From Aurantiochytrium sp. KH105 (Eukaryota; Sar; Bigyra; Thraustochytrida; Thraustochytriidae): 64,000 nucleotides of DNA. The notes beneath the pieces were generated by a model. The model did not search any database. It saw nothing but the letters and a program-made list of their open reading frames with translations, and had not been told where the DNA came from. Position 1 is the stretch's first letter. Each line of letters begins with the position of its first letter. The translations under genes and the position numbers were made by a program. This document shows, one piece after another, positions 1 to 64,000 of the stretch. The stretch is from contig BGKB01000175.1 of the NCBI GenBank assembly GCA_003116975.1, forward strand, positions 1 to 64,000, given 5' to 3'.

Positions 1-282
1 TATGTTCTTTTTTTTTTTTTTACACCACCGGCAATCTGAAGACCAACCTCCTTGAACTTGGGCACCTTAAAAAATAAAATTATTAACCGGCACACGACGC
101 CTTCATCGCTGCCAGTGCACAGCATAGCACAACACGCACTTGCTCTGCCGGCCGGTGGCAGCGAGAGAGGGAGACCAGGCTAGACCAGGCGGTTGGGCAG
201 ATGCAGGGCAGAGCAGGGCAAGCAGCGTCGCTTGAAGCATTCGTGGAGCTCCCTTCTTCCTCCTCCTAGCTGGCTGGGCTGC

Positions 283-387
<105 letters not shown>

Positions 388-2130
388 TGTCGCTGTCGCG
401 TGAAGGAAGTTGAAAGAAAAAGGAACAAAGCTTATTATTCTCCTTCTCGGAGGCTCTCCCTTTCCTTTCTTCTTTTCTTTTTCTTTCCTTTTGATTCTTT
501 TTCGTAGCCCACTTTTTTTCTTGCTTCTACTTCCCTTTCAAACGTTTTCGAATTTTGAAATACAAAACCTTTTATTTTTATCCATTCTTTTTCCTTTCTT
601 TTTTCTTTCACTGGGGGTGCGCACACTGCGAGAGAAAGCCGGCTCGGCCGTTGCGCTCCGTACCGCTGCACTATTAACGTGCCCGACCTCGCTCCTCCCA
701 TTCTTGCCGCGCTTGTCTGCGTGCCTCCCGCTTGCTCACTCGCTTGCTTGCTTGCTTGTTTGCTTGATAAACGAACTTCGCTTCGCGCCAGGGTGCGGCG
801 CGCACGCACGCAGTGCGGCTGCAGGCTGCTCCCGGGCCGCCAACCTTCGCCCGCGCCTGTCTCTCCCTTCCTCCTCCCCGGGCTCCGCGCGATCATCACG
901 AAGCGACCAACGCGGCGCGGAAGAGAGAGACCAGTGGCCGCCCTGCGCTGCCTCCGGTCAGCCGTCGACGAGGGCCTGCCTGCCTCCCTGCCTGCTTGCC
1001 TCGGCCTGCAGCTGTCGCTCGCTTGCGTGTCTTCTTCGCCTCGCCTTGTCCAGCACGGGGCGGGAATCACGCGAGAAGGCGGGCGAAACCAAGCAGCCGC
1101 CGCGGCATTGAGGGCTTGCGCGTTTAGCCTCGTCCACCCACCACTCTCGTTGCGCGACCAACCAAAAGAACGAAGGAAGCCTCGAGTGGCAGGTTCTAAG
1201 CAAGCCCCCGACCGACGTGTCCATCGTTCATGCAATCGATCCTCCGGACGAGCAATCGATCGACCGCTGGACTTGGCGAGGAGGAATGACATGAATGCAC
1301 GCGTCCTCAGCATCGATCTGTTGGATGGCCACTGCCACTAACGCTACTCACTTACTATTTTTTGCGTATTCTATCTTGCCGGAGGCGGCCCCGGCCACTG
1401 CGTGCGTGAAAGACCGTTTGAGGAAAGCCGGAACTTCCATCATTTACTTGAATGACGCCCGGAAGCGAGCCGAGGTGGCGCGAAATGGGGGGAGCTCCGC
1501 GGTTTCCGACGCCTCGCGCGGCGCGACGCGGGCCTCGCGCGGGAGCGCCAGGCCGCTCGGCGGTATGCGTGCAAGCACGAGGCGCGGCGGCGTGCCATGC
1601 GTGCCATGCGCGGGCGGGCGCCCGGTGCGGTGGCAGCACTGCGCGCCTGCTGCTTCGCCGGGAGCGGGCCGGTGGGAGTCGCCAGGGCCGCTGGCCGGAG
1701 ACAGGAAAAGGCAGGGACGGCTTTCTCGAGATACATGAGGGGGGGCACGGAGGCACGGCGCGCGACAGAAAGAATGGAAAAGATGGTGGAAAGAATGGAG
1801 GATGGAAAGAATGAAGGAACGAAAGAATGAAAGAACGAATGAGAGCCGCAGCCGCCACCGCACGCACAGCACGCGCTGCGCGGGATAACGCTGCCTCCAG
1901 ATTGACCGCCCAGCCAGAAGGAAAAACTTGCACTCACTGGTAAGAACGCACTTGAGGCAGGCAAGCGAGCGTCTACGCGGGAGGAAAGTCTGGAGAACGG
2001 ACGTGTGGAAAGGAGGAATAGACGCGCAGAGACCAGGAAGCCATCACGTCGCGTTACCGGGCGACAGAAAGGAAAAAGCGGGATGGTGGGCTGGGTGGGT
2101 GGTTAATCTTGGTTGGTTGGCTCGAGGGAA

Positions 2131-2203
2131 TCGAGTCAAGGCGAGCGAGTCGAGTCGAGTCGAGACGAGTCAAGTCAGGTCCGGCCCAGTCGACTCGACT
2201 CAA
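2131..2203. repeat. GAGTC pentanucleotide cluster
   Basis: Imperfect tandem GAGTC units with point variants, followed by the inverted word GACTC. The same unit recurs at 11477, just upstream of the CXXC start codon. Confidence 0.8.
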
Positions 2204-2970
2204 GACGCCAGAGCGCAGCCAAATCACTCGCATCCGGCGCGAGGATCTCTCTTGGAATACGCCCTATCGAGACCCGATCCCATTCCCGAGCTCGAGCGAG
2301 AGGCTTCTCGGGACCCGGGGGGACCTCCTCGTAGGTTGAGGGCGACTCGCCGGCGGCGAGGATCGAGTCGCGGCCGCTTTCGAGTCGAATGCATGCCAGC
2401 GTGCATTTGTTTCTTCAAGTTGTTCGACCAATTCCTTGACCGATACATGTATAGCGGACGCCACGCTCATCACGCGACCGCGTCAATCGCGTCACTCGTG
2501 TCACTCAGCTCGGCGCAGGCCGGCACTGTGAGTACAATGCTGCTTGCAAACGCACAAGCCAGCTTGCTTTGCCTCCCCCCCCGGCCAAGCTCGCGCAAGC
2601 AGCCAGCTGCACGGCCAGCGAGGGAAGCAAGACGACCAAGAGAAGCAGCGCCGCAGCCTGCGTCTTGCGGGGCCGGGCCGCTTGCTCTGCGCTTGCTTGC
2701 TTGCTCTGCGCTTGCTTGCATGGCGCAGAGTGCTCAAGGCTGTGCGAGACGTTCCTGGCAACGGCGTGAATTTCCATCGCGTCGCGCCGCGTCGCGTCTC
2801 GCCGTCGTATGTTGTGGTGGTGGGCGAGAGAGGTGGAGCCAGAAGCGGCGGGGTGGCCCATTTATCGGTGCGCAGTGGTGGTGGACCGTTGCGGAAGATG
2901 AGATGAGATGAGATGCAATTCGATTCACTGTCCATGAGGTGAGATGAGCGGCGTCCAGCGCAGCAACGTT

Positions 2971-3001
2971 CGCACGCACGCTGGTCGCACGCACGCACAC
3001 A

Positions 3002-3037
<36 letters not shown>

Positions 3038-3039
3038 CA
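2971..3039. repeat. ACGC tetranucleotide microsatellite
   Basis: About 16 ACGC/GCAC units with small variants near the left end. Related arrays occur at 10037 (same strand) and 32661 (complementary strand). Confidence 0.9.
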
Positions 3040-3639
3040 TTCGCTACGCGTAGCGTACAAGCAACCGCCTGGCGAGCCGGTAGCACACAAGCAAGCCAAC
3101 AAGCAATCAAGCGAGCGATCAAAGCCTCCAAGCAGGAAACCTTTTTTTTTGGCAGCCTGCCACCGCACCTGCGTCCCGAGCTTGCGAAAGATCAATGAAA
3201 AAGAAAACGGAGGGAAAGTAAAGAAATGTCAAAGAAAGAAAGTAAGAAAGAATGAAAGATAGATACGGGAGGCACTGGAGTCACATGTCAGGAAGAAGAA
3301 AAGGGGGAAAGTTGAGGGAAGGAAAAGGTGGCCACCGTCTCGGGCGGAACTTGAATTGCGGGCGAGCGAGCGAGCAAGCGAGCGAACGAACGAACGAGCG
3401 CGTCTTGACTCCCCGATGGCGAAGCTGAGGAGGAAAAGCGTCCGTGCGTGTCGGGATGCGGCCGGACGCAGCCTGGAAGAGCAGCGAAAAAGTTCGGCTG
3501 CACAGAATCGCGTCTGCATGACGACGTGGCGGCAGCGGTCAGGGGCGGCTGCAAGCGACATAGGAATAGCCAGCCCCGTCTCATTTCATGTCTTGCTTGC
3601 CGCGGTCGGTTGGCAAGGCAAGGCAGGCCTAGTCGAAGT

Positions 3640-3900
3640 AAAGAAAAAGAATATGAAAATGAATGAACGAGCGAAAGATCGAACGAACGAATGAACGAGA
3701 GATTGATCGACCAATCGATCGATCGATCAAAACGAACAAACCAAAAAGCAGAGAAACATTCGGAGAATCGATCGCACGAAGAACGGCAGAAATGAAAGAA
3801 TAAAAGTACGAATGAATGAGGACGAATGAAACAAAAAGGAAGAATGAGCGAACAAACGAACGAACGAATGAAAGAAACAAGGAAAGAAAAAAAGAAAGAA
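3640..3900. repeat. Purine-rich GAAC/GAAT/GAAA degenerate tetranucleotide tract
   Basis: About 260 bases built mostly of four-base words beginning GA or AA, interrupted by a short palindromic run of ATCG near 3714-3727. The strong purine bias of one strand is the main feature. No coding signal is seen. Confidence 0.7.
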
Positions 3901-5120
3901 AGCCTCGGCCTGCCTGCCCGGTAGATTTCGCTTCGCGGTTAGCACTCGCTGCCAAAACTGGCTTGCAACAGCTAGCCAAGTAGCCAGAGGCGACAGGCTT
4001 ACCCCCCGTGGCCACGCTGCCATCCGTCCACGCGGGAGCGAAAAGAAATGGAGAAGAACGACCAGCAAGAACCAAGCCCGTAAGGCCAAGTCCGAAACCT
4101 CCGGCAAGCCAAGCCAAACCATGCCAATAACCAGCATTGCGGATCAACCAACCCAAAGCAAAGCAAAGCTCGGCATCCGCCGCAGCTCTGGGCTGTGGTC
4201 TTTCAAAATTGCCAGCCAGACCTTTTTTCGCTCGCCAAGGTCTTTCACCGGCCGACCCGGTACGTTGCGTCGCTCCCTATCCTTTCAGGCACCCTTTCAA
4301 GTTTTGCAGATATGGCTCACGCGACTCGATTCCGCGCGGGCCCGCCATTCACGGGCCGCCGCCAGAGAGAACGCTTCCCCACTCCATTCCCGGGACACCG
4401 TGCTTGCTCGCGCCGACCCGCCCCGTCCAGCGGCGGGCGCCCGACTCCCATCGATCAATGGTCGATCAATCGCTTGCGCGCCGCGCAGGCGCCCCGAGCC
4501 AGGGTCAGCCTCTACAGGACTTCGACCGCCCGGCGTCCGAACCAGGACCGAGCCAAGACGAGCGAGCTGCGCGGCTGCGGAGAGCTAGCGAGCTTGCTCT
4601 AGCTAGCTCTAGCTAGCTGCGGCGCGCCGCTTTGCCCGAAAGCAGCAGCAAGCGCACTGTGGAGATTCCGCGCCGCGGAGCTCGCGGCCGCGGCGAGGCG
4701 CGCCTTCGGAGCGCGGCGGAGCAAGTGGAGGGCAGGAAGAGGAAGGAGGATAGGAGGGATGGTCAGGCCGCGGGATGGATGCATGGAGGGATGAGGGACG
4801 CAGGTGCGGGAACGACGCGACGGACGGACGGCCTGGGCCGCTCGCGTCTGTCTCCGAGACCCGTCCTCCCTCTCTGGGCCGTGTCCTGAACGGCGTGGCA
4901 CGCAGTCTTGGGAAATGCCAGCCAGTGGGGCAGCAAGGCCTTCTTCGTTTCTCTACCGACTTCCTTTTCACGTCTTTGCACAAATCATTTTGTTTGTTAT
5001 ATATACCAGTGTCCTGAAAAACCTTTTTGCCTGGCCGACGACGGACGTGAGCGAGCCAAGCAAGCACTAACTGAACGGTCGCGCGTGCCTGCCTCGAAAA
5101 GAAAAGCGAAATTTGACATG

Positions 5121-5158
5121 ACAGAGCAGAGCAGAGCAGAGCAGAGCAGAGCAGAGCA
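5121..5158. repeat. GCAGA pentanucleotide microsatellite
   Basis: Seven to eight tandem copies of GCAGA. The same unit forms a longer array at 30280-30336. Confidence 0.95.
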
Positions 5159-8100
5159 AGGCCGGCTCTTCAAGCTTAGGCTTTCAAGTCTTTTCCTGCA
5201 TGCATGCCTGCATGCATGTCGTGAAATGAAATGAAATGTCTTGCCAAAATGGTGAACCGCAAGATCGACAAAGGACTCGGACAGATTGCCGGCCGCCGGC
5301 CGGTGGTTCGTTGCTACTTTTTGTTTTTAAGCATCTGTCTCTGGCTGGCTGCCTGGCCGGCCGACCGACCAACCGACCATGGCGACTGACCGACCGACCG
5401 ACTGCGACTTTAGCATGAAGAACATCTTCTTGCAAAACTAGTGGCCGACCGCACGATCACCCTCTGCCGGCACTTTGGTTCTCGCCGGCGGCTCCAGCTT
5501 GCTAACTCCCGTCTGTTTGCTCTCGTATTTTTTGCTTGGCTCGCTCGTGCGTACGTTGAGAAAGCCGGGGCCGGCCGCGTGCACTTGGCTAATCTCGGTG
5601 CAAACAAGCAAGTTTCAGCCGCCAGAATATGTCTTCGGCCAGGTGGGTATACCCGAAAACGCGGCGTCGCGGCAGTCTCAGTCTCCCGCCGCACGGTACT
5701 CACGTCCGAGCGGGTACCCTTGGCGGGGTTTCCCGCGCCAAGGAGAGCCGGATTGCGACAACCCAAGCGCCAAACCAAGCCCAGCGAACTGCTAAAACAA
5801 GCCAAGCAATGCTGGCACGGATGGGCTTGGCAGGTGTTGTCCAATCGTCCGCGGTACCTGCAAAACCAACCGACCGGCCAACCATCCGTCCAGCTTGGCC
5901 AGCCTGACCTTGACAGACAGACAGACAGACACCTGGAAAGGGCCCTCTAGCTCCGGGTCTCAAGCCTGTCGAGCGAGACAGACTCGGACGCGCGCCGAAA
6001 GTGGCCTCCCATGGCGTATTCCTCCAAATTGCTGTTGCAAGCTGCCCGGTTTGATTGCCATTGCAGTTGGTTCTTTTCCAGCTTGCTTGTCTTGTTTCTA
6101 GATCCTGCTTCGAGAGAGCGAGCGAGGGATTGCCAACGGTCGATCGGTCGACCAAACGGGCGGGCGGGCGGGCGGGAGGGCGGGTAGCTTCTATGACGCC
6201 GTCCCGTCCCTTACTCCCTCCTTTCGTCACCCTTTCGCGTGCGCTCCGCGCATGCTCGTTTAAAAACATCATCCCCAGCAGTGAGCGATCCCTTCAACAA
6301 ATTCAAGAAAGAAGGCAAGGAATGTAAGCAAGCAAGCAAGCAAGCAAGAAAGAGGCGAGTCCTCCCTCTTTGCCCCCCTCCCCTCACACACACCTGCTTG
6401 GCCCCTCACCTCACCTGACCCACAGCTGGAGACTTTGCCCGTCCATGGTGGATGAAGGAAGTAAGCAAGCAGCGAAAGAAAGTAAGTAACAGCAAGGATG
6501 GGGACCGCACCTCCCCCGTCCCCGCAGCCAGCCTGCCCCTCTCGCTAGGAGCCAGGCAGGTGCACTCGCACCGGCGGGTCTTTCGTAGGATTGGTTTTTA
6601 CTGTTTGCAAGCAGGCCCATTGACTCCCTTCCCCTTTTATTTCTTCCTATTGCCGTGCACGCGAGGGCTGGCTGGCTGGCTGGCTGGTCACCCGCTTCTA
6701 CTGACTGGTGGGGCCGCCGGGCCTTTGCGCCCGGAGCTTTTCTCTGGCCAGGCACGCGCAGGCGCTTTGATGGGGCGACGGCGACTGGCACGAGGTAGAG
6801 AGATCTGCGCAAGGCAGGCGGGGCAGGGGCAAGGTCCAAGAGGGGCCGAGCGAAAAAATTGAAGGGTGAAAGACAGATGGAACAGAGAAGGATATGAAAG
6901 AAGGATTGAACTTGAAAGAAAAGAAAAGAAAGGAAAGGAAAAGGAAAGACCTGGTCGCGGTCGGTGATTGATTGGTTGATTGATTGATTGATTGTTGCCA
7001 CGTGCAGCAGCCAAGAGCCTGACAGGACAGCTGACAGGACAGTGGCGAAAACGCCAAGATTCTCGTGCCCACCGTCTTCCGCGCGGCCGGTGGCGACCGC
7101 CAGCCAGCCAGCTGCAGGCGGGACAAACGTTCCCTTAGGACAGGCCGCAGCTGCACATACGTAGGTCTCTCTGGCATCGTCTCTGTTTGGACCATCGTCC
7201 GCTCATTCCTCCGACTTTTTCTGGCCACTACCATGACGGCTTCCGTCCGTCAGCTGGAATCTGCGATCCGCCTCGACGCAACTTGAGGGTCGCGACGACT
7301 GCGCGCCGTCGTCGCTCTTGCTCCATCGCCTTCAAGAAAGTCGATGGGCCGGTCGCGCCTGCAGCCTGCATTATCTTGCTCTCGTCAGGCTGTCAGGCTG
7401 TCTGTCGGTCGGTCGCTCTGTCGGTCCGTCGACCGGTCGACACGGACACGAGGCCGGGCTGCCTCCTGCGTTGCGATCATCACGCGGCCAACCCGGGCGC
7501 CTCCTGGCCGGAAAGGGCCTGCGCCCTGCACGCGCGTTGAGCTCGGGCAAAGCAGGCAGCGCCTGGCTTGCTGTAACTGCGTTCAAGTTGGTTGGTGGCT
7601 TGGTTTGGCTTGGCTCGGCTTGGCCTTCCTCTTCGGTCTAGCCCCTTGTTTGCTTCTTGCTCCGCGACCACTTCCTTTCTTCGTTTTCTTCCCACAGCGC
7701 ACCGCCGCGTGGTCACTCCCGGCAGCTCGCACAGCTTGCGCTGCCTCTGCGAGCACGGCAGGATTGGGGCGCGCTGCGGAGCCGCGGGATCTCGGAGACG
7801 CGAGGCCGTGCGTCGAGCGCGCTGCGCTGGCCGGATGTCTGCAGCTGGCTGCTGACGAGCTGCCTTGGAGCGGAGCGGGGCTAAGGCTTGGCGGTTGCTG
7901 CGTTGGTTCAGAAAGTCAGGGTGGGAGGGAGGGACGGAGGGAGAGAGAATAGTCGAAAAGAAAGCTGTGGAGGCGGTTTGAAGTATGGAGCGTAAATCTT
8001 TCGTGACTTGAATCTCGTATGTAGAGCCCTGCCTCGCCCGGTCAGCTATCTGGCCTTTCTCCTGCGACGGTCTGTCTACGTCGCGTCGCCCACGCACCAC

Positions 8101-9660
8101 GCAGCGAAGCGCACGCGATCTAGCTGGCCTGATTTCGAGCCAGCGAGCAAGCTGGCCTACCAAGCAACTGACCGCGAGATAAAATGTTTTTGCTGCTGTT
8201 TGGCTGTTGTAAAAAAGTAAAGAGCTGGCCATGCTGGTGGCCATGGTGGTTGTCCGCGCCATGCCTTCGCGTGCCTGGCTTCGATTCATCACGTCAGATC
8301 GTTTGAATGACCGCCATCATTCTACCTTCCGCAGGCCATCCTGGGTGCCCGAGACTCTCTGCCGGGCTCCCCATTCAGCCAGCCGGCAAGGCTAGCTCCG
8401 GGCCTCGCCTCGCCTCCAACTCATTCGCACCTCTCCCTTCCCTTCCCCCATTTGTCTGTCTCCCCAGAAAGACGGAAAAGAGCCGCCGCGATCGCTCGGC
8501 TTCTCTATTCGCCCGTCCATCTCCCCGTGCCGCCATCTCTCCCGCCATCGGTGGAGACACGCAGACGCTCGCACGCTCTCGCGGCGAGGGCCTGCGCGCA
8601 CGAGCGTGGGCCGGTGCAGCCCCGGCCCGGCCCGCCCCGCTGCTCTGCGCAAGCAATCCAGGCTCGGGCGCGCGGCGGTATGCGCGGGGCGAGGCTGGAG
8701 CGTCGGCGAGAGCTATGAACGTTAGAGGCTGCTACTGTCAGTGGCGGGGTGTCGTGCGCGGGTCTTTCGCACGCACTTCCTTCCTTTCGGCGCCGCGGGG
8801 AAGAGGAGATTTGAAGGGAGCGAACAAGGCGACGCGCTCCAGGCTCTCGCTCGCGCGGGCGCGGAAAGGGGCGGAGCGGCGGAGCGCGGGCGCGACTGCT
8901 CGTAGCGCGCGGGCGCGGACCGGTCGCAGCCGCGGGCGCAGTCGCGAGAGAGAAAGAGGGAGGGAGGAAGAGGTTGGGTGGTCTTTTAACGCTCGGCGTT
9001 CAACTTGGTGTTGGTGTTGCTGCATCGAGGGTGGATGAGCGAGATTCGAGAGGCCAAAGCACCGCAAGAATCTGATGCTCCTTTGGCCGGTTGGTCCTAA
9101 ATGCTTCTAGCTCGCTGGGGATCTAGCTGGCTGGCCCTCCCTTCTCCTTTTCGTTCTCGTCATCGTCGGCCCTCCTCCTCGTCGTCGTCGGCGGAGGCGG
9201 CGGCGGCGGCCTATTAGAAAGGTTTCTCGCCTTCCGCATTCGCACCCTCCCGCGCGCGCGAGGCTGGAGAGCGCCGCTGGCTGACGTGGGCGCCCGGCAG
9301 AAGGGGGTGCAAAGAATCGTTGCATGCGAAGACGCGCCACCGTTGGCTGAGACGCGCAACCGACGGCGAGGGAGGCCGGCCGTGGCGTGCGCCCAATTCT
9401 TGACGCTGGACGAAGCGGGGTGTCCAGGCTCGCGAGGCGGGAGCGTGCGGTAAGCTCCGCGAGGTAGATGAGGTGAACGTTAAAGCGACCAATCAACGCT
9501 TGACGCGCGCCTGCCTATCTACCCACCTACCTACACAGCAAGAGCCACGGGTGCCAGCACCGAGAGAGAACGCGCCGTGCCGCCGACATCTCTCTCCCTC
9601 TCCCTCTCCCTCTCTCTCTCTCGCTCGCCCGCCCGCCCGCGTGAGCGAGCGAGCACAAGC

Positions 9661-9706
9661 GGCAAGGCAAGGCAAGGCAAGGCAAGGCAAGGCAAGGCAA
9701 GGCAAG
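9661..9706. repeat. GGCAA pentanucleotide microsatellite
   Basis: Nine perfect GGCAA copies, immediately preceded by a CT-rich run (about 9590-9640). Confidence 0.95.
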
Positions 9707-10036
9707 ACAAGGAAACGCAGGCTGCGAGCTTGGCTTGCTTACCTTGCTTGGCGTGGCGAGCAGAAGTGGCCACCGCGCGGGGAGACCGTGTCCGCAAAAG
9801 TAAGTATCGGAGTGGGTATCTTAGCTTCCAAACGCAGCTTCCAACAAGGCGATGGCGCAGCGACCGGCCCTACTTCCAAGTAGCGCTTTAGATTTCTTTT
9901 CTTTTTCTTTCTTTTTATTTGAAAGGTTTTTGAAACAGAGTATTCTTTTCGAGTCTCTCCTTCATCGTCGTCGCCCTCCTCCTCCACCAATTGATCAGAA
10001 ATAAGCAAAAAGCACCTACGAATTGAACTTGAAGAG

Positions 10037-10059
10037 GCGCACGCACGCACGCACGCACG
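10037..10059. repeat. Short GCAC microsatellite
   Basis: About five to six GCAC units, the same motif as the longer array at 2971-3039. Confidence 0.85.
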
Positions 10060-10984
10060 TGCGCGGTGAGATGGGATGGGATGCGCTGTGACAAGACAAG
10101 AAGCGGTGCGGGTCGAGCCGTACCGCGCCGCGCCGCGATCGCTGTCGGTCGCATCGCAGGAAGCAAGGACGCGAGCGAGGGAGGAGTCGCACGATTTCTG
10201 CCTCGTTTGTTTGCTTGGCAGCGACAGATCGATGTCTGAGGCGCCGAGTTCGCAGTCGATTGGACGATGATTGATTGGAAGTGGGTGGTTGGTTCATCAG
10301 GGCTCCTCCTCTCGTAGGGGAAAAGCCTAGGAGGCCGGCGTGAAAGAGGTCCTGCGCAGAATGATCGGCAGTAGTTCGCGGCGCACCGACTCGCGACTGC
10401 CGCGGGCAGCGAGCCCAGGCTCGGCTCCGCCTTCCTCGGCTCTGCCTGGCTCTGCTCTGGTGCTCTCATGCGTCTCGCGCGCGGATTTTCGAGCTTCGCA
10501 AGTGGGCGCTGGGCGATCTCGAGCGAGGAAAAACGACGCGCAGGAGCGGTGGGGATCGCGTCGTGACGATGCTTTGTCAGGGCAGCGGCGTCCATCAGTC
10601 CCCTGAGTGTCGATGGGGACTGCGATCTGTTGGTGGGAGAGGGCGAATCGAAACGAGAGGCGGAAGAAATTAGTGAACCGGAAAGGAAAGCGAGAATGAG
10701 TGATTTGACGCCGAGACGTAGTCGAGGCCGCGAGTGAGTGCGCCAGCGCTCGCTCTGGCCGCTGGTGATGAGGAAGGGCGACGAATGCGACGAGGAAAAG
10801 CATGAGGAGGCGCAGTTCGCAAAAACCCGCGCGTCTTCCCTCACTTCCTCTCAAGCAATGAACCAAGCCATCCCAAGCAACCAGCCAGCAGCCAGCGAGA
10901 GGAGGAGGGACCCCCGAAAGCCCTTCTTTTCCATCGTTCTTTCGTTCTTTCATTCTTCCCTTTTTCTTTTTCTGCATTCTTTTT

Positions 10985-11113
10985 GTTCAGACTTTCAAAC
11001 TTTCTTTTCAAAACTTTCTTTTTCAAAGCTTTCTTTTTCAAACTTTCTTTTCAAAACTTTCTTTATCAAATTTTCTTTCCAAAACTTTTTTTCCAAAACT
11101 TTCTTTGCAGACG
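10985..11113 (+). repeat. Degenerate CAAAACTTTCTTT tandem array
   Basis: Eight or nine copies of a 14-16 bp unit resembling TTTCAAAACTTTCTT, separated by one or two base changes each. The array is pyrimidine-rich on the plus strand and ends in CTTTGCAG, which would serve as a splice acceptor. That makes a 5' UTR intron ahead of the CXXC gene possible, but there is no donor I can assign. Confidence 0.75.
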
Positions 11114-11476
11114 TTTTTTCAATTTTCTTTTTCTTTTCCTCCCAGAGTTTCCCTTCCTTCTCTGCCTCCGTGGCTCGCCGGCCCGTAGGAAGAATAGGCC
11201 CCCGCCATGGCTTGCCAACCGAGTCCCCCCGCGCCTCGCGTCGCTCCGCCTCGGCGCCCCGCCCCGCCCGTTCGACCGTCGGCCCGCCCGGTCGGTACTG
11301 CCCGCCGGCCCACCCGCTTACCCGCCCACTGGCCGCCAACGCGAGCCAGCCGGCCAGGGCGAAAAGGAAATCGGAATCGGGCGCAGCAGACCTGGGACTC
11401 CATTCCAGTCCTGCCCGAGCCAACGAGCAGTCCCAGTCCTCCCGCACAGCCTCCAGCAAACCAGATTCACCGAGCC

Positions 11477-11505
11477 GAGTCGAGTCGAGTCGAGTCGAGT
11501 CGAGC
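11477..11505. repeat. GAGTC pentanucleotide microsatellite
   Basis: Five to six perfect GAGTC copies about 110 bases upstream of the CXXC start codon. It is the same motif as the cluster at 2131-2203. Confidence 0.9.
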
Positions 11506-11616
11506 AGAGACCCAGGAACGAGAGGGCAAAACCGAGTCGAGGCGTCGTGATCGATCGATTGTCGGCGAGGAGAGCAAGCGCTTGAGAGAAAGAAGAGCAA
11601 GGGCTGGAGCAGCAGA

Positions 11617-11717
11617 ATGGGCACGGAGCCCATCTTGTCGGAGTCGCTCCGAGCATACTTGCAGCCGCGCACGCTCGCGCAGAAACTCTCGCTGGACGCT
11701 GACGGCTTTGCCTCGGT

Positions 11718-11756
<39 letters not shown>

Positions 11757-12218
11757 AATGCAACAAATGCAACAGATGCAACAAATGCAACAAATGCAAC
11801 AGATGCAGATGCAGCGGTCGCAGCAGCCGCAAAAGGAGACCCGGAACCCGACCATGGACGAAAGGTCGATCGGCATTGAGGCGCTCTTCAAGATGGGCAA
11901 CATGCACCAGCAGCATCAGAGTCATCAGGGGAACGGTGCCGGAGAGCCCAACCCCAAGCGCCGCCGCGTCGCCGAGACAGACACGAACACAAACAAGAGC
12001 CCGAGCCAGGATAACAACTTGCAGGCCGGCCTAGCCATGCTCGTGGAGGCTTTCCAGCAAAATCCGGACGCTGACATCTTCAAGCAGCTCTCAATGAACA
12101 ACATGGCCGCCAATGACACAAGCAACAATCGTCTCGCCACAACATCGGCTCTCTCCCATCTCACCGGGCCCAATCACTCCTTTGAGCGCCCCACGGCGGC
12201 ATCGCTCATCAGCCCTAC

Positions 12219-12256
<38 letters not shown>

Positions 12257-13134
12257 CCATCACCACCACCACCAACAACAACAACAACAACAACAACAAC
12301 TTTGTCACGAGTGTCAACACCCCATTCACAAACATGAACGCGCAAAACTTTACCACGCCTCGCCACGACCAAGTGCAGAACCCCACGCAAAACACAGGTA
12401 ACGGGTCTCCCTACCTTCCGCGCAATCAGGAGCCTTCGCCCACAATGTTGCAACAAAACCAACCCATGTCTCACTCCGACAACAACAAATACTACGCTGC
12501 AATCCCCTATGGACGCAACAACGAAAACGCCACCACCGCCAACGAAGACCACACCAAGTATGGCTATGCTAGACTTCCCACACCGGTCCTCAACCGTGCA
12601 CCCGCAAACCCGGGCAGCTTCGGGCTCGAGCATGCTGATGCCCCAGACGCTTCTGCAGCAAGCATGCATGCTAGCCAAGAACTCCACAGGCTGCATTCTT
12701 TTGCTAGCACCGGCTCCGGAGGAGTCAACAGCCTGGCGGCGAGCACCCTAGCCGCACTAGGACCCGTCTCTGGCGTCACCATCAGCACCCGTAAGCGCTG
12801 CAACGCATGCAGAACTTGCACGCAGGACGTCTGCAATAAATGCACAAACTGCCTCCACAAGAAGAAGCGCAAGCGGAGCTGTGAGAATCGTCTTCCCTGC
12901 ATGGAGCAGCTCACGCACTTTGCACGCGCTGTCTTTTCCGAGCAAAAGCAGCAATCCACCCTTGTTACCGCTCTCCAGGCTGTACCCAAAGACAACTCCC
13001 CTTTGCCCGAGGGGGTCTTTGGTACCCCCATCAACATTATCGAAATCCGTCAGCACATTCTCAAGAACCAGCGAAAGGCTCTCATGAACGAGGACAAGAA
13101 CCTTGAGCTCCTCAAGCGTGTTTTCCAGCCCTGA
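11617..13134 (+). CDS. Polyglutamine CXXC-type zinc-finger protein
   Basis: A 505-residue protein from the first in-frame ATG. Residues about 35-68 and 203-213 are glutamine tracts, followed by an asparagine tract near 220-228. A CXXC-like zinc finger lies at residues 392-428, with eight cysteines at 395, 398, 401, 406, 409, 412, 422 and 428. The C-X2-C-X2-C-X4-C-X2-C-X2-C core is the signature of CXXC domains, which in MLL, CFP1, DNMT1 and KDM2 bind unmethylated CpG DNA. The linker before the last cysteine pair is short and lysine/arginine-rich and lacks the usual KFGG motif, so CpG specificity is uncertain. Most of the rest is disordered, Asn/Gln/Thr-rich sequence. A nuclear DNA-binding or chromatin-linked regulator is inferred. 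No introns are apparent. Confidence 0.85.
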
Positions 13135-14230
13135 GCATCCACGCCACTCACCTCATATTTTTTCTCCTCCCAAGCACTGTACTGCTTTCTCCCCAATTTT
13201 GACCACTTCATCTGAACAAACAAACAAACAAACAAAACAAATCTTTGACGCCTTTTTACAATTACTTTGGGTTGTGGCAAGTGTGCGTCTTGCTATAACA
13301 TTGCGGAAATTTTGCGTTGATGGGCGAACCTTCCGAGGCACCACGGCGCGAAGCGTGCGCTGGAGGAGCTCGAGGTCGCGTACTACGCTGGCCTTTAGGG
13401 GAGACAGCTGTGAGTAAGAGAGGAAGGTGGTGTCGTTGTCGAATGTGAGCGCAACTCAGCGGTCGTGAGGTATCAGACGAGCCATCAGAGGCTTCGGACA
13501 ACAATGGTGCTACCCGCGCTCGTTGCGCGGCAGCGCAAACACGGCGAACTCTATAAACTGAAGGGATCGATGAGCTTGCTCTCTTGCTTCACAAAGTCGC
13601 TCCGCGCTTGCAAGAGCTCACAGATACCATTGCAACGTGGCGCCGCAAGCGCAAGGCCCCTTAGGCCGCAATCTAATGCAAGCGTCGAGGAACCATGCAC
13701 GATAGTAGCGGTCACGCGACGCAACTCGAAGCTTCGATCATCAATCGAGCCTACGGGGTCGTCAAACGGAAGATTCACCAAAGAGAATTTCCAAGCTATC
13801 ATTCGCAAGGTTCCTAAACCTATTTTTCCAGAGACATCGGATTCGGACCCGGCTAATCGAGTTCTCCCTTTCATTGATAGCTACTCTGTAATTAATTAAT
13901 TATACTGTCAACACATCCCTGCCCTGCAGAAACTTGCTCAACGTGATGTGCACTGCACAACGGATTACCACACCCCATGTCACAGCTTTGAGCGCCAGAT
14001 CGATTTGGGCAACTGAAACATGCCGCAGAGAAAGACAAAAGGCCAAGGAGCGAGTGTCCAAGGGCAAAGTTCGGTCCTTGACCCAGATTCATCAGGTCGC
14101 ACTTATAGCGACTACGCAACGCGCTTCCCCTGACGGTCTGATGCTTGGTTCGCCTGAATAATCTTGTCATCCAGATGAGTGAGATGATTCACGAACAAGT
14201 AACGTCCTTTTCTCATGTTGGTCCAAGTGA
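13135..14230. other. Intergenic region with no supported gene
   Basis: It lies between the ends of two convergent genes. It begins with a probable 3' UTR containing a CAAA repeat (about 13215-13240). Short open frames exist on both strands; the least repetitive is a minus-strand frame at 13551-13874 with protein-like composition, but no domain, good start or neighbour supports it. I do not call it a gene. Confidence 0.5.
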
Positions 14231-15181
14231 CTATTTCCCGAGTTGTTGCTTCTGCAAAAGACCTTGCTGAGCTCGCTCCTCTCGTATTGCCATGCGTTGA
14301 ACGCGCAAAACCTTGCGACGCGCAATATTACGATGCCTGAGTTCTGCCGCGGAGACAAGCTCGCTGCTGTAATACATTTTCGCCACACCGAACGGGCCCA
14401 CCTGAAGCGAAAGGTATGCACAAAAATTTATCGCCAACACCTGCACTGCAAAGCAAGTCAAAAGCAGGATCACTCGCCACTGCATCGCTTCCACGTCGAA
14501 ACGTCGATTTCCACAAATTCCCTCGTCGGCGCAGATAAGCAAGATCTCCAACTCGCTCAGAATAAAGGCGTCCAATGTTGCGCTCGCCGCTGTGCAAATC
14601 ATAAACACGAAACGAGCAAGGCCGCCTGCGCTCACGAACTGGCCCAGAAACAAAATGCCCGTTTGACCCAGCAAAATTGCCGTCATTGAGGTATACGTGA
14701 GCCCCGGCACAATTTGCGCTGCTGCTCGCATCGTCGGCGCGTCAAGATGCGTAGACAGGTACACCTCTATGGTTTTGAGACCAATCGCAACGACGCAGGT
14801 TACTCTACACAGCCGTGCTGTCCCCAAAACCTGCCACGACAATGGCGTGCACATGCTCAAGAGGATCCAGACCACTAAAAGCGCCACGCTTGCAGCGAAC
14901 CCGCTGACAAGATGGCTCGCACCGGCATCGAGGCCCACCAAACGTTCGCCCAAGCCTTCTGCATCCTCGAGCCAGCCCCACACGAGTCCCAGAGCCTTGT
15001 CCAAGAGAGCACTATCCATCTTTCTCAGTCTCTCCCGCGAGCGCCTTGTCCGCGCGGTCTGCGCCCTGCCCGCGCGCGCGCGGCTCAAGGCGCTTTGCAT
15101 TGTGGAATCCGCTCGTTCTGCAAGTGTCCGTTGGTCCCATTTTTTAGTAGTAGTAGTCGTCGCTCTTACTATTACTGCCAT
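14231..15181 (-). CDS. Multi-pass membrane protein of unknown function
   Basis: A frame of 316 residues starting with ATG at 15181. Hydrophobic stretches near residues 90-110, 118-140, 158-182, 188-218 and 235-262 suggest four to six transmembrane helices, so it should sit in a cellular membrane. The C-terminal 50 residues are Arg/Gln-rich and basic, probably cytosolic. The first 54 residues are Arg- and Thr-rich with no hydrophobic core, so an internal methionine (residue 28 or 55) could be the true start; Met55 begins the more conserved-looking sequence. I do not recognise the family. It is divergent from the coiled-coil gene at 15367, with under 200 bases between the two starts. Confidence 0.6.
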   Translation of the reverse strand: MAVIVRATTTTTKKWDQRTLAERADSTMQSALSRARAGRAQTARTRRSRERLRKMDSALLDKALGLVWGWLEDAEGLGERLVGLDAGASHLVSGFAASVALLVVWILLSMCTPLSWQVLGTARLCRVTCVVAIGLKTIEVYLSTHLDAPTMRAAAQIVPGLTYTSMTAILLGQTGILFLGQFVSAGGLARFVFMICTAASATLDAFILSELEILLICADEGICGNRRFDVEAMQWRVILLLTCFAVQVLAINFCAYLSLQVGPFGVAKMYYSSELVSAAELRHRNIARRKVLRVQRMAIREERAQQGLLQKQQLGK

Positions 15182-15366
15182 CTCTCAACTCGAAACCTAA
15201 AGTTGCAGCCCGAAATATGTAAAGCAGCTGCCGCTCAAGACGCTCGAGGACTTGAGAGAACGTTAGCTAGCACGCAGCTACAAGCTGCGCAAGCCTTGGG
15301 GAGAGCTCGTCTCACCAGCAAACGGCACGGGAAGAGCAAAGACGACAACTCGATGACCCATTGGCA
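15182..15366. promoter_or_regulatory. Short shared upstream region of a divergent pair
   Basis: 185 bases separate the ATG codons of the minus-strand membrane protein and the plus-strand coiled-coil gene, so both promoters must overlap here. No TATA-like element is obvious. Confidence 0.4.
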
Positions 15367-17865
15367 ATGACGGGACACGGCGCAGAGATGCGCGATGCAC
15401 ACACATTGCAAGCCAGGAAGCGCATGCTCGAAGAAGCTTGCGGAGGCACGGAGTTGTCCATGCTCGACGTCTACGCGACGCCAGAAAATCCATTGTCTGT
15501 GCTCGTACCCCGTCTTCTCCCGCTCCGGAACTTTACGCGAATTCATGTCTCCAACGTCGATCTCGTGCCCGATTGGCTCAAGGCAAAGAAAAAGGCGCCC
15601 GAGCAGCTCCGACTCTGGATCCAGGACAATATTCCGCAACACGATGACAGTCGCGCCAAAAAGAGCAAACGTGGAAAAAACAAAAAGTTTGCCAAGGAAG
15701 AAAAGATTGTTACACCCCTCGCCACAGGGAACGCTGAGCTTGCGGCGCTCGAACGCCTTCTCAAGCGATACGGCTCTCTTGCTGGTGCAGAAGAAGCCAT
15801 GCAAGAAGAGGAAGCCGCCCGCAAGGCAGCAAAAGCACGCGAGGCAAGATTCAAGCTTGATCCTCTCCTCCGTCGTCACCGACTCGTCAACATGAGTCCG
15901 CAACAACTCCAAATACTCGTGATTGCACTTCAAAATGAGCTTGCAGCATGTCGCTCCTTCGCCGACAAGTGCAATATTCTCCGGCACCCGCTGCTGCAAG
16001 CTGGTCTCGTCACGAACTTGTTAAATCGAGAAGAGGCTAAAGTCTTTGCCTTGGATCCTGAACCTGCGCACTTGATTGATATTGCCAAGTTACACTTATT
16101 CACGCGCGACGCACGTAGCGAGTCAGATCTACCCCTGCCGCGCGACCTGCGCAGTGTCCTCGGCGTCGATCACTCAGACGCACCATATAATTTCGAGGAT
16201 GGTGAGAGTGACGAAAGCGACGACGATATTGATTTCGATGGCGAGGAGCAATATAGCAGCAATGACGAGGAAAGGGAGGAGAAAATGGAGTCCCGGTCCG
16301 CGCATTTTTCGAAGAAGCAGCTCAATTCGTACGAGCAGGCCAATGTCATCTTTCAGCGTCGGCAACATAGAAGCATTCGCAAGCAAATGTCTTGGCTCGC
16401 GACAAGCCTATCAAAGATGCAGACGCGCATTGCCAATATTAGCCATGCGCTAAAGAAGCGGCAAGCCAAGCATCGGGGCCGAGACTCGCTTTCAGAGTCA
16501 ACAGAGTATGCTGGTGCTAAAGATCAAGAAGCTCGCGCCAGCGACTGCATACACCCTGGTGCCTGGACCACGCACGATTTCGAGGAGGCTACATTAGCAC
16601 ACGAGGCACGACAGTCTAGAGCACTGGTTCGCATGCAAGACACCTTGAGCAGAATTGAGGAACGCGTCGCCTGTGATGTGGCGCGAATGCAGCGCGAGCT
16701 CGAGTCTCGCGATCAAATAATTGAAATGCAGCAGGATATCGAGCTAAAACTCATCAAGTCGAAACGAGAGACCTCTGCCACCAACGTACAGCTCGCATCC
16801 CTCGTCATGCGTATGATTTATCACGTGTATCCTCGTCTCTGGGGTCAATTAACTCAGGAAACCAACGTAACGGCTGCAGACGTAGATGATTGGGAAGAGG
16901 AGAACAACGCCTGGCTCCAGCAATGGATTGCTCTCGTGACCCCTCCTTCTCGACAAGGCGATCCTCAAGATGAAGCGCATGATTCGTCTTTCAAAAGTGC
17001 GTTCCATCGTGGCATGCCATCGTCTGCTGCACTGGGTTCATCCAGCTCATCTTCGCGAGCACCACTATTACGCTCCATGACGAGCACAGCTCCTACTCAA
17101 GACATGGAAAAGGTGCGCAGCCCTCCCGTTCGCGCGAATACCTACGTTTTCCAGCACGGAGGACAAGGTCTCAAGGAGAAGTTCGCCTCAGATGCTGCTT
17201 GCTCTGGAGCTCAGCAAGAGGCCTGGATGCTCAAGGGCGCGGAGCGAGAGCGAAGAGTCTCGGTGAAAGCGCAAGAACAGTTGCGTCATCGCGTCAAGGA
17301 GATCGTCTCACAGCCCTCGGAAAAGGCAGTCGGAGCCCTTTTGGATGGTCTCGTACGGGCTGTTTTACAGTATGCTGCATTACTCGGCGCGTCACCTTCC
17401 CCAGCCATCCTTCTCGATCGTCTGCAAGACTTTAGCTACGACGTGAGCATTATTCCCAATCTTTTAACGCAGCACAAGGTCGGGTGCGCATTTGGTTTGG
17501 CATGGGCCAAAGTCCGCACGCTCGAGCATCTCGAGCAAGAGGCCACGCAAGACAAGTCAGCCACAGCGAACGGAAACGCCACCACGAAATCGCAGGGATC
17601 GCGACAGGCACGCAACACGCTCATTGTGCGGCACTGGCTCGAAGAGAGCGCGCGTTTGGCGTTTGGCAACGAAACGACTACTCCGGTGGCTTGGGTCAAG
17701 GGGATGGCCCAACATGTTCAAAGTCGAATAAGGTCATCGGCCCGCGTAGCGAGCCAAAGGAGCCAACAAAATGAAAATCTGGGAAGATCCCCGCAACGAC
17801 CGCAATCTGCTCGCCCGGCTCCCCGAGGTGTGTCGCGGCGCGTGACGCGAAGCTCCCAGAGTTAG
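15367..17865 (+). CDS. Large coiled-coil protein of unknown function
   Basis: 832 residues from the first ATG, at 15367; the two codons before it are open but start with TTG. Charged and helical throughout. A basic lysine-rich patch occurs around residues 95-120. An acidic Asp/Glu-rich segment near 275-305 is followed by a long predicted coiled coil from about 310 to 480, with heptad-like spacing and many Gln, Arg and Glu. Serine-rich linkers lie near 555-575. A mostly helical C-terminal domain at about 620-780 contains a Trp-rich end, and the tail is basic. No catalytic motif or known domain is visible. A scaffold or cytoskeletal role would fit the composition, but this is a guess. Confidence 0.75.
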   Translation: MTGHGAEMRDAHTLQARKRMLEEACGGTELSMLDVYATPENPLSVLVPRLLPLRNFTRIHVSNVDLVPDWLKAKKKAPEQLRLWIQDNIPQHDDSRAKKSKRGKNKKFAKEEKIVTPLATGNAELAALERLLKRYGSLAGAEEAMQEEEAARKAAKAREARFKLDPLLRRHRLVNMSPQQLQILVIALQNELAACRSFADKCNILRHPLLQAGLVTNLLNREEAKVFALDPEPAHLIDIAKLHLFTRDARSESDLPLPRDLRSVLGVDHSDAPYNFEDGESDESDDDIDFDGEEQYSSNDEEREEKMESRSAHFSKKQLNSYEQANVIFQRRQHRSIRKQMSWLATSLSKMQTRIANISHALKKRQAKHRGRDSLSESTEYAGAKDQEARASDCIHPGAWTTHDFEEATLAHEARQSRALVRMQDTLSRIEERVACDVARMQRELESRDQIIEMQQDIELKLIKSKRETSATNVQLASLVMRMIYHVYPRLWGQLTQETNVTAADVDDWEEENNAWLQQWIALVTPPSRQGDPQDEAHDSSFKSAFHRGMPSSAALGSSSSSSRAPLLRSMTSTAPTQDMEKVRSPPVRANTYVFQHGGQGLKEKFASDAACSGAQQEAWMLKGAERERRVSVKAQEQLRHRVKEIVSQPSEKAVGALLDGLVRAVLQYAALLGASPSPAILLDRLQDFSYDVSIIPNLLTQHKVGCAFGLAWAKVRTLEHLEQEATQDKSATANGNATTKSQGSRQARNTLIVRHWLEESARLAFGNETTTPVAWVKGMAQHVQSRIRSSARVASQRSQQNENLGRSPQRPQSARPAPRGVSRRVTRSSQS

Positions 17866-17956
17866 CAAATTTAGATTTCGCTCTTGGCTTCCTTATGTTT
17901 GTAATTGTGTTTCAATGCTCGGGCAGTAGAAAGGTGGAGCACAATTAGAAATAAAT

Positions 17957-18265
17957 GAGCTGTCTTCGTGAAGTTGCAAGTGACATTGTGCATCAGCCAA
18001 ACATGCAGACTATTTGAGACGACCAGACGAGTTTACTCTTGGTTGCGAAGAAGTGCATCAGCCAAACATGCACATAGTCTGAGCCGACCAGACTTTTCAA
18101 AAAAAGGAGAAACAAACGAGCTTTCTTCTTGAAGTTGCAAGTAGTGCATCAGCCATACATGCGTATGAATTGAGACGACGAAACGAATTTTTCTTGGTTG
18201 CGAAGAAGTACAGGAGCCAAATACGCAGGTAATTTGAGACGACCAGACTAAAAAATTCTTTTTTT
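17957..18265. repeat. Duplicated satellite of about 155 bp, each with two sub-repeats
   Basis: Two tandem copies of a roughly 150-160 bp unit, each holding two versions of a shorter element. The short element reads GTGCATCAGCC, then AACATGC, then TGAGACGACCAGAC; copies begin near 17988, 18053, 18144 and 18209. Each long unit starts with a word like CTTGAAGTTGCAAGT. The block occupies the 3' ends of two convergent genes. No open frame runs through it. Confidence 0.85.
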
Positions 18266-18446
18266 GTTTTCGTAAAAGTGCAAGTGACGGGACGAGGTAC
18301 TCAAGGTGGCACAATTGCAGCACAACAACTTGAAGGTAACCGAGGCTTTGGGCAGGCAGAGTGCGTGAATCAACTCTATCTCTATCTCTCTCTCTCTTTC
18401 TCTGTGTGTCTCCTCCCTCCCCACCCTTGCACTCGACCGGTCATTT

Positions 18447-20072
18447 TTACTGTGCGATGGGAAGGAAGTTGGAGTGGTCGCCAAGTTCCTGCGAGGCCTT
18501 GGCCATGGTCTGCGAAGAGCGGGCGATAATGTGGCCGTCAAGGTGAAAGTCATGGATGGCAGGGCGGAAGGGCGTGCAGTCGACGTCTCCCGGCGTTGAG
18601 GCAGCGATCTTGGCGTAGTCGGCGCCGAGAAGCTGTTCCGGAAGAATGCTCGGCGAGACCTTGCCGCGGCACTCGAGGGTGGGGACGAGCGAGGCCAGGC
18701 GCTCGTGGATCTCCTCCTCGGTGTCGTAGGCAAGGGGAAGATCAGCACAGGCCTCAGACATGGCGCGCACGATCTTCCAGTCAACGCGAGCGTCGACGGG
18801 CGGCACAATGGCGTTGCGCGCGAGCTGCGCGCGGCCTTCAAAGTTCACGTAAACACCGTTCTTCTCGCTAAAGGCAGCACCGGCGAGCACGACGTCAGCG
18901 CGGCTGGCGAGCTCGTCACCATGGTGGCCCTGGAAGACGACAAAGGTGTTGGGGCCAATGAGCTGGTCGATGGGCACCGGAAGGTCAGCAGCGGTTACGT
19001 TGAGCAGGTAGAGAATGTCGGCGGCCTCGCGGTCGGCGCTGTCGTCAAAGGGCTGGCAGCGGCCGAGGTCAAGGAGACCAACGTCGTTGGCATTGTGGTG
19101 GAGGGTGTTGACGCCGTTCCACACGAGCTCACCGGTCTCCTTGTCGTACTGACGAAAGTTGCCGCTCTTGGCGGCGATGGTCTCAATCACGCCCTTGAGC
19201 GCCTCGCCGTCCTGACGTTTGTAAATTTGAGACGAGACGACGATGGCCGGGCGCTCGGCCTCGGCGAGCTTGGCGCAGAGCGGGTGGCGACCCTCGGCAA
19301 TGTCGACAAGGGTCGCGGGCGTAAGGCCTGCCTGGGCAATGGGAAAGGTCAGGTCGGAGGGCATGCCAATGCTGTACACGTCCATCTCGCCGTGAAGGAA
19401 CATCTTGCGCAGACGCGTCTGCAGCAGAGGCGACTCGGCGGCGAGAGGGGTGCCGACCAGGAGGACCACGTCGGCGGTCTCGATGCCGAGGATGGTCGAG
19501 TTGAAGCGGTACTGCGAGGTGATGTCGGCGCCGAGGGAGCCGCCCGTGGATCCGAGGCTCTCGAGCTCGACATCGGCGTACTGGTTGGCAAAGTCGGAGA
19601 GGGCCAGCGCCGAGTAGAGGTCGGTGGAGGGGCCGCAAACGGCGCGCACGGATCCGCCCTTTGCGCGCTGCTTCTCGAGGGCCGTCTTGATGCGGGCAAA
19701 GGCGCCGCGCCAGTTCGACCCGGTGGAGTCCCAGGAGCCGGGCTTCTCCACGGAGCGCACGAGCGGCCGCGTCAGGCGCTGGCGCTTGAGGCCGTCGTAG
19801 GCGAAGCGGGTCTTGTCGTTGATCCACTCCTCGTTGATGGCGTCGTTCTCGCGGGGGACGACGCGCATCACCTCGCCGCCCTTGGTCTGCAGCTTGATGC
19901 TCGCGCCCATGCCGTCCATCACGTCCACCGTGTCGGTATCCTTGAGCTCCCATGGCCTCGCCGTGAACGAGTACGGCTTCGACGTCAGCGCGCCCATCAT
20001 CCGCCTCTGCTGGCCCGCCAGGAACCGCGCCGCCCGGGCCGGCGCGCCGCGCGCCGCGGGGCTCTTCATCAT
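18447..20072 (-). CDS. NDUFS1: Complex I 75-kDa subunit, C-terminal domain only (Nad11-C)
   Basis: 541 residues from ATG at 20072. From about residue 26 onward the sequence matches the molybdopterin-oxidoreductase-like half of the NADH:ubiquinone oxidoreductase 75-kDa subunit, with the family hallmarks ALTSKPYSFTARPWE, EEWINDKTRFAYDGLKRQRL and later GHHGDELASRADVVL and FSEKNGVYVNFEGRAQ. The usual N-terminal ferredoxin-type 2Fe-2S and 4Fe-4S domains (about 200 residues) are absent. The protein begins exactly where the last cluster-binding cysteine motif ends. Instead, the first 25-35 residues are rich in Arg/Ala/Ser with no acidic residue, a typical mitochondrial presequence. No Fe-S exon is visible upstream. 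The matrix-arm location is known for the family; that the missing half is made elsewhere, probably in mitochondria, is inference. Confidence 0.93.
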   Translation of the reverse strand: MMKSPAARGAPARAARFLAGQQRRMMGALTSKPYSFTARPWELKDTDTVDVMDGMGASIKLQTKGGEVMRVVPRENDAINEEWINDKTRFAYDGLKRQRLTRPLVRSVEKPGSWDSTGSNWRGAFARIKTALEKQRAKGGSVRAVCGPSTDLYSALALSDFANQYADVELESLGSTGGSLGADITSQYRFNSTILGIETADVVLLVGTPLAAESPLLQTRLRKMFLHGEMDVYSIGMPSDLTFPIAQAGLTPATLVDIAEGRHPLCAKLAEAERPAIVVSSQIYKRQDGEALKGVIETIAAKSGNFRQYDKETGELVWNGVNTLHHNANDVGLLDLGRCQPFDDSADREAADILYLLNVTAADLPVPIDQLIGPNTFVVFQGHHGDELASRADVVLAGAAFSEKNGVYVNFEGRAQLARNAIVPPVDARVDWKIVRAMSEACADLPLAYDTEEEIHERLASLVPTLECRGKVSPSILPEQLLGADYAKIAASTPGDVDCTPFRPAIHDFHLDGHIIARSSQTMAKASQELGDHSNFLPIAQ

Positions 20073-20782
20073 GCTCGCCGCGGCCGTCTCCGCTCTCCGC
20101 TCCTCGCTCCTCGCTCGCCGCCCTCGCGCACGAGCTCCTGCCGCGCTCGCTCGCGTGGCTTGCCTCGCCTCGCCTGCCTTGCCGGACTACGCCGCCCCCG
20201 CCGCGCCGCCGTCCATCGCGCACTGTGCGCGCGCGCCGCAAGGGCCGCAAACGCGCCGCGCAAGTGCGCCAAACGCGCGCGCAAGTGCCGCAAACGCGCC
20301 CCGCGCAGTCTCGCCGCGCTGCAGCCGCCACGCAGCGGCGGATCCGCGCGCGCGGAGGATTCGCCGCGACGCGCAGGATGCCCCGCCGCGAGGGCGGGCG
20401 CGGAGAGGGAGGAGGGGCGGGGAGAGGGGTGGCGAGGGAGTTGGAGGGGGAGATGAGCCGAGATTGGGGGTGGAGGAGCGAGCGACCTGGAGAGAGAGAG
20501 GGAGAGACGACGAGGGGAGTTCGTAGCAGCAGTCCTCGCAAAAGGCCCGGGGGTTAGTTGGCGCGGCGTTCGCAGCTAGACTACCAATCAGGATCGCGTG
20601 TTTTCTGAGACTACAAGATTTTGGCTTGCATTTTGTGCAACGTTGATGTTTATCTTGCTTCTTAATTCGCAGAAAGAGAGGGGCTTGGTTGGCCTATAAG
20701 CGGAAAACGCGTTTCCTTTTGTGCCAGCATCTGGAGAAGCTCGTTTTCACAGTCACTCCTGCAAAAGTTGTGGGTGCTGATG
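20073..20782. other. Upstream region of the Nad11-C gene
   Basis: The first 450 bases are very GC-rich with GCGC-type words and long meaningless open frames; the rest turns AT-rich near 20590. No cysteine-rich Fe-S coding sequence is present on either strand, which matters for the split-subunit reading of the neighbouring gene. Confidence 0.5.
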
Positions 20783-21116
20783 AACAGGCTTGGTCGCATA
20801 TATTTTTCTTACAAGTATTGATCAACTGCTCGAACTTCACAGATTTGGTCGCATATTTCTTTCTTATAAGAATTGATCAACTGCTCGAACTTGACAGGTT
20901 TGGTCGCAATTTCTTTCATATAAGAATTGATCAACTGCTCGTGTTCACAGATTTGGTCGCATTTTTCTTTCTTACAAGGGTTGATCAACTGCTCGTAGGT
21001 TCACAGATTTGGTCGCATTTTTCTTTCTTACAAGGATTGATCAACTGCTCGTAGTTCACAGATTTGGTCGCATTTTTCTTTCTTACAAGGATTGATCAAC
21101 TGCTCGAAGTTCACAA
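20783..21116. repeat. Six-copy 55-bp tandem satellite with TTGATCAA core
   Basis: Six copies of a unit of 54-56 bases. The element TTGATCAACTGCTCG starts at 20818, 20873, 20927, 20981, 21037 and 21092, and each copy also carries TTGGTCGCA about 28 bases earlier. The right-hand three copies are nearly identical, the left-hand ones more diverged. The array lies 3' of the methyltransferase gene and 5' of the Nad11-C gene, both on the minus strand. An open frame runs through it, but its translation is only the repeated unit. Confidence 0.95.
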
Positions 21117-21299
21117 AAAAACAACTCGCTTTTCTCGTTTGTTTTTTTCACTATACACACATTGTTGGTATAAAGTTATACTTCGTCTTGGGCCACTCCG
21201 AGCGATCTTCGAAAGTAATCTCATGCTTTCTGATTCGCCGTTGGCTTTGCTTTCTTCTTTACTTCTTGTAAACTCAAGCTGGCAAGCAGCATCGAGAAC

Positions 21300-22220
21300 T
21301 CACGGCGAAAAGGTGGCCACGAGACGAACGCCTCCGAGATTGCCCCCTTGGAAGAGCTTGACCATGGCCTCGTAAAAGTACCCGAGATCATTAAAGGTAG
21401 CTTCGTTGTGAACCCTCAACGTGCGATCCTTGGCATCGTTCCAGGCGTCAAAGCGACTCTCGACGAATGCAGTCCACGTTTCTGTTTGATCATCAAAGTT
21501 GATGTCCTTGAAGCCAACAGCCTCGAGCTCCTTGATGTACCCCTCCATTGTGGGAAGCTCCTCTGCCTCGCAGTAAATGTCTTCGCGTAGAGACGTGATT
21601 TCTTCTTCAGTGAACTTGTCGCCGAGCTTGAAGAAGTCCTCAATGTAAATCTTCGCACCAGGTTTGAGAAAGGAAGCGGTGCGTTCCCACATCTTCTTGC
21701 GGCCTGCATCGCCCATATGAAGCACGCAGAGCCATGAGACGAGGCCGTCGGCCGACGCAGGCGGCAGAATGAAGTCTTCAGAGAGAAAATCGGCAGCTAC
21801 GAGCTTGCAGCGATCAAGGTCGAAGCCGGCAACTTCGGTAATCTTGTTGCCAACTTCGACCTGATCCGCTTGGAGTTCGACGCCCAAGATGCGGAGTTCA
21901 GGGCTCAGGCTGGCCATGGCGCGCGCCGGCTGGCCCAGACCGGCACCGACGTCCAAGACGAGCTTGCTGTTTCCATCTTCGCCAAAAAGTCCCATCATTT
22001 TGACAGCGTCGGTGACGCTCTCGCGCTGCCCGTAATTGAGGTAAGAGCCACGCAGACTCAGGATCTTTTCTTGCAGATCGTCGCCATCGCCTTCGATGCG
22101 AAGCGCGTCACCCTCGCCATGCACCTCAACGCCGAGCTCGCGCAGTTCGTTGAAGACACGGTCCACGTGGCTGTACAGCTTCATGGTTTTGATCGGTTGT
22201 TCCTCCATTCTCTGTGCCAT
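21300..22220 (-). CDS. SAM-dependent class I methyltransferase
   Basis: 306 residues from ATG at 22220. This start is preferred over an upstream open frame because it has a good context (ACGAGCACCATGG) and because the residues before it are low-complexity. The SAM-binding motif I VLDVGAGLGQPAR is clear, followed by an acidic motif II region (LGVELQADQ) and the post-I/motif III stretch (VAADF, LKPGAKIYIEDFF). The N-terminal part with its YLNYG and QRES motifs and the overall arrangement resemble small-molecule methyltransferases of the phosphoethanolamine / sarcosine-dimethylglycine type. The substrate cannot be assigned from sequence. No targeting signal is evident, so it is probably cytosolic. 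Confidence 0.85.
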   Translation of the reverse strand: MAQRMEEQPIKTMKLYSHVDRVFNELRELGVEVHGEGDALRIEGDGDDLQEKILSLRGSYLNYGQRESVTDAVKMMGLFGEDGNSKLVLDVGAGLGQPARAMASLSPELRILGVELQADQVEVGNKITEVAGFDLDRCKLVAADFLSEDFILPPASADGLVSWLCVLHMGDAGRKKMWERTASFLKPGAKIYIEDFFKLGDKFTEEEITSLREDIYCEAEELPTMEGYIKELEAVGFKDINFDDQTETWTAFVESRFDAWNDAKDRTLRVHNEATFNDLGYFYEAMVKLFQGGNLGGVRLVATFSP

Positions 22221-24990
22221 GGTGCTCGTTTCGTCTCGCGCTCGCTCCGCTGTCTCCTCGTCTCCTCTCCTCGCCCCTGGCCCTCCCTCCCTCCCTTGAC
22301 TCTCCCCGTTCGTCGCTGCTCTCGCTTGCGTGTCTGCGAGCTCCTTCCTCTGCACGCGTTTGCCGCTCCAACTGCCGCAGCCTGCTCTGCTGCTACCTAC
22401 GTGCACCAGAACCGGGTGCAGAAGTGTTTTCCGTAGCTAGGCACTAGGAAATACCATACTCGCAAGAACTTGAACTGGAATCTGCGTCCAAACTGACGAT
22501 TCCACGCTGGCTCGTTGGCACGTGCCTGACACGAGCGAGCGCGCGAGCGTCAGCGAGCTGCCCTGCGAGCGAGTGAGTCCGGGAGAACGAGAACGAGTGA
22601 GTCCGAGACAACTCGCTATACGCTGCATTTGTAGACGCCTGCGAAGTAGTTTGAACTGCCATAAGAAGTCGCGATGTCCCAAAGATTACCGACACAGAGA
22701 GACGATTATCATTTTTTTGTCGGACTGGGACGTCGAGTCTAGGCGGGTATAACCTATACTAGCCTGGCTGACGGGCTTTCTTCTCCCGGAGATGGCCGGT
22801 TATAAACCTATAGGCCTACCTTCTGCGTAGCGAAATCATCGTTGTCGTTGTCCAGTGTTTGCCGACAACCATTTTTAAGGTCGATTCGTTTTTTCTTTAA
22901 GGTGCATCTAGTCCCTCCTGGCGCGTGGTGGCAACCATGCTGTGCGCGCGCGGAAGGTTCGGTGAGTACGTCGCGAGCATGCGGACGCACGCGCTTGCGA
23001 TTGGGAGAGGTAGGTGAGGATGAGCTTCTGCCAAGTCTTCGTGAGGAAAGCAAGAAGCCTCGGGTGACAGAGGTGAGGTCGAGATCGCAACAGCGCCGGC
23101 GACGGGGCCGGCTCAACTCGCAGCAGTGCATAGTACTTTCGAGCCGGAGGATCGCAACATCTTCTGGGGTGAAATGCAGGCCGAAATCACTGTGCTTCAG
23201 CCGAGTCGGACTTTTACGGTTTTCTAAAGCGTCGTGAAAGTCATCAAATTTCTACTTTGGGAGCTGCTGGTTGGCCATATCTGTCTTTCTCTCAAAGCAG
23301 AATTGGTCTATGCTCCTGTGAAAAAGTCTCAATTGAACATTTGTGGTTTGCTTGAGGGTCTAGTCGCAGCTAGTTCTTGGTCTTTCTACTTTTATTTGTG
23401 CTCCGAGGCCTTAACTAAGCAACGTCATGCAGCCTCTTCTTCTTCTTCTTCTTCGCTGCCGTTGTCATCGTCATCGTCGTCGTCGTCGTCGTCGCAGGCG
23501 CATACTCCATGAACATCGACCAGTAGTAAAGCGCACGCAAGCTCGACCTTGAAAGCCACGTCTTCGAGGTATTAATCCCAGGTACTCACCAACCCGCCTT
23601 CTGCGAGCTTGTGTGGGGCTCGGCAAAGGACAGTGTCGTGTCGTGGAGATGCGGGACTATGGCCCGTACCGAGGTCTTTGTTTTAGGCTGCCGCCGTCTC
23701 ACAGCAATTGATAAGTGCTTCAAAGATGGAAACGCTGGCGTAGGCATCTTGGAATCTCTGCGCAAGCACTCATATGCGTTTCAGAAGGTAACATGAAAGG
23801 TTTTCCCACCCAGTTTCGTCCTGAATGCTCCAATTCGAAGTGGTTAAACTCGCCTGCAACTCAGCGAAAGTTGCCTTTGTCCGTCGATGTATACGACGGA
23901 ATGAGTTCGACGGACAGGATCATGGTAAACAAAAACTAGGCAGCCGGAAAGCAACGCCTGCAGCTTTAACCGTCCCTGATGTGTCATTTGCACCTTCTAC
24001 TTTTGCTCCGAGACAGGCCCCGACATCAGCATTTCGTGCGCAAAAGGGGCATTTCATCCTTCATCTTCAGCTGCGATGACTTCGCGTCAACTTTTGAACA
24101 AGAGGCGCAATGAAACGGAGAACAAAAGCAAGCGAGCTCGTTAAGCTGCAACGAAAGTCGGCAACGTTCACTTGGCCTTGAAGGAGCAAGTCGAAGAGAG
24201 TGGTCTGATTTCAGTGCTGCATACAAGGGTCGCCTTTTTCAATTGACGAAAGAAATGGACGACGTAATGGCCAAACTCGCTGCAGTCGAGAAGGATAAAG
24301 CTTCCCTTCGCCATGATCTATCAAACAAAGAAAAGGTAATGTAAAATTTGATTCGTGAACTTCAAGAGAATAAAAAGATGTTGCCTGTGTAACAGAGGAA
24401 CGGAGTCGGCGCGAGACACCAACAACTCGCAGAGTTCGTAAGATAAACGAGTATTTCCGGGATCACATGAATACTCCTGGGGAACTTCGATGCAGAGAAA
24501 AGTACCGCACGTGGGTTGAGGTTAGGCGTGACAATGACATAAAACACTGGCAAGAGAAATTCAACTATTCATGTTTTCGCCAATCATGAATTGATGTACT
24601 TTTCAATTGGCGGCACGCCAGCAGCGAGAGCCCGTATCTTGGGTTGGAGAACATTTCTGTTCCAGCTGCGCAGAACCTCTTCTGGAGAACACCAGGGACA
24701 GTGCCGTCCACGTTTGAGGAAGCTACGACACGTCTTCCTTATGGTCTTCCTTTTCTCCTCCGCCCTTTTCCCCTCCGTTCTCCCCTTGCTTCTTCCTTTC
24801 ATTTTCGCTTGCCCGCGCATGAAATAGTCTGTGAAAGCGAGCTAAGGCAGGCTGTCGGCCTCATACTACCAGGGCACCATCACCCCCAATCATCACATTC
24901 TTCCCCTCCGCGTTCTCCTTCTTTCTTCACGGACTCGCACGCGTCGTCACGCAGCTGTCCGGCTGCACGCGAAAGAAGCCGTGCCGCGTG
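22221..24990. other. AT-richer intergenic region with decayed coding-like stretches
   Basis: No intact gene is seen in 2.8 kb. Codon-like, non-repetitive open stretches occur between about 23230 and 24600, including one helical coiled-coil-like segment near 24250-24350 and a charged segment near 24400-24590, but they are short and in different frames. TCT/TCG trinucleotide repeats lie at 23430-23500. It may be a broken or intron-rich gene, or remains of a mobile element; nothing recognisable (no reverse transcriptase, integrase or transposase motif) was found. Confidence 0.45.
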
Positions 24991-26071
24991 AGTCTTCATT
25001 TTATTCGCGGCCACTCACTCTCCCACATGCAGTGCATAAGAGAGCTAGCCGGACTTTTACCTCGGCTCATCGGCTTGCACGCAGGCAGTCACCGGCCAGT
25101 GGCCATGGTGGCAGACAGCCAGCCATCACCACACACGCAGCCAGGAGCTGCAGCACGAGCACGGGCCCGTGCTCTGGCCGCGGCTCAGTGGGGACAGCCC
25201 TCACCCGCCCTACCGACCCCCTTTCCCGCCTTTTTTTTTATTGTAATATTTGCTTTTCCTCCCTCCCCTCCACACACTGCCGTCCTGTTGTTTCACAACA
25301 GCTAAAGGAGCCCCCACATCTTCGGTAAATTCGTACTTGTGGGATATGGAGTTCACAAGAAATTTCCCCGGAGCGTCCGGCTGGAGCGTTCGGCTGTTTC
25401 CGCGCTGGCTGGCCAAGGCCAATCTGAAGGACCCTCTGGCTGCCGTTCTCCACCTTCGCGCTGGCCATCGCTGCCGCCAATCAGTTCTCCTTCGCGCGCT
25501 CTGCCTTGTTCTGCCCCGACTTGCCCTTCTGTCATCGAGCACGATTCTACCCTTGCCACTTGCTGGCAGAGACGGCCAGCGCGCTGCGCTGCCGCTCCGA
25601 GGTCTGTCTACAACTTACAACTTGCGTCCAAGGAAACCCGTTTCCAACGCCAGCTGTCCCTCTTGGGGAGTAAACCGCAGGCGCGCGCGACCAGCCCCCG
25701 TGTCCTGCCGGCCAGCGCGGCCCGAGGAGCCAGGTCGTGAGGGCGACTGCGAGGTCGACGACCGCGGCCTCGGCGCCCAAGAATTAGCACCGAGGACAGA
25801 CCAAGAAAGAAGGTAAAAGAGTGGACTTGAATGAGGCCGGGCGACCGTGACCGCCTCCAGCCAGCCAGCCACTATGCCAACCAGCCGGGCCAGCAGCCAG
25901 CTTGGGCTCGGTCCTCACGAGGCTCCCGCAGGAGGCGAAGCATCGATCAATCCGATCGCGCGACGGACGGATGGATGGATGCGTGGATGGCTGGCCGGCT
26001 TGGCGTCGCAGCTTCCCGAGTCGGCCGTGCTCGTTCGCGGGCGGCCACAGACGGGCCGGGAGGGAAAGTGG

Positions 26072-26110
26072 GCGATGCGATGCGATGCGATGCGATGCGA
26101 CGCGACGCGA
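26072..26110. repeat. GATGC pentanucleotide microsatellite
   Basis: About seven tandem units, GATGC changing to GACGC at the right end. Confidence 0.9.
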
Positions 26111-29100
26111 ACGCCATCGGGGAAGGCCCGTCTTCGACGAAACTCGAGGCGAGCGCTTGATGGTATATATACGCAGCTGCCGAGCCATCGACGTGATGAT
26201 TGGGGCTGCCTAACAAAGATGTCCTGGCCTGGACCTCTCCTCAGCGTCGTGAGTGCCGGCGCAATTAACAGCGGCACCTCGAAAGTCTCACTCTGAGCGA
26301 CCGGGAAGACGAAGGCGCCCGAATCGAGCCTCATTTTGCCAGGCCAATGCAAACATGGTGTCGCGGCTGATGCAGGTGCAATGCTGGCCGCAGGCACGGA
26401 GAAATGATCGATCGATCGATTGATTGATTGAAAACCAATCAACCAATCGATCTGCCACTGGCAGATTCAAAGGTTTGCCCTGCTAGTCTGGCCGAGACCA
26501 GACTGTGCCCGCTGTGTTAGCTGGCCCTGGTGGCTGGCAGCTGGCTGCAGATCGATTCGAGAGCGAGAAAGTGTTTCGCGATAGAAACTCGCGGCTCACG
26601 AGACTGCCGAGGCGCAGCTCGGCGCAGCCGGCCCGGCTGAACAATCTCTGCCGCTGGCGGTCGACACGAAACCCCAGTCGCCAGCAGCTGTTCGTGGTGG
26701 CCAGCCTCGTTGCCTGCCTGTCAGCCAATCAATTCGTCCGTCTCTCTGCTGACGGAGAGATATGACTTTGACTTTTGAAGGACCTTTGCTGCCATGATCC
26801 CTTCTTTGGTCGTCGATCAATCCACCTCCCTCTCTTTTGTGCTGTATGCCAGTAGAAAGTTTAGACGGCTGCTGCACGATGCCATTTGCTCGCAAGATCC
26901 ATTTCGTCGTCAACAAAGATCTCTTGAAAACCTTCACTTGACGCGTGCGTGCAGCACCAGCTGCAGGCAGCAGCACCAGCAACAGCAGTATACCATCACC
27001 AGCCAGCAAATCGAGCGTTCGAGTCTCAAAATGCCCACACGGCCTGGGTTCCCAAATCTCGCACTTGTCCAGCCAGGTGGCTTGCGGTGACGCCCGGGGC
27101 CGCTCGCAGCTTATCAGAAAAGGACAAGGGCGAGACCACTAGCACCCATTCATTGATAATTCCTCTAGGCAGTGGCAGCCACCATGGCCAGCGGTAGCGG
27201 CCACTACCGCTGGTTTCCGCGCGATTCAGCGTAGAGCGCTCGCTCGGCCGCGGCGTCGCCACCACATGCTTTCGCAAGAACGCGGCTCGGACGCTTGCTA
27301 TGTACTTATTTTCCCGTCGCTCCCTCTGCCAATTTTCTTTGCTTTGCCTTGTGTTCCTTTCTAATTTCTTTTCCCTTTTCCCCGCTGCTGTAGCCCGCAG
27401 CGCCCCGGTAACGCACGGAGGCTGGCGTGACTTACCTACTCGGTTGCTCGCGGTGGGATCGAGCGCGACTGCCACAATCATACGAGCTAATAGCATGGCT
27501 GTAACAAATTCGTAACGACGAATGAGCACCATGCTAGCGAGGACACGACGCTGACTGGCGGCCGCGACAAGCCAGCAGAGCCGCAGATATCGTCCAATGG
27601 ACGGCTTTCTGAACGAGCGCGCGTAAAACATGGCTGATTGATCAAAAAATAGTGCGATCGACCGAAATCAGAAAAAATAAAAGTGGAAGAGTGCGCGGGA
27701 GTGGCAGTGGCAGTGGTGGCCTTGCAAATGCCGCAGCTTGCTGAGCGCCTTGGCCTCGCGGCAGCCTTGCTTTAATCCATCACAAGTAGCTTGTAGCGCC
27801 CCACCCCATCATCGGTGCTGAGCGCTAGCTGTGCCGGTCCGCGGCAGCGGGGCAGCTGCGATTGCTAGAGTCAACACCTGAGCTCTTTGGCGAGCTAGCT
27901 CAGCCCGAACCGCTGGCCGCTTCCACGGGAATTCCTCGCATGTTGTAGCTGCGGTCAGTGCACGCCGCTGCCGCTGCGGGGGCATGGCCAGAGGGAGGAA
28001 ACTTCCGGGTAGCGTCCGCGGCGCTCTGGCTCCACTGTATGCAGAACAGCTGCCATTGCACAGCATAATCCCGACACCCGAAAGCACAAAGGGCCACAGT
28101 ATATTTCACAGACGGCCCACCACTGGGGGGTGATGGGCGGAAGCACGACAGCACTGGCCAGTGGCAGGTGGCAAGCAACTTCACTGTCAAGCAAAGGCCA
28201 ACGAGCGTGCCAAAACTGCGTACTACCTCGTGTATACGAGAAATGCAAAAACCGCAGTGACCGACCGACCGACCGACCGCGCCGCCTTGGCATCGCCCTG
28301 ATTGCATTGCCGCGTGCGCGGACGGTCTCCGTCCGATCCGGTAAGGTTGTATCCTACAATTCGCTCCGACACGTCAGTGACAGATGGCTGCTGACCTGTG
28401 ACTGGGCGGTGTAGCTGCTGCTGCTGACAGCAGCCAGCAGCAGCGTAGCAGCACCAACAGTAGCAGCAGCAATGCGCGGCGAGGTTTTGGTCAGGCTGCT
28501 GCCACCATGGACCGAGCCCGCGTTCTTCCCGAGGCACATGCAGGCGTCTCCTTGTCTGGAAGCGCAGAACGGCAAGGCAAGGCGCGAGATGCCAGCTTCG
28601 CGCTGAGCCTTGCCTTGGCGGTAGAGGGGTCGTAGCATGGTGCAACCCTCCGTCGACGCGTGCCCGTGAGCGTCGGATGCGGCAAGCGTGCGCGCCCGTG
28701 CGCCCATGGCCGACCACCACTCTTGCTGCTCCAACCCGCCACGCCCCTGTGTCCCCGTAGAGCGAGAGAGATTCGGGGTGACCCTATCGCGAAGCAGGCT
28801 GTGGCCATTGTCAATGAGAAACTTTTTTGGCTGTGGAGGTGTGACTCGCAGTAGCGGGGCTCTCGGGGGGAGGAGGGTGCTGGAGAGGCTTTATTCTCTG
28901 TTTCTATCAGCGGCAGACAAACCACAGCCTGGCGCGATAGCCGTCCTTGGGCCTGCACAGTAATTATTCCAATCAGGCCTCTTGCCAGCAGCCGCCGGGA
29001 GCGATTAGCTCTGATCAGCCTGGCTCGCCCGGCAAGGAAAGGCAAGCTAGCAAGCACGCGCGCATCAGCCAGCTTGCCTCCAACGAGAACTCTGGCAGGA

Positions 29101-29322
29101 TGAGCTGTGAGTCGACTTTGCACGGGAGGGAGTGGGGCTTGGAACCGTGGGGTGTGACCAACGCGGTGTGTGGGCCGCTGCGGGCCGGGCGGACGCTGGA
29201 GAGCTACGTACAACGCACGTTCAATTCAACTCAAATTGCATCGACTCCACTCGTATCGCCCCGACGCGACGCAACGCGACGCAACGCGACGCAATAGAGT
29301 AACACAAAAAGTCTCTGCGTGG

Positions 29323-29356
29323 TGAGGCGAGGCGAGGCGAGGCGAGGCGAGGCGAG
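29323..29356. repeat. GGCGA pentanucleotide microsatellite
   Basis: Six to seven perfect GGCGA copies. Just to the left (29262-29295) is an eight-base CGACGCAA repeat. Confidence 0.9.
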
Positions 29357-29457
29357 TTTTTCTCGTTCGAAGAGCGCGCAGACTGACCTAGAAGGAAAGC
29401 TTGCCTTCCTTAAACTTACTCTCTGTCTGTTGATGGCCGTGGCAGGGGGAGAGTTCT

Positions 29458-29478
29458 CCCCCCCCCCCCCCCCCCCCC
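29458..29478. repeat. Homopolymer run of about 21 cytosines
   Basis: An uninterrupted C run (G on the minus strand) with potential for quadruplex or i-motif structure. Exact length is sensitive to sequencing error. Confidence 0.85.
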
Positions 29479-29721
29479 TAGTGCTGGCCGGCCTCATCTC
29501 GGGCTGGTCCATCCATTCCTCCGGCCACTTTGTTTACTGTCATCAATCAGTGAGCGTTTTTACGATTCCCGTCCTTCCTTTTTTCTTCCTTCTTTCCACT
29601 TCTTTTCCTTCCTTTTACCCTGCCCCCCCCTTCTGCGCGCGCGCGGGGGAGGAAAAGAGAAAAGCGCGGACGGAAGCGTGCACTGCCAGGGAGCGAGCGA
29701 GCAAGCGGGCACCAGCGGAGT

Positions 29722-29762
29722 CAAGCCAAGCCAAGCCAAGCCAAGCCAAGCCAAGCCAAGCC
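29722..29762. repeat. AAGCC pentanucleotide microsatellite, copy 1
   Basis: Eight perfect AAGCC units. An independent array of the same unit lies 1.6 kb away at 31354-31391. Confidence 0.95.
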
Positions 29763-30279
29763 GACTCCGAAGCGATCGAAGGACATCTGCGATGCTGGCT
29801 CAACCGCCCAGACACAAGCAGAGATTGAAAGAAAGAAAGATAGAAAGAAAAAAAAAGGAAATTAAAAAGCGAAAACGAAAAAGGAGAAAGGACGAAAGAA
29901 AAATTAGGGAGGGGAGGGGACGCCAACCAGCCAGCTAGCTACCTAGCTCGCTGCGAGCGCCGCCGCGGTGCTCTCCACCCTCTTCCTCCCTTCTTCCCCC
30001 CTTCCTGCTCCTTCCTGCCTACCTGCCTTCGCGCCTGCCGTTCTCCTCCCGTCTGCCCCTCCTCTGTGCGCGCGCCCGCCGTGTCGCACGCGAGAAAGCA
30101 AGCAAGCAAGAAAAAGTAGGCAGCTTGGATTGGATTTGGAGTCTGCCTCGCCTCGCCTCGCCCGGCCCCGCGAGCGCCAAAGCGCCAACTGGCCGCCACT
30201 CGACCTGTGAGCCGCGGTTTTCCGAGCCGCGCAGCGCAGCGCAGCGTGGACCGGGCCGGAGCAGAACAGCGCAAAGCGG

Positions 30280-30336
30280 CGCAGAGCAGCGCAGAGCAGC
30301 GCAGAGCAGAGCAGAGCGGAGCAGAGCGGAGCAGAG
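30280..30336. repeat. GCAGA / GCAGAGCGGA pentanucleotide array
   Basis: About eleven five-base units, starting as GCAGAGCAGC and ending as GCAGAGCGGA, which indicates a higher-order ten-base period. Confidence 0.9.
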
Positions 30337-30613
30337 CTCGTGGTTTTGCGTGCTTTTTGTTCTCCAGCTACAGGGCGATCGCGGCGTATACCATCGCTTG
30401 CTCGCGAGGGTGTCTCCGTGCGTGGGCGTAGCAAGGCACTCGTGGCGGGCGTGTCCGGCGGCAGGCGTCGAGCCTCGGCGTCGCGCGGGCAGGCCAAGGC
30501 CAGCCAGCGTGCGTGCGTGCGTGCTCCTTGGCTCTGTCGATCGCTCCGCGCGCTTTGTGCTCAACTCGAAGCTCTTCACTTCTTCCCCGTCGTCATCCTC
30601 ATCTGCGAAGACC

Positions 30614-30617
<4 letters not shown>

Positions 30618-30644
<27 letters not shown>

Positions 30645-30645
30645 A
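30618..30645. repeat. CTG trinucleotide repeat
   Basis: Nine CTG/GCT units. No surrounding gene is supported, so it is treated as non-coding. Confidence 0.85.
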
Positions 30646-31129
30646 CAAAACGTGACGCTCGCAGGTCTCTCTCTTCTCGCCGCGCGCTCTCTCTCGCTCG
30701 CTCTCGCGCGAGGCAGGCCGCTCCTCGCGCGCAGGAGCGCTCGCGAAGCCCCGTCGCGCTGCGCAGAGACCTGCGAGGAGAAGGAAGGGAGAGCAGGAAA
30801 GCGCAGATCAGAAACAAGAGCGCGGGCCCAGGCCACGAGGCCAGGCCAGGCCGTGACAGGGCCTCGTCGAAGCTGCGCTGAGCGAGGAGCGCTGGCTCGG
30901 CCTCGCTCTGGAGAGCAGGGCAGAGAAGCAAGGCCAAGATTGGACAGGAGCGAGCGCCGTCGGTCGACCGCTTTCTTTGCGCTGTCTGTGCACGCACGTG
31001 AGCGCGGGGGCCGAGAGCTGAGAGCAAGCCCGGCCGGCCGCGCGGGCGCAGAGGCAAGGCCAAGGCCTTCTGAATCTTCGCCAAGAGCTTGCGTGTTTGG
31101 GGGATTCTTCCCCTCCTTTGGTTTTCCCA

Positions 31130-31130
31130 G

Positions 31131-31164
<34 letters not shown>
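31130..31164. repeat. GCAG tetranucleotide microsatellite
   Basis: Eight to nine perfect GCAG units. Confidence 0.9.
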
Positions 31165-31165
<1 letters not shown>

Positions 31166-31353
31166 TTGCTTAGCAGCGCGAGCCAGACGAGCATCTTGAG
31201 CTCGTTGATCAGTCCTGATCGCGGCGCTCGAGACCAGAGCCCGTGGCCTCTGCGAGACGCTGGTGGCCGCGCACACGCTCTCTCCGCCAGCGCAGCCCAT
31301 CGCAGCCACCTAGCCAGCTTCTCGGCCGCCTCGTCGGCCAGACGCGCGAGCGA

Positions 31354-31391
31354 GGCCAAGCCAAGCCAAGCCAAGCCAAGCCAAGCCAAGC
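31354..31391. repeat. AAGCC pentanucleotide microsatellite, copy 2
   Basis: Seven perfect AAGCC units, matching the array at 29722-29762 in sequence and orientation. Confidence 0.95.
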
Positions 31392-32660
31392 GAGGTGGAG
31401 CGAGGCCAAGCCAGACAACGAACGTAAGCAAGAGGGGTACGCAGGAAGCCTCGCGAGGAAGAAGGCCTCGCTGCGACGGTCCTCGCGCGGCCCTCCTCCG
31501 TTCGAGTCGCGCTCCCTTCGTGCCTCCGAGGACGGGTGGTCCAGCCTCGCGCCCGCCCGCGGCGAGCGAGCGTCCAGGCCTGCACGCGCCGCGGCAGCCG
31601 TGCAACCGCCCGCGGCGGGCACGCGTCAGGACTTGCGTGGTTTCGAGGCGGGCTTGCCCTGCAGCTGCTGCAGCTGCTGCTTGCCCGGGCCGCGACCACC
31701 CGTTGCAGATCGCCCTCCGCTTGCGCGCGCGCGCTTCCGGCCGGCCGGCCTCGACCTCGCGGGTCGCGAGCGAGCGCGCGCAGTTTGCGAGCGAGCGAGC
31801 GAGCGGCCGAGGGCGGGCTCGTGGCCGCTGCGCGCAGCGCTGGCGAGGGAGGGGAAGCGGCCAGGGAGAAAGCACGCAGGGCGGAGCAGAGGCGAGCAAA
31901 GAGATCGGCGGGCGGAAGAAAGAAAGAAGAAGAGGAAGGGAAGAAAGGAGGAGAGAAAGAAAGTAAAATAGTCACGGGAAAGAGAGGAAGAAAGAGGAGG
32001 ACAACCGGAAAAAAAAAAAAAGGAAGAAAGAAAGAAAGAAGAAGAAGCCGTTCTGCGGCTGCGAAAGACAAGACAGGACAGGATAAGAGAAGAAAAGATA
32101 AGATAAGACGAGACATCGCGTAGCAGCGCGAGCGAGCTCGCAAGAGAAGAGGGAGGTCGAGCGGGCGGGCTTGCGAGGCGCGAGACGTGCCGGCATCGGA
32201 GCGCGACAGCGACCAGCACGAGAGACGAGGCGAAGCCAGCGAAGCAGCCGGTCGGCGCCGCGTAGACAAAGGTCGAGGAAGGCGAGGTCGGCGGGTGGGG
32301 CGTCTGCCGTATCTTGGCTGGCTTGGTGGGTGCGACGCGGAGGTGGCGGCGAGGCGCACGCAAGCGACTGCAAGTAAGCAAGCAAGTCCATCGATTCATT
32401 CGGAGGAGACTCGGGAGAGCAGTGCAGCCCAGCCAAGCCAAACTAAGCCAGGCCGGAAAAAGACAGTAAAACGGCCACCCTTTGTCAAGTTGCCAAGCCA
32501 GCTAGCCAGCCAGCTAGCTAGCTGGCCCTCCAGCGACCCACCCACCGAGTCGTCACGCCGCGTAGGCCATCCCTGGCCGCAGCACTGACACACCCCACGC
32601 TGGTTTTGAGACGTCCGCGCGGACGGCTTGCGTAACTGTATTGTGAGTTTCTTTGTTCTC

Positions 32661-32661
32661 G

Positions 32662-32701
<40 letters not shown>

Positions 32702-32703
32702 TG
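32661..32703. repeat. GTGC tetranucleotide microsatellite
   Basis: Ten to eleven GTGC units, the reverse complement of the GCAC arrays in desert 1. Confidence 0.95.
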
Positions 32704-33227
32704 TGGCGAGACCATACGGTGTTGTGTTGCTCAATTTTCAAGTCGAGTCAAGTCAAGTCGAGTCAATTCGAGCGAGCGACCAAAGCAAGCAGGCCAAACC
32801 AACCCAATCCTTCGTGAGGCCGTTTCTTGCTTTCTGTACTCCATAGTTACTTCTTCTACGGCCGCGTTCTCCAGCAAGCTGCCGCGTTCTCCAGCAAGCT
32901 AGCGAAGCAAAGGGAGGCAGGCCGGACGGCTTTGGGCGAGGCTAAAAGGGAACCAGCGGCAGCGCCTGCTTGCCTGCCTGCCTGCCTGCCTGCTTGGCTT
33001 CCTGCAAAAAGAGAAAGAAGGACTCGCTGCGACGACGCCGACGCAAGCCGGTCGCCGAGCGCGCGCAAACAGAGAGGCAAAGGAGCCTCCGTGGACGTGG
33101 GGGTCCAGGGTGAGAGGGGGAGGAGGGGGGGGGGCGCAGGCGAGAAGAGGAGGAGTCCCCGCGACGCGCACGGGCGTACGCGGGACCCACCCCCTCGCGC
33201 GGACACTCCGTACTGCTGTAAGCAAGT

Positions 33228-33292
33228 AAACAAACAAGCAAGCAAGCAAACAAACAAACAAACACACAAACAAACAAACAAACAAACAAACA
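33228..33292. repeat. AAAC tetranucleotide microsatellite
   Basis: AAAC units with a short AAGC insert near the left end. It is 170 bases upstream of the polyS/polyQ start codon and may be in its 5' UTR. Confidence 0.9.
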
Positions 33293-33464
33293 CAAGATTG
33301 ACGCGCACGCAAGGACGAGTGAATTCCAAAAAAGAAGAAGGACTCTTTGTGAACGCGGCTCGCATCTGCAAGAAAGACTTCGGCGCCCACCAAACGTCAC
33401 GCCTGCTGGCTGGCTGGCTGGTTGGCTGGCTGGCTAGCTGGCTGCCTGACTGGCGCAGTAAGTG

Positions 33465-35392
33465 ATGCAGAAAAGGGACGATGAGGCCACGCGCAGGGAC
33501 GCGCGCAGCCTTGCAACATCCAATCCCAATTCGAAAAATACCTCGTCTTCTACTCCTACTCCTACTTCTTCTTCTTCTTCTTCTTCGTCTTCGTCGTCGT
33601 CGTTGTCGTCTTCCTCCTCTTTGTCATCATCTTCTTCTTCTTCATCCACTGCGGCAATACCAATACCACATGGTCACGCCGCCCGCTCGATCTCAGAACT
33701 ACGAGCACTCGATCAGGCGCGACTGCGCGTGCCAGAGAGGGCCGGTTCCTCTGGCGCGTCAAGCATTGCCTCCATCGCAGAAAGATGCAGCAACCTCAGC
33801 ACAACGGGGTATGCCCCCGCCGCCGCTGCCGCTGCAAACCGCGCCTCCCCGTCTGGAGCTGGATCCCTTGCCGCTGCTGCTGCCGCCGGTCGGAAGCGAA
33901 CCCGCGACGCAGACAGCACATTCCTTTCCACAGACCGTCTCAATATGGCGCGCAAACTCATGCGCGGTCTCATCCCGTACTACGGCATTGGCTTGCAAGG
34001 CTCTGACAACGCCAAAGTCAAGGAGGCTCTCGCAGAGCTCAAGCGCCACTTCGAAGCCAATGGCGATGAGGTCTTCAATGTAGCGGCCGTACTCATCGAC
34101 AAACAGTTCAACACCGGCGGCCAAGGGCCCACGGCGAATCTGCTCGATGTCCAAGCTGTCTGCGAGTTTTTCTGTACAGAGTCCGTGGAAACTATTCTCA
34201 AACACGCAAGACGCACCTTTTATTACGCAACGCTCGACACGCTCAACAGCGAGACGCGCAACTCCTTTCCCTTTCGCTATACCGACCCCAAGCCTATCCA
34301 CAGCAACTCCAGCGAGGCTGCGCAGGATGCCAAGCAGCGCCTCTCCACCGTCCGGCCGTCCCTCACCAAAGAGATGAACCGTCTTCTCGTCACCCTCGAG
34401 GACACGGCGCACAAAGTCCTGGAGGCTGTATCGTCCGCAGACGTCGAAGAACTCAGCAATGAGCAGCGAACGGCTGTCGAGAGATGCGCTGCCATGCTCC
34501 AGGACATTTTGCTCAGAGGCAACGCCCGGACCCCCGTTGCGCCAAGGCAGCCTCCGCAATTGCATCCATCCTCGACTGGACCAGGGATGGGGGCCGGCAG
34601 TGCAGGTGCTCTAGGGGCGTTTGCCGCCGGCACGTCTGCTTCGGCTCTACCAATGACTCCGTCCATGTATCAGCCAGTTCCCGCCATGATGACGGCAGCG
34701 GTGAACTCGTCCTTGCTACAGCGCCAGCAACACCAACACGCGACCCACGCGTCGAGTTGGCCCGCTCTGAGCCACCAGCTTCATGGCTCCCTGGTCTTGC
34801 CGAACAACTTCAATATTAACGCAGCATTAGCTGCCATGCCCCCCTCGGCACCCGGCGCTAACATTGTCGCTGCTTCCAGTAGCAGCAGCAATGTACCATC
34901 GGCCGCGTCCGCCAGCGATAGGGCAAGCTCGAGGCATTCTGTTCCTTCGTCGTCGTCGTCGTCGTCCTTGGCATCGACGGGAGCAGTATCGACGGCGATG
35001 GGGACGGTGATGGTCCCAACTTTGTCGCAGCAGACGACCGCGGCGCTCCTCATCTCCAACGCGGCAGAGCATCGACGGAATGCACAGACAACTCGCGAGA
35101 ACCAACGACTGCAGCAGCACGCGCTCCGTCCCAATTTTTTCGAGCAGCCCTACGAGTTCCCTCAACATCTCGCCAGCCACGAGCAGCTCGCCGCTGCACA
35201 CGCCGCGATGGCCTTTGGGGTCCCAGGCCAGGTGGACCAGGGAAACTTGCCAAATCCCGAGGCGGCGCTCCTCCCCGGGATTCGCGAACTCAGCGCCACG
35301 CAGCAACCCCTCAGCGATCTCGACAAGCAGCAGCTGCAACTTTATCTCAATCAGCACCAACTGCATCTTCAGCAGCAACAGCAGCAGCAGCC

Positions 35393-35447
<55 letters not shown>

Positions 35448-35624
35448 GGCGCACTAAATCAAGCCTCAGCCTATCTCAATCCGTATAGTCATGCAGCACA
35501 AGCACAAACAGTAGGGCCAGCAGCGGCCGCCGTCGCCGCAGCAGCAGCGGGCCAAGGGGCTTCAGACCAGGGAACTCATTATCGATTTTTCGACGCAGCC
35601 GCAGAGCGCAAGAACAACCGCTAG
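33465..35624 (+). CDS. Polyserine/polyglutamine nuclear-type protein of unknown function
   Basis: 719 residues from ATG at 33465. A serine tract covers about residues 28-62. One compact, non-repetitive region (about 155-345) is rich in helices and contains KLMRGLIPYYGIG, FEANGDEVFNVAAVLID and VCEFFCTESVETILKHARR. A basic RKRTRD patch just before it could be a nuclear localisation signal. After residue 355 the protein is disordered, with Ala/Ser/Met-rich segments, a polyglutamine tract (about 637-661, encoded mainly by CAA) and an alanine tract near 690. I do not recognise the ordered region. The composition resembles transcriptional regulators such as the CXXC protein in this window, and like it the gene is preceded by a long repeat-rich desert. 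Function unknown. Confidence 0.75.
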
Positions 35625-36556
35625 TTATGACCGGATAAAGCTCTTTATCGTTCTTACTGATACGTATAACAACTGTTGACTGTGGATTCATTCGCCACGA
35701 TTCATGCTTCAATGGATGCACGAGCGAGTCAAGCAATGAATGAACCGCCACATGAATGAGCCCCTGAAATGTTTCCCCTCTATCATTCATCGTAGAAGTC
35801 GATAGGATACTGCTCCCTAGCTTGCCTGCTTGCCTTGCGTGTCGTAATGCTGGCTGCTCGACCCGAAATGAGCCTTAGACATGCTAGACGAATCTGGTCC
35901 TCGAGGTGCACTCTGCACCACCGCGCTGCACGTGCGTGCTTCACTCCTTCCCTACCCCCTATTTCCCCGCGTCCACCTATCCGGCCACCGGGGGGTATCC
36001 CACCTGCAGAACGCGGCAGGCTCTCCTGAGCGCTCCTCTCGAGACCGCAGAAACTCCGCGCGCGCCCCCCGCCCTCCCCCCCGCACGTTAGCCCGCCTCC
36101 GCCTTCCCTCCCTCTCGCCTCAGCCGGTTGAAGGTAAGTACGCGTGCCGAGGGCGCGCACGTGCAGCGCGAGCCCGGGCTGCACGAGTTGGGCGCGTGAG
36201 GGAGGGGGGAGGGAAGGCAGAACCGGAGGCGAGAGCGGAGCAGAGCGCGGCGAGCGAGCGGACTTTGGCGGCGGAGACGCGAGCGCGACTCGGGCGGGCT
36301 GGCGCGGGAAGAGCTGGCTGGCAGAGCAGAGCGCGATTCTGGCGCGCGCACGCTGCCCGCCAGGTGGGACGTGCAGACAAGAGACGGTCGCGCGGCGGCA
36401 GGCAGCGAGTGAGCGAGCGAACGAGAAGCGCGGGGAGAAGCGAAGCGCGAGCGAGCGAGAAGCGCGAGGAGAAGCGAAGCGCCGAGGGGCGAGAACGCCG
36501 GCGCCAACGCCGAGGCCGGCTTCGTCGCGGCGAGAGGAGAAAAAGAGAGGGAAAGA
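35625..36556. other. Intergenic region and purine-rich leader of the Sec14-PH gene
   Basis: No gene is seen. The right half (about 36180-36556) is strongly purine-biased on the plus strand, with GAGCGAGCG and GAGAAGCG words, and runs straight into the Sec14-PH start codon, so it is probably promoter plus 5' UTR. The left half carries AT-rich sequence suited to the 3' end of the polyglutamine gene. Confidence 0.5.
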
Positions 36557-38578
36557 ATGAGCTCCGCGTGGGAAAAGTACGTCGAGTTCTCGCTCAAGAG
36601 AGAGCGCTCCATCATCTTTAGCGCCGAGGAACTCGATTGTATCGACCAGCTCAAGGCGGCGCTGCGCGAAGAAGGACGCGTCGAGTGCTGGGATGAACTC
36701 CCGCACGATGACCGCCTCAACCTCATCCGCGGCTACTGGGACCGCGCAAAGCGTGTGCGCGACATGACCGACGCGGCCATTGAAATCTACGACTGGAGGA
36801 AAACGGAAAACATCGACAACATCCTGCACTCGCGTATGCCCCTACACGACGAGTATCACGACTGCTGGCCCTCGTACATTGGCGGTGAAGACAAGTATGG
36901 CCACTGGATCGTTCTCGATCGCGTCGAAGAACTCGAGGTCTCCGCCCTCAGCAAATACGACGAGGCCACTGTTCTCCAGTACCGCGCGCAGTCCCTCGAG
37001 GCCCTCGCTGCCATCCGCCACGAAATCTCGCACCGTTTGGGATATCGCATCGCCCAGTACATTTACGTCATGGACCTCAATGGACTTTCCATCAAAAAGC
37101 ACTTTACTGCAAAGGTGCGCGCCATTCTCCAGCCCATATTCAAGGTATCGGGTGACTATTACCCCGACAGTCTTTGGAACCTTTTCATCGTCAATGCCCC
37201 CATGAGCTTTCGCATGATTTGGCGCATCATCTCTCCTTGGATCGACCCCGTCGTCAAGGCCAAAATCCGCATTCTTGCCGGTCGCAGCGCCTACTTGCCG
37301 GCCATGACCAAGTCGGACATTCCCCTCGCCAGCATTCCCAAACAACTTGGCGGCGAAAGCGACACCGTCTCGCTAAAAGAAGTCGTCGAGCGCATCATTG
37401 ACGAGCCCGACGTCAAGGACCACGCGTTCACCTCCAACCCGTGCCCTGCCGATCCGGCCGCTGTCGCCGCTCACCGCAAGCAGCGCGAAGAGCTCGACCG
37501 TCGACCCAGTCTCCTGGGTCGCCTCTCCAAGGGACGCAATGTCAAGACCTTTCGCAAAAAGTCCAGTCTCTTTCCCTCTGACACGGGCGTCGACCTTAGC
37601 GTCGACGTGGGCGACGAGGTCTATAACGAGGACGAGGTCATCATGCAAGGCTGGCTCAACAAGCAGGGCAATGTAAACACCGCCTGGAGGCGTCGCTACT
37701 TTGTGCTCACGCCCACTGCGCTCTACTACTTTACCTCGATTCCCACTGCAGACTCGCACACCCCGCGCGGCAAAATCGAACTTCACATGATCGCCGAGGC
37801 GCGCCTGCACTCTGGCGAGGAGAATGCGGACGACGGCCTCATCGACATTCACACTCCGCATCGCGTCTATCAGCTGCGACTCGATGCTGCCGACATTGAC
37901 GACGAACTCGATGTTGGCGCCTTCGCGCAGCGCTGGGTCCACGAAATCACGTCAGCCGCTGAGAACGATATTTGCGCCATTGACATTGAAGCCGTCAACG
38001 ACAGGCATAACGAGAACCACATTAGCGCCGGCTTCCTCTACAAGCGCGGCGCATTTAATCGCTCCTGGCGTCGTCGTTACTTTGTGCTCACTTCTCATGC
38101 GCTCTACTACTACACCGACCTTCCTACCAATGTCGGGGCCCTACTCAAGGGCCGCATTGACCTGTACAGGGTCACGGCTACTGACGTGACGGCCAAGTCC
38201 GGCACTGGTTTCTTTGTGCAAATGCCCGGTCGCATCTACTATCTTCGTGCCGACACCGAGGAGATGGCCGACGAGTGGCTCACAACTATCTCTGCCACCG
38301 TGGAAAGCGAGCAAGAGGCTGTGGCTTCGCGTGGTGCCGACGAGGAGGATCAGGGTGAAGTCCCCATGGTTCGCAACGTCGACGAGGAAGCGCAGGATAC
38401 CTTTGGCCGCACCAACTCGACCATGATCTTTGGTCTCACAAGTCTTGCGAGCGACTTTCTCTCCGTTGCCGCAGACATGGGCATCTTGCGCAAAGACAGC
38501 GAGGGCGAGGCCCCGGACGAGGAGACGATGATGCAGGACGTACGGAAACGTGTCTTGCAAATGTTCAAGCTCTTCTGA
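36557..38578 (+). CDS. Sec14-like CRAL-TRIO protein with two PH domains
   Basis: 673 residues. Residues about 95-275 form a CRAL-TRIO (Sec14) lipid-binding domain, with the family features IYVMDLNGLSIKKH, YYPDSLWNLFIVNAP and the following MIWRIISPWIDP. Two pleckstrin-homology domains follow, at about 362-475 and 489-590; both open with a GWLNK/GFLYK strand and share the motif WRRRYFVLT, and each ends with a tryptophan-containing helix. The basic RRR in both PH domains would suit phosphoinositide headgroup binding. Sec14 proteins exchange phosphatidylinositol and other lipids between membranes, so this is most likely a cytosolic lipid-transfer or phosphoinositide-sensing protein recruited by its PH domains. 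The C-terminal 80 residues are acidic and unassigned. No introns are evident. Confidence 0.9.
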   Translation: MSSAWEKYVEFSLKRERSIIFSAEELDCIDQLKAALREEGRVECWDELPHDDRLNLIRGYWDRAKRVRDMTDAAIEIYDWRKTENIDNILHSRMPLHDEYHDCWPSYIGGEDKYGHWIVLDRVEELEVSALSKYDEATVLQYRAQSLEALAAIRHEISHRLGYRIAQYIYVMDLNGLSIKKHFTAKVRAILQPIFKVSGDYYPDSLWNLFIVNAPMSFRMIWRIISPWIDPVVKAKIRILAGRSAYLPAMTKSDIPLASIPKQLGGESDTVSLKEVVERIIDEPDVKDHAFTSNPCPADPAAVAAHRKQREELDRRPSLLGRLSKGRNVKTFRKKSSLFPSDTGVDLSVDVGDEVYNEDEVIMQGWLNKQGNVNTAWRRRYFVLTPTALYYFTSIPTADSHTPRGKIELHMIAEARLHSGEENADDGLIDIHTPHRVYQLRLDAADIDDELDVGAFAQRWVHEITSAAENDICAIDIEAVNDRHNENHISAGFLYKRGAFNRSWRRRYFVLTSHALYYYTDLPTNVGALLKGRIDLYRVTATDVTAKSGTGFFVQMPGRIYYLRADTEEMADEWLTTISATVESEQEAVASRGADEEDQGEVPMVRNVDEEAQDTFGRTNSTMIFGLTSLASDFLSVAADMGILRKDSEGEAPDEETMMQDVRKRVLQMFKLF

Positions 38579-38997
38579 AGACACACGCACACACATAAAC
38601 AACCAAAATAGGAAGAGAAGAAGAAACACAGAAAGAGAGAGAGAGAAAGCACTACCGTTTCCATCAAGCATGAACTGCGCCACATGACCTTAGCGCCGCC
38701 ACGTAGTTTTTCGTTTTTAAAAATCCCAAGACATTTGACCAACAAGTATCATATTTGAATGCAAGCCAGAGGCGGAGGGCGATACAGGATCTCAGCACTC
38801 ACATTGATCTCGAAACGCTGCTGTGAAAGGCGTGGAAAGTTAAAGCGCAAGCATCCATGAAAGAAAACATGAGATGATCATCATCACCTTTGTCTCAAAG
38901 AACGGAACCTTCGTTTACCCCTTTCTAAAAAGATCACTCGCATCCTTCACGTTCTCGATTTAAAAAAAAAGTATTGCTCTCAGCTTACGACTCGGAC
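38579..38997. other. Convergent intergenic region
   Basis: It holds the 3' flanks of the Sec14-PH gene (plus) and NAA30 (minus). It includes an ACAC/AGAG-rich stretch at 38580-38650 and A-rich runs. No gene is seen. Confidence 0.5.
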
Positions 38998-39813
38998 TCA
39001 AGTCTGAGCATCAGCACCAGCACTCGCCCGGCTAGCGGCGAGTGCCGCGGCCGCCTCCTCTTGCTGCTTGCGCGCCGCGACGACATCACTGCAGTCGCTG
39101 ACGTCCTTGAGCCAAAGTTTGAGGCGAAAGGCGTCTACCCCGTTTAAATAGTACTTGCACAGCCGCTTGTCCCGATAGAAACCGAGATTCTCGTACAAGC
39201 GCATCGCTGCCTTGTTCGTGATCTCCGTCTCGAGCACAGCCTCGTCGCATCCAATGGCGACCATCTCCCGAATCGCCAGCGTTACGAGCGATGAGCCAAT
39301 TCTTTTTCTTCGCAGTGTCGTGTCAACCGCCAACATCGCAATGTACCCACGATACCGCTGCCGACGGGAATGATCGGCCTTGCACACAATGACGCCGACC
39401 ATCTTGTCCTCTTGGTCCTCGTCATACGCAATAATGCACAATTTGGGCCAGCCCCGGATAAAGTATCTGTACGTGTAAATCGAGTACGGTTCGCTAAGAT
39501 CTTTGTCGATCATTGCGATGATGCTCCCCAGCTCCGACTCGTCCTGTATCATCGCGGCGGGACCGAAACGAAAGAAAAGGCGTCTGTCTGTCAGTCTCGC
39601 AAATTGCCACGAACATCGCCATGAACTCGCTTCTTTCTCTTGCACCCCACGAACCAAAGGCTGCCAAAGAAAATCACTCACCTTAAAGTAGTCATACCGG
39701 ATGGACCCCCTGCGCCCCACGGTGCGCGGCCCGTCGTCCGCGCGCGCGGGCTCGGGCCCCAGCGCCACGGCCTTGGTCGCGGCCGCCATGGGCTCGGTCG
39801 CCGTCGCCGCCAT
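38998..39813 (-). CDS. NAA30: NatC catalytic subunit NAA30 (Mak3-like N-acetyltransferase)
   Basis: Two exons. Exon 1 runs 39813-39682, a GTGAGT...TACAG intron covers 39681-39544, and exon 2 runs 39543-38998. The spliced protein is about 225 residues. A GNAT fold is clear, with NAA30 hallmarks [25 protein letters not shown], the acetyl-CoA loop [30 protein letters not shown] and [18 protein letters not shown]30 acetylates N-terminal Met followed by a hydrophobic residue, acting with NAA35 and NAA38 at the ribosome. The intron is a multiple of three and contains no stop; removing it joins YDYFK to DESELG, which restores the family pattern. The start at 39813 is the first ATG, since the codon that opens the frame upstream is TTG. 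Divergent from the REEP gene. Confidence 0.92.
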
Positions 39814-40147
39814 GACGACCCCAAAGCCCGCCTGCCTACACGCGCCAAGCAAATCGGAAACCTCGCGGTTCGCGGCGGCCCGGTGCGAGCGCGCAGAGCC
39901 CAGCCGCGCCCAGCCGAGCCGAGCGGAGCGATCGCGTTTGGAGATCTGGAGACGAGATCGATCGATCGATCGATTGACATGAGCAGCTTCTTCGACATGA
40001 TTATATGGCCGCGGCCGCGCGGGGAAACCTGGCTGGGGCTCGCTGCGAGTTTAGTTTCGCCGGCACTGAGGCGGACTCGTATACCGGCGGGAGAGGCCAG
40101 ATCAAGGCACCGCAGGACTCGCAGAGTGCCCCAAGATTTCACCGGCG

Positions 40148-40190
<43 letters not shown>

Positions 40191-40248
40191 GAGTAAACAA
40201 ACGAGCTTCTTTCTTTTTTTTTTTTTCTTTCTTTCGTTTTCTTTTCCT

Positions 40249-40279
<31 letters not shown>

Positions 40280-40467
40280 GTCCTCGAAGGCGAACTCGGC
40301 AGAGTCCGCGCGCGGCTGCAGATCGCAAGCGCGCCGAGGCCGCGGGACGACTGCGCACGTGCGGCTGGAGAACGCAGACCTCGCCCCCGCCGGTGTGCGA
40401 GATAGAGGGATTTGCAGCAAGGCCGGCACCGAAGCAAAGCCGCGCCAGCGCGCACCCGTCCGGGACC
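39814..40467. promoter_or_regulatory. Shared upstream region of NAA30 and REEP genes
   Basis: 654 bases between two divergent start codons. It contains an ATCG palindromic run (about 39957-39975), an AAGC array (40144-40188) and a pyrimidine CTTT array (40205-40280). No gene is seen. Confidence 0.5.
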
Positions 40468-41489
40468 ATGAGCGTCGAAGGTAGGTAGCACGCATACGCG
40501 GCCGGCGGCGGCGCCGCTGCTGCTGCTGCTGCTGCTGCTGCTGCGAACGTCGCAGGAGGCGATACGTGCAGGGAGAGAGAGGAGTACGCAAGCCAAGCTT
40601 GGACAACGAAAAGGACCTTGAGAGTAATCAATCTTGCTCTTGATTGTGATGGCGATCAAGCCCGTTACAATCGCGTACTTTCTTGCCCCGTTTGCAGTGG
40701 CGATCGGCCAGCGATGAAAACCTAGAGAAGCGTAGCGAGCAGTCATGGGAACAAGACGAAAGAAACTAACAGACGTTGAAACTTCGTCCTTCATACAGGT
40801 AAAACCGCAGAGCCTTCCACGATGACAAAAATGTCAGAGGCGACTGCTGATCTCGAGAGGGACCTCGAGGATTTTGGTACGTTGCGAACAAGGCCGAAGC
40901 TGCTACTCTTTAACACGAAGACTCACTCTTTTTCACACGCGCATCTACGCTCGATGTCTCACTCTCACGTCTCATGGTTCTGACGTTTCCAGCATGGCTG
41001 CGAGCGGTTGAGGAGAAAACGATGATCCCCAAAACTGTCATCGCCTCGGTGCTCGGCCTTACCAGCTTCGTAATCATGTATGTCGTCGCTGGTCCCGGAC
41101 TTTTGTGCAACCTTGTCGGCTTCGTCTACCCGGCATATGCCTCGTTCAAGGCGATTGAGACGGAACAAAAGGATGATGATACCCAGTGGCTCACGTATTG
41201 GGTTGTCTATGCCGTTTTCAATCTCGTAGAGACCTTTGCGGGAATCATCCTCTTTTGGTTCCCCTTTTACTACTCTTTCAAGTTTGGCTTCCTCATTTGG
41301 CTTTTTCTCCCCAACGTACGCGGAGCTCAGTATCTGTACTCAAACTTTATCCTACCCATGTTTCTCCAGCAGGAAAAGCGCTTTGGTGAGGCCATGGAGC
41401 GTCTTGCATCGGGTAACGACTTTGATGAGCTCGATGCCGAGGACGACGACGAAGACGAGGACTCCTACGAAGGCAAAAAGACGCGTTAA
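40468..41489 (+). CDS. REEP5/Yop1/HVA22-family ER membrane-shaping protein
   Basis: Three coding exons: 40468-40480 (only 13 bases), 40799-40876 and 40993-41489. The introns use GTAGGT...ACAG and GTACGT...CCAG; the first carries an ACTAAC branch-point-like word 24 bases before its acceptor. The joined frame gives 195 residues. Hydrophobic hairpins lie at about residues 45-78 and 95-135, with the TB2/DP1/HVA22 signature VGFVYPAYASFKAIE, KDDDTQWLTYWVVYA and FWFPFYYSFKFGFL. Family members insert as wedges into tubular ER and stabilise membrane curvature. The C-terminal tail is acidic (Asp/Glu-rich, about 170-190) and ends with lysines and arginine. Confidence 0.93.
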
Positions 41490-41945
41490 AAAAATAAACT
41501 TTGCCAAAGCTGAATTGAAACTAAAGAATTCTATTCCGAGCTGTTTTACTTCCGTACACACATTGCCATCGTGTTCTTGGTCAAGCATTGTTACAGAGAC
41601 TCGAAGCAATATCAACCGGTCAATGTAGCTGCTTTTCTGCAACAAGTTCATGTTTTCCCTGTTTTTTAGCATTCGTTCATGTTTTTCTACAAGTATCCAT
41701 CCAATACAGTAATTATTTTGGGCAATCGACGGTAACTTCAGACGCCTTGCGTAGTCTTCTGGTTGAACGTCACAAATTTAACCTTGAGTAGGCCTAGGCC
41801 TTTCCAAGTATCGGCCTTGGTGAGAAAGGAAGAAAAGAAAAGAAAAGAAAAACAAAACAAAACAAAACAAACAAAATAAAACAAAAAAGAATCACATCAC
41901 GAAACAAGGTTTTCGTAGAGGCAGATCCGAAAAAACCTGACAAAA
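41490..41945. other. Intergenic region with AAAAG/AAAAC pentanucleotides
   Basis: 3' flank of the REEP gene and promoter of the pseudouridine gene. Short tandem GAAAA and CAAAA units lie at 41830-41890, about 60 bases before the next start codon. No gene is seen. Confidence 0.5.
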
Positions 41946-44395
41946 ATGCTCGCGCGGGGCGCTAGGCTTGGGGCTCACGGCGCGCTCTGGCGAAGCGCGA
42001 GTGCGGGCGCGGGTAGAGCCGCCGGCAGCACAGCGCCATGCGGACCCGCCTCCGCGCTGGCCGTCTTCGGCTGGGACGGCCCAACCGCCGCGTCCGGGCC
42101 TGCACAACAGAGCAGGCCTGGTGGTGTCCCGCGCCAACAACGACGCGGTTTGTACATGAATAACGGCGAGATCAAGCTCAGCGCCGAGGTCGAAAGGGCT
42201 CTCCATGCAGGAACCCCCGTCGTGGCGCTCGAGTCGACCATCATCGCGCACGGCATGCCGTACCCCCAAAACCTTCAGTGTGCGCTCGAGGTCGAGGCCA
42301 TCGTCTACGAGAATGGCGCAACTCCAGCTACAGTGGCCGTCATTGATGGCGTACCCTGCGTCGGCCTGGATCGGGAAGACCTCGAAAAGCTCGCCACACT
42401 CCCTCCCGAGCAAGTTCGCAAATGCTCACGTCGCGATCTTCCCGTGAGCATCGCGCTCGGCGAGTGTGCTGCCACCACGGTTGCTTCAACCATGATCCTC
42501 GCCAAGCAAGCAAACGTTCAGGTCTTTGTCACGGGAGGCATTGGCGGTGTAAGTTCTCTCTTTTTGACTTTCTTGCCCTCTGCTGCGCTTGAAGCGTCCG
42601 TCCAACCCAAAACCAACCCAATCCAACCATCGCACCCCGACTTGCTTGCATTTTTGCAGACTTGCATACACGTCATATCCGATTCGGACTGCCATGAATG
42701 CTGACGTTCTCTCCCCCCCTTGCTTGCTCGCTCGCTCGCTCGCTCGCTCTCTTTCTTTTACCATGTCTGTCTTTGTGTTAACAGGTGCATCGCGGCGCGT
42801 ACGACGGGGAGGACCCTTCCCTGGATGTAAGTGCAGACCTTGTCGAGCTCGGTCAGACCAACATGGCCGTTGTGTGCGCAGGTGTCAAGTCGATCCTCGA
42901 CATCGGCCGCACGCTCGAGTTTCTCGAAACGCAAGGCGTCACTGTCGTCACCTACGGCCAGGACAAGTTCCCGGCCTTCCTTACCGCATCCTCGGATTGG
43001 GATTCGCCCATCCGCCTTGATGACACCCAGGAAATTGCTTCTGTCATTCATGCCAGCAACAATGTTGTCGGATTGCAAAGCGGATCTCTCATTGCTGTTC
43101 CCAATCCGGAGCCTCTTGATCAAGCAGTGCACGACGAGGCCTTGGCTCAGGTCCTTCAAGAGGCCGCTGATGCGAAGATCACTGGAAAGGCGCTCACCCC
43201 TTTTCTCCTCAAACGACTCAATGAAGTCACCCAAGGGTCATCCCTCGAAGCCAACGTTGCGCTCGTGAAAAACAATGCGCGTATCGGCGCAGAAATTGCC
43301 GTCAAACTCAACTCTCTCCGACGCAAAGCCATCTCAATGCCTTCGCGCAAGCACGAAGCAAGCGGCCGCGTACAGCACTTGCTCGTTGTTGGCGGCGCCG
43401 CTATTGACATCCACGCCTTTCCGCGCGAAGGTCCCTTCTTCCATACCTCGAACCCAGGGAAAATCCGGGAAGAGTTTGGCGGTGTTGGACGCAACATTGC
43501 CGAGTGCATCGCCAACCTTGAGCAAGCTCGCTACACGAGCGATCCTACCGGCGACGTGCTCCACACAGGCCTTATGACAGCCATCGGGCAAGACAACCGC
43601 GGTCGGAGCATCCTGGAACACTGCGCAGAGTGCGACATCGATACGTCCATGGTCCAAGCCTTTAGCGAAGACGCCACTTCGACGTACTGCAGCATTGCTG
43701 ACGCTTCGGGTGACCTTTTAGTGTCCATTGCCGACATGGACGTTTTTGACCACCTTTCCTCCTTTCAGCCGGACGCACAATTTGACAAGTACGACTTTTT
43801 CGTCATTGATGCAAACATGCCCCCGGGTCTCATCGAACGTCTTTGCGAACGAGCAGAGCTCCGCCAGATCCCAGTTCTCTTTGAGACTGTATCCATGACC
43901 AAAGGAACACGAGCCATCCCGGTACTCAACAAACTCACCATCATCACCCCCAACCGTGATGAGGTCACGGCTCTCGCCGAAGAGATCGCAGGTGACAAGC
44001 GCTACGCGGGTGGCTCTATTCAAGAGGATGCGCGTCTTGTCGCGCAAAGCATGCACACGCCCGGTGGCCCACCAAAGTTTGTCCTCGTCACCCTAGGCGA
44101 AGACGGCCTCTTGGAAGTGCGCTGCGACCCGGACGGCGAGGTTCACGAAGTCACGCACCCTGCGCGCCACGTTGCCATCGACATGATCAAATCCAGCAAT
44201 GGCGCTGGAGACACCTTTGCGGGGTCGCTGGCATGGAGCCTTCTTGCTCGCCAAAGCACCAAGAGAGGAATCCGAGCCGAGCTCGAGGAAAACATGGCCT
44301 TTCACATCTCTTTTGCCATGGATGCTGCATCACTCGCCCTGCAAACGCCGATGGCCGTCCCAGAAGATTTTTCATCGCTGCCGCTCAGCACATGA
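41946..44395 (+). CDS. Fused pseudouridine-5'-phosphate glycosidase / pseudouridine kinase
   Basis: Two exons, 41946-42548 and 42785-44395, with a 236-base GTAAGT...ACAG intron. The 737-residue product begins with an Arg/Ala-rich, acid-free stretch of about 40 residues resembling a mitochondrial presequence. Residues about 75-390 are a PsuG glycosidase: ALESTIIAHGMPYPQN with Glu96 in the family's catalytic position, then VFVTGGIGGVHRG across the intron junction and later NPEP. Residues about 405-730 are a PfkB-type sugar kinase, opening LLVVGGAAIDIHAFPREG and ending with the GAGDTFAGSLAWSLL motif, whose Asp677 is the expected catalytic base. Together the two activities would phosphorylate pseudouridine and split it to uracil and ribose 5-phosphate. 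Separate in E. coli, they are fused in some eukaryotes. No PTS1 is present. Confidence 0.92.
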
Positions 44396-44677
44396 TGAGA
44401 GAGGACAAGTCATCAAGAGTTCCTCCGCAAAGAAGAGAAGTCGTGCCCGTCGGTCACGCCCATCTTTCAACATGTAGAGGCTGGGCAAAAGTCTTGCTTT
44501 GCTTCAAGGCTGGAAGGCTGCATGCTGCTGCTTTGAACTGAAGTCGACCTAGTTTGTTTCTTCTTTCTTTCTCGGATTAAAAAATCAACTTTCATCCAAG
44601 TAAGCTTTTTGCTCATCTGTGATGGTGTTTCGCAGGAAAACAAGAAGAAAAAAGAAAAGAAAAACAGTTTACGGCAT

Positions 44678-47308
44678 CTAGTTTGTGTCGGTGCTCACAT
44701 CCTTTGAGCTTTCTTGAAGACCTGCAGCGCTGAGCACTTGGCCAAGCGACTTGATGGCGTCTAATTTAACCATCCTTTCCTTTTGCAATTCGGCCTCGGC
44801 GCGCTGGATGATTCCGCGCAGCTGTTGCGTCGCCGAGGGGTCGCAGTCAGCCAGCAACGTGACGCCGCGGCGAGCCTCCTCAAGACATGATTTCCACTGC
44901 GCTTTCTCGGCCCGACACGCGCACAATCGTGTCCATCCCTTTCCATACGCTTCATCCGCAGCGATGGCAGCTTTGGCGTCTTGCATAGCATATCGAAAGT
45001 CTCGGAGACTCTGGTAGCACGCAGCCCTGTTGCTGTGCAGAATTGCGAGCGTGCGAGCATGTTCCTGTTCCGCGTCTGTCTTGGCCTTTTGCAGGCCCTG
45101 GAAGCTCTGCAGAGCACGAAGCGCGTTCGTGTACGCAACCACAGCGCCGGAAAAGTCTCTGGCTCCGAATAGGTCCTTACCTAGATCCTTGAACTTTTGC
45201 GTTTCCCGTAACAACTGAATTTGGCATTCTTGCTCTTGCGTGGGCTGCAAGACACCTGACGAGAGACGCGCCGCAGCTGCCTCGTAGCGTCCAGTCTCAA
45301 TGAGAATCTCGCACAGTCCACTCGCAGCCTCGCCAGCGAGAGCACTAGATTGGCAGGATTCAGCATATTCGAGACCCTTTTCAAGGTCTGCAAAAGCGCC
45401 CTGAAGATCCCCTGTGCAGGACTTGATATGCCCGCGACGCGTATACAGGCGCGCCAGCATCACGACATCTGCTTCGGCCTCCTCTTTGATCGCCGCGTCT
45501 AAGCAGGTGATAGCCTCTGCAAACTTGCTGGCCAAAACAAACTCGATGGCTTCCTTTTCGCGGGCAGGAAGCGTCCGCTGCGCAGTCACAGGTGCAGGCG
45601 CAGACGCAGATTCCACACTCTGCTTCTCATTGTCTTCTTTAGTTGTTTCCTCCGCTTGATCGCCCCAAAGAGGAGAAGAGGGCTCACGTTGTTGACTGGG
45701 AGAAGCTGTTGCTTCTGACGTTTCACTGCGCGGCGAGATGAGCGTGCTGACATCGGTGAGTTCGTTATCGTCGACAAGTTCCACAGGGTCCGTGACGGAG
45801 ACGTCGACTGCGTTTTCGTCTGCGCAAGAGCTCTGATCAAGACTAAGTGTGTCATCAGCCGCATCACCAAAGGGTGAAGAGTGGTCGGCCGGAAGGTTCG
45901 ATGAGAGAACCTGATTCCAGATGTTCCTTTCCGACATGGCAGCGTTTTTCGCCAAGCTATGCACATGCGTCTCCTCCTTTTCTTCTTCTTCTTCTTCTTG
46001 TACTTGCTTGCCGGTTTCGAGGCGTACTTCTTGCTCTTTTTCTCCAGCCAGGGCGAAAGAATTGACTCCATCGCTAGCGGTTTGTCCCAACGTCTCCGAG
46101 GAGTCTTTGACCTTGTCGTTTCCTCGGTCGTCGGAATGGCCTTGCGGTTGGTGGTGCGCCTTGAAACTAATTTTCACCAGCGTGAGAATGTCAAGTGTCG
46201 TTACGACCTGACCTGCATCGTTTTGCACGGGAAGATGGCGGAAGCCACGCTCAATCATTGTGCGTAAGCCCTCATACGGGTTGATGTCGGCACGCGCCGT
46301 CATGGGGCGGCGAGTCATGATTTGTGACACTTGCATTGTCGCTGCATCTGCGTTACGGGCAAGCACTTTTCGCACAATATCAGACTCGGTCAGAATGCCA
46401 AGCAGAGATTTGCCCTGGTTATCCACAACCAAGAGACTGGTCAAGCGTTGCGCACGCATGCAAGCTGCAGCGTCATAAATGCATGTATCAGCAGAAATTT
46501 GGTCGATGGCCTCTGGACCAGCAGTGTCGCTTTGCAAGTTCCCGGCGGCAAGCACCTCTGAGCGGACTGCCCCAAGCACTCGCACGAGTTTACCCGCAGG
46601 AAACGAAAGAGTATGTGCCAGGCCAGACGCTTTGCCTGAAGCAATGGCGCCGACAATATCGACGCACCCCACGTAGTTGCATGACGCGCAATCAACAAAC
46701 GGCACGTGTCGAAAGTTCTGGCGGGCCATGAGCTCCAGTGAGCGCTCAAAATACTCGCTGAGACGGTCGCCGTCCACGTCGAGAGAAACCGGGTCATGTG
46801 TCATGATCGCGGCTAGATCCTCTGGTGCGGGACCCTTTTGCGCCACGACCTTGCGTACAAGGTCCTGCTCGGTGACGATACCGCGTACCGTGCGGTCCGC
46901 ATTGAGCACAATGACACAGCTCTGACGCTGTACTCGAAGTCGCTCGGCAGCATCGACAGCGGATAGCCCCACAAAGTCATCATCTTGGGCAACCACCACA
47001 ACGGCAGCACTTACAAGACTCTTTGCGCGAATGCGAGGGTGGGACAGCACGTCGAGCGCTGCGTCAAGACGCGCTTCCGTGTCTGCTTCAACCTTGTCGG
47101 CCTTGGTTTTCTTCTTGTTGAGTAGCTTCTTGCCCATGCGCGACAGAGAGCCCGTTCGCAGGACATTGTTACGGTTCTTGGCCAAGAGCGATTCATTCTC
47201 CTCGTCTCCGTCGCTATCTCTATCTTTGTCTTCGTGGGTCAGCCCGGTCGTGCTCTCGCTTCTCCTCGCCATCATGGTCTGTCTTGGTCTGCTGGATCGC
47301 GCGCCCAT
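44678..47308 (-). CDS. Four-CBS-domain protein with C-terminal TPR repeats
   Basis: 876 residues from ATG at 47308; Met12 or Met13 of this frame are alternative starts. Two Bateman modules fill about residues 85-400: CBS units end in GIVTEQDLVRKV, GCVDIVGAI, GILTESDIVRKVL and TTLDILTLV. The layout resembles plant CBSCBSPB proteins, but there is no PB1 domain. A long acidic Ser/Glu-rich linker (about 400-585) is followed by TPR-like helical pairs, clearest at about 715-850 in a co-chaperone-like three-repeat block (FKDLGKDLFGARDFSGAVVAY, LHSNRAACYQSL). CBS pairs usually sense adenosine nucleotides; TPRs bind partner proteins. So it is plausibly an energy-responsive adaptor. Partner and ligand are unknown. 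No signal peptide. Confidence 0.85.
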   Translation of the reverse strand: MGARSSRPRQTMMARRSESTTGLTHEDKDRDSDGDEENESLLAKNRNNVLRTGSLSRMGKKLLNKKKTKADKVEADTEARLDAALDVLSHPRIRAKSLVSAAVVVVAQDDDFVGLSAVDAAERLRVQRQSCVIVLNADRTVRGIVTEQDLVRKVVAQKGPAPEDLAAIMTHDPVSLDVDGDRLSEYFERSLELMARQNFRHVPFVDCASCNYVGCVDIVGAIASGKASGLAHTLSFPAGKLVRVLGAVRSEVLAAGNLQSDTAGPEAIDQISADTCIYDAAACMRAQRLTSLLVVDNQGKSLLGILTESDIVRKVLARNADAATMQVSQIMTRRPMTARADINPYEGLRTMIERGFRHLPVQNDAGQVVTTLDILTLVKISFKAHHQPQGHSDDRGNDKVKDSSETLGQTASDGVNSFALAGEKEQEVRLETGKQVQEEEEEEKEETHVHSLAKNAAMSERNIWNQVLSSNLPADHSSPFGDAADDTLSLDQSSCADENAVDVSVTDPVELVDDNELTDVSTLISPRSETSEATASPSQQREPSSPLWGDQAEETTKEDNEKQSVESASAPAPVTAQRTLPAREKEAIEFVLASKFAEAITCLDAAIKEEAEADVVMLARLYTRRGHIKSCTGDLQGAFADLEKGLEYAESCQSSALAGEAASGLCEILIETGRYEAAAARLSSGVLQPTQEQECQIQLLRETQKFKDLGKDLFGARDFSGAVVAYTNALRALQSFQGLQKAKTDAEQEHARTLAILHSNRAACYQSLRDFRYAMQDAKAAIAADEAYGKGWTRLCACRAEKAQWKSCLEEARRGVTLLADCDPSATQQLRGIIQRAEAELQKERMVKLDAIKSLGQVLSAAGLQESSKDVSTDTN

Positions 47309-48131
47309 CTTGCCCAATGACGCTTTCCTTTAGTGATACGTTTTCCTTTCTTCTTTTCAAGTTGCTAGCAAGAAGAGCCCTGTCGAGCACAGAGTCTCGT
47401 CGTGGTCGTGGGGCTCGCTCGCCGAGCTCGAGCTCGGGCCGATCGAATACCCGAGGGTAAGTGCACGAGTCCCCAAGTTCGCGTTTCTCCAGGCAAGACC
47501 CGCACGTGCGCGCGCCGCGCCTGGCCTCGAGACGGGCCGCCCGCCGCACGGCCTCGTTCGCGTCGCGCGCGTCGGCTGCGCTCGCCTTCCCGGTCTGTCT
47601 CTGAGCCGATCGGGCCTGCGCGCAGCCCGAACACGCTCGCAGTCGCTCGCTCGCTCGCTTGCAAACTCTTGCGGTTTCGGGTCGTGGGTCTCGTCGCGCG
47701 CGTCGCGGAATCGGGCGTTTCGAAACGGCGGTACTCGCAACCGCCAGGTCTAACGGGGGAAACCGCCGGGTAGGCCTCTTCGCCTAACGACCGCGCGGGC
47801 TCGGCGCGAGCGAGGCAGAATCGAAACAGAGCGCGCTGCGCACGAGCGAGCGGCGAGCGGCGCGCGCGGAGACGGCTGCGAGCGGGGCGCGCACGCGGGA
47901 GGGAGCGGGGGAGAGCGGCCGCAAATCGCCGCGGGTTTCCACGCGCGCGCGGCCTTCGCAGCGCGGCGTCGGCGCCGGGCCTGACGCGAGGATCGGGGCC
48001 TCCATCCTCGACACCGCGACGTCCGTCAACTCTTGCCGGGCGACGGCCGAACGGCGAGCGGAACCCCACGCACGCACCGCGCGCGCACGTCTTGCGCGCG
48101 TACAAAGAAAGCCGCGGCAGAGACGAGCACC
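47309..48131. promoter_or_regulatory. Shared upstream region of the CBS-TPR and RPA32 genes
   Basis: 823 bases between two divergent start codons, extremely GC-rich from 47500 to 48070 (CpG-dense, with TCGCTCGC words). Long open frames here are composition artefacts. The stretch next to RPA32 ends GACGAGCACC just before ATG. Confidence 0.5.
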
Positions 48132-49073
48132 ATGAGCGGCTATGGCGACTACGGTGATGCCGGAGGTTACGGCGGGGGCGGCGACTACGGCGGCGGCTAC
48201 GGCGGCGGCGGCGGCGGTGGCGGCTACGATGCGTATGGCGGCTTCGGCGACGGCGGCGCTGCAAACGGCGGCGGATTCATGAACGACGGGAACGGGAACA
48301 GCCAAGGATCCCCGACCTCGAAGCGCACCAAGGTGGAATACATGGTGCCAGTGACGATCCGGCAGATGATCGAGGCTAACGAACAGCCAGAGGCCGGCTT
48401 TATGATTGATGGAAGACTCGTGCAGAAAGTCTCGTGCGTGGGAAAGATCATGAACACGAACAAGAAGTCAGCCAGCTTTGAGCTGGAAATCGAAGACTCG
48501 ACCGGCAACTTTACTGTGCAAAAGTGGCTCCAGAACGATGAAGAAGAGATCCCAGACTTCCCTCTCGGCTCCATGGTCATGGTCTATGGCACACTGCGTA
48601 CATTCAATGGCAAGAGGAACCTGAGCTGTTTTGCGGTGCGTCCTATCGACGACCAGAACATCATGACGCACCATTTTCTCGAGGCCATGATGGCGCACCT
48701 TCAGGTCACGCAGGGACCCGTGAACGCGGACCTGCGCGCTTCGCAGCAAACTGCGATGCAGACCTCGAGTGCCATGGACTCGGGCTACGATCAGCCCGGC
48801 GTAAATCCTGCGCAGGCACTCACAAGTGCGAATGTCAACCAGGGTGGTGCGGATGGCGACCTTGCTTCCAAAGCCTTGCGCATTTTCAACGCGCCCGAAG
48901 CAGCAGAACTTGAGGAAGGCTATACCCCTGAGGAGGTTCTTGGGATCATGAATCAGCAGGGCTCCGCTGTTACCCTGCAGCAAATCATGGAAGCCATTCA
49001 CGGTCTGACCAACGAAGGCCATCTGTATTCGACCATTGACGACAACCACTACAAGTCGACTGGAGAGGGCTAA
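48132..49073 (+). CDS. RPA2: Replication protein A 32-kDa subunit
   Basis: 313 residues from ATG at 48132, chosen because it has a good context and because the preceding open codons look non-coding. The first about 45 residues are a Gly/Tyr-rich repeat (GYGDYGD, GGGYGGGG). Residues about 65-175 form the OB-fold domain D, with VPVTIRQM, GKIMNTNKKSASFELEIEDSTG and FNGKRNLSCFAVRPI. The C-terminal winged helix is at about 255-310 (GYTPEEVLGIMN, GLTNEGHLYSTIDDNHYKST). RPA2 is the middle subunit of the heterotrimer that coats single-stranded DNA during replication and repair; its winged helix docks repair proteins. The N-terminus differs from the short Ser/Thr phosphorylation tail found in animals and yeast. 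Single exon. Confidence 0.94.
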   Translation: MSGYGDYGDAGGYGGGGDYGGGYGGGGGGGGYDAYGGFGDGGAANGGGFMNDGNGNSQGSPTSKRTKVEYMVPVTIRQMIEANEQPEAGFMIDGRLVQKVSCVGKIMNTNKKSASFELEIEDSTGNFTVQKWLQNDEEEIPDFPLGSMVMVYGTLRTFNGKRNLSCFAVRPIDDQNIMTHHFLEAMMAHLQVTQGPVNADLRASQQTAMQTSSAMDSGYDQPGVNPAQALTSANVNQGGADGDLASKALRIFNAPEAAELEEGYTPEEVLGIMNQQGSAVTLQQIMEAIHGLTNEGHLYSTIDDNHYKSTGEG

Positions 49074-49481
49074 CGACCCGCCGCTATTACAGCAAAGCAT
49101 AACAACAACGACAACAAGAAGATGCAACTTTCTAGTACTACTAAAGTAAACAAACAAAAAGACAAAAAGAAAAATAAGCTGATGAAAGTGAAGGTCATGT
49201 GTGCCTGCATGCATGCCTGCCATCTAATGTCATGCCTTGTCATGAATCTGGCATGGCGCTTTCATGATCTTTGGAGGATTCTGATAGCTCGACTCTTGAT
49301 AATCATCGTACTATCATCCCTTTTCATCAAGCTCTTGCCACACGCCCTCGCCGCGCGCAAGTGTAAAAGTCAAATCTAGTCCGATTCGACTAGAATTACG
49401 TTCATCAGATTCTTGGATTGGGAATACAGAAAAAACTAACATGACAGAAAGATGTTCTTTTGCGGCCTGCGCGCCCACGCG
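49074..49481. other. Convergent intergenic region
   Basis: 3' flanks of RPA32 (plus) and the LpxA-like gene (minus). It has an A-rich stretch at 49140-49180 and a CATGC-rich palindromic patch at 49200-49225. No gene is seen. Confidence 0.5.
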
Positions 49482-50438
49482 CTACCGATCGGGTATAAGA
49501 TGACCGATACGAAGTCTTCTCAGATCCCACTCTGCGACACAATCACTCGACATGTCACTTTCTCCGCGAACAAAACCCACCAACTCTCGAACAAGAAGGC
49601 TGTTAGGGAAGAGCTCGAGACTCGTCGCTGCGCGCGCGTCCATAGTGCCGGCGTTTTTATCATTGCCCACGCCGAAAATGAGGTTTGTGGCCTCTCGAAG
49701 CGCTGCGATCTCGGTCGAGGACGTCTTTTGACGTCGCAAGCCTACGAGATTGAGGCCTCGAAGTCGGGCACGATTCCCAAGGGCAAGAACAAAGGGCGCG
49801 ACATGACGGTCCACGGCGCTGGCCCCGCCAATCATGGCCAGACGGCCAATGTTGACATGTTGGCGTACGGTGCAGGCGCCTCCAAGCGTGGCAAAGGCAC
49901 CCACATGGACATGGCCTGCAAGCTGGACCAAGTTGGACACGACGACGCCGCGCGCGAGAATGCAATCATGACCAACGTGAGAGTTGGCGAGGAGTAGACA
50001 ATTGTCTCCGATGGCTGTCAGCCCCCCGCCTAGCGCTGTACCGCCATTGACGGTGACAAATTCGCGCACAACGCAGTTCGCGCCAAGGCGCAGCTTGGAC
50101 GGCCCGAGAGATGGGTCGTGCTTGCGATCTTGAGGCGGTCCACCAACCACAGCAAAGGAGTGAATCTCGCTCCCAGGGCCCACCACCGTGTCCCCTGTCA
50201 CGACAGCATGCGGCTTTACTTGCACGCCCTCCTCGAGACGGACGCCGGCCTCGACCACGGCGAAGGCGCCTACCGAGCAACCTGGACCCACATGTGCACC
50301 ATCCTCCACTACCGCCGTTGCGTGAACGAGCGGGTCGCGGCCCGAGGCCAGCCCTCGACTCGAGGCCAGGGCACGGTCCGAGGCCAGGCCGCGGGCTAGA
50401 CTCGGCCTCGCGCACGCCGCCACCGAGCGGCTCAGCAT
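49482..50438 (-). CDS. lpxA: LpxA-like UDP-N-acetylglucosamine acyltransferase, organelle-targeted
   Basis: 318 residues from ATG at 50438. The first about 35 residues are Arg/Ala/Ser-rich with an internal RGLAS-type repeat and few acidic residues, which suits a mitochondrial targeting peptide. Residues about 36-225 are a left-handed beta-helix of hexapeptide repeats (VHATAVVEDGAHVGPG and onward). The LpxA active-site segment ANSHVGHDCIL keeps both histidines of the bacterial HIAHDC motif. The C-terminal helical domain starts NLVGLRRQKTSSTEIAALREA, which is diagnostic of LpxA rather than LpxD. In bacteria LpxA adds a hydroxyacyl chain to UDP-GlcNAc in lipid A synthesis; plants carry mitochondrial orthologues. 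No other lipid A genes are in this window. Confidence 0.9.
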   Translation of the reverse strand: MLSRSVAACARPSLARGLASDRALASSRGLASGRDPLVHATAVVEDGAHVGPGCSVGAFAVVEAGVRLEEGVQVKPHAVVTGDTVVGPGSEIHSFAVVGGPPQDRKHDPSLGPSKLRLGANCVVREFVTVNGGTALGGGLTAIGDNCLLLANSHVGHDCILARGVVVSNLVQLAGHVHVGAFATLGGACTVRQHVNIGRLAMIGGASAVDRHVAPFVLALGNRARLRGLNLVGLRRQKTSSTEIAALREATNLIFGVGNDKNAGTMDARAATSLELFPNSLLVRELVGFVRGESDMSSDCVAEWDLRRLRIGHLIPDR

Positions 50439-50815
50439 TCTGGCTTTGGTGTTCTGCCGCTCCCTGACACTATAACACCCACCTCAAAAACGCAACTGAG
50501 GTGAGCCCACCTAATTTTTTAGAGAGCATCGGAGAGCATGCTAAAAATGCTGCTTCGCGTGGGCCTACTGCTGAAAAGAAGTCCCGTCATAGCTGCTGGA
50601 GCATACCAAGTAGCGAGCAATCTTCAAAGCTCCGCATAACAAATAAAGAGTGGGGAATGGTTTGGATTTGCTTCACTTCCCTGCCTGTGTTTGGTGACCT
50701 TCAAAATCACGAATTCTTTCAGCTCCCGAGCACACCAACATTAATGCTTGTGCAGGATTTACCCATTTATATGGTTACGTAGCTCAATACATTGCAAACG
50801 ACAAGGGGAATCGTC
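50439..50815. other. Intergenic region between LpxA-like and ankyrin/TRAF genes
   Basis: 377 bases holding the LpxA-like promoter and the 3' flank of the giant gene. AT content rises from 50500. No gene is seen. Confidence 0.5.
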
Positions 50816-53800
50816 TCAAGGCAAATTGCGCAAGCCGGGCGATGCAATCGTCCGCCGAATGCACTCTTCACGCTCGTGGAGCTCGCGATCTTCAGCACGA
50901 ATTTCTTCGCCGCATCCTAGCGAGCACAAGACTACGCGCTTGGGGCACTCCCTACGCTCATGTCGATTGAGCTTCTCGGCAGGCATTGTTGCGTTGCAAC
51001 CAAGTCTGCACCACGCAATACGCTTGCGACATTCGTACTTTTCGTGCGTTTCGAGCTCGTCAAAGGGCATCGTCTTCGGGCACCCCACGCGGCAGGTAAC
51101 CTTGCGCTTTGTGCAGGAGTAGCGCTTGTGGTCCGGAAGGGATGAAAGGGGCACGTCCTCGCCGCAACCTTCGGCGCATCGCACAAGTCTTCGTTGGCAT
51201 TCCTCTTCGAGATGATACGCAAGCTGTCGATGGCGCAAGCGAGTGTCAGGCCCAGCTAGAGGCCCGCCCTCGAAAGTCTTGGACAGCGAACACCCGTAGT
51301 TCGGGCACCAAACCAGTCGCTCAGCGCACTCCGTTTCCAAATGCCGTTCCATATCTGCAAAAGGGACCTTGAGAATGCATCCGCCTTGGCATTTGACGAA
51401 TCGGCGCACGCACTCCCTTCGCAAATGCTTGTCGAGATGTTGTGCTTCAACGAAATCTTTGCAATGATTTGGACAGACCACCGGTCGACGCGGACAGTGT
51501 GCAAGCTCGTGCGCAACTCGATCTTGGTAGCGTGCTCCATCTTTGCATTGCCACCTGCAAGGCACAATTCGCGAGCTGCATTTCAATTTTTCATGCGTGT
51601 CGCGAAGGCGCGCTAGCAGCTCCTTCCCGCAGCCTGGCACGCGGCAGCGCACGAGACGCTCCGGACACAATTTGCGGCGATGCTCCGAGTACTTGTTCCA
51701 AGGTAGAACAGCCCCGCATCCGTTCTCGCAAATTTGGGCACGCATGGGACAGTCTGACTTGTCGTGCACGTGCATTTTTTCCAGAATGACCATCTCGTCG
51801 CATCGAAGACACGGAATGCGCCGCTTCACACAGCGGAATTCAACGTGCCGCTGCAGATTGTGAGCCTGCACGTCCGTTGCACCACAACCATTTGGACATT
51901 CTGCTGGTCGATTCGGACACTCCAATGTTACATGATCATGGCGCTCCTCAGCCCACATTTCCGTGATGCCGCAATTGTAAGGGCATTCTGCCGGTCGTTT
52001 CGGACAAAGATGTGCCTCGTGATACCCGATGAAATCTGGATCCTCCTCATTCTCGATTTCTGTGCGAGTCATGGTGCGCGAAAAGTAAGACTTGGGCAAT
52101 ACGCGAAGCTTTGCGCCGCAACCCCAGCCGCAAATAACGACTTCGTTCGCTTGGCCTCGCTGCGCCACGGCCCTGCCCAGGTTGCCATAGCGCACTTGAG
52201 AAAGCTGACGCACCACCTCGACAAAGTTCGACCGGCGAGCGTGCTCAATGGCAGTTTTACCATGCACATCTTTGCGGTCCAACGCTGCGCCATGCTCCAG
52301 GAGCAATCTGCATGCCTCCCACTTTCCCGCAGCTGCAGCGTGAATGAGTGCCGTCTTCCCGTCTCCAAGGACTGCGTCGGGGATAGCTCCGCGCTTGAGA
52401 AGCGCCTCCATGACATTGATGCGGCCTGCTTTGCTTGCCATCGAAAGAGCCGTGTGCAAAAGGCTAGTCTCGCGATTTACGTTCGGTGCGTTCAGCGCAA
52501 GGTCCGAGAGCATTTCCACCGCGAGGACGCGTTCGTCGTCCTTATTTGTTGACTCCGTGCCTCGCCACGCAGCATAGGTAAGCGCCGTGTGGCCTCCGGG
52601 AACCTCATAGTCAATTGAAGCACCAGATTCAACGAGACGCACCACCTTTTCAAAGTCTTCCTTGAGGACGGCATCAGCCATGCTTTCATTGAGCTTGCGA
52701 ACCTTGTCTACCTCGGCGGCCTTCTCCTTCCGTTCACGCTCGTGTTCCTGCACCCGAGCAAGATGCTCCTCGTGCTTTCTCGCCTCTTCTTGCACGAACT
52801 GAAGCGCCTCACGGTTTGGGCCAATCTCATCCCATCCGACGCCGTGTTTCCACGCGAGTCGGTCCTGATACCGGACGCCAGCTTGCGCCACATTGTGCGA
52901 TGACTTGATGGCTTGCCGTTCTTCGGGCACAGACTCCATCTCGTGACCCAAGAGTCGCAGACGCGTGAGCTCCTCCTCAGAAAGCTCGTCCACAACGAAA
53001 ATAGCTGCGTTTCCGCGCCGCATCCGCGCGTTCACGCGCGGCCATGGTGTGGGAAACCGGTACGGGATGGGCCCCACAGGAAAGACGGGACTTTCGCGCT
53101 CGAGACGCGCCCCACGTAAGAGCAAAAGTCGGGCGCACTGTGCATGGCCATTGTACAACGCGTGCGAGAGCGGCGTTCTGCTCGACTGCCGCCACCGTCG
53201 ATGCCTGGCAGCAAGCCGCCGTAGCTGATAAAAGAAGACGAGGTCCTCGTTACGAAATTGGCTCGCGAGCGCTCTGGTCCATGCAGGCCGATGTTTCCGC
53301 TTCAGATAATGTCGTACCGTCGCTTGCACGAGCGTCGCGGCAATGGCGCGATGATCGTCCTCGTAGTCGACAGCCGCGCCGCGTTCGAGCAAGAGCTCGA
53401 TGACGCGCACATCGCCGTACATGGCTGCCCAAGAAAGGGCCGTGTGGCCGGCTTGGGTTCGAGCCGAGAGCAGGCGCACACAGTCGAGTTGAGCGCGGGT
53501 ATCACTGAGTTCCTGTGCCCGCGTGACTAGCTCACTGTCCACGTCAGCAAGAGGAACAGTTGCCGCGAGAACCTTGCTTTCTGCGAATCGGGCCTGATGC
53601 TCCGCTTCATCCACGACAAGCTTGAGCCTGTTTAGCTCACCTCTGCGTGAGCTGGCTTCCTGGCGCTTCGGGAGAAGGGATCCTGTAGTAAGCGTGTGTT
53701 TTGCCACAACGGCATGCGCCCAAATGTTCAAAGAGTCAATGAGCTGCAATCGCTGATTATCTTCCCCGCCACCGGCAGAAGACGACTCGTTTACTTCTAG

Positions 53801-56800
53801 ACTGCCGTCGCTTTCGATGAACGGCTTTGCCGCCTGAGCGCAAAGCTCATCGAAAGAGAAGCCTTGCTCACGCTTGATCGTTTCGTCAATTTGCTCAAGC
53901 ACCCCTTCGCAGCGCTTCACCGCAGACGGATCCGCACGTCCGTTCGCCAAGAGAAGCGTCAATCTTCGCTTCAAGTTTTCGTCGCGTACGATCTGTTGAC
54001 GAGCCACGTCCCAGTAGTTGCTCGTTGTGATGCTCGACCTCATCAGGTCTCGCTTCTGTTTCGGTTCGATGCCCAAGAGGATGCAAACGGCCTGCATCAC
54101 CAGATGCATTTCATGTGTAGGCTCAGAGTATGCCTCGACCTCGCGAACGTCTTCACTGTGGACGAACTGCAGGCTTCTTGTTGCAGCTTTGAGCAAAGGG
54201 CCCAGAACGTCATTTTCAACTTCGTCGCACGCACGCTCTAGTGATGCAATGTGTTTTTCGAGAGCAGTATATTCTTCTTGTAGCGCCAACAGCTGGCTCT
54301 GGCGCCGAGTGAAACCGGGCATGGCACCATCGCGCTGCTCCTCGAGGTCAACTTTTTCTGACGAGAGCACTTTGATGCGGTTCGCAAGCTCATCACAGCG
54401 ATGCCGCAGGATACTCTGCTGGTCAGGAAAGTGAGGTTCTCCAAGATCGAGTAAGGCGTCCAGCGCCTCAAGATTGCACAGCATAATGTTCTGGAAGAGG
54501 GCCGCAACACCCTTGCGAAACTCGCTCGTAGCTTGAATAATCTGCACTAGAGCATTATTGCCCAAACGTTGCGCAAGCGCCAGCGGAACCAACCCGTTCT
54601 TATTCTTCTCGTCGACGGGAACAGCCTCCTCGAGAAGAAACTCAACGACCTCTACGTGACCGTACATGATGGCCTCGAGAAGAGGCGTTCTTCCTCGGGA
54701 CGTTTCGCGTGCCAAGTCTGCTCCACGCCCAGCAAGGTGCTCCAAAATGTGCAAATGCCCGTGCATGGCCGCACGCGTGACGGGAGAGTGCCCCACGCGG
54801 CTTTCGGTGCTGCAGATTTCGGCCATCCTTGCGCGCTTGCAGCGTAACTCTTCTGCACGGTCCATGGGTATCTTTGACACGGAATGCGGAAGATTTTCGA
54901 CTTTGGCGAGTATGGTCGCTACAAGCTCGAGCTCCCCGCGACCACACGCAAAACTGAGGCAGGTCTCTTGGTGCTCTTCACAAAGCACCAATCGTGCCGC
55001 GCCGCGATCGACTTCGCTGGTCATCCATGCGCGCAGGGACCGGATGCAAGCAGCGCTCTCAGCGCCGCATGGAACTTTCCGCAGGCTACAAATCTTCAAG
55101 TGGTCATCGAGCGCCTCGGCACGTACAATGTCTCCGCAGTGGTTGGGGCAAGCCATGGGTCGACGACGGCACTCCTTTTCCTCATGCTCAGGTCTGCGAC
55201 TCATCCGCACGTCAATTCCGCATCCAAGACGACAGTCTTCGACACGGTTCTTGCACAGCAGCTCTTCGTGCTCCTCCGTCTCATCCTCGGGCACCATTTC
55301 ACCGCACCCAAGCGCACACCAGCGTCGTCGTTTTGGACAAAGAGAAGTCTTGTGCTTTTCCAGCTCATCGAGCGGGATCTTTTCACCGCACTCACAAGGA
55401 ATGGGGCGTCTTTTGCACGTTTCCTGCTTGTGTGCGGCCAACTCTTGAAAGGTGCAGGCATCCTTTTCACCGCATTGCACGCACTCCACCAAACGCAAAG
55501 CGCACTCTTGCTCTTCGTGAGCCTGTTGCTCTTCTGCCCACATGCGCTCGATTCCGCAGCCAAAGCGACATTGCACCACGCGTTTGGGGCAATGATGATC
55601 TAGGTGGTCCTGCATCGACTCCCGCTCTACATACGCGCTGCAACCGAGAAGACAGCGCGTCTTGGCCACTTGGCATTCTGCGATAGCGTGAACCGGGAGC
55701 GCGACCTTGTCGATCCACTCACCACACGAACACTTGACCTTTTGGAACTGGCATTCGCTATTCACATGAACCCATAAATTACAATGAAGCATCTCAGCCT
55801 CGCAGCCTGGATTCGGACAGACGACAATGCGCCGTACACAGCCCTCGGCCAGGTGGCCCGCAAGCTGTTCCTCCTGCATGATCTGCCCACACTGGTTTGG
55901 ACACTCAAGCTTGCGCTTGGGACAGCAGGTGGCCAGATGTTGCTCTCGCTCACAGGCTCGCATCGTCCCGCACGTCCACGATGCAAGGTCCATGGCTTGC
56001 ACATCGTGAAGGAGCCCCGAAGGATCGCCGAGGCGAGCCTCGACAATGGTCTTACCATCACTACTGGGCCGTACACGGTGCGTGCCGGTCTCGGGGTTGT
56101 ACGAAAGCACATAGCCGATTTCTCCTCCATGTCCGTAGCGAACGCGCCTTCCAACGTAGTCCAGCAGACATGGCAGGACTCGATTTGGACACGTCCCCGA
56201 TTCGTGAAGAATGTGTGCATCCACGAGCTGAATTTCCATCGTCTCACCACAGCCCAAAGGACACAAAACGGGTCTTCGAACGCATTGTTCTTTTTCATGC
56301 GCTTCAAGGAACCGAGCTTCGATGCCAGGCGTTCCGCACGCGTAGCGACAGCGCACAATTCTTCTCTCGCAAAAGTGTAGTTCGTGAACCTGGCGACGGT
56401 CCGCGGGACCGAGAATTGTTCCGCAGCCTAGTGCGCAAGGCTGAATGCAAAAATTTTCTTCGTGCAAGTTGCGTTCCACATACCGCAGGCGAAGGCCGCA
56501 GCCAACTCGACACGTCACATACCGATTGGGGCATTCATGCAGACGATGAGGAGCAAGCTTGGACCATTCCATGTAGGCGCCACAGCCTTCATGAGTTGAG
56601 GTGGTGTTGCATTGCACGACCCGCAGACTACAGTCAGTATTTTCATGCTCTGCGAGCCGCCGATGCTGCAGGGTTTCGCCACAACCTAGCCGGCACTTGC
56701 GCGGACGGAACTCGCACTTGTGCGTTTCGTGCGCCGCAATATCTTCGAAACGCATTCTCACTTTGCACCCAAGATACACGAAGCGGCAGAGCACAACGCG

Positions 56801-58282
56801 GCGTGGGCAGTGGTCTTGAAGATGTGTTTCCATGTCAGAGACCGGAACCTGTGCTCCGCATTCTCGCTGACACTGCACAAGCCGCATATTGCAAGCCCAC
56901 TGCTCATGACGATTGATTCGATCAGCACGATCGACAAAACCACAGCCGTGTCTGCACTCAACGGGAGCCTTTGCTTTTGCTTCCGTTTGAAGCCGCTCTC
57001 TTCGTGCATCGACTCGGTCTACCGCCTCTTGCAGGACTTCCTGGACATCCGTATCCCCCATCATACGTGCATATTCCGAGGCGTCACGGCCCTGAGCGTC
57101 GGCTGCGCGAATAAGGTCGAGAAAAAAGCTACTCCAGTCTTTGTACTTTTCGGCGCTTTCAGTATCCAATTTGGAGACTTCAACGGCAACAAGAAGATCA
57201 TCGCGTTGCTGCATGGCAAGGTTGAGAGCGTGGTCGACGATGAGCATGGCCACGCGGCTGTGTCCGTTTGCGATTGCGTACATGAGAGCATTTTTGCGGT
57301 CCTTGAGTGTCCGATGCTCCAAGTCAGCACCTTGCACGAGAAGACTCTGAACAGCCCCGTACTGTCCACAGGCTGCTGCCCATGTGAGAGCCGTGTGCCC
57401 GGCAGCGAGTGAGGCAAGATTTACCTGGGCGCCGTGATGTATCAAAAGGCTGATGAGCTCGAGACGGTCGGCAGCAGCGGCGCGATGCAAGGCCGTCATG
57501 CCACCTTCAATTTGCACATCAATGTAGTAAACTTCATCTCTCACGCCACTTGCGTCTTTGGATTCTTGGTGGTCGCGTTCGCCGAAATTGTTGTCTTTGC
57601 AGTCTACAAGTTTGTGACGCTCAATGATTGCACGTTCAAAGGTGTGCCTGGACAGCTTGCAATCCACTACGAGTGAGTAGATTTCCTCGAGGTCATTTTC
57701 CCGAATGAGGTGCTGCATTTCTGCCGCGAGTTGTTTGTTCTCGGCAAACACATTGGCTTCGAGTTTCTTCCTCCGCGCTGCGTCGGCTAGTCGGCGCCGC
57801 TGCCTCACGAGACTCTGATTAATCTCTTCCTCGAGAAGATGTGCGCAAGACTTGTGCCGAGCCATGCGAGCCCAATCAAGCGGGGAGCGTCCGGATGTGT
57901 CTTTGCGGAAAATGTCGACTTGATGCGTTTTGAGCAAGAGATCGACGACTTTGGCGTGGCCACCGGCCGCAGCTTTCATGAGACCAGAACGATTGCTCGA
58001 GTTTGCATGATCTGCTTTGGCGCCGTGTTGGAGAAGCGCAGCCACTACAGCCATCTCTCCGGCCCCAGACGCTTTCGAGAGCAAGGTTTCTCCGCCGGCG
58101 CAAATGTGGTTCGCGTCAATCTGGCCGGCGTCCACCATCCACAGCGCTTCCTCGAAGTCGTACCGGGCCACGAGCTGCTCGAAGTGGCGCTGATCTCGCA
58201 CGCTGCCATGGACGGCTGGTGCCACAACATCTTGGCTCTCACGTGCGGCGCCAGGGTCAAGGCCCGGCTCGCTCGAGGCCAT
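50816..58282 (-). CDS. Giant ankyrin-repeat and TRAF-type zinc-finger protein
   Basis: 2488 residues in one uninterrupted exon of 7.5 kb. Ankyrin repeats lie at about residues 30-130, 255-400, 1160-1260, 1620-1660, 1720-1760 and 1880-2040 (motifs such as GHTALTWAAACGQYGAVQ). Two arrays of TRAF-type zinc fingers lie at about 440-1080 and 2050-2480, made of repeating CRLGCG, HE...C, CPxR blocks, roughly 18-20 and 14 units. An inserted non-finger segment at about 705-775 (VGRRVRYG, GYVLSYNPETGTHRVR) looks like a small beta-barrel of the Tudor/SH3 kind. An IQ-like calmodulin motif (LVQATVRHYLKRK) lies near 1655, and a charged coiled coil near 1790-1880. There is no RING, MATH or transmembrane segment. 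The architecture suggests a very large protein-interaction scaffold; partners are unknown. Confidence 0.9.
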   Translation of the reverse strand: MASSEPGLDPGAARESQDVVAPAVHGSVRDQRHFEQLVARYDFEEALWMVDAGQIDANHICAGGETLLSKASGAGEMAVVAALLQHGAKADHANSSNRSGLMKAAAGGHAKVVDLLLKTHQVDIFRKDTSGRSPLDWARMARHKSCAHLLEEEINQSLVRQRRRLADAARRKKLEANVFAENKQLAAEMQHLIRENDLEEIYSLVVDCKLSRHTFERAIIERHKLVDCKDNNFGERDHQESKDASGVRDEVYYIDVQIEGGMTALHRAAAADRLELISLLIHHGAQVNLASLAAGHTALTWAAACGQYGAVQSLLVQGADLEHRTLKDRKNALMYAIANGHSRVAMLIVDHALNLAMQQRDDLLVAVEVSKLDTESAEKYKDWSSFFLDLIRAADAQGRDASEYARMMGDTDVQEVLQEAVDRVDARRERLQTEAKAKAPVECRHGCGFVDRADRINRHEQWACNMRLVQCQRECGAQVPVSDMETHLQDHCPRRVVLCRFVYLGCKVRMRFEDIAAHETHKCEFRPRKCRLGCGETLQHRRLAEHENTDCSLRVVQCNTTSTHEGCGAYMEWSKLAPHRLHECPNRYVTCRVGCGLRLRYVERNLHEENFCIQPCALGCGTILGPADRRQVHELHFCERRIVRCRYACGTPGIEARFLEAHEKEQCVRRPVLCPLGCGETMEIQLVDAHILHESGTCPNRVLPCLLDYVGRRVRYGHGGEIGYVLSYNPETGTHRVRPSSDGKTIVEARLGDPSGLLHDVQAMDLASWTCGTMRACEREQHLATCCPKRKLECPNQCGQIMQEEQLAGHLAEGCVRRIVVCPNPGCEAEMLHCNLWVHVNSECQFQKVKCSCGEWIDKVALPVHAIAECQVAKTRCLLGCSAYVERESMQDHLDHHCPKRVVQCRFGCGIERMWAEEQQAHEEQECALRLVECVQCGEKDACTFQELAAHKQETCKRRPIPCECGEKIPLDELEKHKTSLCPKRRRWCALGCGEMVPEDETEEHEELLCKNRVEDCRLGCGIDVRMSRRPEHEEKECRRRPMACPNHCGDIVRAEALDDHLKICSLRKVPCGAESAACIRSLRAWMTSEVDRGAARLVLCEEHQETCLSFACGRGELELVATILAKVENLPHSVSKIPMDRAEELRCKRARMAEICSTESRVGHSPVTRAAMHGHLHILEHLAGRGADLARETSRGRTPLLEAIMYGHVEVVEFLLEEAVPVDEKNKNGLVPLALAQRLGNNALVQIIQATSEFRKGVAALFQNIMLCNLEALDALLDLGEPHFPDQQSILRHRCDELANRIKVLSSEKVDLEEQRDGAMPGFTRRQSQLLALQEEYTALEKHIASLERACDEVENDVLGPLLKAATRSLQFVHSEDVREVEAYSEPTHEMHLVMQAVCILLGIEPKQKRDLMRSSITTSNYWDVARQQIVRDENLKRRLTLLLANGRADPSAVKRCEGVLEQIDETIKREQGFSFDELCAQAAKPFIESDGSLEVNESSSAGGGEDNQRLQLIDSLNIWAHAVVAKHTLTTGSLLPKRQEASSRRGELNRLKLVVDEAEHQARFAESKVLAATVPLADVDSELVTRAQELSDTRAQLDCVRLLSARTQAGHTALSWAAMYGDVRVIELLLERGAAVDYEDDHRAIAATLVQATVRHYLKRKHRPAWTRALASQFRNEDLVFFYQLRRLAARHRRWRQSSRTPLSHALYNGHAQCARLLLLRGARLERESPVFPVGPIPYRFPTPWPRVNARMRRGNAAIFVVDELSEEELTRLRLLGHEMESVPEERQAIKSSHNVAQAGVRYQDRLAWKHGVGWDEIGPNREALQFVQEEARKHEEHLARVQEHERERKEKAAEVDKVRKLNESMADAVLKEDFEKVVRLVESGASIDYEVPGGHTALTYAAWRGTESTNKDDERVLAVEMLSDLALNAPNVNRETSLLHTALSMASKAGRINVMEALLKRGAIPDAVLGDGKTALIHAAAAGKWEACRLLLEHGAALDRKDVHGKTAIEHARRSNFVEVVRQLSQVRYGNLGRAVAQRGQANEVVICGWGCGAKLRVLPKSYFSRTMTRTEIENEEDPDFIGYHEAHLCPKRPAECPYNCGITEMWAEERHDHVTLECPNRPAECPNGCGATDVQAHNLQRHVEFRCVKRRIPCLRCDEMVILEKMHVHDKSDCPMRAQICENGCGAVLPWNKYSEHRRKLCPERLVRCRVPGCGKELLARLRDTHEKLKCSSRIVPCRWQCKDGARYQDRVAHELAHCPRRPVVCPNHCKDFVEAQHLDKHLRRECVRRFVKCQGGCILKVPFADMERHLETECAERLVWCPNYGCSLSKTFEGGPLAGPDTRLRHRQLAYHLEEECQRRLVRCAEGCGEDVPLSSLPDHKRYSCTKRKVTCRVGCPKTMPFDELETHEKYECRKRIAWCRLGCNATMPAEKLNRHERRECPKRVVLCSLGCGEEIRAEDRELHEREECIRRTIASPGLRNLP

Positions 58283-58742
58283 CGAGAAAGGGTTTTAGAC
58301 TCTGCGAGGCCCGGGCCTCGAACTGCGAGCCCTCGTCCAAGGGGGCGGGCGAGAGCTCGCGAGGCCGCCCCTCTTTGGCTGCCTCGCTCCGGACCACGCC
58401 GCCGAGAGGCCCACTTTTGCGCGGGACGATGGCCATACGCACAAATTAAGCTGCTGAGCCTATAGCAAGTAAAGTATGACGTGCGAAAGACTCGAGCCCA
58501 CCCATGGAAACCTGAGAGAGCCGTTGACAGAGTGCTAGTCATTTTGCTAGTAAGAACGCTACGAGTCGGACGAAGCGCTGTGTCCCCCATTGAGAGCGGC
58601 CGTTGGCGCCGCGCGGCAGAGCCCCATTCGGCATCGCACCTCGCGCCGCCCGTCAGTCCCAGCGGGCCGCGAAAGGTGCAGGAGCGAGCAGCGAGCAGCG
58701 AAGAAAGGCCCGGGCGCGAGAACAGCTGCGCTCGCGCGAAGA
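58283..58742. promoter_or_regulatory. Shared upstream region of giant ankyrin/TRAF and dynein light chain genes
   Basis: 460 bases between divergent start codons, GC-rich at both ends with an AT-richer centre (58440-58560). No gene is seen. Confidence 0.45.
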
Positions 58743-59051
58743 ATGACGGACGCAGCCAAGGCGTGGAGGCACATGTGGGGCGCAAAGGTAAGCGTCCCGT
58801 GCGACATGGATATGGACCAGCTGAAGAACACGGTGGAGAAGGCCAAGGAAGTGCTCCAGGACCTCCCGCCAGGGTCCGAGCCAACACAAGAGCATGCAGC
58901 GCAGATCAAGGAGTTTTGTGACGACTGCTACGGCAAAAGCTGGCAGGTTGTCGTTGGGCGTCACTTCGGCGTGCACTGCGTCCATGACGCCAAGCACTTT
59001 GCTTTCTTTTACGTCGGCGAGGCCGCGGTACTTGCATTGCGGACGCAGTGA
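58743..59051 (+). CDS. LC8-type dynein light chain
   Basis: 102 residues from ATG at 58743; codons upstream are open but look non-coding. The DLC fold is shown by HAAQIKEFCDDCYGKSWQVVVGRHFG followed by VHDAKHFAFFYVGEAAVLAL, the typical beta-strand and dimer region of LC8/LC6 proteins. An N-terminal helix of about 40 residues (VSVPCDMDMDQLKNTVEKAKEVLQDLP) precedes it. Family members sit on dynein intermediate chains and also act as a dimerising hub for many non-dynein partners. The sequence is diverged from canonical LC8 and could be an axonemal LC6-like form, which would fit a flagellated zoospore stage; this is inference. Confidence 0.88.
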   Translation: MTDAAKAWRHMWGAKVSVPCDMDMDQLKNTVEKAKEVLQDLPPGSEPTQEHAAQIKEFCDDCYGKSWQVVVGRHFGVHCVHDAKHFAFFYVGEAAVLALRTQ

Positions 59052-59390
59052 AAGGAGAAAGAAAAGAGATGTTGTAAATGGCAATGGGGAATATTTTTGA
59101 TTCGGAGATTGATCAATGTGTGTTCAGACACACTCTTGCCAATCATGATGTTTATAGACTGAGTTACGAGAAGAATAAAAGGGAGGGGGAGGAGGCGAGG
59201 CGGAATTGGGAAGAGAGGGAGAGAAGAAGAGACGAAGCTCACCTTAATCTCCTTTTAAAATATACATTTTGGGGAAGAGATTTGACTCTCTACTCTAAAT
59301 CGTGTACGGAGCTCGAGCTCGTTAGCTCTTCAATTTAGAAAAAAGGTCGACACGTCGTCTTTGGGGGCTTGATCATTTCTTCAAGATTAC
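59052..59390. other. Convergent intergenic region
   Basis: 3' flanks of the dynein light chain (plus) and photolyase (minus). Purine-rich GGAGGAGGCGA-type stretch at 59180-59240. No gene is seen. Confidence 0.5.
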
Positions 59391-61079
59391 TTAGTCATCT
59401 CCAGTGCCAAGCTTGCGCCGCTTGGCGGCCGATGCCGGGCTGAAAAAGGACTCGATTCTTGCTTGACGAGAGGTGGATGGACGCGGAGAGGACACCGCCT
59501 CGCTTGAGCCGACAGCCTTGACAGCAATTCGACGAAACTCAGAGAGTTTGTCTTTGATCTTGTGCGTGTTGACATTCTTGGGCCTGATCTTTCCAAAGAT
59601 CGCAGTTTCGCCTTGGGGTTTGTCGAAAAGACCAAGACACCATCCGAGGCCGGCGTAGCTCGGCGGAGACAGTCCATCAAGTGCAAATTTATCATTGAGA
59701 TGAACGAGCTTCTGCATTGCATCCTCGGGACCGCGGGACCATGCGATGATCGCTCTGCCCCAGAACATGCGGCAGTTGTTATGAAGCTCGCCGGTCATCT
59801 CCAGAAAAGTCTGCATTTCGTTCCACACGCGGCTGTCCGTTTGCGCCCTTTCGAGTTCCTCAATTGTATACTCGTGACGTGGGTCCGTCGCGTGAGCGCG
59901 AAGAGTTGTCAGTGCCCACGCAGGTAGAGCTTCGTGCGTGTGCGGAGGCTTTGGCGAGTAGAAGGCATGGTTGTACGAGATCCCCCGCCACTTGTAGAAT
60001 TCGTCGGCGAACTTGGTCTTGCCGTCGCTCGGCGGAAGGGCCTCAATGTCGCGTGCGAGCCGAAAGGGGCTCACCATGCCAAGATTCAGATAGCTTGACA
60101 TTCGCGAACATCCATATGAAAAATGCTGTAGCGGGTCGCCGCGCCGCGCGTGATATGTGGAGAGTCCACACTCTAGGAAACGAGCCCATCGGCTATACCC
60201 ATGCGAGCCACCTCCTCGGGCAACGTGGGGCACAGGCTTTACGGTCTGGTCCGCGCCTTGATGATTTTTTGCAAAGGCAACGATACTAAGCTGCTGAAGG
60301 TCTGCGGCCGAAAGCACATCTGGCTGAGGGATCGAAGAATTGGCGAGTCCCATGAGCTCTTTTACGTGCAGCTTCGCGGCGTCTGTGTCATCATTCTCTG
60401 TGTTTGCAAAGGGCCGAATGTCTTGAGCAGGTTTCCAACACGCAAAAGCTGCGTGACTTTCGCGAATCAAATTTCTGCGCAATTGGGCGACCGCCCGCTC
60501 AAAATGGAATGCGCGCTCGTAGTGGCGTCGTCCCCTCGCTGCTGGGACAAGACATGAAGCATCGACTTGCCAAAATTGACCAAGACTTGCTGACCGGAGC
60601 TGCGCGACAACGTCGACAAAGGGAGCCACAAACGGTTCGTCGGTGACAACGAGGTGCGCCTTTGCGGCGAGCGAGAGGTGCGCTTTGCGGCGACGACCGG
60701 GACTTGTGACCAAGGCAAAAACACGTACTTTTGCGTTTGTATTGCGTTCGATCTCAAGAGCCATTTCCTTGATACCTTCAAGGGTGAAAGCGAGTCTGCG
60801 GGCGGTAAAGTGTTTGGTACTATCAAGCACGGGGGCGACGACGAGCAGCGGCAAGTCCAGAGCCTGCGCTGCGAGTCCAGCCGTAAGCAGCGCCGGATTC
60901 TCGTGCCCACGAAGAGCTACGACAGGCACATAGAGAACAAAGTTGCCTCGATGCGAGCGTTGCTTTGTCGAAGGCGCGCGCTCTTTGATCCTGTCATTGA
61001 GGAAAGGGGCGGTCGTCTGCACCTTTGCGCGCAGGTCTTGCTCGTTCTTGTCCCGAAGCTGAGCCGCGGATCCCGCCAT
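59391..61079 (-). CDS. Class II-like photolyase/cryptochrome with C-terminal PIP box
   Basis: 562 residues from ATG at 61079; the frame continues upstream but opens with GTG, not ATG. The alpha/beta antenna domain (about 45-215) and helical FAD domain (about 270-510) show class II-type features: RRLAFTLEGIKEM, FWQVDASCLVPAA, a TIEELERAQTDSRVWNEMQ block, LNDKFALDGLSPPSYAGLGW and FGKIRPKN. Class II enzymes repair UV-induced pyrimidine dimers using blue light. Several otherwise conserved positions differ, so a signalling or altered role cannot be excluded. The C-terminal tail (about 515-562) is disordered and carries QARIESFF (residues 539-546), a perfect match to the PCNA-interacting Qxx[ILM]xx[FY][FY] motif, followed by a basic AKRRK patch (possible nuclear signal). 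Divergent from the WD-repeat gene. Confidence 0.88.
   Translation of the reverse strand: MAGSAAQLRDKNEQDLRAKVQTTAPFLNDRIKERAPSTKQRSHRGNFVLYVPVVALRGHENPALLTAGLAAQALDLPLLVVAPVLDSTKHFTARRLAFTLEGIKEMALEIERNTNAKVRVFALVTSPGRRRKAHLSLAAKAHLVVTDEPFVAPFVDVVAQLRSASLGQFWQVDASCLVPAARGRRHYERAFHFERAVAQLRRNLIRESHAAFACWKPAQDIRPFANTENDDTDAAKLHVKELMGLANSSIPQPDVLSAADLQQLSIVAFAKNHQGADQTVKPVPHVARGGGSHGYSRWARFLECGLSTYHARRGDPLQHFSYGCSRMSSYLNLGMVSPFRLARDIEALPPSDGKTKFADEFYKWRGISYNHAFYSPKPPHTHEALPAWALTTLRAHATDPRHEYTIEELERAQTDSRVWNEMQTFLEMTGELHNNCRMFWGRAIIAWSRGPEDAMQKLVHLNDKFALDGLSPPSYAGLGWCLGLFDKPQGETAIFGKIRPKNVNTHKIKDKLSEFRRIAVKAVGSSEAVSSPRPSTSRQARIESFFSPASAAKRRKLGTGDD
59442..59465 (-). other. PIP-box motif (QARIESFF) in the photolyase tail
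   Basis: Eight codons coding Gln-Ala-Arg-Ile-Glu-Ser-Phe-Phe. Gln at position 1, Ile at 4 and Phe at 7 and 8 satisfy the canonical PCNA-interacting peptide. It sits 16 residues from the C-terminus in a Ser/Pro-rich, probably disordered tail, with lysines and arginines 7-11 residues downstream, an arrangement common to PIP-box proteins. Confidence 0.8.
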
Positions 61080-61650
61080 GATGACGGTCCCGAGCGAGCG
61101 AGACCTTCTTCCCCCTCGCCACGGCACGCGACGCTCGTCCGTCTGCTACGACGCTAGTCGCGGCGGCTCTCTTCCGAGTTCCTGTCCAGACTCAGCAGCC
61201 AGCTCGCTCCTCCGGAGTTCGGGCTCTGCGCGAGTTTTTCGCCTCCTCGCCATGTCAAGCCGTGCCGGCCCTCACCAATCACCACCTCCCACACGTTTTT
61301 CCCACGCGAGAATTTCACCGCGCCGCGGCTCTCGACGTCCACGCGGACTGCGCCGCGGAGAGAGAGCGCGGGGTCTCGTCGCGCCGCGTGCGGCCGGGTC
61401 TGGTCTGCTCTGGTCTGCTCTGGTCTGCTCTGGTCTGCTCCGGCCCGGTCTGGTCTTGTACGCAGCGTGGTCCGAGGCGACCGCGAAGACAGTCGCCATG
61501 GTGGCGCATAACTATCCGCGGCATAACCGTAACTTGCTCGAGCTCGCGAGCTAGCTCGAGCGCGCGACGAGCTCGAGCGCGCGACGCGAGCGGCGCCGGA
61601 GCAGGGCGGGCGGGCGGGCGGGCGCGGGCTTCGGGCGGCGAGGACGGGAG
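61080..61650. promoter_or_regulatory. Shared upstream region of photolyase and WD-repeat genes
   Basis: 571 bases between divergent start codons, very GC-rich. It holds a GGTCTGCTCT ten-base tandem array (about 61397-61456, four clean copies plus variants) and a GAGCTCGCGAGCTAGCTCGAG-like palindromic patch near 61536-61560. An in-frame stop at 61552-61554 isolates the WD start codon from upstream codons. Confidence 0.5.
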
Positions 61651-64000
61651 ATGGAGGCGCGCGTCTCGCACGTCCGCGTGAGGCGCGCGGCGCGCTTCGA
61701 GGCGGCCAGGCTCGAGGACCATGTCGGCCAGGCCGCGAGCTTCGCGGTGGCGCAGGACGGCAGCGCGGCGCTGTGCGGAGGCCCGGCAGGCTCGCTGTGG
61801 CATGCCGGGCTCGGCGTGGAGCAAGGCGAGCTGAGCCGGTTCCAGCTGGTGAGCGGCCCGGCGTCGCGGCCGGTCTCGGCCCCGGTCTGCGCCGTCGCAA
61901 ACCTGCCGAACTCGCGAGGACGAGCAGTCCTTGCGCTTTGGCAAAGCAACGAAGTCCTGCTCACCGCACCGCTGCTGCAGGAAAGTGGCGTTGGCGAGGC
62001 AGGGAACGCAGTGATCTCTCTGCGAGCTTTTGGGGGCGAGGACCCCGCTGCAGTTGGCGCCGTGTGCGCTCTTGCGACCGATGTCGGCATCGTGGCCTGG
62101 GGCACCGAACGTGGCCATGCCTTTGTTTGCAAGGTTGGTGACGATTTGCAGTCAGAAGATGTGCAAGCAATGAGTTTGCCACGTGGTGACGATCTTTTGC
62201 TCGCATACAAGGATGGAAATGGTGCTGGAATCGGTGCTGTTTCGATGTTGCCTCGAGGCAGGGTGGCCTTTGGATTCGATGATGGCCTTGTACGCATTTG
62301 GCGACTTGGCCCCAGCGCTGCAAAAACGCTGGCGACGCCAGAGATACAGATTCGCTCCGAACCGTGCATGATCATGTGTCTCGTGGGTCTGGATCGCCCA
62401 GTTTCGCACGGTGCATCATCTCAGTTGCAGCCGCTTCTCGTGTCTGGTGCTGAGGACGGGTGCGTCTTTGTGTGGGGCCTGCAACCGAATCAGCCGTCTT
62501 CGCGGCTTGCTTCCATTGGGAACTTTGCCGGAGACCCAGTGCACAGCGTTGCTATCTACGCCAAGGGAACGGGGCCGCTTGGCGAGATTTTTGAGCCTGT
62601 CGTGGCGGTTGGCGACGACGCGGGTAGCGTATGGATCTATGCCGGGCCAGAGGATGCGGGTTCGCGAGTACTCAGGTCCGAGCCTTGGCGTTTGGTGCAC
62701 AAATTCAACGTGGGCTCTCCTGTGGTGTCATGCCAATTCGTCAGTGATGGCACTTTGTACATTGCCAGTTGTGAACGTGGCGTTGCGAAGTTTACACTTG
62801 CGACGCTTTTGAATCAAAGCGCTCGCTCTGTGCCTGATTTCATGGTTGGAGAATCGGCTGGTATTGTAGAGGACAATGCGGAATGTAACGGTGATCTCGC
62901 GGACGATCAATATCAAGTAAATGAAGAGGACCATGACGACAGCAGCAGTAAAGAAGAAGAAGAAGAAGAAGAAGAGGAAGAGGAAGAGGAAGAGAAGCCC
63001 TTTTCCGCGCCAATGCCACAGCCCACGCCTCATCCTACACACCCTCGTGATTCTCCTGGTCTTGATGCAGTATCGCCTGTCGAAGTTGAATACGCAGCGA
63101 GTAGCACTGTTGGAGGGAAAAAGGGTTCCGCGAGAGAGCGAAAGATGGAAACCTCTAAACAGCTTGCAAGGCCTCACAAGATACCTTCATTCAAGGAAGA
63201 CTTTGCCGAAGGGACAGTCGGCGCAGAGGAAGAAGAAATTCTTCAAGAGGATGCAGGAATGGAGGCGCCGCGCGAGGCGCCGATCCCTCATGAGCTGCCG
63301 GCATACCCTGAGCACGCTGAAGAAGAAACTTGTTACGACGGCTTTTTGGACGAGGACATACCGCCGCTGCCGCTGACTCAGTACCACGAGCCAAGCCTGC
63401 ACTCTAGTGAAAAGATCAAGGAGGCCTTGGAGAAGCTCAAGTTGGCCAAATTTGAGGACCATGAGACTGCCTCGATGCTAGCATCATCTGCAGCAGCAGC
63501 GCTAGGTTTGAGCGAACACTCTCGCATCGCGACGCGTAGTTTGGCTGTAGGTCGAAAGGAGCTAATGTACCAGTCTCTGGCGCCTCTGACAGATACGGAG
63601 CTGAGTATTCCCGCGGAGCCAGTCTATCAGCCGCGAAGAGCGAAACCACAGCTTTCCAAGGACTTTCGTCGCAAAACAATCATGCAACGCCAGCGCGAGG
63701 AGATTGAAAAACATCGCGTGATGCGTCTGGAGAAACAGCTCCGGGACGCAGAAGCCGGGCTATCGAGCGGCAGGGGCGACGGGACGACCCGCACCACCAC
63801 CACGACGACAACCACCACCACGACGACCACGCCAACATCCTCATCCTCGCAAGAACTTCACGAAGGCGAAGGCGGCTCTGGACTGGGACTTGCGGACGGC
63901 CGTAGCGACAATGTTGACGCTCTCGCCCGCGCTGACGATGACGACGCGTGGCTTCGCGGCATGACGCAGAGGTGGGCTCGCAAGGAATTTTACCTGACCA
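61651..64000 (+). CDS. WD-repeat protein, 3' end beyond the window
   Basis: 783 codons are open from ATG at 61651 to the right edge without a stop, so the protein is longer than shown. The N-terminal about 410 residues contain WD40-like blades, clearest at about 198-216 (GRVAFGFDDGLVRIWRL), 262-280 (LLVSGAEDGCVFVWGL) and 325-345 (VVAVGDDAGSVWIY). An acidic polyglutamate tract follows at about 434-450. The second half is disordered and charged, with a helical segment near 590-610 (IKEALEKLKLAKFEDHETA), a basic Arg/Gln-rich helix near 685-705 and a threonine tract near 713-727. The family beyond WD-repeat is not recognised. The ATG is the first after an in-frame stop about 100 bases upstream. 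Confidence 0.85.
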   Translation, partial: MEARVSHVRVRRAARFEAARLEDHVGQAASFAVAQDGSAALCGGPAGSLWHAGLGVEQGELSRFQLVSGPASRPVSAPVCAVANLPNSRGRAVLALWQSNEVLLTAPLLQESGVGEAGNAVISLRAFGGEDPAAVGAVCALATDVGIVAWGTERGHAFVCKVGDDLQSEDVQAMSLPRGDDLLLAYKDGNGAGIGAVSMLPRGRVAFGFDDGLVRIWRLGPSAAKTLATPEIQIRSEPCMIMCLVGLDRPVSHGASSQLQPLLVSGAEDGCVFVWGLQPNQPSSRLASIGNFAGDPVHSVAIYAKGTGPLGEIFEPVVAVGDDAGSVWIYAGPEDAGSRVLRSEPWRLVHKFNVGSPVVSCQFVSDGTLYIASCERGVAKFTLATLLNQSARSVPDFMVGESAGIVEDNAECNGDLADDQYQVNEEDHDDSSSKEEEEEEEEEEEEEEKPFSAPMPQPTPHPTHPRDSPGLDAVSPVEVEYAASSTVGGKKGSARERKMETSKQLARPHKIPSFKEDFAEGTVGAEEEEILQEDAGMEAPREAPIPHELPAYPEHAEEETCYDGFLDEDIPPLPLTQYHEPSLHSSEKIKEALEKLKLAKFEDHETASMLASSAAAALGLSEHSRIATRSLAVGRKELMYQSLAPLTDTELSIPAEPVYQPRRAKPQLSKDFRRKTIMQRQREEIEKHRVMRLEKQLRDAEAGLSSGRGDGTTRTTTTTTTTTTTTTPTSSSSQELHEGEGGSGLGLADGRSDNVDALARADDDDAWLRGMTQRWARKEFYLT

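Follow-up and report, generated by a model that had tools for sequence, protein, structure and literature searches.

A candidate PCNA-binding PIP box in the predicted disordered tail of a divergent class II-like photolyase from Aurantiochytrium sp. KH105

Photolyases are commonly portrayed as enzymes that scan DNA on their own, and ALKBH2 is a direct-reversal repair enzyme. The PIP box has the consensus Q-x-x-h-x-x-a-a, in which the Gln docks, as do residues h4, a7, and a8, and it binds with micromolar affinity, which increases where other parts of the protein contribute, as in FEN1 (PMC6116012, available sections). Another PCNA-binding motif, APIM, is named after ALKBH2 (PMC6116012, available sections). 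ALKBH2 is a precedent for PCNA-bound direct reversal and uses the same PCNA pocket as is proposed below for a photolyase-like protein, though it is a different enzyme with a different PCNA motif (APIM, not a PIP box). For class II CPD photolyases, the contacts named for the CPD are R164, R256, N257, E301, W305, M379, and W421, while D428 and R441 are strictly conserved, R429 is replaceable, and position 431 is mostly Trp, then Phe or His (PMC6126647, available sections). The initial annotation of the locus described here knew of no photolyase with a PIP box, and none was found in the open-access literature, a scope outside which most subscription papers lie. No photolyase PIP box is described in the available parts of PMC4592254, PMC7776575, and PMC3820547, and PCNA is unmentioned in the main text of two family surveys (PMC9498864; PMC4564169).

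The photolyase-like gene lies in a window of 64,000 nucleotides, the whole stretch of DNA that was analyzed (Table 1). Its product comprises an N-terminal Rossmann-type domain and a C-terminal helical FAD domain (bounds approximate), and the core is followed by a 36-aa tail alone. An AlphaFold2 model run on a 51-row alignment has a mean pLDDT of 87.6 and a pTM of 0.88, with pLDDT of at least 90 at 388 of the 562 residues and weaker blocks (pLDDT 66-75) at aa 211-250. Within the tail, pLDDT is below 50 at aa 527-543, 545-547, and 555-562, and the motif is predicted to sit in an accessible disordered tail behind a mostly confident core. PIP boxes form a 3-10 helix; the short low-confidence helix modelled at aa 538-545 is given little weight here. 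The claim that this tail holds a canonical PIP box followed by a basic patch was borne out, as QARIESFF matches all four fixed positions of the consensus (defined as in the available sections of PMC6116012) and is followed by KRRK, which ends six residues short of the C-terminus.

Table 1. Positions of the photolyase-like gene, its parts, and two neighboring genes in the window.
Feature	Position	Strand	Description and basis
Photolyase-like gene	59391..61079	-	562 aa + stop, one open frame (ATG at 61079, stop at 59391-59393); TIGR00591 E 2.2e-64; PDB class II fold
Photolyase core, aa 31-526	59502..60989	-	AlphaFold2 model; domain bounds approximate
C-terminal tail, aa 527-562	59394..59501	-	Predicted disordered (pLDDT)
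Putative PIP box QARIESFF, aa 539-546	59442..59465	-	Sequence; consensus per PMC6116012 (available sections)
Basic patch KRRK, aa 553-556	59412..59423	-	Sequence; NLS-like, downstream of the PIP box; putative NLS role
Ankyrin/TRAF giant ORF, 2488 aa	50816..58282	-	Many TRAF-type zinc fingers and ankyrin repeats
RPA32 homologue	47985..49070	+	OB fold and RPA_C domain

The enzyme had been called class II-like, a description that stands at the superfamily level (TIGR00591 and class II PDB folds) but does not place it with the organism's ordinary class II enzyme, as the core is a divergent branch. Class II photolyases give the best PDB fold matches (4cdn, E 2.1e-28), and Pfam gave no match for the protein at E 0.01. 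On TIGR00591 it scores 218.5 bits, below the curated cut-off of 550 bits. However, the genome's own canonical class II photolyase, with 511.8 bits, misses this cut-off as well, so the cut-off does not decide the class, and the low score was dropped as a sign of divergence. The protein is filed as class II-like because of its position in a rapidly built 112-row tree, midpoint-rooted and supported by SH-aLRT only. There, the window protein and its second copy group with 21 fusion proteins and a shorter ORF, L110, at an SH-aLRT of 100. The branch of the window protein measures 2.24 changes per column, and the genome's own canonical class II enzyme is placed elsewhere.

These nearest relatives are bacterial; the ORFs span 735-958 residues and begin with a class II-like photolyase, which makes up their first half. 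An amine oxidase domain (PF01593) occupies the second half of both ORFs scanned (L107, E 4.2e-21; L025, E 1.9e-22), and the remaining ORFs were identified as fusions by having over 200 residues of C-terminal extension. One source of the fusions is a Planctomyces record; the others are genomes belonging to the same phyla as L025 and L030. When matches at E up to 1e-40 are counted, ordinary class II included, they occur in 46 of 200 genomes from the phylum of L030 and in 24 of 294 from that of L025. The 21 bacterial fusions have a branch of their own (L025, L104, L107-L109, L111, L113-L118, L120-L126, L131, and L134), and no paper on a photolyase-amine oxidase fusion was found in the open-access literature. 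With 32-37% in BLASTP over most of the core and ~39-47% over the FAD-domain half, they are the closest relatives of the core. The window protein differs from them in having no amine oxidase domain C-terminal to the core, in bearing the PIP/NLS-like tail instead, and in having Gln at the W431 position, where the fusions have Phe (20/21) or His (1/21). With the class II CPD photolyases of Methanosarcina mazei (MmCPDII) and of plants (3umv) it has the fold, the redox Trp chain, and most lesion-site residues in common, at 24-27% identity to class II CPD photolyases among the structural matches listed. In contrast to MmCPDII and 3umv, it has an insertion near aa 191-215, the C-terminal PIP tail, and changed equivalents of N257, R429, and W431.

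For the residue comparison, M. mazei numbering was mapped by alignment (chain index minus 18, whereupon W305 and W421 fall on tryptophans), and the R164 column, which is poorly aligned, was left out. The equivalents of R256, E301, W305, W360, M379, W381, W388, N403, W421, D428, and R441 are kept; in the numbering of the window protein, kept residues include W419, M438, W440, W447, W480, D486, and R499. W360, W381, and W388, which we take to be the redox Trp chain, correspond to W419, W440, and W447, and the role of N403 is presumed in the same way. The bubble-binding residues D428 and R441 are kept as D486 and R499, with Q489 in place of the aromatic residue at 431. The lesion or bubble residues that differ are N257 (G314), R429 (K487), and W431 (Q489). 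Gln at 431 occurs in 0/110 other rows, Gly at N257 in 7/89 other non-fusion rows, and Arg at W305 in 62/89 non-fusion rows. The changes at the N257, R429, and W431 equivalents may weaken or alter lesion binding. With the redox tryptophans and the majority of lesion-site residues retained and three lesion or bubble residues changed, CPD repair by the window protein is likely, and the protein probably functions as a photolyase whose bubble-binding region is altered. Given the divergent class II-like branch and the changes in the lesion and bubble region, dimer reversal is itself a step that we infer.

PCNA is encoded in the same genome by a pair of loci (E 1.7e-84 to the PCNA of PDB 1axc), and its connecting-loop stretch LMDLEQEQLAIP and C-terminal YYLAPK are both intact. 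With the residues that form the PIP pocket assigned on the assumption that they are those of human PCNA, this PCNA is orthodox in sequence and its PIP pocket intact. Three of the organism's own repair proteins, identified by their PDB matches as FEN1 (1.7e-100), UNG (2.7e-74), and Msh3 (5.5e-66), carry a canonical PIP box near a terminus, as does the photolyase-like protein with its putative box, though none of them is a photolyase. In both haplotypes, the C-terminal QSRLETFF of FEN1 begins 44 residues before the end, and QASLKAFF and QQVLSKYF lie near the N-termini of UNG and MSH3, respectively. The FEN1 box is the nearest, having Q, R, E, F, and F in common with QARIESFF, and in both proteins the box is followed by one residue and a proline (QARIESFF-SP and QSRLETFF-KP). 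No PIP match was found in an XPG-family ORF whose C-terminal end is in view (L011, L012) or in the other XPG_I ORFs of the genome (L013-L019; most such client ORFs are partial). The same holds for the partly covered ORFs of the ligase family (L139-L144), of a second UDG-family pair (L137, L138), and of two MutS-family pairs (L145-L148). Several of these client-family ORFs are cut at a sequence edge or perhaps by introns, and most are not clean negatives. Not every client family of the organism shows a PIP box, which counts against reading the tail as one.

We nonetheless consider it probable, judging from sequence, that the tail contains a functional PIP box, that the basic patch serves nuclear import, and that the enzyme docks on PCNA near replicated or gap-filled DNA. 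The motif, its place in a tail predicted to be disordered, the PIP code of the organism's other repair proteins, an orthodox PCNA, and an intact redox Trp chain are what the sequence shows; from these we infer binding, nuclear import, and repair at the fork as follows. The enzyme would be imported into the nucleus through KRRK. Its flexible tail would then enter the hydrophobic pocket of PCNA beneath the inter-domain connecting loop, as that of FEN1 does; Gln539 would occupy the Q pocket, and Ile542, Phe545, and Phe546 would fill the hydrophobic one. The core would thereby be kept close to DNA that has just been replicated or gap-filled and would there flip out pyrimidine dimers and split them using light.

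Among the photolyase family, the motif was sought in the same genome and beyond. Three other family members were found in the genome, a canonical class II (L003/L004), a DASH-type cryptochrome (L153/L154, of which the copy L153 exceeds the NCBIfam cut-off), and a class I-type gene (L151/L152), and none of these has even a loose PIP motif. The strict motif occurs in the last 60 residues of 0/85 relatives scanned, a set that includes the two own-genome class II copies and some fragments; a looser motif used in the same scan gave the match QAYVDRWL in L076. Across 110 relatives (51,913 residues, with fusions trimmed to the photolyase part), there is one strict match, and it lies within the core of L065. 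By these sequence comparisons, the PIP motif belongs to this gene and not to the photolyase family. PCNA is also present in archaea, and 16 of the 80 genome-contig relatives are archaeal by their record titles. The euryarchaeal class II photolyases L080, L100, and L103 (two of them from Poseidonia) have a common C-terminal tail, LGSGPxxYSxxQ, with no PIP box. Viral contigs, queried with the window protein, with alignments headed by it, and with the canonical class II alignment, yielded one matching contig (L021 = L155), a class II fragment without a PIP box. Phages gave no match to the photolyase-like protein, and seven plasmid records match; the two of these that were examined (L005 and L006) contain no PIP box. 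A PDB search with the tail returned one unrelated chain only (9mg8, E 0.13), and when the 25-aa tail was used to search the organism's genome, the photolyase-like gene and its second copy were the sole matches.

The second copy lies on contig C23 and has 97% amino acid identity, the same flanks, and an identical QARIESFF; the DNA of the two loci is 94.9% identical over a 4.7 kb alignment. The PCNA, UNG, FEN1, and other photolyase genes are likewise paired in this assembly of 76 Mb and 367 contigs, which suggests that the assembly is diploid and retains both haplotypes. Most genes searched in the genome occur as near-identical pairs. Because genes come in pairs, the two photolyase-like copies are read as haplotypes rather than as independent orthologues, and the C23 copy, which looks like the other haplotype, is not independent evidence that the motif is conserved. 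The copies differ at 42 codons, 16 of which change the residue, and from these raw codon counts the gene looks to be under constraint. Codons 502-559 show no difference at all between the haplotypes, synonymous differences included, so the haplotypes are uninformative on selection in the tail. Their identity was rejected as proof of such selection, as a longer unchanged run (124-192) sits in the core.

The tail might instead be a variable nuclear-import tail in which QARIESFF arose by accident within a disordered stretch rich in Ser, Ala, and Arg, with no PCNA binding in the cell. Short motifs do arise in this way. When the strict pattern used in all scans, Q..[ILMV]..[FY][FY], was applied to 36 loci of the organism's own genome (140,495 ORF residues), it gave nine matches; six of these are the FEN1, UNG, and MSH3 boxes, each in both haplotypes, and three look accidental (QDVLGIFY once and QTLIFEYY in both haplotypes). 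The comparison of the tail is also limited to the two haplotypes of one genome, which leaves room for such an accident. If ~10,000 genes are assumed, roughly ten C-terminal strict motifs would be expected genome-wide by chance; since the whole genome would yield some C-terminal matches in this manner, the motif alone is no proof. For a single protein, however, the expectation in the last 60 residues is only ~0.001-0.002, at ~0.001 per 60-residue C-terminal end from shuffled window ORFs (1.95e-5 strict matches per residue) and 0.0018 from the composition of the photolyase-like protein itself. In the window, QARIESFF is the one strict match in 81,926 six-frame residues (ORFs of at least 60 aa). 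Shuffling the 58-aa tail produced the strict motif in just 34 of 200,000 trials, and shuffling the whole 562-aa protein did so in 385 of 20,000. The close likeness of QARIESFF to the organism's own FEN1 box and the fit of a PIP box to a DNA-repair-type enzyme also argue against an accident, which we regard as quite unlikely. A proline two residues after FF tells against a Rev1-interacting (RIR) motif; QARIESFF has a proline at this position, and that reading was set aside.

A further alternative overlaps the preferred clamp-docking reading as regards PCNA binding and departs from it in the function of the core, which would be no usual CPD photolyase, acting at the clamp on another photolesion or on ssDNA or serving as a cryptochrome-like sensor. 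The long branch (2.24 changes per column), the replacement of W431 by a Gln found in 0/110 other rows together with R429 to Lys and N257 to Gly, and the availability of a second, canonical class II enzyme for ordinary CPD repair all speak for such a core. The kept redox Trp chain and the kept equivalents of E301, W305, M379, W421, D428, and R441 speak against it, as does the class II fold. In addition, R429 is replaceable (PMC6126647, available sections), and Gly at N257 is also found in 7/89 other non-fusion rows. On balance, a core of this kind seems rather doubtful, if less so than an accidental motif. The box could also act as a PCNA-dependent degron of the CRL4-Cdt2 type, leading to destruction in S phase or after damage instead of recruitment. 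This idea draws on the nearest published link between the family and PCNA, the degradation of mammalian CRY1, a photolyase relative, by CRL4-CDT2 with PCNA (PMC4592254, available sections). In such degrons, positions 5-6 are Thr-Asp and +4 is basic (K/R) (PMC6116012, available sections), whereas the motif here has Glu-Ser at 5-6 and Ser at +4. A degron is therefore highly improbable, and this reading was rejected.

A wider account, which we put forward tentatively as being close to an even chance, is that a divergent photolyase of bacterial type was acquired by a eukaryote and gained a tail for nuclear import and clamp docking. Alongside FEN1, UNG, and MSH3, it would act on daughter strands or gap-filled DNA, while the ordinary class II enzyme would serve the rest of the genome. 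If the clamp does recruit the photolyase, light-driven direct reversal would be coupled to replication or gap filling, and the direct-reversal enzymes working with PCNA would gain a light-driven member. The clamp-docking idea is a simple, testable model, with one tail peptide, one clamp, and one lesion, and the unusual core suggests that class II-like photolyases include a separate branch.

An RPA32 homologue had been noted nearby, with no functional link claimed from its position, and both statements agree with the neighborhood as analyzed. The homologue is present (Table 1), and the genes between or beside it and the photolyase-like gene show no shared pathway, being those for a hexapeptide acyltransferase, the ankyrin/TRAF giant protein, and an ORF with a below-cut-off WD40 match.
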